Assembly: GCA_030272155.1 (NCBI GenBank)
Contig: CP126200.1
Coordinates: 2,790,001 to 2,854,000, forward strand
Source: Tetradesmus obliquus
Taxonomy: Eukaryota > Chlorophyta > Chlorophyceae > Sphaeropleales > Scenedesmaceae
Direction of reading: 5' to 3'
DNA: 64,000 bases
The notes beneath the pieces are model-generated. The model ran no database searches, was not told the origin of the DNA, and was given only the letters and a program-made list of their open reading frames with translations. The position numbers were made by a program, and so were the translations under genes. Below are positions 1-64,000 of the stretch, piece by piece; position 1 is the first letter of the stretch, and each line of letters starts with the position of its first letter.

Positions 1-70
1 CCAGCCTTATGAACCACATAACGCGACTCAAACCATCAGCCGAAAAGACAAACACAACATTTGACCTCAC

Positions 71-512
71 CCAGTGCAATGTCCAGTGTGAGGCACCCAG
101 TTGAGATGCACTCCATGTGGGTGGCTGGAGTTTCCCCTAGACGCATGATGGTGCCACTGCCGAGCTTTTTGTTGAGGTGCTTCATCGCAGCATCCAGAGC
201 TGCCACCTGCTGCGAATCTGCTGCCGGTATGCTGCCTGCAGTGCTGCCATGTGCTGCACGTGCGTGGGCTGCTGCTGCTGTGGCAGCAGGTGCTGAGTCG
301 CTGCTGCTGCTGCTGCTTGAGGCAACATCTTCCTGATTGGCAGCAGGCGTGAACTGTGCTGCCTGCTGGTCTTTCTTAGCAGCTCTTGACCGCTTGGCGA
401 TGTAGCTGCGCTGAGAGGCGTAGTAAGCTGCAGGTAAAGCGTGCTGTAGCACAGATGCGTGCTGGAGCACAGCATTCAGAGCATTGGGCACCAACTTGCC
501 AAGCAGCGCCAT
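71..512 (-). CDS. recA: Organellar RecA recombinase, first exon only (gene continues off the left edge)
   Basis: Homologous-recombination ATPase of bacterial type, imported into mitochondria or plastids to repair organelle DNA. The exon starts at the ATG at 512-510 and encodes an Ala/Arg/Ser-rich leader without early acidic residues (about residues 1-50, RSYIAKRSR near 35-43), then a low-complexity Ser/Ala stretch, then the RecA core beginning ALDAAMKHLNKKLGSG, IMRLGE and ISTGCLTLDIALG. These match the RecA start up to just before the Walker A loop, which must lie in the next exon outside the window. A GTGAGG donor follows at 70 (phase 1). The positive, hydroxylated leader favours mitochondrial targeting, but plastid targeting cannot be excluded. 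Family assignment is secure; compartment is inference. Confidence 0.88.
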
Positions 513-983
513 GTCTGCTAGCAGCTCGTATTGCTGAGTTAAATTAGTACATAGTGTAAAGCAAGCAAGGTATCCCTGTGAAGGCCACTGGAAAGCGAAC
601 GCACCTAGTCCAAAGTGGCACTAGCAGCAGCAAAGGGTGCAGGTAGAACAGAGGACTCGGGCTCGAACAAGTGAAAGCGTAATCTGACAGCTCAATAGAC
701 GCAAATGAGAGGTGTTTAACGCGCTGTCGCTCGCTCCTTGTCCCTGACAAACCCTGCTGGGGTTCCCGACCAAACACTGGCAAAGAGACGTTGCCACATA
801 TCACACAACGGCCATACCCTTGCCCGTTCAAACGCGTTGTCACATCCGGAGCCGATCGCGTCAGCAGGCACAGGTCGTTGCGCAGTAGCAGTCGGAGTGA
901 GCTGCAGCTGTTCCTCTGCCGAGCACTTGCAGCTGCTCAACAGCTTGATCAGCGGAGCTGCTGTACGCTTTCAGACACACATA
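513..983. promoter_or_regulatory. Divergent intergenic region between recA and glutaredoxin
   Basis: The 471 bases between the two start codons hold both 5' UTRs and promoters. Two nuclear genes for organellar proteins are transcribed away from each other here, so a shared bidirectional promoter is plausible. No clear TATA box was seen; open frames here have no ATG-started coding support. Confidence 0.5.
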
Positions 984-3568
<2,585 letters not shown>

Positions 3569-3628
3569 GCCAGCACAGGCCACAGCGGGCGGTGCCAAGG
3601 CATGCAGCAGGCTGAAACGTGTGCAGAA

Positions 3629-3910
3629 GGGTTGAGGGAGCTGGCCACACTGGCAGAGGAGCTGGGCTGAGGAGCTGGGCGGAGAGGCAGCCAAGCAGCA
3701 GTAGGCCAGCAGTACGGTCGCCATGCAGCAGGCTTATTCACATGCAGATGGGTGGGGGAGCTGGCCGCACTCGCAGAGGAGCTGGGCTGAGGAGCTGGGT
3801 GGCAATGCGGCTGCCATGCAGCAGGCTTGTTTGGATGCAGATGGGTGGGGCAGCTGGCGGCATTGGCGGAGGAGCTGGGCTGCGAGGCAGCCAAGCAGCA
3901 GTAGGGACAA
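3629..3910 (+). repeat. Tandem copies of the glutaredoxin terminal exon in its 3' flank
   Basis: The end of the coding sequence (GAGCTGGCC... through GCAGCCAAGCAGCAGTAG) recurs about three times with internal duplication of GAGCTGGGC, at roughly 3637-3710, 3757-3835 and 3848-3905. The copies lie after the stop codon, so they are probably 3' UTR or downstream sequence. Confidence 0.85.
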
Positions 3911-6047
3911 CCAAGTAGCAGTAGCTACCGGCCTACAAGCCAAGCAGCAGTAGTCTCTGGCCTATTGGTTACGCAGCCAAGGAGTAGGCCAGCACCAGCA
4001 GTGCAACATCCTCGCTGCTGCTACCAGCGATCCAGGGAATCATCATGACTCTTACATGACTGGGAATGACCCCCACTTGAGTCATGTGTCCGCAGGAGAG
4101 CTGCGCGTGGCAGAGGCAGCCAGGCAGCAGTAGGCAACTGCTGCTGGGCCACAGTCAAGATGGCAGCAGGGCACTGCCAGCCAGCAGCAGGTCACCACAC
4201 ACGTGCGGGCACGCGGCTGCGGCTTTGCTTTCACAGCAGTTTGAGTTACCGTAGCTTGTGACATGCGCGCAACTGGCAGAGGCTATGCTGCACTGCAGCA
4301 GTTGGCACATGTGTGCAGTGCGCTGAAGCGTCTGGCCAGTTGAGGGAGCAGCAGCAGCAAGGGCGTATCAGCAGCCATTGCACTGTGCAGCTGTGACTGT
4401 GGCAGTCTAGGGCGACCGCAGTATGTGTGAGCTGCGGCAGCAGCCTGGCGGATGGTGATTTATGCGGTGCACCTAGCAGCAGCAGGCAGGGGGCACCTCC
4501 ATAAACTTTAAAAGCAGTTGTCTGCTGCCAGCCAGTGGCTACAGGCTGCAGGCATGGTGCTGGCAACAGCAGCAGCTGCTGCTGCTGCAGCAGCATTGGC
4601 TATGGCTGTTGCCAGCGGTTGTGTTGTTAAATGGAGTTTTCGGTGTTGTGTGCAAGGGACTGCTTCATGGGGATGGCGGATGCTGGAAGACAGCAACCTG
4701 CTTATTTCAGAAGTGCTGTTGCAATTGAGTTTTGCTGCATATCTGCTGGCAGCACAGTGTGCGCAGGCTGCATGCAGGTCTGCGTGGGGCTTGCAGTTCT
4801 GTAAACTGCGGCTGCGCACCAACAGTAAGTGGCTGAGTCGCAGCTTGCCCAGCTGTCGGGTAGTAAGGGCTCAGGGCAGCTGCAGTGTGCAGTTGGCTAT
4901 GCTGCAATGCTCATGCGACCAGCACACTTTCAATATAGAAGGATGTGAAAGGACCGATTTGCACGGCTGCTGGATTGCAAAGAACCAAGTATGAGCTGGG
5001 GACCACTTCAGGCGATGTGAGGGCTCAATACATATGCATGCTGCATTATGTCTGCAATGATCGACCTGCATGCACGTTGCAACCCTGAAGACTGCTGCTG
5101 TACACTAGACGTCTTGCCGGCTGTGCTGCTCATGAGGTCCTGCAAACAAGAAGGCGATGGTTGTCTTTGTCATGCAAGGCATATGATGCAGCTGCTCGAT
5201 GGTAACTTCTGAACTCCGCCATTTTGCCCGCGTCTGCATGAAGCTGGATGAAAAGTGAGGCTGTTGACAGAGAGCTCACATTTCAAACGGCAGATTTCTG
5301 CAACAGCTGCCAGTGGCACCAGCACTTATCCATGCAGTGTCACATGCTCACTGCTGCGTCGTAAAGCGAATCATTGAGGTTGTGTCTGGTGTTTTGGAGC
5401 TCCTGGGGCTGGGAGCTGCATATGAGAATCTCAAACACTGCTTGCAATGCGATGACCGATACCCGGCTTGCTCCGCAACCCATTGCCTGCAACTTTCTGA
5501 TGTGGCAATTAAAGTGGCCATTGGCTTGCACTGGCCCTGCTGCAGTCAGCATCCCGCAGATCTGTCGGTCAGCTCGCCAAACTCCAGCATCTTCGGTTTC
5601 GCGCGGCGCTGACCATACAAAAAGTGGGAGCCAGGCTGATCTATCCGTCTGATAACACACTAGATTTGATGTTGGCATAAGTTGAAGAGGCAGGGATCGC
5701 CAGCCGCGGCAGAAAGCAGCGATTTGTACACGTTGCATTACATTGCCAGCAGCCATCACGCATAAGCACCCGCTCGAACTTTTACCAACAAAACTAACCC
5801 TGCGTTGAGTGGGACAAGCTGAACAGAACAGCAGCCGACAGAAAGTCAGTCACCACGCGATAACAATAGCACACACAGGTGATACCCTTTCACTCCAAGC
5901 ACAACCCCGTTGGTACTCCACAGCAGCTTTCATGTCTTTATCTGAACAAACCAACCTATAATCGAAGCACACCCTTTCTTGAATATCCCCTGTAGAGCTG
6001 TGTCACCCGAGAGCAGAGACAGGCGCAGCGCGCCGGGCACCTCAGCA
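3911..6047. other. Intergenic region, no supported gene
   Basis: About 2.1 kb between glutaredoxin and the reductase. Open frames here have no family motif, no coherent splice chain and ordinary composition for this genome. The right end presumably holds the promoter and 5' UTR of the acyl reductase. Confidence 0.6.
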
Positions 6048-9000
6048 ATGGTGCACTATAGTATACACGATCAGTTTGATGGATCAACTGTGCTGCTGAC
6101 CGGATCTACTGGCTATGTTGGACAGCTGGTGCTGGAAAAGCTGCTGCGGTCTCTCTCGGTCAGGACAGTCTATGTGCTCACCAGGCCAAAAAGAGGAGAG
6201 GACATCCAGCAGCGGGTGGACAAGCTTCTTGCTTCGCCTGTGTTCCACCTGCTGCGTGGCAACGAGGTGCTGCGCAAGGTGGTACCCATCGCTGGAGACA
6301 TGCGGGCGACAGACCTGGGCATCAGCCTTGCAGACAGGCAGAAGCTCAGCAGGGAGACAAATCATGTCATCCACTGCGCAGCAGACATTCGCTTGGAGGC
6401 GGGCATCCACGACCTGCTGCAGGCCAACTACGAGGGCACGCGGCAGCTGCTCAAGCTGTGCTGCTACTTCAACAACCTGCAGAGCTTTGTGCACGTCAGC
6501 TCAGCCTACACGAACATGAACGCGCCAGTGGGCAGCCTGGTCAAAGAAGCCATCTACCCCCTCCAGTATGGAGACAACCTGGTGGACGACTATGAGCTGG
6601 TTCAGGTGAGAATTGAATGCTTGAATCAGCCGTTGCAGCCTGCAGTGCTGGTACCCATCACCTAGAGTGCAGCAGTTTATTGCCAGCTTTCGATGTCACC
6701 CGGCCACACTCGCGCACGCCTGCGGCAGCAGCCTGCATACAGCTTCCAGCTCTATGCGGTCGGGAATAATTGAGATTAGTGTTCGACACAAATTATGCGG
6801 CTTCCAGGCGCTCCTGCATAGCATTCCGGGTGCTGCACCGTTGCTGTCCATAGCACACCCCACTGTTGCATAGCAGCACTGCTTGCTCCAGCTGTGCCTC
6901 TCCTCCCATCCCTCATCTCGCATCCTCTGCTACCTTCATCACCACACACCTTTGCACATCACTCCCTTCCTCACCCTGCTGCTGCATCTTGTGCACCTCT
7001 TCTCCTCTGCCTATTCAAATCCACCCACCCACAGGAGCTTCTGGCCATGCCTGCGCACAACGCAAACAGCAGGGTTGCCGGGCTCAACAAGGCCTGGAAC
7101 TTCCCCAACAACTACACCCTCAGCAAGCACCTGGCAGAGTACATGGTGGCAGACTTCCACAAGCACTGCAACCTGCCCATCGCCATTGCGCGCCCCACAC
7201 TCATCTCATCAGTGGCACGGGACCCCTACCCAGGTGAGAGATTGTTTAGGCTGCAGGGGGTGCAGCACGGGGTGTAGCAGGGGTTGTAACAGCCAGCGCT
7301 GTGCGGTTTGATTGAAGTGTGTTGTGCCTAGGGGTCAGGCACTTGCAGGGATAGCTGCTTGCCCTGCGCTGCTGCCACTGCTGCACCAGCAGATGTATTA
7401 CACGCTGCTTACTCATGCAGCGTATCAGGCAAGCCTAGCATCAATGTATTGATGATACCAGCTAGCATGCCCTCGCCTGGCCAGGGGTCCAATCCCCTGA
7501 CCCATCACCCCTCTTGCAAATCTGCATTTGATTATGCTAAACACTGCCGCTGACTCGGCTGCGTGCGTTCACCTCTGCTGTGCCTGTCTCTCTGTGCCTG
7601 CAGGCTACACCGGCAACTATGCAGGCCACGTCGGAGCCACCCTGGCCTTTATGGCAGGCCTATTTGACAGCCCCAATGCCAACAACTACAAGGCGAGCAA
7701 TGTGTGGGATGTCATCCCTGCAGATGTGGTTGTGGGTGACATCTTGGCAGCAGCAGCAGCAGTGTCAGCAGGCCTCACGCGCGCAGTAACAGCAACCCCC
7801 ACGCGCGACGGCCGCCTGATGGAAAGCTGCTACCCCTGCAGCAACAGCAGCAGCAGCAAAAGCAGCAGCCAGGAGAAGCTAGAAGGCCTCACATGGCGCA
7901 GCAGCAAGCGCGGCAGCAGCAAAAACAGCGGCCCAATGTCCCTGCAGCCATTCTCCTCCAGCACACCCCAGCAGGACGCCCCACAGCAGCAGCAGGACGA
8001 CCAGCAGCAGCAGCAGCAGCCGCTGCTGATTGTGCACATTGGCAGCAGCACACTGTACCCGCTTACCATCATGGAGAGCTGGAACTATGGCATTGAGGCG
8101 TATGGAGCTTGGGACACTGGCTTGAGGCTGTGCAGGGGTTGCGCTGAGCCTCTGACAGTCGACCACGAGCCAAACCCTGAGCTGGCTGCCAAGTATGTGG
8201 CATGGACTGGCTGGAAGGTCTGGGCAGTGGCCAAGGTCCTGAGGTGATATTTGCAGGGTGGTTGCTGCTGGTTTCAGGGGGCGTCTGCTTATAGTCGGGT
8301 TTGAGGGATTATGGCTGCTTGCATGCATGTGTATCGTACTGTGTGCTGAAACGTGCTGAAAAGCAGGCAGGAGATGGGTTGGTGTGCCTTGGGACAGCTC
8401 GCATGCATGCCAGCACACGCCGCAGTGCGGTTGCACTACTTGCTTTGTTAAACCATACAACACATGGCGGTGGCAGGCTCTGTTAGCCATGCCGCACGGC
8501 TCCTTGTAATTGCTGCTTCAGCCTCTGTCACTACTACACAACTCAACACTGCACATGCAAAATGCAAACATTCAGTCAACAACAACAACACTCACCTGCA
8601 CTTCTTTGCCCTGCTGCTGCTGCAGCTGGATGGGTCAGGAGCGCGTCGCGCGCAAGCTGTCTGTCGGCTACGAGTCATTCGCGCTGCTCAACCAGCCCAA
8701 GACAGACGTCAACCTGCGCTTCTCCACCAACAACATGCAGCGCCTCGATGCGCTGCTTGACCCCCGGGAGCGCAGCGAGTTTCTGCTGCTTTGGAAGCCC
8801 AAGGCAAACACAGCAGGCAGCAAAGCGCTCGCGCCGGGCGCGGCGCCGAGGTTTGGCCTGTCTTCTACCACAGCAGCAGCGGCGGCAGCAGCAGCAGCGG
8901 GCAAGGCTGCACTGCAGTCAACAAGCAGCGATGAGATGAGCGAAGACGTTATTAAGGCAAAGCTGCAGAGCAGCAACAGCAGCCGCTGCACCAGCGTGGA

Positions 9001-9376
9001 TGGCGAGAATTTGACTTCCAGCAGCAGCAGCGATGTCGAGCTGCACACCAGCGACGGCGAGGACTGCTGCTGCAGCAGCAGCAGCAGCGCCGACAGCAGC
9101 AGCGGCAGTCCCAAGCCTGCCGCCGGCCAGCGCCAGCAGAAGCAGCGCGGCGCGGTGCTGAGCCCCGAGAAGCAGCAGCAGGTGGCGGAGATGCGGGCGA
9201 TTCCTCTGCAGTGGCGCGACTTCCACATTAACCTGGGGGCGTTTTTGTACTGCACGGTGTTCCGCATGCCTGAGCCAGCCAAGCTCATGCCGATCACCCG
9301 TGAGCAGTGCATGAACTGGCTGAGTATTAAGCCAGAGGATGCCTTTGTGCGGCACCAGTTCAACCTGTACAAATGA
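6048..9376 (+). CDS. Fatty acyl-CoA/ACP reductase (alcohol-forming FAR family)
   Basis: Reduces a fatty acyl thioester to a fatty alcohol with NADPH, for wax or ether-lipid synthesis. Exons 6048-6605, 7035-7233, 7604-8243 and 8626-9376 join in phase to 715 aa. The N-terminal Rossmann domain shows TGSTGYVG (residues 18-25), IHCAADIR, VHVSSAY and the catalytic YTLSK (Tyr213, Lys217), then IAIARPTLISS. After GYTGNYAGHVGA the protein carries two long low-complexity inserts (Ser/Lys/Gln-rich near 8:7840-8020 in window bases 7840-8020, and Ala/Ser-rich at bases 8860-9180). The C-terminal sterile/FAR_C part is visible in VNLRFSTNNMQRL and WRDFHINLGAFLYCTVFRMP. The inserts make it longer than usual FARs (about 450-620 aa). 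ATG 6048 is the first in-frame ATG. Acyl chain preference and compartment cannot be read from sequence. No exon echoes were noticed in its introns. Confidence 0.9.
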
Positions 9377-12311
9377 GCTGCTGCTGCTGCTGCTGTGTGT
9401 CAGCAGCAGCTGCGATAAAGGCAGCCGCAGCTGGTCGCTTGTGCTTGGGGTTGCTGCTGCTGCTGTAGCAGGGGTGGGTGGTGTGGCTCTTGTGTTTGTT
9501 CTTTGTTCTTTCTGACTAGTGCTTGGGTGTAGCCCTTTGGTGCCGCTGCTGCTGCTGTGTTGGCAGCAGCAGCAGGGGCATATCTGCAGAATGCAACCAT
9601 GTTTTGCTGTATGGATCTTCCGCTTTTCGAAGAAAAGGCTGCTGCTGCTTGCGCTGCTGGTGGGGAGTAAGGGCATTGCACACAGCGGCATGCTGTGTCG
9701 CAAATTCATCACATGCTGCGTGTCAGCAGCCGAGGCAATGTTGCTTGGCTCCTTGATCCGAGGTGTGCGCTGTCTGCTTGGGTGCGGCGGCATGCCGCAG
9801 GCGGCAATCTGGTGGGACCCCCGCCACCCATGCGCTGCTTTGCTGGGGTTCCTTGGGTGTTCCCAGGCTCCTTGACTGGTGTGTGTACTGTCAAAAGGAG
9901 CCTGGGAGTCGAGTAGTATGCGCTGTATGCTGTGCTAGCGTACACGATGCTGTTGTGTCTCCCTGGCAGAGAACGCTCTGCAGCACAAAGCTTCGATGGC
10001 AGCGCCAAGTACAGTGGCGGTGCCTGCGCATGCGCCGGACATGGATCGGTTGGGTTTGCGCTTCCAGTTGCTGCCGTATACCAGTTGTGTACAGCTGCAT
10101 CTGCCTGCCTGCTGTGCTGTCAGATGTGGATGTGCTGGAGGGGAGTCCTAAGGGTTGCTGGTGCTGGGAGTTGTGGGTGCAAGTTTGCTGTCGCTGGCAC
10201 CTGCAGCACCATTTGAGTTGGAATACATTGTAGTCGTTGACATGCTTAGCAGTTGACATGCTTTGCAGATGACATGTCGGAGCTCGTAGCGTGACGAACC
10301 CATCCCTAGAGTGCAGTTGCTTTGGAGTGTGCGTGCCTGTGACCTGACACGTAGCCGTCTGCTGCCTTTGCAGACGGCTGAGAGGTTCCTGCAGACACAT
10401 ATCTGCAGCGGATTGGCGGCAGGCAGCACAGTTTGCAGGAAGTGGCACAGTTGCCTTTCACTTCAATTGAGTTGTCTGCCATGTGTGCTTTGACTTGCAC
10501 GAGCTTTGCAGCCAAGTTTAGGGTGCTTCTGTCATCCTTGTTGTGCTTGGTCCTACAGGGCTCGCTGCATAACAGGAGGGTGCTTGCAATGCAACAGCAG
10601 AGCATTGAGCCATGTTCCATCCATGTGTTCCTCGCAATTCAGCTGCGAGTACCTTGCTGAGTTGTGCTAGAGCTGCTGTGTTGCTGGCGGCTGCGCACAT
10701 GCAGCGCTGTGCGGAGCAGCTCTGCTTGCGTACACACCAACACAGCGACCGCAGAACTGCGGTGTGCATTTGTATAGGACTGGCTTAGGATGGTGCGGAT
10801 CCGCTTGCATGCTTCTTGCATGGATATGTGCGCAGCCCCTCATATATGGTCTCGTTTTATTGCGTTACAACATGCAATAACAGGCATGGCATGACTCTGT
10901 GGTTTCATGACACCCACGCGTGCTGCAACAGCACTGGCATTGCAGAGAGGCTGTGCTATCAGAGGGGGTCTGCATGCGATGCGTCTGCTGTGCTCACCAT
11001 GCACCGGCTCTGTGTACAGAGGGAATGGCAACCTGTTGATGCGCAGGAGCGGGACTTGCTGAACCACAGCTGCACAGACAAATACTTGTTCACATTGTAT
11101 GTAGGGATGACTGGCATGTCAAATGGTGATATGCGGTGTGTTTTCATGTTAAGGGTGAGCTGCAATCCTCACACACTTTGATCAATGCTGCTCATCATCC
11201 TTAGTTTCGTCTGAGGCTGGGGAGGCGTGTGTTACTGTAAGAGCGCAAGCAGTCGCTCAGCACCTGTGTGGTGGCGTGCTGCTGTTGGTTTGCTGGTTGT
11301 CTGTCTTTTGCAGCTGTGGCATGCACCTTCTGCCTTCACGATGTGTAGCAACGTGTCTGGTGTTTGTCTTGAGCACTAGCCACGCCGACATACTGTACAG
11401 GAACACAAACGCATTTCATGTATTGCGCACGCACAGCTGCAGCACCGGTGCATTGTTGCAGGGTAGAGGGTGATGATCGGTGATGATGCAAGGTGGTGTG
11501 TGCAGTCCGTGCCGCACGCGTTGCCAGCAGTCTACTAGCATTTCTAGGCAGTTCCCGAGTATGGGGCTCTGTTGTTGCTGATGTCCAAAAGGCGAAGCAT
11601 GACGCCTGGCCCTTACTGTGTGGTGCAGCGCCGTCGGCAGATGCCGAGCTGTCATGCTGTAAGCCATAGAACGCATAGAACGCAGGTTGCCGCGCACGCG
11701 TGTGTGGTTCTACATGCTGCGATTCTTTCTGAGCACTGTGTATCATTTGGCAGTCATGCAGCAGCAGCAGCAGCACGCTTGTGGACGACTTGCCGTGGGC
11801 TGTTACCGTTGAAGTGAAACTGCTGCAGTTGGGTGGCGGTGTCGGGATCGCAGCTGCTTAGGCTGCGCATACAGTGCTGCTGGGCTAAGTCGCGCCTGCT
11901 GCCTTGGGTTATGCGTGGGGATGGTTAGTCTGCTTGTGTGCATGTAGATTGAGCCGTATGTCTAGAATCACTAGCAGGGTAACCTATGGTTGGTCATTGT
12001 TATCAGTCATGGCTGGCGTCTGCAACCCTGCTATGCTACAGGAGACAAGCAACCTCATTGACCGTAAAATCCCTATTTAGATAAATATTCGATCGTATCT
12101 AAAGGCTTTGCGGTAATATAAGTGCCATCAGTGCTTCAGGTAAGGACCTCTGCCAGCGGTTGACCTTGAGTGTCCTGGGTTGCAAAGTATCGCAAAACCT
12201 AGCATGTCCTTACTGCAGCAACACGCTAGTTCAAGGACGAGTAGCTCACTTGACGACCGAACGTTTTTGAAAGTTAATCAAGTAATCGCTCCCTCTTCAT
12301 GGACAGTCACC
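9377..12311. other. Intergenic region, no supported gene
   Basis: Nearly 3 kb with no recognisable family, no coherent exon chain and no repeats beyond short CTG runs. Bases 12060-12115 are distinctly AT-rich and sit upstream of the pseudouridine synthase, so they may be its promoter. The first part presumably includes the 3' UTR of the reductase. Confidence 0.55.
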
Positions 12312-12438
12312 ATGCTGCGCCTCCCTCACCAGTTTGCTGCAGCTTACGCAGCATCGCAACTACAATGGCTCAGCTGCTTCCGTCTGCTTCATACCAATCC
12401 AGAGAAGGCGTCATCTACAGGTCAGCACACAGGTGCTT

Positions 12439-12473
<35 letters not shown>

Positions 12474-12991
12474 TACTCTGCACAGCCTCTTGTAGTAGCT
12501 GACGTCCTCACCTTGCTTGTCGCTTGCAGCTGTGCCAGAGCAGTGGCTGAGTGACTTCAACCCCACAGAACCCCTACCACCTGGTTACTCATCCGACACT
12601 ACAGGTACAGTGAGCACACAACAGCAACTGATCGACTGCGCACGCTCGCACCAGCTGAACAATCGCTTGCGTGCAATTGTTGGCCACGTCTGAATAGTGT
12701 GAACCCTGTACAGAACAGCAGCGCTGTCGTGTACAGCCTACAGTCTGCAACGCTGCAAGGCTGCATGTATGCCACCACAGCATTGCTTGAAGGTGCGCCG
12801 CTATGCATTTACAATCGTTCTTTGCAGTCTAGGGTAGCATAGTATCGTCATATTACAGCAGCTAGCGCATGACTCTACCTGGGCAGGACAACCAGGTGTG
12901 ACCAATCCTGCGTGACCTACTAGTAAGCAACAACCAGCAGCACAACCCAGCAAACTAACTCACAGCAACAGTCCTGTCTCCAATACATCGC

Positions 12992-13066
<75 letters not shown>

Positions 13067-13553
13067 AGCGTTTGGCTGGGCGCGCAAGCAGGCCCCGCAG
13101 CTGTCCCTGGCTCAGCTGGGCAAGCTCTTTAGGCAGCGACAGGTCAGCACACTGCGGTCGTGCAACTGTTTGTTACTTTACAGCAAATGCTGCAGCAACA
13201 ACACGCCGGCGCAGCAGCAGCTAACTTCAGCAGTGCTGCAACTTGCAGTTATGTGCATGCTGTTTTCAGACTTGCTGGCTGTGTCGTCACTTTTAAGCAG
13301 CAGCAGCAGCAGCAAACGTGCTACATGCTAAGTGTGTGCCTGCGTACTGCACACACCTGCCGCTGCGGCTGTTGCCCACATGCTGCGCCAGTGCTACTGC
13401 CTCATCTGTCTGTGCTGTGTTTGGTCTGTCTGTACTGCTGGTTAGGTTCGTGTGGTGCAGCAGGGTCAGGTAAAGAGGGTCAGCAGGGCACGTAGCCTGC
13501 TGCCTGGCGATGTACTGCTGCTGCCAAAGCAGCTGCAGCAACATGGCTCACGT

Positions 13554-13590
<37 letters not shown>

Positions 13591-13745
13591 GCCATCACAG
13601 CAGGGAAAGTAGCAACTCAGATTCAGATGATGAAGGCAGCAGCAGCTGGGCAGCAGTGCGGCAGCAGCAGCAGCAGCTTGACCCTAGGCTGCTTCAAGAG
13701 CAGCAGGAGGTTGAGCAGCAGGTAGAGGCAGAGCTGCAGTTGCTC

Positions 13746-13781
<36 letters not shown>

Positions 13782-16010
13782 GCAAACATCACAATGCAGC
13801 AGCAGCATCAACCTGGCGTACTCCGGCAGCAACGGCAGCAGCGGCAGCAGACTGACAGAGTGCAGCAGCAGCAGCAGCACCCACAGCAGCAGAGAGAGCT
13901 CACAGTGCAGCGCATCCGGAACTCGGTCCTGGCCAGCTCCGCTGACATAGCCGTGCTGTATAAGCCGCCTGGCGTGTCTTACCACCAAAGCTCGCCGCAA
14001 AACCCCAGGGGCTTAAACCCAGTGCTAGCAGAGGCCCTAAAAATTAAACCCCCGGAGAGGCCGCACCTCGTAGCCGGGCTAGATGACAGGGCCAGCGGCT
14101 GTACTGTCATTGCAAGGCATGCTGCAGCAGCTGAGTGGCTGTCAGCATGGGTGTCTGGCGATCCTGCTGCCCTTGCTGCTGCTGCTGCGATGGCAACAGG
14201 GCCCTTGGATGGGACCAGCAGCAGCAGCAGCAGCAGGCATGCCGCACCGTTACGCAGCCGCCGCATGCAGCAGCAGCAGCTGAAGCTGCAGCGGCTCGCG
14301 GCGGCTGCAGCAGCAGCAGCGGAAGGCGGCCGCAGGGGCGAGGCCGCAGCAGCAGCAGCAGGGTTTGACCCTAAGGAGCTTCAAGGCATGCAGCAGCTGC
14401 TGCACGGCCTGGGGGGCTTGCGGCTGCGGCGGCTGTTCTGGGCGGTGGTGCAGGCGGATTTGCCGGTGCGGCAGAGCGGCACGCTGCGCAACAGGTGGGT
14501 GTTTTTTTGCGTATGGTCACACTGTGTTTGGTTTGTTTCTTTTTTGTGATCGGACGTGGTTGGCGGTGGTGCAGGCGGACTTGCCGGTGCGGCAGAGCGG
14601 CGCACTGCGCAACAGGTGGGCTGTAGGCTCATGTTGGGGATCAGCCGTGCTGTGTGTGCTGTGTTGCTTGGATATCTGATGGATGCAATGTGGGTGGCGG
14701 TGGTGCGGGCAGACCAGCTGGTGCCCACACATCACCACACATGCTACATACTCTTCTCGCTTCAAAGATGAACCACCGCGACTTTCTGCATGTCTGCTGC
14801 ATGACATTGACTTCACCGCAGGATGCTTCTTGGCAATGCAGCGATGCCTGCGCTAACGCGCTACAAGGTGCTGGCCAGCAGAGATGGCTTGGCTTGGTTG
14901 GAGCTGGCCCCGCTCACAAACCGGCCTAACCAGCTGCGGCTGCACTGCGGCAAGCTGCTGGCGGCACCCATTGTGGGGGACTACAAGTGAGTGGTGGGCT
15001 GCAGTGAGTGGTGGGCCGCAGTGAGTGGTGGGCTGCAGTGAGCGGCGGGCCGCATTGTGTGGTGGGCCGCAATGAGCGGTGGGCTGCAGTGAGTTGTGGG
15101 GGCCGCAATATCTGGTATGCTACAGGATGCAGTGTGCTGCAGTGACTGGTGTGGTGCAATGCGTGCGGGTGCGCCGGAGATTTTGTGCGCCATGTTTATG
15201 CACATGGATTTCACGTAAGCTGCAGTGAGCGGTGGGCTGCAGTGAGCGGTGGGCTGCAGTGACTGGTGTGCTGCTGCAACTTGTGCGCCGCAGGTTGCGG
15301 TGTGGTGCACTGGCCGGTGTGTGGTGCAATGTGTGCGGGTGTGCTGTTGAGTTTGTGCCGCTGACTTTACATCTGGATAGGCCAGAAGCTGCCATGCTGA
15401 AAGCTCATGGAGGCGCACAGGAGTGGCATGTCATAACACCTTGAGTAAGGGGTGGAATGGCCGCATCAAACCATCATGCATGCGCTTTGCAGCCGCTGCA
15501 AGGATGCTCCTAATGTGAAGATGCGGGGAAAGCTGCTTGAGACACCCACTTCACATTATGCACAAGTGAGCTTATGGCTGTTTGCTTGCTTGCAGGTATG
15601 GCTACCGGCCCTGGGCTGCTGCTGCGCCGACAGCAAAACCTTGGCTGTCAAAGTACCTGGCAAAGGCAGCAGACACCGGCACATCCAGCAGCGGCAGCAG
15701 CAGCAGCAGGTTCAGCAAGCCCAGCTGGGCTGCTGCAGAGGATGAACAAGATGATGAGGAGGAGGAATCCTTTGATGCAGCGGCAGATGGCAAATCCACA
15801 GACGCTGCTTATTGGCCAGAAAGCGGCAGGGGTCTGCATGCGTCATCAGCAGCAGCAGCAGGCGCAGCAGCAGGTGCCAGTGCTTCGGAGCCGCTGCTGC
15901 TGCACTGCAGGGAGGTGGCGCTGCTGCGGCCACGCAAGGCACCTGTGAGGGTTGTGGCCCCGCTGCCGAGGAGCATGAAGGAGCTGCTGCGGGCCATGGA
16001 TTGGACCTGA
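12312..16010 (+). CDS. RNA pseudouridine synthase, RluA/RPUSD family, probably organellar
   Basis: Isomerises uridine to pseudouridine in rRNA, tRNA or mRNA. Exons 12312-12420, 12530-12604, 13069-13142, 13446-14494, 14822-14986 and 15596-16010 join in phase to 628 aa. An Arg-containing leader (MLRLPHQF... FRLLHTNP) precedes an S4-like RNA-binding segment (LGKLFRQRQVRV to LLPGDVLLLPK). A Gln/Ser-rich spacer follows, then the catalytic domain: IAVLYKPPGVSYH, LVAGLDDRASGCTVIAR and RPNQLRLHCGKLLAAPIVGDYKYGY split over exons 4-6. The catalytic aspartate is the first Asp of GLDDRASG, where the family usually has RLDKDTSG; the preceding Arg is Gly here. Poly-Ala and poly-Gln inserts enlarge the protein. 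An in-frame ATG at 12204 would lengthen the leader. Intron 4 carries copies of the exon 4 end. A TGTAA lies 290 bases after the stop. Confidence 0.85.
12994..13068 (+). repeat. (CTG)n tract ending in the acceptor of pseudouridine synthase exon 3
   Basis: About 24 CTG units run straight into CAG at 13066-13068, the 3' splice site. Same arrangement as in the glutaredoxin gene. Confidence 0.92.
14555..14730 (+). repeat. Two copies of the pseudouridine synthase exon 4 end within intron 4
   Basis: Bases 14560-14621 repeat the last 20 codons of exon 4 (VVQADLPVRQSG.LRNR) with the GTGGGT-like donor; changes include GAT/GAC (silent) and ACG/GCA (Thr to Ala). A second, more decayed copy at about 14692-14730 keeps only GTGGTGCGGGCAGACCAG. 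Both are direct repeats. Confidence 0.85.
14987..15290 (+). repeat. Degenerate minisatellite in pseudouridine synthase intron 5
   Basis: A unit of about 16-17 bases, AGTGAGTGGTGGGCTGC with variants, starts at the GTGAGTGG donor itself and recurs with interruptions to about 15290. The donor sequence appears to have been amplified, giving many GTGAGTGG-like decoys downstream of the true 5' splice site. Confidence 0.8.
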
Positions 16011-16926
16011 GTGCTGCTGCTAGTTGCTGCTGCGCAGCGTGGTCTTCTGGTTTGCGGCGATGGATGACGGCTGGTTTCTGCTGCAAAGAGCGCTCTGGCT
16101 GGTTCTGCGCGCATTGTCAGCTTGATCCAATCCAGTCAGCGTGATCATCAGTCATCAGTAGGTTGCAGGTAATACTAGACGACATAGGAGCAGAAGCAGG
16201 AGCTGCACATGCTAATCTGAGGTGCAGCAGCCATGGTGGCCTTTCGGGGGACCACTTCTTGCCATGTGAGTGCGCATTATGTTGCATGATGCTTATGCTT
16301 GTAATGAATGCAATTCGGCAACTTTCTTTATAATGCATCATGCGGTTCTGCAGAACGCATGCGCCCTAGGAAGTCTTGCAGGAAACAGTGGCTGTGGCCA
16401 GGTGTCAGCTGGTCAACTGCAATGCCTCGCTTTGCATGTTTTCATCACACAGCTGGTGCCGCATTTGCTACTGTCACATCATTTCAGTGATGGGAAAGGC
16501 TGAAAAGTGACGTTGCGGGAGTTCTGGTTGGCGGAACGTGTCGTGAATCGGTTTGAGCGCGACACATGTACATGCACATGTGATATCGCCGCAGCTTTGG
16601 ATTAACTTCACCACTGTAACCTTAATACACCTCCGCATGCACAGTGACGTAGTCTTGTGCGTTGTGCCTAATCGGCTGTAGTAAGTGGGTGTCCGAGCCG
16701 AGTGCATCCTCTGCGCGACAAGGCCAACCACGTCCCCCTGAACTCATTCATGCCATGCAAAGCTTCAGTGTGAATGCGTACTTGAGCTACTTTTACACGT
16801 ACAGGCTACTCCCGCTGTCCTGAGCAGGTGAGTGGATGAAATGCGCGCGAAAGGACCGCGCTGAGCCGATCGACACTCTAGAACGCTCCTCACCGTATAA
16901 TCATTTTATCAAACACTCCTATGTAA
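16011..16926. other. Intergenic region between pseudouridine synthase and septin
   Basis: Holds the 3' UTR of the upstream gene with a TGTAA signal at 16300 and the promoter of the septin. No gene with family support was found; the short open frames are not coherent. Confidence 0.6.
16300..16304 (+). terminator. Candidate TGTAA polyadenylation signal of the pseudouridine synthase gene
   Basis: TGTAA is the usual chlorophyte poly(A) signal. This one lies 290 bases beyond the stop codon at 16010, within normal 3' UTR range. Confidence 0.5.
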
Positions 16927-16935
16927 TATAAAAAG
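16927..16935 (+). promoter_or_regulatory. TATA-like box of the septin gene
   Basis: TATAAAAAG lies in a locally AT-rich stretch about 100 bases before the septin ATG. Transcription would start near 16955-16965. A TTGCAG at 16985-16990 could be the acceptor of a 5' UTR intron. Confidence 0.5.
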
Positions 16936-17029
16936 CACCAGTGCTGATCATTGCTGTGTTGGACACGCACGTGACTTGTGCCGCTTGCAGGAGCGCTCCA
17001 AGATCACGAAAGCCAAAGAGAAAACCACG

Positions 17030-17441
17030 ATGTCAAACGCATCGCGAGCAAGTGGCATAGATGGACTCTCAGCTGTGCAGCTGCGGCCCAACTCGCATCC
17101 TGGCCAGGACCCTGGCGCGCAGGCTGGGACGACAGGCGTGCCAGCTGCATCCAAGGTCAAGATGCCTTCAGAAGCGCAGCAGGCGAGCTTCTGGGACCAG
17201 CAGATTGCGAACGGCAACCTGAGCATGTGCTCGGTCAAGTACCCCACCTACGTCAACGTGATGCTGTATGGGGAGAGTGGCCTGGGCAAGACGGTGAGCG
17301 CTGCAGCGAGCTTGTGCTGAGACAGTTCAGTTGATTTGCACATATTCAAAGCAGGCTGATGATCAACTGCAAGAGCTTGTTTAAAGTATGGTAGTACAGC
17401 AAATCCCATGCACAGGCATGCTCGCACCAAGCCGCACACAA

Positions 17442-17486
<45 letters not shown>

Positions 17487-19922
17487 GCAGGGTGCCTTGC
17501 TCATCTTCCACTGCATGCCACAGGACCACCCCCTTTGCGGATCAATGCCTTTATGTTTCCTATGCTGCGTTGCTGCGCTGCCCTGCAGACGTCCATCATG
17601 AACCTGATCGGCAGCTGGGGCATCAAGCGCGCAGGGGCCGCCTTCAAGAAAGCCTTCGCCAGTGCCGCCTGCAAGGGCCCCGGCAGCAGCGGCGTGGGTG
17701 AGGCAACCACCAACTTTGTCGCTGCTTATGTGCAATTGTGTGATGATCTAATGGTGCATAATGCGTTATGTTGCTGTGGTCCACGGCAGCCTGCAGGGGT
17801 CCAGGCAGCAGCGGCGTGGGTGAGGCAGCAGCCAGCTGCTTCTGCTGCATATGTGCGACTGTGTGATGCAGTAACAACCTCTCCAACTTGCATTCTGTTT
17901 GCCGCGGCAGCCTGCAAGGGCCCAGGCAGCAGCGGCATGGGTGAGGCAACAAGCAACAACACCCTTTGCGCCTTGTAATGTCACTGCTCTGACCACATGC
18001 ATTGCTGAACCCTGGGACTACCTAAGGAACCATGCTTCTCCGTGTGTTACAGGTGCTATCAAACAATAACTATTGTCCCCAGGATGCATGCTGTGTTTGC
18101 TGCGGGTGTGTGAATGCGTATTTGACACAGGCTGTTGCTGCTGTTTGGTGCACAGGTGAGAGCGGCAAGACGTCGCTGGAGCTGTTCAAGGCCGACCCTG
18201 ACAGCCTCAAGGTGGAGCTGGAGCCGCTGCTGGATGACACCTCCAACCTGGAGATGCACTTCAGCTTCCAGGTGCGATGCCGAAAATCTGAATCTTGCTG
18301 TTGCAAAGTTGTCTGTTTGTGCTGTCTGTGGGGTGTTCACAGGGTGCCTTGTTCCAGCAGCACCGTTTGAGGCCTGCACGGTACGTGCGTGAATGTGTGT
18401 GTGGGTGTGTTTGGGGAGGGGGTGTAGGTGTGGGGGGGGATGTCCTTGCAAGCTGACAGCCTCAAGGTGGAGCTGGAGCCGCTCATGGACGACACCAGCA
18501 ACCTGGAGATGCACTTCAGCTTCCAGGTGGGGCTCTGCGCAGGCTGCATGGTAGTTATGGTGTGTGTTGGTGCTGTATGTTCGCTTGGATTCCACCCACC
18601 AGTGACAATGGTGTTTGGGTGGTTTTCAACAGATTGTAAAGGTCTGCGCTGTGTTAAGGTGTGCATGAGGGGTGGCTCACGAACACACGCATCTTCCTGC
18701 GCCCATCGCCTGCCTGTCCCTTTCTGTGAGCTGCGCGCAACCACACTGCACCTGGCAGCTGCCGCATCGTCCTTCCATCTTGCAGGACAGGTCCACCTGG
18801 GCTACAGCCACATGCTCACGTGCTCAGCCTCTGATTATTGCACAGCTGTATGTCAACATGACGTTCAACTCCGCTGTTTGTCTGCTGCAGGACCTGCCTG
18901 GCTGGGGCGACAACAGCCAACCTGGTGCAGCCTCTGCCTCCGCATCCCCTCTGCTTCGAAGAACCAAACTCAAGTATCCGGCTGCAATCTTGCTTGACTT
19001 TCTGCAGGATATGCCTGGGTGGGGTGACGACATCAACTTGGTGAACAGCCTCAAGACGGTGCTGGACTTCCTGCTCAAGCAGCGCCAGAAGGACTACATA
19101 CGCAACAAGGCGGGCCTCACAGGTGAGCGCGGGGGTGTGCATGGCAACCAATGCCTGCAGTTGAGCTGACTAGCTGCAGCTGCAGGGAATCACAGAAGTT
19201 CTTAGGTTGTCAGCGACAGTATGCTATATGCGCTGGCAGTACAGCTACAGATAGTTTGTTTACTGCTGTCTGTCAGTGAGGCCAGCTCTACCGTGTGTGT
19301 CTTTGGCTACATTTGCTCCAAAGCTGGCCAGCTGCATACAATGTGCAGATGCATATGTGGTCGCTTACATGCTGCCACCGCTGCATCGTCATACATTGCC
19401 TGGTGCCGCCTGCAGAGCAATGCGCTGGGCCCGGCACCATGATGAGCCACGGCATTTGAGAGCTGCGTACTAACGGTGTGTAGCTGCTGTTGCCCTGCTG
19501 CTGCTGCTGCTGCTGCTGCTGCCTGTTGCCGCCCCCAGAGCACTGCGCTGTGCCGGGCACCATGATGCGCCACGGCATCACCGTGTGCCTCTACTTCGTG
19601 CCGCCACACAGGGTGAAGCCCATCGACTGGTGAGCCGTCGTACTTTCGTATGCAAGCGTGTCACACACAAAGCTGGCAAGGCAGCACATGACAGGCAGAT
19701 GCGGCAGCACTCATGCCTGCAGAAACTGCAGGCCTGTCCAATTCGTGCTGATCAAATCTTCTTGCTGTGGCTAGCTGTATGAGGCTTTGCTGCTGCTGAT
19801 ATCTGCTGCTGCTGCTACTGCTGATACATCACCCTATTGCAGGATCATGATGGCCGCCATCAGCAAGCTGGTTGCCGTCATCCCCGTCATCGCCACATGT
19901 AACCTGCAAGAGATTCACATAC

Positions 19923-19981
<59 letters not shown>

Positions 19982-22900
19982 CCTGCTGCTCCTGCTGCTG
20001 CTGCTGCTGCCCCTGCTGCTCCTGCTGCTGCTGCTGTGTCAGGATCATGATGGCAGCCATCAGCAAGCTGGTGGCGGTCATCCCCGTCATTGCCAAGGCT
20101 GACACCTTCACTGCCCAGGAGATGGAGGACTTCAGGCAGGAGCTGCTGCAGGTGAGGTGTCACGACTGTTATGTAACACGTTAACACCATGGTTACATCA
20201 CATCAGACAAACTGCTGCAGCTACAGCAGCAGCAATGCAGTAAATGTACAAGGCAATAGGCGGCCGGAGCTGCTGCGCAGGGTGAGAGTGGTTTGCCTCT
20301 GTGCATTGGATTTTCACCACCCTTTTGCACAGCGCCAGCTTCCTCACCCGTTACTGCATTGTTTGTTAAGACAACCATACCCAACTTTTTCCACTTTCGC
20401 AGGTCATCCAGCACCAGCAGGCAGGCGTGGCATGCAGCAGCAACAGCAGCAGCCCAGCCACCTCTTCCCCACCCACCCCCAACGCCAACACCCCACCAGC
20501 GCCCGGCACAGCCGCAACATCCCCCGACGCCAGCGAGAGCAGCGCAGCCAGCAGCAGCAGCAGCAGCAGCACGCCAATCGGCTTGCCCCGCTCTGCTGCA
20601 GCAGCACTCTCAGGCTCCGCTGCGCGCCTCGCTGCAGTGACTGCTGCTGCGCCTGGTGCTGGTGGCGGCAAGGTGGTGTCACTGCCGCTTGGCAGCAAGC
20701 TACTTGGAGAGGGTGACATAAGGGACTACTGCGCAAGCATGATGGCAGAAGTGGTGCACAAAGTGAACAGCAGCAAGCCCGCCGCGCCAGACAGCTCAGC
20801 AGCAGCAGCAGCAGGGCCAGTGGCAGTGGTTGTGAGGGCGTCACAGAGCACCGAGCATGCAGGAGCAGCAGGGGCAAAGGCGGTTGAGGAGGATCCGGTG
20901 GGGCTGGCTTCTCAGCTGTGCCTGGAGACGTATCGGTTCAGGGAGAGCGACCTGGAGATGGTGGGCGCAAGCACGTCACAGCTGCCGCCTTTTGCCATTG
21001 TGGCGTCCAAGGTGAGCCTATGACCTGTTTATATTCATAGATGAGTGAATGTGTGCGACTCATCTGTTTCTTGAAGTGTGTTACATACTTCTTCTGATTG
21101 ATATAACAGTGACCTGGAAATGGTCGGGGCCAGCACCTCACAGCTGCCGCCCTTTGCAATTGTAACATCAAAGGTGAGACTGCGCCCCGGCTGTGATTGG
21201 ACTGTGTTGACGTATGTACTACATATCCAATAGTATTGGATAGCTATTTGAGCTGCAGGGAGGGTGACCTGGATATGGTGGGGCCAGCACCTTACAAGTG
21301 CCGTCCTTCACCAATGTGGCATCAAAAGTGATTGAGCAGGGCTTGTTGCCTGTCTGTCTGAAAGCGTTTGCAGGACTTGATGAGCTGAATGGACGTGACA
21401 GCAGCAGATGGCGGGCAGGTGGGGCAGCCCACATTTGTCAAACTTGTTACAAACATGTTACAAACGTGTCACTCCACATCTGAATTTTCACCCGCAGGAC
21501 CTGATGGGTCTGGAGGATGTGACAGCGGCAGATGGCGGCCAGGTGGGGCAGCCGTTCCGGCGCTACCGCTGGGGCAGCGCCTTCCCGCTCAACAGGGACC
21601 ACAGCGACCTCATCATCCTGAAGCAGCTGCTGTTCGGGCACAGGAACTTTGCGGTGCACGACTTGCTGCAGGTGAGATGCATCTCGGACACCTAAGTCTG
21701 TGGCAGGGGCATGCGCTGCTGCAGCTGGAGGGGGGTGAACGGGTAGGTGCAGAGCAGGCTGCGGCTATGCAGGTGGGGCAAGTTGGCTGGCAGCTGCAGG
21801 GGCACAGGAACTTTGCGGTGCACGACTTGCTGCAGGTGAAATGCATGTCAAACACATACGTGTGTGGGGGGGGGGGGCTGCTGCAGCTGTAGTGGGTTGC
21901 GGGGGCAGGGCCTTCTGCGGTGGGACAACCTGCTGCAGGTGAGGTGGTGACATGGGAGCAGCACTTTCAACATGGCGGCATAGCTCTCCCCTGCTGCCCT
22001 TCCCTGCACGATGCAGCGTTGAGAAAGGTCACCTGCCATCACTTTGTTCACCCGTCAACCACTCCACACTCTCAGGATCTTGTACAACAGCCAGGATTAT
22101 GTGCAACACTCAAAGCCAAACCCCGCACTGCTCTTGAATCCCACACTCTGCGCCCTGCAGGAATCCTGGCGCCGGGCCGTCACTTTTGCGCGCGAGTATG
22201 AGTTGCTGCTGCGCGTCAATGATCTGCAGTTTCAATCTTAAACCCTGACATTGAACCCCACACTCTGCAATTCCTGTGCCCTGCAGGACTCCTGGCGCAG
22301 CACCTTCACTTACGCGCGCAAATACGACACGCTGCTGCGATACAACATTCTGCAGTATTTGAATTGAATTTGAACCCTGACATTGAACCCCACACCTTGC
22401 GATCCTCGCGCCCTGCAGGACTCCTGGCGCCGCGCCTTCACCTTTGCGCGCGAGTACGAGACGCTGCTGCGTGACAACGGCCACGAGCTGGCCAGCGCGA
22501 CCACCGCGCTGCTGAGCGTGTCGCTGGCGCCCATGGTCGACGCGCTGTGCAGCTCGACCTGCGGCAGCACCGAGCTCGCCGACAAGCTGCGATCAGAGGA
22601 GGCAAAGGAGGTGCGGCGAGATGTGTTACTTTGTTATTGTTAGATGTCATGTTATCGTCAAAGCTTGCTTACTGCTGCTGTGCCTGCTGGTGTGCAACTG
22701 GACTGTTACACAGCCTGCTGATGACAGACTCATCCTGTCACGCTCATGCCACAACCAACCTTGCAAGCAAGCGTCATGCTGTTCATTGACATTCTGGCCG
22801 CTGCCTCTGCTGCTTTGCATACACACCAAGGTTCCACTCTGCTTTTCAAGTCAGTGAACTGTAATGTATGCATCAAACTGTGTGCAGGTGATCACCAACC

Positions 22901-23103
22901 TCGAGCGCGCACGCGAGCAGCTGGAGCGCAGCGCAGCAGTGGAGCGCAAGCTGAGCCACAAGCTGGACAAGGCAAAGACCGAGGCGGAAGGCCTGCGCGG
23001 CAAGCTGGCAGAGCAGGCCAGCGTCATCACACGGCTGCTGAGCGAGATTGAGGTAGCAAAAGCACCCACAAAGAAGAAGTGGCGCCTGGGCGGCGGCAAC
23101 TAA
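17030..23103 (+). CDS. Septin GTPase with C-terminal coiled coil
   Basis: Filament-forming GTPase acting in cytokinesis and membrane remodelling. Exons 17030-17293, 17589-17697, 18156-18271, 19008-19122, 19539-19629, 20043-20151, 20403-21011, 21498-21671, 22419-22610 and 22888-23103 join in phase to 664 aa. Visible motifs: G1 GESGLGKT (81-88), G3 DMPGWGD (164-170), CLYFVPPHRVKPID, and G4 AKAD (249-252). A Ser/Ala/Pro-rich insert of about 200 residues (exon 7) separates these from RRYRWGSAFPLNRDHSDLIILKQLLF, the late septin region before the NC interface. Residues 594-650 are a charged coiled coil (LERAREQLERSAAVERKLSHKLDK). The G1 Ser/Thr and G3 Asp are present, so nucleotide binding is likely intact. 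Start ATG 17030 lies downstream of a TATA-like box. Almost every intron holds partial copies of a flanking exon. Confidence 0.9.
17775..17948 (+). repeat. Two copies of the septin exon 2 end in intron 2
   Basis: The end of exon 2 (ACKGPGSSGVG plus its GTGAGGCA donor and following intron) recurs at about 17785-17830 and 17905-17950. Changes are AAG/AGG, GGC/GGT, CCC/CCA and GTG/ATG. All copies keep a good donor, so three competing 5' splice sites lie within 250 bases. Confidence 0.85.
18450..18531 (+). repeat. Coding-quality copy of septin exon 3 downstream of the real exon
   Basis: The last 24 codons of exon 3 (ADSLKVELEPL.DDTSNLEMHFSFQ) recur in frame with a GTGGGG donor. The differences are CTG/CTC, GAT/GAC and TCC/AGC, all silent, plus CTG/ATG (Leu to Met). 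The Ser codon switch TCC to AGC needs three base changes without changing the residue. The copy lacks the first 14 codons of exon 3, including GESGKTS. A CAAG just upstream could act as a weak acceptor. Confidence 0.88.
18888..18930 (+). repeat. Copy of the septin G3 exon start (DLPGWGD) upstream of the real exon
   Basis: CTGCAG followed by a sequence reading DLPGWGDN precedes the real exon (DMPGWGDD) by 120 bases. Over the first seven codons three differences are silent (GAC/GAT, GGC/GGG, GGC/GGT) and one is Leu/Met. It then loses frame by small indels. Confidence 0.85.
19412..19457 (+). repeat. Decayed copy of the septin exon 5 start
   Basis: AGAGCAATGCGCTGGGCC followed by GGCACCATGATGAGCCACGG matches the start of exon 5 at 19539 but reads out of frame and into a stop. 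It lies 125 bases upstream of the real exon. Confidence 0.75.
19842..19899 (+). repeat. Copy of the septin exon 6 start lacking the G4 AKAD motif
   Basis: With its own CAG acceptor this copy reads IMMAAISKLVAVIPVIA, identical in protein to the real exon at 20043; the differences (GCC/GCA, GTT/GTG, GCC/GCG, ATC/ATT) are all silent. It stops matching exactly before Lys-Ala-Asp of the G4 motif, at an ACATGTAACC that could serve as a donor. The copy and the real exon are separated by a long CTG tract (19923-20034). Confidence 0.88.
21108..21331 (+). repeat. Two copies of the septin exon 7 end in intron 7
   Basis: Bases 21108-21173 repeat the last 22 codons of exon 7 with a GTGAGA donor. Eleven codons differ; ten are silent and one is Ala to Thr. 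The second copy (about 21262-21330) has indels and no longer reads through. Both are direct repeats including intron flank. Confidence 0.9.
21370..21440 (+). repeat. Copy of the septin exon 8 start upstream of the real exon
   Basis: TTTGCAG then GACTTGATG... DVTAADGGQVGQP matches exon 8 at 21498. A small indel creates an in-frame TGA near its start, but the downstream codons differ only silently (GCG/GCA, GGC/GGG, CCG/CCC). Confidence 0.82.
21797..21945 (+). repeat. Two copies of the septin exon 8 end in intron 8
   Basis: GGGCACAGGAACTTTGCGGT through the TTGCTGCAG/GTGAAATGCAT donor region recurs at about 21799-21850, near identical. A shorter, diverged copy sits at 21902-21945 and ends CTGCAGGTGAGG. 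Confidence 0.82.
22159..22352 (+). repeat. Two copies of the septin exon 9 start upstream of the real exon
   Basis: Each begins CCCTGCAG then GA(A/C)TCCTGGCGC and reads through about 20 codons (SWRRAVTFAREYELLLR and SWRSTFTYARKYDTLLR) against the real SWRRAFTFAREYETLLR at 22419. Each copy is followed by the same short intron segment (AACCCTGACATTGAACCCCA), giving a tandem array with a period of about 125-135 bases. Confidence 0.88.
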
Positions 23104-23159
23104 GCATGCCAAGCAGGAAGAGGCGGCGACTGGCAGGGGGTTGAGCAGTGACGGCTGAG

Positions 23160-23336
23160 AAGAGAAAAAGTGGCGCCTGGGCGGCAGCAACTAGAAGCGT
23201 ACCAAGCAAGCAAGCAGGATGGGACTATGCAGGATTGCAGCAACCAAGGCGCCTGCAAAGGTGCAGTGGAGCGCAAGCTGAGCCACAAGCTGGACAAGTG
23301 GCGCCTGGGCGGCGGCAACTAACCATACCAAGCAGG
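23160..23336 (+). repeat. Copies of the septin terminal exon after the stop codon
   Basis: The first (about 23166-23218) repeats the coding end (KWRLGGSN, stop) and flank. The second (about 23262-23336) joins an internal part of the coiled coil (VERKLSHKLDK) directly to WRLGGGN and a stop, so it is a copy carrying an internal deletion of about 36 codons. More scraps with GTGGCGGCTGG continue to 23520. Confidence 0.85.
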
Positions 23337-25532
23337 CACAAGTGGCGACTGGGTGAGAAATCAGAGTGGCAAATCCAGGTGCGGCTGGCAGGAAGTGGCG
23401 GCTGGGCAGCGGCGAGCAAGCAGGCCAGTAGGAAGCAGTGGCGGCTGGCAAGAAAGTAGAGCAGTGACGGCTGAGTAGAGTGAGGAGGCCAAGGGCGCCC
23501 ACAACAAAAAAGTGGCGACCTGGCGGCAGCAAACAGGCACTGCTTAATGCGGCAAGGCGGTGCTGCCTCGGTGGCAGCAAGGGTTGGTGTTCTTTGGGTG
23601 GTGCAGGCAAGCTGGAGTGGTGGGCAGCAAGGCATGCCACCATTGCTTCTGCTTGGTGGTTGGCTGTTGCGAGGAGCAAGGAGGTGATCTGTTGCAATGG
23701 ATTTGCGTGCTGCAGGCAATACACACAGCATGCTGGCTGGAAGTTCGGTTTCGGTTGCAGTGGTGATTGGTCGGAGCAGCCTTGACGTTTTCAGTGTTCA
23801 TAGCAAGTCTGATTTGGTGGTTGAACGTTTGTGTGTGTTTCAATTGGATTGCCGGGGGATGTGGGATACCTGCATAATCCTAAGTGTCTTGAACCCAATA
23901 GCTGGGGGCCTGCATCTGGGAGCTATGCGGGTGGCTGAAACCAGCCTTGTTTGAAAGTGTCTTTAGTATCCAAGGGGATCCGCATGTGTGTTGGGCTGTG
24001 TTGCTTGGTCAGCGAATCTTTTTTGCAGATTGATTGGTGTCGGGTTGAGAACAATAATATCAGGACGCATGCATGAAGTGGGATTGGTTGACAGGTTATG
24101 CATGTTTCAACAGCACGATGCTATGTTGGCGCTGTTTGCACCAGACTGAACAGGGCATGGGGTGCAGTCTGCCATAAAGCAAACCCAGGCCACATCACAC
24201 AGGGTTGGCTGAAAGGGTTTTGTTGCAGTTTGGTTTCATGTGCCGGCAACACTCGATATGATCAGAGTGTCACGGCCAGCGGATTGGCAGTGTTGTGTGG
24301 CGGCCTCCAACGAATGCGCAGTGGGTTTTGACTGGGGATTGCATCATCATCATGTTACCCATCAAGCCATAGCATCAACTGGGGATTGCATATGAAGTTG
24401 CAAGGTTTGACGGCGTAGGAGGCGATAAGACATGAGCAGCTGCTCAACACATGCTGCAGGGTACTGCCCTGCTTCTGCAGGTGTGGCTTTCACTGATTGT
24501 AGTACGATTCATGCCCAGCGTTTGATGGCACGGCCGCATGTATTTGATCTACAGTGCACGCATGCATCATGCATCTACTACAGGTCTGGCAGCGACTCAT
24601 GTCTGCCGGCACCTTAGAACAGGCGATGCATTGGTATCATCATTTTAGAGCACTGCGTAGTTTCAGTCCATCGGGACACGAAATGCATGCATTATGGTGG
24701 TCGGTGTAGGCACCTACTGTGCAGAAGCTGCAGGAGTGCCATTAGAAGACATCATCATGATTGTGTGCTAGAACATGTCTGGGTGGGTGGCTTACCGCGG
24801 CAGGGTTGGGCAGCGCTAGCGCTGTGCAAGTCATGTGCTAGTCGCTGGCACTGCATCACGCGTTGCGCGTGACACCAGCAGCGCGGCGGTGTTCACCCTC
24901 ACTGTTGCCACAGTCATTCGTGAATGATGATAAAAGGGATTTGGCTGGAGGATGTGGGGCTCAGTCAGTGCAGTACCTCCCAACGTTGGGAGGTTGTCGA
25001 AGGTGCTTTGGATCAGCACTGGATCTTACCACAACAATCTGCTGCTTTCAGCAGCATGGAATGTATTATATGCGCCACTCACGGGTTTTGTGGGGTAACA
25101 TCAATGCATGCAGCAACTTGCACCATGCGTGTTGGTGCAATTCTCAGAATGTGGCACAAGCACATGCTTGATTTGCAGCTGTGCAAAGGTTGTGTGTGCC
25201 AGGGCTGACTATTGTGCAGCCCAAGCGCGTTAAAAGTACTTTTCGCCTGAAATAGTACTAATAAGGCGGTCTTTCTGAATAGTGTTGCTGGCAATGTGAT
25301 GGGTCGTACGTCATCGCCTGGCGTGTGCGTCACGGATTCTTCCGAAAGCCCCCCATTCTGCGCATGCCCACATTGAAACAGAACTAATGGGGTTATTTAA
25401 AGGCCGTTTCAAACTGCGCACGTGAATCTTCAAGGTCCACGACGACAACATCGACTGTTGCAGGACATCTCAGCCTGCACGCGTTACGAGCCACAACAGC
25501 AGGCCGCTTGAGCGCTACCTTTAGCATCTAGC
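23337..25532. other. Intergenic region, no supported gene
   Basis: About 2.2 kb with fading septin-end scraps on the left and no coding support in the remainder. An AT-rich element TTATTTAAAG near 25392 may belong to the promoter of the next gene. Confidence 0.55.
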
Positions 25533-27890
25533 ATGCATTTCCTGAAAGAGAAAGTTGTGGCGCCTGTTGCTGGCAAGATCGCGCACCACACCAGCCATGG
25601 GACAGGCCACAAAGCAGTAGAGGCTGTGGGCACAGACAAGGTGATCACCTTGTCTTGCTCATGAGCAGCAGCTGGCTGGCAAACAGTCCTGGTGCAGCCA
25701 TCTGTGGCAGCGTGTGCATTCCTACTGGAAGCTTTTGCCACTGTAACCTTGGTGGCCAACAGTGCTGCGAGTGGCCGGCAAGGGGCTGTGAAGCCTGCAT
25801 TGCCCACAGCTTGAGATGCAGACACATCATGTTGCATATGGCACTCCTGACACCTAGTCGGAACTTGTGTTTTTCACTTCAAGGCGCAGTTATGCCTGTC
25901 AAACGTACAGTGTACCCACCCGTACACACCCTTGCCTGCTGCCGCAGGTTGTGGGTGCTATGGAGCACCTTGGGCCAGAGGCGTCTGTCAAGGTGACTTG
26001 ACCTGACATGCTACTGGAGCTATGGCATACTACGCAGCACTGCAAGCAACTGCCAGTGCTGTTACCTACAGAGCAAGGCAGTATGCAGCATGCCCTACAT
26101 CACGAATTCACTAGCCTGCCTGTGTGCCTGCCTGTTTGCCTGCCTGCATGTCCCACCTGCCCGCCTGCTGCCGCTGCTCTTGCTGCTGCCGCTGCTGCTG
26201 CTGCTGCTGCTGCAGATGATGGACGAGTCGGGGCCAGAGCACCTGGCGCAGACGCTGGGCCCGCAGCAGACAGCAGCACTGCTGATGGACACACTGGACC
26301 TGGGTGCGTGCAGTACTCGTTGAATGCGATGCGATTGCGCACATCAATATGCTGTATGCTGCAACACTTCAGTGTGTGCACTGCCAGGCAATGCATCATG
26401 CATGCATGCAAGTTGCCGCGCTGCTGATGGACACACTGGACCTGGGTGCAGCCAGTGCTCTTTGAATGCGGCAGAAATGCGCGCATTACTAAATTGTGTG
26501 CTGCAACACATCTGTGTGTGTACTGCCAGGCAATGCATTGCCGTGCTGCACTGAGCATAGCTGTCTGCCCGCTGCATCTGCATCCTATCTTGTGGAATCT
26601 TGGTTGGAGCTCGCACTCCTTTGCCGAGTTCAATTCTGTGATGTTCTGTATTGCAACATATCTGCAGGCGAGGCAAAAAGTACTGAGCTGCTGCGTGCAA
26701 TCGGCCCGCAGCGCATGGCAGCCATGATGAGTGCAATCGGCCTGCCAGGGGCAGTGCAAGCAGTCTCTATTATGGGACCCCAAAAGGCAGCAGCAGCCAC
26801 CATCACGCAGATGGGCCCTGCCAATGGCGCAGCGATGTTCAAGATGCTGGGTCCGCAGTTTTCGGGGGAGCTGCTGCTGCAGCTGGGGGTGAGGTTCTCT
26901 GCGCAGATGCTTGAGGCGCCAGGGCACCTGGCAGTGGCAGCGCTGATGCGGGAGATGGGCCCGCCATTCAGCGCTGCCATGTTCAGGGTCACAGGTGCGC
27001 GTACATGCGCACCATTCAGGCTTTATTTCAGCTACAAGGCGAATGCATCTGTTGTTTTGCAGATTTCTGGCTGTGTGCATGCTGCGAGCGGTGCTGCCAG
27101 GCTGCATTTGCAGGCAGCTGCTCAATTGTTGCAACTTGCGGCATGCAGGTGCATCGCCACATCTGCCTTGCTGTCTGTCTGCAGTTCTGCATCACCTGTC
27201 TGTTCTGCTGCCTGCCTGCCCTGCTGCCTGCCTGTGCTGTCTGCCTGTTCTGCTCTGCTGCTTGCCAGGCCCTGAGTTCATGGGCAACATGTTTGAGCAC
27301 CTGGGGCCACATTATGCGGGTGAGCCTACAAGACTGAACCTGTTTGACTCTTGAATCAAAGTTGTTGACCTAAGCAGAGTACAGGACTGGCTTGCTGCAT
27401 GTGTTTGGCTGCAATATGTTCGAGCACCTGGGGCCACAGTATCATACATGATGCGGTTGAGTGCACGACAAGTAATGGATTGCCAGTTCCACAGCATCCC
27501 TGGCGTGCCGCAGCGACTTGTACAGCTGTTAGAAGCCCACTTGCTTCTAATCTCAGAAGTGATGGCATCAATCACCTGCGGCGATCATTGGCCAGGTCGT
27601 ACTGGCACATATGTTTGTCACGTTGTATGAGGGGTAGTTGCCGGCTGGCTTTCACTGCTTCATCAACAGTTCAAGTTTGCTTGCTGTAGCACTATTATAA
27701 TGTGAGCTATGCGTTATGGACCAATGGGTCCATCATCAGGCTGGTTGTCACAGTTGGGCCGCCATGCCTCTTGCTGCCACGCTGCAGGTGTCATGCTGGC
27801 TGCTGCTGGTGCCGACTTTGGCTCCAGCCTGTTCAAGCTGCTGGGGGCAGACTTCCTGGCGCACTTCATGCAGATCACAGGTGAGGCTGC

Positions 27891-27930
<40 letters not shown>

Positions 27931-29277
27931 ATGATGTGGTGAGGGGTCTGTCAGCTATGATGCAGCTGTGGCAGCAACCCCGCCTCAACACGCGGCACAC
28001 CAGCAATGCGCGCATCTTGCGGCACGCTAACGAACCCAACTGTTGGCACTGTGTGGGGGGTGTGCTGCTCTTGCTGCTGCAGGCCCTCACTGCCAGGCAG
28101 CCATGCTGTGGGCCATGGGCGTTGACTCGGCCACAGTACCAACCGCAACTGGGGGTTGAATTTGTCGACAACGGACGCTTTTTCTGCTACAACCTTGCTG
28201 CTGCAGGGCCTCACTACCAGGCAGCCATGCTGCGTGCCATGGGTGTTGACCCAGCCACTGAGCTCTTCCAGGCAGCAGGGGCGCCCCTGATGGCTGGGCT
28301 GCTGCAGGCGCTGGGCCCCGAGTTCAATGCTGTGCTGGTGGGGGCGCTGGGCAAGGGTGCGCTGCTGCTGGGGCTGGACCTAGGGGCTGGCTTCCTGGCT
28401 GAGGTGCGGGCCGCAGGCTTTTTGTTATTGAAAATTCTCGTGACGTAGTGTTGTTTTTTTACTGATGCCAGACACCCCGGAACTCAGAACGAGGTTGCTG
28501 CACAGTGTGCCTGCCTTTGAAATCAGGCCAACTGATGCATTGCCCTTACGTTGCACTGTGCATGCGGCATTCAAGTTATGAGGACCCTCAAGACGCATAC
28601 ACGCTCAGTTCACATGCTTGGTTAACCAAGCAGCCACGTTTAAGTTCACATGCTTGGCTAACCAAGCAGTAACGTTACTGTTACGTGCGGCAGCAGCCCA
28701 CCTCTGGAACTCCTGGTAACATGATGTCGCTACCGGCGCCTCTTTCCTCTTCTGCAGGTTGCGCCCAACTCCAGCTCTCACAAACCCTGGTAACATTAGA
28801 TGATGCTGGCTGCCTGTGCTGCAGGTTGCCTCAAACTCCAGTGCGTCATTCCTGGCCGCACTCACAGCAGCCACAACAGGCCAGCTGGCCTCAGCAGCTG
28901 GCGACAGCCTGGCAGCAGCAAGCAACCAGCTAGTGACTGCCGCCGGAACAAACCTGGCAGCAGCAGGCGACAAGATTGCTGCCATGGTAGAGCACACCTC
29001 TCTGAATGATAATGCAGATGACACAGCAGCTGCTGCAGCAAGCGACCAGGGCCGGGTGTTGCATCCAATGCCTGCTGCAATCGGCAGTATGGCACCCATG
29101 TCTGGGAGCATGGTGCCAGTGAAAGGGGGTGTGGTGAAGCTAGCATCTGCAGGTGGGACTGCAGCTGGCGGCAGGGCGGTTGCTGCAGCAGCAGCGCCTG
29201 CAGGTGCTCACTCGCTGCACCAGGCGCAGCCGCATGTGCGGGCGGTGACGCTGCGCCCGCTGCAGCCGCAGCATTGA
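25533..29277 (+). CDS. Unrecognised protein of about twenty 12-residue GP-repeats
   Basis: No family was recognised. Exons 25533-25640, 25948-25992, 26216-26303, 26668-26994, 27269-27319, 27788-27880, 28207-28403 and 28825-29277 join in phase to 453 aa. From about residue 42 to 305 the protein is a tandem array of a 12-residue unit, roughly [LMI]-G-P-x-[FY]-x-A-x-[ML]-[LMF]-x-[AM]; examples are LGPQFSGELLLQ, MGPPFSAAMFRV, TGPEFMGNMFEH and LGPEFNAVLVGA. Spacing is exactly 12 for nearly all units, with one 13 and one 15. Four internal introns interrupt the Gly codon that opens a unit or a nearby Gly, in phase 1, so exons are interchangeable modules. The N-terminus (MHFLKEKVVAPVAGK) is basic and may be a leader; the C-terminal 150 residues are Ala/Ser/Gly-rich. 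Introns contain partial exon copies. Function unknown; an amphipathic or membrane-associated solenoid is only a guess. Confidence 0.72.
25634..25655. repeat. 22-bp perfect palindrome across a splice donor
   Basis: AGACAAGGTGATCACCTTGTCT reads identically on both strands as AGACAAGGTGA/TCACCTTGTCT halves. The donor GTGATC at 25641 of exon 1 in the repeat-protein gene lies at its centre, so a hairpin in the pre-mRNA would hide that splice site. Confidence 0.85.
26410..26465 (+). repeat. Copy of exon 3 end of the repeat-protein gene
   Basis: GCGCTGCTGATGGACACACT through GGACCTGG and a GTGCAG donor repeats the last nine codons of exon 3 and the first intron bases (26276-26330), 130 bases downstream. 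Coding part is unchanged. Confidence 0.82.
27395..27450 (+). repeat. Copy of exon 5 end of the repeat-protein gene
   Basis: AATATGTTCGAGCACCTGGG then GCCACAGTATCATAC repeats the end of exon 5 (27290-27320) with one silent TTT/TTC and a changed end that loses the donor. Confidence 0.75.
28080..28137 (+). repeat. Copy of exon 7 start of the repeat-protein gene
   Basis: GCAG then GGCCCTCACTGCCAGGCAGC and ATGCTGTGGGCCATGGGC matches the start of exon 7 at 28207. Changes include GGT/GGC (silent), TAC/TGC, CGT/TGG and CCA/TCG. It ends in ACAG followed by TACC. A further short copy of the exon 8 start lies at about 28758-28785. Confidence 0.78.
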
Positions 29278-38894
<9,617 letters not shown>

Positions 38895-39004
38895 GAAAGA
38901 GCACTCTGCTTTGCCACAACACAACCAACAAAACGCATGGACCACAACAGGACACACACCATACTCACCTCTTTGCAATGCACTCAACAGTTGCTAGCGG
39001 ACCT

Positions 39005-39009
39005 TTACA
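39005..39009 (-). terminator. Candidate TGTAA polyadenylation signal of the VMS1 gene
   Basis: TGTAA on the minus strand lies 127 bases past the stop at 39136-39138 and about 110 bases before the CA array. A read-through transcript would enter the array as a long GU repeat. Confidence 0.5.
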
Positions 39010-39135
39010 ACTGTCCTATGATGCTACTGGTGCTGTTGTGAGCCCGTACATGCATGGCACCTCCACTGCTGCTGCCAGCGGTTCAGCATGCTCAACACCT
39101 AAGCCTGACACACATGTGTTCCAACGCACACGCGC

Positions 39136-39781
39136 CTATTGTACACCACCCGCTGCTACTGACCATAGCTGCTGCTTCTGTTGCAGCGCCTTGAGCCGAG
39201 CCTCTGCTGCTGCTGCCAGCTGCTCCCTCTTGCGGGCTGCCTCCTCTGCACTGGGCCTGGCAGCAGCAGCAGCAGCAGCAGGGCGGCCACCCCTCTTGCT
39301 GCTGCCAGCAGCAGCACCCACCTGCTTGCCCTTGCTGGACGCAGCAGCCCTGCACAGCATGCCACACGCAGCAGTGGCAGCCGCAAAAAAATGACAGACA
39401 CTTTGACATTGTATCGTAGCATCCTCATTGGTGCTATTTCAGGAGCTCTAATAGATGGAGCTGATGTTTATAGCGCACGTGCCAGTTATGCTTAGCGGCG
39501 CTGATGCCCAACCTTCTGCATTGGGCGTGTTCGCTTCAAATGCATTACTAGCAAAGTTGAGCAGCATAGCTGAAACGTGATGCCTGATTCATGTCACTGC
39601 AGCTCACCTAGAGCTGATGGCAGCAGCCTCGGCCATGGCTGCTGCAAGCTCCTCATCAAACCCATCCGCTGCTGTTGCTGCTTGGCTGCTGCTGCTGCTG
39701 CCGGCAGCGCCCGGCGCCTTGCCGCCCTGCTTCTCCTTGGCTTTCTGGCGTGCTTTTTTCTCAGCCTGAGCAGGAATACAC

Positions 39782-39819
<38 letters not shown>

Positions 39820-40213
39820 GACCAGTGCAGGAAAGAGACACTGCCAGGAGGTGGCAGCAGTAGCACAGCAGAAGTGCACGGCAAGCTACACCTTACCACC
39901 ACCATGACGCAAGACCTGCTGCCTGAGCTGCGCAGATGTGTGCCTGCCCCTCATGCAGAGCGTGCACCTGACAGTCGCGCCAGCATACTTTGCTGCACCA
40001 ACAAGACTCATCATCAGCCAGCACAGTCGGCAAAAGACAGTGCACCCTGATCCGACCTCATGAAGCGTATCCATCAGCACACCGCACCTTCTTGCTCTGC
40101 TGCGCTGACTCCATTTCATCTGTCAAGGGGCTGGGCACATCTGCTGCGGCGTAGTCCCAAGCATCAGGCTCAGCAGCCATGAAGCGCCTGAACGCGTCAC
40201 GCACCTGCAGCGC

Positions 40214-40266
<53 letters not shown>

Positions 40267-42911
40267 GATGGCAGCAGCAGCAACAGCAGCGCCGCCGGCA
40301 GATGTCACAATAACCGCTGCAACACTGTGACAATCTCTGCCGCATCATGTGCCAGTGCTGCAAAAACACTACACTGCGCCCCACCTCGATCGTTGCCAGC
40401 TGGTAGCAGCTGCACTGGGCGGTACCACTGCTGCAAACACTGCTGCATTGTGCCAGTGCTGCGCTCCAGCGTATAACTGGTACAGACACTGCTGTTTTAT
40501 ATGCTGGTGCCGCACCTCCTTGTTTGCTGCCAGCTGGTAGGGGCTGCGCCCTTTGCTGTCACACGCAGTGGGGTCGTGCCCATTGGCCAGCAGCCGCGCC
40601 ACTCGCTCCGCATCACCCGCCTTGCTGGCCTTGACTAGCGCAGGTTCTTCCTGTGACAGGAGAAGCAGCAGCAGCACGGATGAAACGTGAGAGGCACCGG
40701 ACACAAGCGTGCACTACAAGTTTTGTCACAGGCGGCTACACGCTGCACATTCCCAACCCTAGCCACCCTCGCGTTGGCTCGTCCTTCAGCGCCTGTCAAA
40801 CGACAAGGACACCATAGCTAATGCTGCCTTACAGATGGTGCCGAGCCTGCATGTGACCTACACTTGCTGCTACTCTCACATCAGGGCGAACACATTGACA
40901 CATCAAAGCAGCCATCGCATGGTCATCCTTCACACCCGACATCCCCACCTCATCAGACAAACCGCCAAGATCCTGAATCCACTAAGTTCGCCATCACCCA
41001 CCTGCTTCTTGGTGACGCCAGCAGGGCTGATACTGCCCACTGGCACCGCTGCCACCTGCTGCTGCTGCTGCCGCTGCTGCTGCTTCTCCTTCTGGCCCTC
41101 TGCCGCCGCACCCTGCTGCTGCTGCTGCTGCTGCTGATCCTCAAGCAGCTGCACAGGCCGCAAGCTTCCCAGCACCAGCAGCACTCTTTTCAGCTCCGAA
41201 AACGTCGGCCGCTGCGTCACAAACGGCACGCGCCGCACCCGCAAATCCCCCGGATCCAAAACCCCAGCGTGCCTCGTCCCTCCTGCTGCTGCTGCACCTG
41301 CTGCTGCTGCACCCAGAGGCCCGACGTCTGCTGCTGCTGCAAACAGCTCGCGGCTGTTTGAGCCGGGAGCAGAGAGGAAGATCAGCTGCGCAGCAGACAG
41401 CCATGGGCTCCATTCTTTGAGAAGTGCTGTGATGTCGCGTTGCAGCGCTGCCTCGTTGTAGCGGCGCAGCCTGCTGCCGGCGGAGCGCGCAAACTTGCCG
41501 GAAGCGTCCTTGGTGGACTGCTTGCCTCCTGCCTTAGCCCTGCAGACGAGAGCGCAACAGTGCACCAGTGCAAAAGCACGTAATCATCAATAGCTTGTGT
41601 CTGTATACTTGCCGCTGGCGTCTTTGGTGGACTGCTTGCCGCCCGCCTTGGCCCTGCAAATAAGAGCAGGCAACGATGCACCAGTACACAAACACAAATA
41701 TGGTACAGGATTGCAGTTGCGCAAACTTTCCGCTAGCATCTTTGGTGGACTGCTTGCCGCCTGCCTTGGCCCTTTCAGGTGGCGAGCAGGCAGCAATGCA
41801 CCAGCGCACATACTTAGTGCAAGCACGTGTGTGTTGGTGGATCCCTTTAATCTGCCTGCTTTGGTCCTGAAAGAGCAGGCAGGCAGCAATGCACCTACAG
41901 ATGCCTGTTGAATATAGGTGTGCATTGAGTGGTGGTGGTGGTGGGGTGCCTGTATTGTTTCAACCGCTGCGTCCCCAGATCTGCAGGCTGGGGCAACCTC
42001 AACCATTAGCATCAAGCGCAGCGCTGTACCTGACTACATAGCGGTGGAAGGTCTTGTGCGCCAGCACAGTAAACGGCTCGATCGGCTGCTGCACCTTTGA
42101 GCGCTGCTGCTGCTGCTGCTGCTGCTGTTGACTGCTGCTGCTGCTGCCAGCAGCAGAGTCGCCTCCCGCTGCCTCTGCAGGAGGAGTGATAGGCCGAGGC
42201 CCTTTGCTGCTGCTGCTGCTGTTTATACGTACAACAGCAGCAGCAAAGTGGCCGCCGCGCAGCATCAGCAGCATCCAGATGCAGCCCCCTGCATCTTGCT
42301 GCTGCTGCTGCTGCTGCTGTGCGACAATCCTGGCCCCTGCTGCAGCAGCTGCTGCTGCTGCATTGGTGCTGTTGGGCTGCCGTCTCAGCTGCCGCAGCAG
42401 CTGCAGCAGCTGCTGCCCCGAAGGCTCCTCCTGCTTGTGCTGCTTGTCTGGCAACAGCAGGCACCGCCACACGGCAAAAGCTGCACCATCTGCGCCAAAT
42501 GCAAACAAGGTCACAGTTGGATACAAGGATATGATTGCAGGTTGCCGCCGCGATGGAATCCTCAGGGAATGTGCACTATAAACTTCCCAGCGCATGACGT
42601 GAGTCCTGCTGCTGTGCGTTTTTTGCACATTGCATGCGACGCAGACAGCTGCGCAACACTGTATTCTGTTGCAATGCACTGCGTGGACAGCAGCCATGCA
42701 GCCAGAAGCCACAAAATATGCTTCACTCATCGCCCCGCCCTTCACCTGCGCTCTTGAATACTGCCTGAGCTCCTTGTATAGCTGCAGGGCCGTCACGCCT
42801 GCGGCCGCGTCTGCTGCTGCTGCCGCCTGCTTCATCATCGCTGCTATCATCAGAGGAATCTGTGTCTGAGCCTGATATGCTGGACACCTGCAGCAGCAGC
42901 AGCAGCAAGGC

Positions 42912-42943
<32 letters not shown>

Positions 42944-43931
42944 GATGGTCACACTGTGACGTACTATGTGGTGTTTGCTGTGTGGCCTGTGATGCTGCAC
43001 ACATGCAGCAGCAGCAGCAGCAGGGTCATCACCTTCAAAAGGGTTCAGACTTACACAAATGAGCTGCTGCTGGACCTGCTGGTCTTAGCAGTCACATATA
43101 TAAACGCATGCTTGCTTCGACCCAGAAGTGCTGTGGGTGTGCTCACATCATCACCCTGCTCTATCAGTGCTTCAAACTCCTGCTCTGACAGTGGCTGCTT
43201 CTTCTCCAGTCGGCGCTTCAAGTTGTACCTGGCGGACAGATGAAGCAGCAACATCAGATGCATAAGTTGCAGATGTGAGGCAGGGCTTGGCAGATGAATA
43301 GTCAGCCAGTGCAGGCTGCAGGTACACCTGCTTGCAGGCACTCTGCTGCTTGTTGGGTTGCCGGCGTGCATGCAATGTCTGCACGGTTCACATGTGCTCC
43401 CCTGCTTCAGCCTACAGTCGTATCTGTTAATCAATGGGTTGTCTGGCATGCAGCTGCCGTGGGTGTGGTAGAAGCAGCAGCAGCAGCAGCACTGCGCACC
43501 TGTGCCAGTCCGTTTTGAAGTGCTGCCGCTGCTCGGCCGCACTGCTGAAGCCCTGGCTGCTGATGCCGATGCCACAAGCGATGCATGTAGCACCGGCCTC
43601 GTTCCATCCCCCTGTTCCAGCGCTGCTGCTTGCAGCAGCTGCCTCATCTTCGTCATCTGCAGCTGCTGTTGTTGCTGCTGCTGGCCTGCAAGTACAACCC
43701 ACGCTGACGTGAGCCACGCATCGCCAATAACCACACGATACATGCTATAACAAGTGCGAACAGCAAGAGGAAGAGCGAAAGCACGATTGAAAGCTGATCG
43801 GCTGAACTGTACCTGCGCTTGGAGTCTGCAGCTGAAAGCAGCTCCGGCTCTGCTGCTTTGGCTGCCCCCACGCATTCAGCGCTGTCAAAAAAATCTTGCG
43901 GTATATGAAATAAGAATCCCTGCCCGACCAT
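39136..43931 (-). CDS. VMS1: Vms1/ANKZF1 peptidyl-tRNA hydrolase of ribosome quality control
   Basis: Releases stalled nascent chains from 60S ribosomes by cleaving peptidyl-tRNA, with Cdc48/p97. Exons (5' to 3') 43931-43813, 43685-43500, 43228-43147, 42887-42746, 42489-42030, 41539-41002, 40650-40516, 40204-40088, 39765-39608 and 39349-39136 join in phase to 716 aa (human ANKZF1 is 726). Domains in order: C2H2 zinc finger (C74, C77, H95, H101; CIACG... HFKTDWHRYNLKRRL); acidic SSISGSDTDSSDD; VLRF1 release-factor-like domain with HKTFHRYVVRAKAGGKQST, Gln337 at the expected catalytic position, then RLRRYNEAAL and RPTFSELKRVL; ankyrin repeat (about 510-554); FRRFMAAEPDAWDY; and a C-terminal REQLAAAAEAR (687-697), which fits the VCP-interacting motif R-x5-A-A-x2-R. 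Poly-Gln/Ala/Ser inserts interrupt VLRF1. The intron before exon 6 holds copies of that exon's start. Confidence 0.93.
40216..40265 (-). repeat. (CTG)n tract before VMS1 exon 8
   Basis: Read on the minus strand, about 16 CTG units lead into CTCTGCGCTGCAG, the acceptor of exon 8. Confidence 0.9.
41605..41880 (-). repeat. Copies of the VMS1 exon 6 start (catalytic GGKQ segment) in intron 5
   Basis: Two clear copies, 41653-41605 and 41771-41723 on the minus strand, encode AKAGGKQSTKDASGK, identical in protein to the real exon at 41539. Against the real exon the first has six silent changes plus Phe/Tyr at the end; the second has six silent changes and none that alter a residue in 16 codons. Both include a TCC/AGC serine switch. 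The first keeps a TGCAG acceptor; the second has TTTCA at that place. A third scrap is near 41860. Confidence 0.9.
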
Positions 43932-44757
43932 TCTAGCTGTCGCTGCGAGTACCAGGCAGCAGCAGGTCTACAGTACAGCTGGTAGCACTGTCAATCCCAT
44001 GTGATGACTGGCAGGACACGAATACACGCGATGCTTGAAGGTCATAGCTGTACAATAGCTCTTGACATTCAGACGTATCGTGCAAAGGGTCGATGCAGCA
44101 TGCCACCTCATCAGGGTCTGGCGACGTCATGCCTCTACCCTGCTGCATCTCTGTCAGCCCTGTGTCACATGCGTATCTCAGATACGTCTCACCACGCGGT
44201 AAGACAGGGCGGTACCAGCTAAAATCTTCTCTGCTGGTAAAAGCTCCATCATCATGTCGCAGCACCGGGGATCTCAAGAAGCAACCGCTGAGGTAACCCT
44301 GGCAAGGTGAGCATCACCACGAAACACATGTACTGCTGCCCTCTTTGCAGGCTGCATTGAGAGTGTACTGCACATCGCAGCCAGCTGTGTCAGCAACCTT
44401 TGGCCCTTGCTTTGTCTCATATCTGCTGTTTTCTGCAACTTTGAACGTGCACGGTATCAGAAGCAAACATGCCCGTTTACAAAGCCTGGTTCAGGCCCAG
44501 GCTGGGCTTGTGATCCAACCCTGGCGAATCGCCAGCTCCACTAGGCAGTCGAGCGACAGGCCCATTGTGGGACAGATCAAGTGGAATTTCCCTTTATCAG
44601 CAGACATATGCACGCTGCACGCCAAACAATCGCCGCTGGGCCAGCTGACCAGCCATTTGATGGCAGGCAAACCCTAACAACAACTACCACCCCATAACGA
44701 GATGGGGACTCGGAAAAACGTCGCGAAAACTTGCAATTTATTGTTCAGGCGCGATTG
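43932..44757. promoter_or_regulatory. Divergent region between VMS1 and the FWWh-like gene
   Basis: The two coding regions point away from each other with 826 bases between the chosen starts. A minus-strand frame of 114 codons (44277 to 43933) begins with TTG and ends two bases before the VMS1 ATG, so it may be leader sequence with an upstream ORF. A shared promoter is plausible but no box was recognised. Confidence 0.45.
44254..44677 (+). other. Possible upstream exons or small ORF
   Basis: An ATG at 44254 opens MSQHRGSQEATAE with candidate donors at 44293 (GTAACC) and 44307 (GTGAGC). A TTTGCAG acceptor at 44350 is followed by frames open to 44677. These could be the true 5' exons of the FWWh-like gene or a separate small protein. 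No homology was recognised and phases do not settle the question. Confidence 0.25.
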
Positions 44758-46113
44758 ATGCCTGGTCAAGTCACCATTCCTGTTTTGATGCAAGCCTTCC
44801 TGCTCGTGCGTACAGTCTCAGACATCCTGCGTCTCTTCATCCGCCAGGCAACGGAAAAAAGCAAGTACTGGTTGGAAACATAATATTACGGGCATCGCCA
44901 ACGGTTACAGCTTGTGAAGCTCGACAGAAGGCTATTGCTGCAGTTGCAGCATTTGTTACAGGCATGCACGAGCCTACTGTGTACGAAATACTGAACTCAA
45001 CACAGAAGGGCAATAAACAGACATCCAGGTTGCTGCATGCACTCGAGGAGCTAGCAGGCAGGCTAGAGGTACGGCAGCTGGCGCGTCAACCTGATGGCCT
45101 GCACAATTGACTGCTGAGCAGCAGCTTGCTGCCATAGCACAGTTGACAAGCTGCAGCAGCCTTCCAGCTGAATCTGTTGTAAGTAAACGATGTTTGAAAT
45201 GCCTGCATGCTATGTGCAGAGCGTCAGCGCACATGGAGTGGGAGGAGTTCAAGCTCCAGCAGCTGCTGACAGCAGTACGCTCAGACAGAGGGGCAGCGGT
45301 GAGTTGCTGTAGTCCACTCTACCACACAAGCATCTGCTGTGGCAGCAACGAATGAACTGTTGACAGCGGCAGGCACAAAGGTGTTAGGCTGCTTTGGCAG
45401 TGGTCAGCAGCCCACTGCATGGACGCTGAGAAAACATGCCGTGAAAACAGCTTGATCATCTCCCCATGCAGTAACCATGATCCACAACTTCACCTACAAA
45501 GTGTTGATTGTGTGCTCTGCAACTTGCAGGACGATACCACAGAGGCGGCAGCTTGAAATTCAGCAGCTTGCAGCTGCCAGACCCACAATCAGGTGCGCCA
45601 AACGCCAAGCAGCAAGCAGTGTAGCAGTGCAGCCAGTGCATATGCCAATCCATGTGCAAGATGCCTGCTTGTTGGAACAAAGCTCCCTTAGCATCAACTG
45701 TGTTTGCTTGCAAGCCTGTAGCAGCATGCACCAGTGCATGAAAGGGACTGGTCTGCGGCTGGCATGCTTGAGAGCTGTTGGCGGTGCTGCTGCTGCTGCT
45801 GCGCAGAGTCATTGCCGCTGTTCCCTGGTGCCAGCGAGTTTGATGCCCTGCAAGCAGCAGCCACAAGCAGCAGCAGCCAATTGCGCAGCAGGGCAGAGCG
45901 GTGAGCGGGCTGTGATGTGCTGCAGCAGCTGTGCAGGCGAAAGGGAGCATGACGGATTTGTGCCCTTGCAGTGCAGCACCACTACATCTAAGTGTCATCA
46001 CAGCCCCAGTTGTGTTGGCCCTGCAAGGCCCTGTGCGAGGCAGTGTTTGCCTGATTCCTGCAAGCTCCTGCACCAAGTCCTAAGCTGGCCTCCCGCCGCG
46101 TGCCGCACCACCA

Positions 46114-46148
<35 letters not shown>

Positions 46149-48764
46149 GGCGGCGGCAGGCACGCCTGGCGCTCCTGGCTGATGGCACCCAGCCATGTGC
46201 CACTGGTGATGGAGGCAGCGTGGCTGCTGCTGGCGCTGCTGTTCAGGCAGGACGACCCCTGCGCAGCTGCCCTGCAGGTGCGGCGGTGTTGTGAGAACGG
46301 GGCTGAAGCAGGCAGTCGCATAAATTTGCAGGAACCTGCTGACCATCAACCTGTTGGGCCGACTCACTCAGCAGGCGCCGCGGAGGCAAGTGCGGCAAGC
46401 GCACATGTGCACCTGCAGCATGTATGAAAATTGTGGTTCTGGCTGGAGCCTGGATGTGTGCACTGTGTGCAGCAGAGCGCCAAACACTTGCAGTTCCACA
46501 CAAAGCGCGCCCTTGCTGCTGTCGTGCTGCTTGCAGGAGCGTGTGCACACGCAGCTGTCCCAGCATTACGTGTCAGAGGTGCTCAGTGGGCAGGGCATTG
46601 TGGAGAATGCTGCCGGGCTGTGGGCACAGGCACTGGCAGATGCGGCCTGCCATCTACTAAGGTGAGCAGCCCGTGTGGAGGGCTTGGTTTTAGGGCAAGC
46701 TCAGGCTGCTTACACACGCCATGCGCCATCGTAGCTGGCAGTTGGCAGATGGCAGCAAGCACTGACAATGCTGCGGTTGTGCAGATGCAGCAGGTGCCCC
46801 TGTTGCCAATACTTGGGGCAGGTTATTTACCTGCTGCTGACGTCCTCTCCATTGCATGTAAGACATGTATGTTCCTTGAGGGAAAGCACACATCACATTG
46901 TGGTGGTGCTGTTGCAGGAGCGCCTTTCCATCAGTCGCTGAGCTGGCGGATGCGCAGCTGCAGCAGGTGCTGCAGCGGCAGCTGCGGCTGTGGACAACAG
47001 GTGCGTGATATGGAACCAGGCAGCACAGCTACTGCTGGTTCCTGTGCAATGTATGTTCGGCAGCTCTACCAGTTCAGCAGTGTGAGTGTGTTTGTCAGCT
47101 TGCCAAATCAAGGCCTAGTCTGTGTGCAGTTGATCCTGTCTGAGGTGTCTGCCGTTGCATGTTGTGCGGCACAGGGCTACTGCCGAGCGACATTGGCGCT
47201 CCCAGCCACAGATGTGCACAGCAAGCAGCAACAGCAGCAGATGCAGATGCGGACAGTGTGGAAGTTGCGGGTGACTCCTCTACTGCTACCGCCGCCATAA
47301 CACGTGCTGGCAAAGCTACCAGGTGTGTGCGCGCTGCTACTGTTGCAATTGTGCGCCCTGTGCAGTGCACGATTACACTTGGGCCAGATTGATTCCCAAC
47401 AGAGCATTCCCAACACTACACTGCACTCGCCCTGCACTGGCTCAATATTCAGCTTGCCAAGTGTGCCTTGCACACTCTTTGCACCCTACAGCTCCAGCTG
47501 ACTGACATGCAGCACCTGCTGTGTGTATGTGTGCAGGAGTGTTGCCGCTCCATTTGTCAGCGTCAAGCCCGGGCCCCTTGTGAGCTCCTTCATGGCAGCA
47601 CAGGGCATCAAACCGGCAGCACTGCTGCACACCTCAGGGCCCCAACTGCGCAAACTCACTGTCACCCAGCAGCAACAGCAGCAGCAGCAACAGCCAGGGC
47701 AGTTGGCAGCAGACGACCGGGCTGAAGCAGTCGTGCAGTCAAACACATTCCAGCAGCAGCAAGTAGCCAGCAACAGCTTGAGGAAGACAGTCAGCAGCAG
47801 TCGAAGAAATGGAACATGGGGTCTTGGATCAGCAGCAGGAGATCAGCAGCAAACAGGTGATGTCCCAACAGGGGCGGAAAAAGGCAGCCGCAGAGTACAG
47901 GCTGCCGCTTGCCTGGCTGCTGCAGCAGCTGCAGCTGAGCAGTACAGCAGCAGCAAGAAGGCGGGTGCAGCTGCTGCCAGCAGGAGTCGGGGCAAGCTGC
48001 AAACAAAGATGCAGCAGCTGGAGGTCAGGAGGCGGCAGATGATGCTTGGGGGGTCGGACAAGGTGCAAGCAGCAAGCAACCAGATCGTTGGTGAGTGCTG
48101 GCACGTGTGCAATGTACGTTGGCAGGTATGGATACCACAACGGCAGTGCTGCTTCGCGAGCTGCTGGGCTGGCCATGTGAGCGAGGCCAGTATGTGATGC
48201 GTGCTGTGCTGGGTGCACTGTCAAGCAGGTGTTTGGGTGATCGTGCACTGGCGCCTACCGTGCATGCACATGTATGCTGCTGCTGCGGCATCTGCTGCAG
48301 GCTGGCTGAGCGAGCCATCTGGCGCAGCTGCCGCCCTGCCAGCGTCCGTCACCGATGCGCAATGCAAAGCGCAGCGGCAGCTGATGCAGAGCCACCTGCG
48401 CTACGGCGAATGGAAGCTTGCACACACTTTCAACGCCAGCGTGCATGACAAATGCCTGGACATGGCAGCTGCCGTGGCTGTAGTGCCGCGTACTCCAGCC
48501 TCCAATGGGCCTGGCAGCGGCAGCAGCAGCAGCAACGGCGGCAATGCAGATGCTCGCTTTGACAGGCCCGGAGGCGGCTGGGCTGATATCGCTGGCTGCG
48601 GCTTAGTCAGCAGCAGGCTGAGTAAGGCGCGGGCTGGTGGTGGTGCTGCTGCAGCGGCCGTGAGTGCCACGAAAGTGACCAAGGCGGCGAAGGCGATCGT
48701 AGAGGATGTGCGGCGCAAGTATGCTGCATCTCCAGCAGTAAGCAGCCCACCCAGGCGGCGGTAG
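44758..48764 (+). CDS. FWWh/FAM227-like protein (tentative)
   Basis: Exons 44758-44809, 44911-45068, 45122-45178, 45220-45298, 45530-45592, 45807-45900, 46160-46285, 46332-46389, 46537-46661, 46918-47000, 47175-47322, 47537-48090 and 48301-48764 join in matching phases to 686 aa. The core, about residues 140-300, runs ESLPLFPGASEFDAL, AERHAWRSWLM, MEAAWLLLALLF, HYVSEVL, GLWAQALADAACHLLRSAFPS and QLRLWTTG. Its order resembles FAM227 proteins (FWWh domain, then a region ending AFPxS and WxxG), which occur in ciliated eukaryotes. The FWWh signature itself is only partly kept (AWLLLALLF). The C-terminal half is Gln/Ser-rich and basic. Exons 5-13 are well supported; the first two exons, the 53-base intron 2 and the GTGTTG donor of exon 7 are weaker. 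Family call is by eye only. No exon echoes were noticed here. Confidence 0.5.
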
Positions 48765-50282
48765 CCCAGGACTTTCTGTTGGACTAGTCTGTTGACGGAG
48801 GATGGCTGTCACGCGATGGCGGCAATCAAGACTGGCAAGCCTTGCAGCTGAGCTGACAGCTGGCACAAAACAAAACAATACCGTGGCTGGCGCAGTCTGT
48901 AGTGGCGTATGCTGCATGAGCACACCATGTAACCCCTCGATCCGGTGGCTGGCGCACTCTTCCTATCTTGCCTCAGAGTAAGAGATGGTAACGTGTTACA
49001 GCTGTGCAGCCACAACATGTGTATACTGTTAGAACACATCATACATCGTGACAACAAGAATTCAAGCAAAGGAGACACCATGCAGGTCATGCCAAGCCCA
49101 GCACTGCTGGCTAGTTGTCACAACTAGAGCACGGTGCTCTGATGGGAGAATGCTCACACAACAAGCTGCAACACTGTGCCAAGCAAGCACCTTGCTGGCG
49201 AGTGGAGCATCTGTGGAGCAGCACAATGGGTTGTGGTATTGTTCTAATGCACACAAATAATGCAACATGCACGCCGCATGAGCACACAGCACATTGCACA
49301 CAAACCACCTAGGACACCGGCATGAAACTATGCAGCTGAAGAAGCAAAAACACCTCTCCTGTGCATGCAGCGTTGCCATGAGCAACAAGGGTGTCGAAAA
49401 TCACAAGCGGTCACAGCACACATGTCCTTCATTTACCTGGCAATATGTACTACCTGGCCTGTACTGTCTACGTAAAAGCGGTACACTGCATGTAATGCGT
49501 CAGTGACTGTCACACTCAGAGTAAAGCAACCGCAACCATCTGGCAACACTGCAGCGTTTGAAACCCCTCAGTGGCTAGCCTGTCTAAATTGCAACACGCC
49601 TAACTAGTGTCCGGCTGAAACATAAGTCTGCATGCGGTGAGCTTAACACGCATGGCATCATGTGCCCTTACACAGGGCACAGCAATAACAAACTAGACCT
49701 GTTGAAGTCACTGACCTAAGAAAGTCTCTACCTTGATCACCAAGCTATTCATGTCACCAAATTCACCTGCCCTGCACACACATTGCACAACAGTACACCC
49801 AGGTCCCACCAGTCATAAAACCAAAAAAAGCAACACACAGTTTGCACACAACACAAACAGCACAGGCAGGCAATCTACTGCTGCTGCAGCACGCATTGCT
49901 GCCCAGGAATAGATGAGTTTATAGATACTATACCAAATGGTCACTGACTAAATCATGTCATCCGCATCATACATGCGGGGGCTGTTGAACTGGGAGCTGA
50001 CTTTACACACCAACACCACACGTTTGTCAAATTGGTCAACTGCTCACATGTCACTGCAGCAGCTCCAGCTGCATCCTGCAACAGGGCTAACACACGCCAG
50101 CGCCACACCAACATCCGACAATAACTTGCAGGCAGGCAGGCAGGGCACTCACGCTGCTGCATGCTGCTGACCTAGGCACCTGGCATGCTTGCCTGCCAAC
50201 ACAGCGATACTTTGGGTACTCAGCGGCAAGCAACAGGTAGACGTTTGCCCAGGGGGCAGCGCCTGTGGCGACACATGTGCTG
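48765..50282. other. Intergenic region, 3' ends of two convergent genes
   Basis: TGTAA at 48928-48932 on the plus strand fits the end of the FWWh-like transcript, 164 bases after its stop. TGTAA on the minus strand at 50007-50003 fits the end of the U-box transcript. Between them the sequence is richer in A and T than its neighbours, with no supported gene. Confidence 0.55.
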
Positions 50283-52349
50283 CTACGTGGCGATGCCGTG
50301 CTGCTGCAGCCAGGTAGCTATCTGGTCCCGCATCACAATGTTTGGGTACAGCTGCGAGGCGTTGAGTGGCGTGTCGCGTGCTGGATCGTGGCCTGTCTTA
50401 GCCAGGAAGTCCTCCAGGAACGACCTGCAGCAGCAGCAGCAGCAGCAATGGTGTGGTAGCAGCAGCAGTATTCAGCCAGCAGCACTTGAGAAAACAGGAA
50501 GACAAGCAACGTACAGTGGATGAACACGCCACAACCAGCTCGCGCAGGCCAAGCCACAACTAGCACGCACGGTGCACTGCTGGCCGCTGGTACGTCGGAG
50601 CCGCTGGGCGTGCACACGGGGTCCGTCATAAGCACGCACCCGATTGAACACCCCACAACCAGCTTGCGCAGGCCACGACACAACTAGCATGCGCAGCGCG
50701 CTGCTCACCGCTGGTATGTGAAGCCGCTGGGTGTGCACACGGGGTCCGTCATCAGCACGCGCCCGATGGGGCACAGGAACTCCCCTGGTGCCTCATCTTC
50801 CAGCTGCCGCTGCTCCTCATCAGAGGCATCATACTCCAGCGGCGGCACCATGCAGCAGCTGGACAGCCGCGCCGAGCCGCTGGACTGCAGGGGCAGAGGG
50901 AGGGGCACAGCATAGCAGCGTTAGGTCGAAAGATAGCAAGGAGCAGCATGGAGGTCAGGTGTCAGAGAAGATGCGCTGCAGCAGCTGGACAGCCCGCCGA
51001 GCCGCTGGACTGCAAGGGGAGGGGCACAGCACAGTGGGCACAGCACAGCCGAGTTGCAGCAAATTATGGTCGCGAGGTGTAGCAGGGAACAGCATGGGGA
51101 GGTGACAGAGGTTGGGAAGCTTCCATCGGCAGTACTTGCTTGCAGGACGAGGTCGACCAAAAGTATGTCATGCTAGGGCTTAAACCCCTGCTCATAAGTC
51201 CAACTACACAACGAGCGCGGGTATGTACCATTGCGGTCACGAGAGTCCCGTGCGTTGCTGCAGAGCTACACAGATGCTCCTGCAGCAAAATTGCAGTGCT
51301 GTACAATACTGATTCACTGCGGTTCCTGATAATTACAGTCGATGACAGCGCAGAGATTGTGCAGTGGACTGCTGTTCCGTGTTGGCCAGCCTCACCTGGT
51401 AGCTGCTGCCTGGCTCGCTGCTGTATGACAGCCGCTGCGCAAACACCGCAGCAGCGCCCACAGCTGCTGCTGCAGCGTCAGGCGGCAGGCCTGCATGCTT
51501 GCCATACAATGCCATTGCTGCTGCAGCAGCAGCACATGCGGCAGGCTGGGATAGGTCCAGGTGTTCCTGCTGGCAGGCTGCGCTGTATCTGCGGGTGTGT
51601 GGTTGCTGCACTGTTGTGAGGCTGACGCTGCTGCTGGAGCTGCGTGGCGCGTCAAACGCGGCTGCATGGTTCTGGAACCACCTCTGCACATTGTCCTGCA
51701 AGTCATATGCAGGTTGAGCAGTGTGACCACGGCAATTCTGTGCTTTGCAGCAGATGAGGCACCACGTATGTGCTCACTTGCAACTGTTACTCCACTACTG
51801 TGCCGTCAATATTCACAACACATGCACAACTCTGTTGTGTCGGACAGCAACTTTCAGCTGCAACAGCCCTGGCTACGAGTAACCGTTAACATGGCCAGCG
51901 AGGGATAACCCCTGCAGTCGAGCGTCACACCACTCACCTGTTTTTGAGTAGGGGATCCTGAGCAGGATTGCAGCTTCTGCACTTGTTGTGACAGGTTGGC
52001 GACGCTGGTGCGCAGCTGCTGGATATCTGCGACTCTAACAGGCTGCAGCTGCTGCGCGGGTTGCTGCTGTTGGTTGCGTGGCTTGTGGAAAAGAGCTTCC
52101 TGCAAGCAGATGCATGCCACCTGTCGCCCGATGCCGTGGAACAATTTTGAGGTTCAGCAGCAGCCGCTGCGCTGCTGAATGGCATCGCATGCAAGGTCCA
52201 CATTGCATGTGCTTGCAGGTATGCCCAGGCGTCACATAAGCACTGCAAGCCTCACCCTGTTTGTCGCGAGAAACGGACTGTAACCAGTTGGCTTCAGTAT
52301 GAGCGACTCCACAAGGTAGGCATAGGCCTCTGCCATGCAGAAGCAGAGC
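50283..52349 (-). CDS. U-box E3 ubiquitin ligase (5' end unresolved)
   Basis: Recruits E2-ubiquitin through a C-terminal U-box. Supported exons (5' to 3') 52349-52256, 52099-51938, 51695-51396, 50884-50709 and 50424-50283 join in phase to about 291 residues. The U-box spans the last two exons: GEFLCPIGRVLMTDPVCTPSG, then FTYQRSFLEDFLAKTGHD, NASQLYPN and IVMRDQIATWLQQHG, then stop. A terminal U-box with PLxxxxLxPN and a final helix resembles CHIP-type and plant PUB ligases. Upstream lies a coiled coil (VADIQQLRTSVANLSQQVQKLQ region, exon 2) and a Gln/Ala/Ser-rich linker. The first exon reads CMAEAYAYLVESLILKPTGY. A candidate preceding exon at about 52576-52450 has a compatible phase-2 end, but no ATG was found, so the N-terminal domain and substrate class are unknown. 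Confidence 0.75.
50570..50645 (-). repeat. Copy of the U-box exon 4 end in the following intron
   Basis: Minus-strand ACGGACCCCGTGTGCACGCC CAGCGGC recurs downstream of exon 4 with the same region-specific GTGCTGATGACG-like lead (GTGCTTATGACG). The flanking intron (GCCACAACTAGCATGCG-type) is also repeated, giving a unit of about 125 bases. Confidence 0.8.
50970..51020 (-). repeat. Copy of the U-box exon 4 start upstream of the real exon
   Basis: Minus-strand CTTGCAG then TCCAGCGGCTCGGCGGGCTG and TCCAGCTGCTGCAGCGC matches the beginning of exon 4 at 50884, with intron flank shared on both sides. Confidence 0.8.
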
Positions 52350-54392
52350 CTGCTGAGCAGATGAAAGCTCCAGCCCCAGCATAAGAGCATTATAGACAGC
52401 ATCTGGGCTCTTATGAAATGGTGCTGCTGCTGCTGCTGCTGCCACCCTGGCCCAGAGACACTGCTGCCCAGCAGTGCTGCTGTGCCGTGGGCCACTCCCA
52501 AGTGCGTCTGCAAGCTGTCGTCGGCTGAATGTTGCTTTTGTAAATGCCTCGCAGGCTCCCTCGCCGTGTATCGCGGCCTGTAAAGATGGCTACCGCCCAA
52601 ACCACACCAACGGCACCGCAGGAGTGACCCTTTCACACCTCAGAGCACTCGTAAAGCGCAATAAACCAGCTTATGCTGTCACTTCACCAGAGCTTAACAA
52701 ACATGTCGCCAGCAAACCAATGTTCAGAGGTCAATGGACCTGACCTCGCCTTGTACTCAAATAGAAGCTATGTTTTCTAGAAATAGGATGTGGTGATTGT
52801 TTGGATTGTTTGCTTCGACACCGCTTTCCGAACGGCTTCAAAGTGGCAGGCAGGCATCCAAATGACAAGCTGTTGTGGCCGGCATATCGGCAGCAATTGA
52901 GCTTGATTGGCGGGCACAAAGAGGTCCTCCACGTGCAGCCTTGCTGGTACTGTGGCCCCGCTGCAACATGACATACGTGCTGGTGCTTCCTCCCGAGGCA
53001 GGCACTTCAGCAGCCATCTGCTGACTGTGCGCAGCTGTTGCTGGTGGTTGGTTGATCAACAGATCTCGACGGTCGCCAGCATTGATTTCACCATGAACAG
53101 CAGCAACAGCTCTAACTGCTTGCAGTTTGATTGCAAAAAATGTGATGATTGCAGTTTTTTAATTCGCATTTGGGCTGCAGACTGGAAATGAGTTGCTTCT
53201 TACAGCCAGCTGGCTGATCTTACTGCAGTAAGATCATCTGAGTGAGCCTGTCTTGCAGTGCGCCTGTGGCATTGTTGCAGCGGGATTTTCATGAATTGAA
53301 TGCAATGCTGGCCGTAGATGAATGCGACTGGCGCAACAATTGTGGTCATGAAACGTTGCCAGCCCTGTTGTTTAGCCTCTGCCAGTGCAGTCCAAGCATG
53401 CCTGGCATGCCATGGGGGGTGAATTCAACTGCCACACCAGATGCATAGCCTGGCTAGGCCTGAGTTGCCAGTGGCTGGCCTTGTTGCGGTAGTGCCTCAT
53501 CCGTGCAAGACACATACTTGCAGATCCCCTCTTGATCAAACGCCTCATTGTCTGTGTTGCTATGAGTTCAAGAGTCAAACTGTCGTGCAAACAACAGTGG
53601 ATTATACTGAGGGAATGCATAGTATTGAAGGCAAGCAGCACAGGATATACGTGGTGCCACCGCCACCAGTGCAGTGCACTTGGTGCACGTATTTTGCAAA
53701 TGATCCCACGCGGTTGATGTTAAGTGATGGTGGTTGTGGTACGTACCTGGTACACCAGGTCGGTGCACCCTGCACCTGGATCTTTCCTAGATTGCCTCTG
53801 TATTTTGAAATCAAATGGTGTGGGCTGTTACTCTGTTGGCACGGTGCTTGCTACATCAATAATTTCACTTCTACTGCATGGTACTGTGAATGCAAGCTTA
53901 TGTATGCTTGCAGCAAATCTAATGGAGAAACTCATGTCCCAGAGCCCTACCTACCCATGGTATGTCTGCTGTCAAGCTGGTGGAACTGCGTATGCTTGTG
54001 CAACTCTGATATTAGCATTTGTGGTGCATGCCTTCTTGGAGACTGAATGCGCACATACGAGTGTAAGTCGTGCGTCAGCCTGAACTGAGTTAACAGAGTT
54101 GCAGTGCTGCCAGCTGCCAAGTACTGCTCTCGTAACATGCGCAACGTGCAGAACGTGCCACTGCATTGTAATGACTTAAAGGTCACAGCAACAGCTCAGC
54201 CAGCGCACACGAAGCTTTGAATTCATTGCCATGTGCAGGCAGCGATGAGTCGTTGTTCAGCAGCAACAGCACTGCCGCGCAGCGCGCAGCGCTGCAGCAG
54301 CGGTAGAAGCAGCACTGGTAGCAGCAGCACAAGCTCAGCCAGTGCTTGAAATGCTCTGGCTTCATTGCCATGTGCAGCGATGGGCCATTGCT

Positions 54393-54442
<50 letters not shown>

Positions 54443-55980
54443 CTGCTACTGAGTAGCAATAACAGCAGCAGCAACAGCAGCTCAAGCTAAATGCAGTTGC
54501 ATTGATGTGCAGATCAGTCCAAAAAATAACAGCAAGTTGTATGCTGGCTTCCTCCCGCGGCGAACCCGCCATGACAAATGCTGCCAGCTTGCCAGCTACC
54601 CGGTAACCAGGCCGAGCGCCAGGCTGACCAAATTTTGGAGCAATCGAAGCACTGCCAGCAGGTAACAGTTCCAACAAATCTATACTACTAATACTGCTGT
54701 GACTATCCTGCGCATTCGCTGCTGCGCGCGCTGCCGCGGTCGCGGACGCTGTACTGTACCTCTGCGGCAGTACAACGAACAAGATGTTCGCGCCATTCTG
54801 CTGCGACCGCGTTTGGATCGTTGCGACCTCACGATAACAAACACCTTGCCTTTTTTATCACAATAGAATTGCAGTTGGACGCAACCGTCAGCTAGGCGAC
54901 TCTGCCGTAATACTGACATCCCGTTACCCACCAGACCTGCAGCAGCCCAGTCACAGACCAAGGTGACTCTAGCATGACATGCAGTGACAGCAAGTTAAAA
55001 ATCCAAGACCCCAGTCGTTTTAATCAGCACGCATTTACGTGTGTAAACCATGATTGTCCAGCCTCAGCAGGCAACAGCCTGTTTGGGAGGACCTACTTCA
55101 GAAGCTCTGGTAAACTGGGCCAGCTACCTAGGCTGCCAGCTGACGCAACTGTTGAATCCATGGAGTTTTAATTCAGGAAACAGCACAGGCGCACAACTGA
55201 CTTGTTGATTTATGGACGCAGGCTAGGTGGCAGTCAGCAATTCCTGTCTGCAGGTGGTGGTTATTCAGCAGCATACGCCGTGATTGGGTAATGTACGTGT
55301 TCTACCTCAGAAAACAAAGAAGTCACTCGAAAAGCCCTTTCCAAGTAGCTACGTACGTACAGCTTTGAATCAGCCAACTTGCTGATGAGGGCTTGCAGCT
55401 GTTGAAGTGAGAGAGAACCCCACCTGTGTATACGGACATGCATGTGAGCACATAACGTCATAGAAATGGTCCGAATCATCTTGTGACGATTTAGTGACGA
55501 TCACCCTGCCACCCAGCTTCCGGCAAGCACTTCGCCCTCAAATGATGTTGCCGAACGCGACAGGTCAGCTCGGTATCCTGGCGGCAGGATCATATTCTGA
55601 CCTGATGGTAAGGAAAGCTTTCACCTGTCTTGATAGCAGCAATCGCGTGGGCAGCTGGCCAAGACCGCCTTGCCTGCCTAGTGCAAGACGCGGTTGAGGC
55701 ACTGCAGCAGTCAAACTCGCGAATAAACAAATCTTAAAGCTTCAGACGGCCTTAATCTGGCTCTGGGTGCCTCACTTGAAAGTACCTGTTAAAGCCCGCT
55801 TGTCTTCCCTTCGCTCCCTGGCCTACACAGCAAGCCCGAGTCCGTGCTGCCCACAACAAGAGTGTACTTGCAGTTGTTTGATTCCAGACTCGGTTCTGGT
55901 TGTGCATTGTCAGCTCAAGAAGAAACTCTGGAGGGAGTGGGTCCCTGCCTGCAGGCGAGGCAGCAGCAGCCCAGAGGGCC
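52350..55980. other. Unresolved region between the U-box and SIN3 genes
   Basis: The left 230 bases probably contain further 5' exons of the U-box gene. Beyond that no family was recognised. Weak candidates are a minus-strand ATG at 54799 opening MARTSCSLYCRR with a GTACAG donor and a poly-CTG stretch near 54390-54445, a plus-strand frame from ATG 54974 (65 codons), and a minus-strand ATG at 55479 opening MIRTISMTLCAHMHVRIHR with a GTGGGG donor. None could be assembled into a convincing gene. Confidence 0.4.
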
Positions 55981-58827
55981 ATGAAGCGCCAGCGGGACGA
56001 CCAGCCCCCGCCTGGCATGGGGGTCAAGCGCCAGGCTGGGTGAGTGGGCACGTCCAACGCCCAGGCTGTGGTCGATCGCCTTGCTGCTGGCGTGCTGGGT
56101 CAGCCTGGGCATAACAGCACGAACAGGTTGAGCTGATTCAACTTCTTGTTGCTGCCTGCAGCGTGCAACGGGCACCCATGCAAGGCATGGGCCAGGTGCA
56201 TCGCCTCACTACTAACGATGCCTTAACCTACTTGCGGGAGGTCAAGAACCGCTTCGCAGACAAGAAGGATGTATATGATACTTTCTTGGAGATTATGAAG
56301 GAGTTCAAGGCCCAGAGGTGCGGCCTGGCCATTGTTGCGGGTTGTGCCACCGAGCAGCAGCCTGCCACCCGACAGCAGGGCCTCAGCTGGGCGGTCAAAC
56401 TGCATGTTGAGATACTGTTCAAGCCATAGGTGGGCCTGCCTCGCCGTGTTAGCGCACAGCACTCATGGCATGCGGTGGACTTGCAGGATCGACACCGCGG
56501 GCGTCATTGCGCGGGTCAAGGAGCTGTTCAGAGGCCACAAGGAGCTGGTGCTGGGCTTCAACACATTCCTGCCTAAGGTTGGCTTAGGGCCGTGCAGCAG
56601 CAGCGGCAGCAGCTGTGTGGACATGCAGTGCTGCTGCTGCTGCCACTGGCATGGCTGGCGCTTGCAGGAGGGTTGGCGCTGACTGCTGTTTTCTGCCCTG
56701 CAGGGCTATGAGATCCAGCTGGCAGATGTGGCGGACATGGATGACGTGAGTTTGCAAGGATCCTGCCTTGTATTGGCAGTCATGGCTGCTTGTTGGGCTT
56801 GACAAGCAGCATTCAGTTTGCTTGCAGTGCCATGTTCCTGTGCTTCTGGGGGCTGCGGGGCTGGCTTTTTTTGCTGAATTGGCTGGCAGATTGTAGCTGT
56901 TTTGCATGCTGTGTTTCTGCATGTTGAAGTGCGACTGTCCTGCTTGCAGGAGCCGCCGCCAAACATGAATATCAACAAGCAGCCGGTGGAGTTTGACCAG
57001 GCTATCAACTACGTGAACAAGATCAAGGTGCGGCGGCAGTGGCTGGACATCTGCAGCAGCAGCAGCAGCAGCGACTGGAGCAGGGCTGGTTACACAGCTG
57101 TGCATAAGCATCAGCAGTGTTTTTGCATCAGCTGCATGATGGCAGCTGCTGTCAGCCATAAGCAACTGGAGCAGACAGCGCGAAGCTGCAGCAGCGCTGG
57201 GCGGCAATGCATTGGACTCCCAGCAAGCACCAGCAGCAGCTGCAGCAGCTCACAGGCGGACTCTGTTTGGGCTGCTGCCGAGCTGGATTGCTGTGCCAAC
57301 ATTGATTGGGCATGCAATGCTTGCGTGCACAGACATGCTGCAGCTGGCACGGCGGCATGCAAGACTTGCTCTGCATCTGCAGCACACATGCAAAGAGCAA
57401 ACATGAAAACTTGGCAAATCCTTGGCATAGTCAACCACTGTACACGGCAACTTTGCATGCGTTTGCATGATTGGCATGCACGCAGACGCGCTTTGCCAGC
57501 GACGAGCGCGTGTACAAGGCATTCCTGGAGATCCTCAACATGTACCGCAAGGGCCAGAAGACCATCACCAACGTATACGACGAGGTGCGCTGGCATGACA
57601 GCAGCAGCAGCGGCAGCAGCAGCAGCAGCGGCGGGCAAGGCTGCAGCGGCAGCAGCAGCAGCAGCGGCATGCAGCGCGTATGTTGAGGCTGCGCAGACGA
57701 CTACAACAGCAGCAGCAGCTGGCAACGGGCCAGGTGTGCTGGTGACAGCTTGCAGCAGCCGTGGTCCTGCTGGCTGCTGGCCGGTATTGCTTCGGCGGTC
57801 GCATCAGCTGTTGATGGTGTCACAAAGCATTGTGACAGCGGTCTCCAGCATCATTATCTTCTGACGACATATACGGGCACCTGCCTATATAATCAATAGG
57901 TTGCTGAGCAGCTGCTTGATCAGAACAATTGCGTACTATATTTTACGGCTTTGATATTCCGTTGTTGCTGCCGCAGGTGGCGGTGCTGTTCAGGGCGCAT
58001 GCTGACCTGCTCACAGAGTTCACCTACTTCCTGCCAGACAACTCGCCGCCACAGGTGCACAGCAGCAGCTGGCAGCAGCAGCAATGCAGGAGAGCAGCGA
58101 TGCGAGGAGGGGCGTCAACTCTGTCAGTTTGACTGCTGCAGCAGCAGCAGCAGCAGCAGCAGCTTGGGTTGACTGATCAATGATGTGCATGTTGTGCATG
58201 CGCTGTGCACATGCCTGCGCCATGGAGCAGCCACCAGATCAGCATCAGTCACGTTATCTTTTTGGTGTTGCAGCAGTAGTCATCGTGTGCTAGCCGTGTC
58301 TCGACATGTCATTGCGCAGCAGCAGCACTTCAGGCAGCAGCACCCACGCTGGTTGTTGCAGCATGGCGGCATCTGCTGCTGCGCCCGCCTCCCACTTCTG
58401 CTGCCTTGCATCATGTCCCTCTGCATCTGCGCCCATTGCTATGTGATCAATATTTCATGTGCATGACATGTGCAGTTTGATTTCGAATTGTGCTGCAGGG
58501 CGGCCACCCCATGTTCCGCAACCTGCCTGGTGCGCGCGGCAACATGGGAGGCTACGGCAGGGGCATGGGCCCGGGCGGGCGCGTGATCTCAGGTGGGAGC
58601 TGCTGCTGCTGCTGCTGGAAGCAGTCCAGTTGATGGTACAGTAGATTCTGCTGCATGTACGTCAATCGCAGCAATGACGAGCAGGATGTTAGCAGCACGT
58701 CCAGCAGAAGCGGCGGAAACTGTTCACCAGAGCCGCAGTTCCAGTCCATGTTGCCAACTCGCATTTGCTGGCTATCACCATGTACGTTGTGAGGCACTAG
58801 CCCCCACAATGCGAGGCGCGCTTGCAC

Positions 58828-58865
<38 letters not shown>

Positions 58866-59066
58866 AGGCCCTGGCGCGCGTGGCGGCGGCTATGGCGCAG
58901 GCATGCCCATGGGCCCAGGGGCCTATGGGGGTGGCGCAGGCGGCCTGAACAAGCGCAAGGGCGTGCGGGGTGCAGCAGGCATGCAGGAGGACGACCCCTA
59001 CGGCAGCGGCCGCTTTGGGGGGCCGCTGGACAGGGAGATGCAGGTGGGCCGCTGGTGGTGTTGTGC

Positions 59067-59102
<36 letters not shown>

Positions 59103-62100
59103 CGCTGCTGTCGCTGCTGCTGCCGCTGCTGTCGCTGCTACTGCTGGTGATATGTGTTGACTGCTTGGTACTTCAAATAGCAGTTACAGGAGCTTGGGCA
59201 ATGCTGGTGGTGCAGCTGGCCATGCCAGCGCCCGTAACATTGTTCACAAACATGCTTGGCGTGGACAAGGCGTTTGATTGTCCAGCTGCAGCAGAGTCGA
59301 CCAACAACTGCTGCTGCTTCTGCTGCTGCAGTTCTTTGAGAAGGTCAAGTCTCGGCTGCGCAACCGGGAGCTGTACCAGGACTTCCTCAAGTGCCTCAAC
59401 CTGTACGCGCAGGAGATCATCAGCAGGCAGGAGCTGCTCAGCCTGGCACACGTGAGTGCCAGCAGGGACAGCAACAAAAGCTGGCAGCAAGGTTAAGCAT
59501 TAGCAGCAGTTGCACGGCAGCATATTGCAGGAGGTCCTCAGCAGGCAGGAGCACACGTGATCGGGCGGGACAGTGAGACGTAGGGCAGCAGCAGCAGCGA
59601 GGGCAGCAGATGCTGGGGTTGGGGAAATACTAGTTGCAGCCGCACTTGTGCGGCAGCATTTGCCACGAGGTGACTGGCACATGTGAGCAGGCGGGACTGC
59701 AGGCTGGGACAGTTGGCAGGCTGGGACAGCAGCAGCAGCTCGCAGCAAGAGGTGGCGGGAGCAGTGGATGCTTGGGGTGGGGGGAGTAGCTTGCAGCAGC
59801 AGTTGTGCAGCAGCAGCTTGCAGTAGATCATCAGTAGGCAGGAGCTGCTCAAACTGGCACACATGAGCAACAGGCTTGCTGCACAGTTTGCAGGTTGGGA
59901 CAGCTTGCAGGTTGGTACAGTGGGACAATGGAACGAGGGACAGCAGGCTGGGACAATGGGCCAGCGGGATGCGGGACAGCAGCAGGCTGGGACAGCCATC
60001 TGCAACAGCGGGCCGGGACAGCAACAAATTGAGGCAGCTGTAGTGTGCAGCAACAGCCAGCAGCAGCCGGCAGCAGCTGACAGCAGCAAGGGTTGGCAAC
60101 AGCAGCAGCAGCAGCCGCCCAAGACATGTCCTAAAATCAAGCTGTGTTTCTTGCTGCTGTTGCTGCTGCTACATAACATCATTGGGTGTTTTGGGGAGTT
60201 GCGGCAAGCTGATCTTGATTTTGAATATGCTGCTGCTGCTGCCGCTGCTGCTGCTGCTGCTGTTCCTGTCACAGGACATCATCGGGCGCTTCCCTGACCT
60301 GCTTGATGGCTTCAGCCGCTTCCTGCAGCGCTGCGAGACCATGGACGCCGTGGACAGCGAGATGCGCAGCCAGTTTGGCGCGGGCAAAATCAGCGCCAAG
60401 GACATGGCGCGCCTCAAGGGCCAGACTGTGCGGTGAGCAGCAGCAACCTCTGTTCTTGTACTGTCTTCATGCATGTCTAGTTTGTAGCAAAGCAAGTTTT
60501 CTTCAGTGACACTGTTGCGTCAGACTATGACGCAATGCATGGACAAGATGCTGAGCAAGCCCATCAGCGCAGAAGCTGTATGAATGACTGCTTCCATTGT
60601 ATTGCATCGGTCTTGTGTCTCAACGTGCCTTTGTTCACCAATGCAGGGACAAGATGCTCAGCAAGCCTATTAGCGAGGTTGCTGCCGAGTACAACCTGGA
60701 CGACCGCTGCACGCCCAGCATTGTTCAACTGACATGTTACGCATGGTTGCATAACATTGCAGGGACAAGATGCTCAGCAAGCCCATTAGTGAGGTTGCTG
60801 CGGAGTACAACCCTGATGACCGCTGCACGCCCAGCATCGTTCAACCGACATGTTCAAATGTTTGCATAACATTGCAGGGACAAGATGCTCAGCAAGCCCA
60901 TTAGTGAGGTGGCCGCAGAGTACAACCCTGACGACCGCTGCACGCCCAGCTAGACTGCCAACTCACTTGTATCTGTGCAAACTTTGTGCATGACACTGCA
61001 GGGACAAGATGCTGAGCAGCCCATCAGCGCGGTGGCCGCAGCGTACCGCTTCCAACATGTATTGCATCGTGCTTTTCCTTGAATCAATGCAGGGACAAGA
61101 TGCTCAGCAAGCCGATCAGTGAGGTTGCTGCTGAGTACAATCCTGATGATCGCTGCACCCCGAGCTACGTGCGCGTGCCTGCCAGCTACCCCAAGGTCAA
61201 GAGCAGCGGCAAGACGGCGATTGGTGAAGAAGTACTTAACGACGCCTGGGTGTCCATCATCAGCGGCAGCGAGGACTACAGCTTCAAGGTGAGGGTTTTG
61301 GGGGTATTTATCCAGGGTTTGGGGGCTGAGGGTTCAGGGGTGCTGTGACACAGGGTTGTGAGGTGCTTCCACAAGGTAGGGACGAGGTTGGGGTGTGCCA
61401 GCGTGATCATGGGCCCGGCATTGCTGCCGTGCGTGCCAGTGCTGCTAGGCCTGCTCGCGACAGCTCATGCGCAAGAACCAGTATGAGGAGGCGCTTTTGT
61501 GGTGCTGTGCTCTCATCCCATGTGCTGCTGCTGCTACTCCCAACGCACTGCTCCGCTGCAACAGCTCATGCCCAAGAACCAGTACGAGGAGGCGCTCTTC
61601 CACTGATCTGATCTAATCCTATCAACATCATCCGCTGCTCTGCTCTGCTTGGCTGCCCTCCTTTCTTTTAATTTCAACAACAGCTCATGCGCAAGAACCA
61701 GTATGAGGAGGCGCTCTTCCGCTGCGAGGACGACCGCTTCGAGCTGGACATGTGCATCGAGACCACCAGCAGCACGCTGCGCAAGCTGCGCCCGCTGCGC
61801 GACGCGTTTGCAGCCATGAGCCCTGAGGAGCGCGGGCTGTGGCGGCTGCCTGAGGGCGAGCTGGGCGCGATCCACTTCAGGGCGGTGGAGCGCATTTACG
61901 GCGACCAGGTGGGCAGCACTGTAGACCAAACGATCTCATGATTCCACATCACCTTGTATTGTCGTTTCGTAGCATTGTTTGCGGCCATGAGCCCTGAGGA
62001 GCACGGCCATGTAGATCGATCTGGTTGTATGTGTAGATTCCGACAACGGCTTTGTAGATAGCGTGCGGCCGTGAGTCCTGAGGAGCTGGGGCTGTGGCGG

Positions 62101-63907
62101 CTGCCTGAGGGCGAGCTGGGCGCGATCCACTTCAGGGCGGTGGAGCGCATCTACGGCGACCAGGTGGGCAGCAATGTAGACCAAATAATCTCATTATGCT
62201 AGAATACCTTGTATTGTCTTCTGGCATTGTTTGCGGCCATGAGCCCTGAGGAGCACGGCCATGTAGATCGAACATAATATATGTGTAGATTCCGCAACAA
62301 TGGCTTTGAAAATAGCGTGCTGCCATGAGCCCTGAGGAGCGCGGGCTGTGGCGGCTGCCTGAGGGCGAGCTGGGCGCAATCCACTTCAGGGCGGTGGAGC
62401 GCATCTACGGCGACCAGGTGGGCAGCAATATAGGCTAATGCAAGGCCACTAGATTGTGGAGCTGCTGAAGCACAACCTCAACCTGCTGCTGACCGCTTTT
62501 GCTGCTGCTGCTGGCCGCTTTTGCTGCTGCTGCTGGCCGCTTTTGCTGCTGCTGCCCACTTCTGCTGTGCTGCTCTGCTTGCAGCAGGGCCCCCAGATTG
62601 TGGAGCTGCTGAAGAACAATCCCACTGTGGCCATCCCAGTGCTGACCGCTACTGCTGCTGCTGCTGCCGGTTCTGTCTGCCTGCCACTCCATTGCACTCG
62701 CAGCAGGGCCCCCAGATCGTGGAGCTGCTGAAGAAGAATCCTACTGTGGCTATTCCAGTGCTGACCGCTACTGCTGCTGCTGCTGCCGATTCTGTCTGCC
62801 TGCCACTCCATTGCACTCGCAGCAGGGCCCCCAGATCGTGGAGCTGCTGAAGAAGAACCCCACTGTGGCCATCCCAGTGGTCATGGTGCGCCTGGAGCAG
62901 AAGGAGACGGAGTGGCTGCGGGTGAGTTTCTGTGCAGCATGCTATGCTATGAGTAAGTCCACTCACGGGTGGTGTACCGGGTGCATAGGAGGCTTTGGTG
63001 GGATAGGTGGTCCCTATGTCCCCAGAGCAGGAGGAGACCGAATGGCTGCGGGTGAGGCATGGTGCAGAATGCTTTGTTATGATTATGTGGCTAAAGGGTT
63101 GTGCCACATTTTATTGGAGGTGTGAGTGATATGGGTGATCATGGTGCCCCCCCAGCAGAGGCAGGCGGAGTGGCTGCGGGCGAGGCGGGTGAGGCTCACA
63201 TGCAAACTGCAATCTCTCTGTCAACAGAAGTCGCCGTGCATGCACACTTATCGCAAGTGCTGTTGCTTGCGAGGAGATGAACGAGCTGTGGTCCGCACAA
63301 TGCATGCATTCGCTCCGTGCTGAGCATTCTGCATGTCGCGCTGAGTGTGTTGCATGTAGGTGTAAGTGTGTCGCGTGTTGCTTGCGTGCAGGTGCGTGAG
63401 GAGATGAACGAGCTGTGGCGCAAGGTGTTCCAGCAGAACTACCACAAGAGCCTGGACCACCGCTCCTTCTACTTCAAGCAGAGCGACAAGAAGAGCCTCA
63501 TGCCCAAGGCCATGCTGCAGGAGGTGGGGCGAGAGGCCAGGGTGCATCCAGGGTTTGACTGCTGGGTTTAGGGTTTTGACCGAGCGCTGACCATATTGAT
63601 TAAAGTTTGTGCTTGCCAGGCTGAACAATCGATCATTGGTTTGTTTGCTAGCTCTGCAGCCTGCTGTTTACTGCACCAGCTAGCTGCCTGCCAGCACAAG
63701 CTCAAGATCTGGCCCCGCGTGCGCAGCTGCTGCGTGTTGCCGAGTGCTGAGTTTTTGTAAAGCCATTGAGCTGCTGCTGCTGCTGCAGGTGCGCGACGCG
63801 GCTGAGAAGCGGCGCCTGGATGAGCGTCAGCTGCAGGCCCTGGCTGCTGGTGGCAGCCCCAGCGCCATCCTGCTGCAGCCAGACCTGTCCTTTGACTACA
63901 ACTCAGA
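55981..63907 (+). CDS. SIN3: SIN3 paired amphipathic helix corepressor (3' end beyond window)
   Basis: Scaffold of the SIN3-HDAC corepressor. Exons 55981-56039, 56162-56317, 56487-56577, 56704-56745, 56950-57027, 57486-57584, 57977-58054, 58499-58592, 58868-59043, 59332-59451, 60275-60432, 61093-61288, 61684-61908, 62826-62921, 63392-63523 and 63789-63907 join in phase; a donor at 63908 shows the gene continues. PAH1 (about 35-108) has [17 protein letters not shown] and FNTFLPKGYEIQL; PAH2 (128-195) has [18 protein letters not shown] and FTYFLPD; a Gly/Met/Arg-rich linker follows; PAH3 (292-353) has [18 protein letters not shown] and [12 protein letters not shown]. The HDAC-interaction region shows [40 protein letters not shown] and [12 protein letters not shown], then [12 protein letters not shown]. 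The start ([11 protein letters not shown]) resembles plant SNL proteins. Introns 10-14 are full of partial exon copies. Confidence 0.93.
59525..59870 (+). repeat. Copies of the SIN3 exon 10 end in intron 10
   Basis: The segment reading [14 protein letters not shown] recurs at about 59826-59866 (AGATCATCAGTAGGCAGGAG, one silent AGC/AGT, GAG to TAG, Ser to Lys) and, more decayed, near 59526-59560. Between and after them lies a run of CAGGCTGGGACAG-type repeats to about 60000. Confidence 0.75.
60530..61045 (+). repeat. Five tandem partial copies of the SIN3 exon 12 start
   Basis: Copies of the [20 protein letters not shown] region occur at about 60541-60570, 60646-60720, 60762-60836, 60876-60951 and 61001-61048, before the real exon at 61093. 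Most have the CATTGCAG-type acceptor and a shared intron tail, giving a period of about 115 bases. Among the three full-length copies and the real exon about a dozen codons vary; all are third-base silent changes except one CTG/CCT (Leu/Pro). The last copy has lost a base and decayed. None has a clear donor. Confidence 0.92.
61447..61600 (+). repeat. Two copies of the SIN3 exon 13 start
   Basis: GCTCATGCGCAAGAACCAGT ATGAGGAGGCGCT appears at about 61464-61500 and, with CGC/CCC and TAT/TAC changes, at 61563-61604, before the real exon at 61684. The second ends CACTGA where the exon has CGCTGC. Confidence 0.88.
61975..62420 (+). repeat. Two copies of the SIN3 exon 13 end in intron 13
   Basis: The second half of exon 13 ([31 protein letters not shown]) and its GTGGGCAGC donor recur at about 62068-62170 and 62320-62430, each preceded by a scrap reading GCGGCCATGAGCCCTGAGGA. 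The codons differ only by ATT/ATC and GCG/GCA. The following intron (TGTAGACCAAA) is copied as well. Confidence 0.9.
62446..62822 (+). repeat. Three copies of the SIN3 exon 14 start
   Basis: Copies at 62586-62643 and 62706-62763 read GPQIVELLK(N/K)NPTVAIPV, each with a GCAGCAG acceptor and each running into a CTG tract and the same TCTGTCTGCCTGCCACTCCA segment, with a period of about 120 bases. The second differs from the real exon by four silent changes in 18 codons. An older, degenerate copy is at about 62450-62495. Confidence 0.92.
63025..63300 (+). repeat. Copies of the SIN3 exon 14 end and exon 15 start in intron 14
   Basis: GAGCAGGAGGAGACCGAATG GCTGCGGGTGAGG at 63026-63058 and GGCGGAGTGGCTGCGGGCG at about 63165-63185 echo the end of exon 14. 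GCGAGGAGATGAACGAGCTG TGG at about 63268-63291 echoes the start of exon 15. Confidence 0.82.
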
Positions 63908-64000
63908 GTGAGTTTGACCAGGGTTGACCAGCAGAAGGTGGTGGAGCTGGGCCCAAACAACAAATGCACTTGAGCACAAAATGTTGGCATTGCCCAGGCT

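Follow-up and report, generated by a model that had tools for sequence, protein, structure and literature searches.

Partial copies of exons sit in the neighbouring introns of the green alga Tetradesmus obliquus, in arrays of up to five copies plus the exon. A minority of these arrays, above all the one at exon 12 of a SIN3 gene, appears to depart from neutrality. The explanation that we prefer, tentatively and at somewhat less than even confidence, is that the copies are dead tandem duplications over intron-exon boundaries, and that a few arrays combine silently diverged versions of an exon. An initial annotation had drawn attention to four sets of copies that differ from their exons almost only at silent sites; our verdict is that its observation was sound and its baseline wrong, that the copies outside the window are mostly ordinary, and that a small unexplained residue remains, centred on SIN3 exon 12.

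Local exon copies in introns

The window is the 64,000-nucleotide stretch C10:2790001-2854000 of a 104.66 Mb assembly of 17 contigs. Our sample comprised 299,059 unmasked bases in 32 sequences, the window together with L001-L013, L015-L028 and L033-L036; L014, which is all N, and L029-L032, which are SIN3 itself, were left out. A local exon copy was found beside 66 of the 294 exons predicted in these sequences by a home-made predictor, which counts some copies as exons. The copies are those of tandem duplication across an intron-exon boundary: they are direct, adjacent and regularly spaced, and the unit spans the junction of AG with the exon or of the exon with GT. A literature search returned nothing that we recognised as describing intronic exon copies of this pattern.

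Mismatches between copies are phased. In a frame-free test of 264 local repeat pairs the summed chi-square was 686, against a permutation mean of 379 and maximum of 465 (n=300), with part of this sum contributed by a true protein repeat at L019 7844-8399. A cruder first count, of 26 clusters, put mismatches at 0.070 for the first, 0.061 for the second and 0.185 for the third codon position, and at 0.191 for the intron parts. The L019 repeat, a 38-residue tandem repeat in a predicted coding stretch, served as a positive control; its differences are almost purely silent (12:0), and the silence test therefore has power.

Other repeats were seen in the same sequences. In the window a (CA)n array runs without interruption for 8,460 bases (30432-38891); L013 1-10000 has 71 local repeat pairs across 10 kb, with a GC content of 0.493 and almost no predicted coding sequence, and resembles a satellite or another kind of repeat block; and in L026 1-2832 a unit of about 1.2 kb is repeated directly (1-1209 and 1457-2656).

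The SIN3 exon 12 array

The 3' half of SIN3 occupies the final 4 kb of the window (Pfam Sin3_corepress, E 3.2e-34). Exons 11-16 were placed by hand from splice sites and frame, and the exon 12 copies fall within one predicted intron:

60275..60432, forward strand, SIN3 exon 11, donor GTGAGC
60541..60577, forward strand, copy c0 of the exon 12 start; junction CAT with the AG lost, 12 comparable codons, about 2.5 replacements of its own, stop after 13 codons
60647..60719, forward strand, copy c1 of the exon 12 start; CAG acceptor, 24 codons, 10 silent and 1 replacing difference from exon 12
60763..60835, forward strand, copy c2 of the exon 12 start; 24 codons, 7 silent and 0 replacing differences
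60878..60952, forward strand, copy c3 of the exon 12 start; 10 silent and 0 replacing differences, TAG immediately past the 24 codons
61002..61046, forward strand, copy c4 of the exon 12 start; 1-base deletion, two replacements of its own, Glu-to-Ala
61093..61288, forward strand, SIN3 exon 12, source of the copies, in the Sin3_corepress region

The claim that these copies diverge nearly only at silent sites holds for c1, c2 and c3 (10/1, 7/0 and 10/0 in 24 codons), which together with exon 12 vary at 12 codons. The junction reads CAG in five of the six sequences and CAT in c0. Copies c0 and c4 are shorter than c1-c3 and decayed; both carry the same GAG-to-GC. change along with silent CTG, CCC, ATC and AGC, and the stretch c0-c1 aligns with the stretch from c4 to exon 12. 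Since c1 and c2 have the same non-exon junction, ATYGTTCAACYGACATGTT, they parted after leaving the exon, one copied from the other. Among 72 sites, exon 12 has five silent changes of its own, c2 has one and c3 none, so this array breaks a clock.

Further arrays in the window

The other sets lie at SIN3 exons 13 and 14, a septin-like exon and a VMS1-like exon:

61684..61908, forward strand, SIN3 exon 13, with start copies at 61464 and 61565 and end copies at 62065 and 62319
62826..62921, forward strand, SIN3 exon 14, with copies at 62444, 62588 and 62707
20872..21011, forward strand, septin-like exon (exon 7 of the initial annotation), Pfam Septin E 6e-4, which falls short of the curated cut-off
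21108..21177, forward strand, first septin copy, donor GTGAG, 10-11 silent and 1 replacing difference
21264..21331, forward strand, second septin copy (21266), decayed, with 4 silent and 7 replacing changes of its own and one gap
41493..41572, reverse strand, VMS1-like exon edge, Pfam bVLRF1 E 1.5e-11 over a joined 40 aa
41607..41693, reverse strand, VMS1 copy (41652)
41719..41808, reverse strand, VMS1 copy (41770)

The counts reported for these sets were likewise reproduced. The septin exon end at 20946 differs from the copy at 21108 by 11 silent and 1 replacing change in 22 codons (10/1 in 20 with the alignment ends trimmed), both VMS1 copies differ from their exon by six silent codons and no amino acid, in 15 and 17 codons compared respectively, and the SIN3 exon 14 copy at 62707 has 4 silent and 0 replacing differences in 18 codons. 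One of the six VMS1 codon differences is Ser TCC against AGC. All four sets are thus real and correctly counted, but they had been selected, with decayed copies of the same exons omitted (60542 and 61003 at SIN3 exon 12, 62444 and 62588 at exon 14, and 21266 at the septin exon). The copy at 62588 has two silent codons and one replacing, and that at 62444 is decayed with an in-frame TAG.

The neutral expectation for a copy beside a living exon

The initial annotation had reasoned that neutral decay should give mainly replacements. This premise is wrong when a dead copy is compared with a living exon: the copy changes everywhere and the exon only silently, which raises the silent share. Under the null of a neutral copy and a constrained exon, the expected silent share is 2A/(2A+B), where A stands for silent and B for replacing opportunities, both taken under the mutation spectrum that the intron parts show. 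Per pair it amounts to 0.33-0.50 rather than about 25%, and to 0.21-0.34 with both sequences free. Departures from this null are given as f, which measures how fast a copy takes up replacements in relation to neutral change; a dead copy has f 1.

Two filters were applied. The first, requiring that the copy not look coding, left 43 clusters (S 125.7 silent, N 126.3 replacing, expected S 104.0), included the L019 protein repeat and wrongly removed the best SIN3 copies. The second dropped only pairs inside one predicted exon (8 pairs, with VMS1 also lost) and left 122 pairs in 56 clusters; without protein repeats, the remaining 54 clusters gave S 143.5, N 190.5, expected S 136.9 and f 0.92 (0.69-1.22). 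Curation, done after the counts had been seen, reduced the set to 52 exons with 97 pairs (S 149, N 131, expected S 116.2) and lowered f from 0.92 to 0.62 (0.44-0.87), or 0.68 (0.49-0.94) with a GC-to-AT bias of 1.5. Dropped as doubtful were L009, L011, L019, L026, L033, L028 above 7000, L035 7857/7992/8180 and L021 above 8700; the arrays at L024 7628-8248, L020 8211 and VMS1 were delimited manually, in the case of L024 and VMS1 once their pattern had been noticed. Judged by eye, the curated exons from outside the window resemble ordinary conserved proteins, which they presumably encode.

Copies outside the window are compatible with death (f 1.17, 95% interval 0.81-1.64, in 38 uncurated clusters; 0.84, 0.55-1.24, in 33 curated exons), whereas those in the window are not: f is 0.55 (0.36-0.78) in 16 uncurated clusters, 0.42 (0.25-0.67) in 19 curated exons and 0.56 (0.34-0.79) in the 16 that remain without SIN3 exon 12 and septin. 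For the whole set the truth lies between the uncurated and the curated values. The initial annotation had named a genome-wide dN/dS near 1 as the result that would speak against it; in our sample the values outside the window (0.84 and 1.17) come close to this, and the window's 0.42 does not.

Substitutions in coding relative to intron parts stand at 0.53 (0.44-0.65), against about 0.62 worked out for a dead copy and a constrained exon. Gaps are rarer in coding than in intron parts even after halving, (coding/intron)/0.5 being 0.32 (0.14-0.61), and low-complexity intron sequence may explain part of this deficit. Mutation bias was considered as a cause and rejected: the GC-to-AT bias is 1.21, and at a bias of 3 the best SIN3 pair still has P 1.2e-4.

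Which lineage changed

In 14 multi-copy clusters, changes confined to the exon numbered 25.5 silent and 5.5 replacing, and changes confined to a copy 63.2 silent and 86.8 replacing, an f-like ratio of 0.46 (0.33-0.66). A generally faster rate at exon silent sites was rejected, with 0.124 exon-only against 0.110 copy-only changes per site (ratio 1.12, 0.67-1.81). At L020 7633-8256 there are four copies of an exon start, of which three have Tyr, and the exon and one copy have His; from these residues we read the L020 copies as probable fossils of older exon states.

Outlier arrays against chance

The best pair, SIN3 c3 compared with exon 12 (10 silent and no replacing differences), reaches P 5.4e-5 under the constrained-exon null; when the 97 curated pairs were simulated as neutral 4000 times, a value this low came up once. 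Five pairs have P below 0.005, where the simulations average 0.06 such pairs; the SIN3 array supplies four of the five. For the four sets the values are 5.4e-5 (best SIN3 pair), 0.0018, 0.0055 (VMS1, counting Ser as silent and assuming a silent share of 0.42) and 0.038. Clusters also vary more among themselves than the null allows (dispersion test, P 0.004).

Comparing copies with each other takes the exon out of the sum. In 14 clusters, partly picked by eye for their pattern, copy-copy pairs gave S 46.6, N 52.9, expected S 27.8 and f 0.44 (0.28-0.65), or 0.48 (0.33-0.67) without SIN3 exon 12. Copies of different birth times let a clock reach f 0.5, and the pooled value is borderline. The SIN3 pairs (6:1, 5:1 and 4:0) and the pair L024 8098/7794 (10:2, P 6.5e-5) are well below that limit; at L024, three copies read CAA GCC GCC/GCT CTG where the exon has CAG GCA GCA TTG. 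Simple neutral decay fits poorly at SIN3 exon 12 and, on weaker grounds, at septin, VMS1 and two arrays outside the window, L024 and L028; taken together, the copies outside the window are compatible with no constraint.

Splicing and translation of the copies

The initial annotation had offered translation in some transcripts as one reading, and a version in which copies act as alternative 3' splice sites, yielding truncated proteins that need the copied residues, is one to which we give little credence. It would draw on the CAG and 24 in-frame codons intact in c1, c2 and c3, on an acceptor AG present in 45 of 50 copies, on the scarcity of gaps in coding parts, and on c3, which would end the protein cleanly after TPS. 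Reading on from the acceptors of c0-c4, however, stops are met after 13, 73, 46, 24 and 39 codons, with intron-coded tails; silent-rich copies elsewhere are already broken, by a frame gap in L024 7628 and L028 2841 and by a TAA in L024 7794; and splice dinucleotides are not kept in excess, since donors are kept in only 23 of 34 cases and all sites together in 68 of 84, against 0.83 expected. Because of these stops, frameshifts and chance-level splice sites, translation of the copies is unlikely. The single related protein that is close to full length, P0001, which seems to derive from a transcript, also lacks any repeat of the segment.

Tandemly duplicated, mutually exclusive exons are likewise local direct copies of exon sequence, but every copy in a mutually exclusive or cassette set should be a complete exon that has both splice sites, acceptor and donor, and fits the reading frame. 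The SIN3 copies c0-c4 are partial: they hold at most 24 of the 65 codons of exon 12, lack a donor to match, and meet stop codons.

Source of the copies

Diverged paralogues had been suggested as another source. Among the best candidates scored, a DNA search of the assembly for a second SIN3 locus gave four matches, each local, and a protein search gave 12 matches, all within C10:2850275-2853908; viral contigs searched for relatives gave 0. Copying from a paralogue or another species' gene, by conversion or introgression, would account for high silent divergence with conserved residues, but we consider it improbable: no second SIN3 locus was found in the assembly among the best candidates that either search scored, and the intron flanks of the copies still align with one another, with spacers 12% and 23% mismatched.

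A JGI metagenome protein of 297 aa (P0012) is 97% identical, and the same exon there has one start copy and four end copies whose boundaries differ from those in the window, indicating that copies recur and turn over between close relatives. At the protein level, all 28 residues of its start copy agree with its exon; of the end copies, one appears to be frame-shifted and the other three show 2, 1 and 1 residue differences. The P0012 prediction runs through an exon copy, an intron, SIN3 exon 12 and the four copies of the exon end, an example of how gene predictors can be misled by these copies.

Origin of the silent surplus

In the explanation that we prefer, the copies are tandem duplications of 90-250 bases that span an intron-exon boundary; the copy inside the intron lies outside the mRNA and decays, as the sample taken together bears out within error. 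The exon's own silent drift, along with copies of different ages, would account for most of the silent surplus, and outside the window this null suffices. A minority of arrays (SIN3 exon 12, and probably L024 7628-8248, septin, VMS1 and L028 2635) would have gathered silent differences while the sequence was coding, the frame being lost later. Broken copies (L024 7628, L028 2841, L024 7794 and c3) are still silent-rich, so the silent differences appear to predate decay, and because such copies keep codon-patterned differences we infer that these arrays hold different old exon versions, perhaps joined by unequal exchange between homologous chromosomes. Of the alternatives in the initial annotation, diverged alleles seem the most workable for the outlier arrays. 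The weak point of a haplotype origin is that silent divergence in the outliers, 0.3-0.7 per silent site, is uncomfortably high for alleles and far above the within-species diversity known to us; the assembly contains no second SIN3 haplotype. Also against our explanation are the f of the 52 curated exons, which is below 1, the copy-copy f of 0.44, below 0.5, and the gap deficit in coding parts.

Plain neutral decay combined with the annotator's selection, under which all arrays are dead and the four sets are the tail of some 100 comparisons, is doubtful but deserves real weight. The estimates outside the window take in f=1, the 54 uncurated clusters have barely more silent differences than expected (143.5 against 136.9, with 190.5 replacing), and decayed copies of the same exons had been passed over. 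Against it stand the simulations, which matched the best observed P once in 4000 and yielded far fewer than five pairs below 0.005 (though four of those five are from one array), together with the dispersion among clusters and the low f of the window.

A further proposal, which we regard as very improbable, is that untranslated copies swap sequence with the exon often enough for replacements arising in a copy to carry a cost, so that copies are kept clean. Pairs diverged by 5-10% have f 0.38 (all curated) or 0.47 without SIN3 exon 12 and septin, and the copy-copy f, the gap deficit and the mutually incompatible silent patterns among SIN3 copies would fit. The youngest copies (<5%), however, have f 0.91, and by our estimate an exchange rate high enough to be selectable would erase the silent differences as well, except where the product of population size and mutation rate approaches 1, which would need an enormous population. 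The broader idea, that recombination with the exon keeps untranslated copies nearly free of replacements through second-order purifying selection on a dead copy, has only a slim chance of being right; if true, codon-like constraint would be possible in DNA that is never translated.

Relation to known systems and meaning

Introners also place repeated sequence within introns, but the SIN3 exon 12 copies match only locally in the genome search (four DNA matches among the best candidates scored). In the tandem duplication across an intron-exon boundary treated in PMC4974935, one event reportedly made a new intron, whereas here the copies lie inside existing introns. Pseudogenes that exchange sequence with functional donors, as treated in PMC3924837, resemble these arrays in that dead copies stand beside a selected donor and gene conversion is possible; the arrays differ in consisting of 50-100-base fragments within one gene, where exchange is a possibility only.

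With the appropriate null, replacements are expected to make up half as large a share. Codon-patterned conservation is routinely read as proof of translation. Broken copies in this genome still show such conservation, and comparison with a living exon yields much of it trivially. The arrays that beat the null, together with population data, would tell whether introns here store old or foreign silent states of their exons or hold copies cleaned by recombination.
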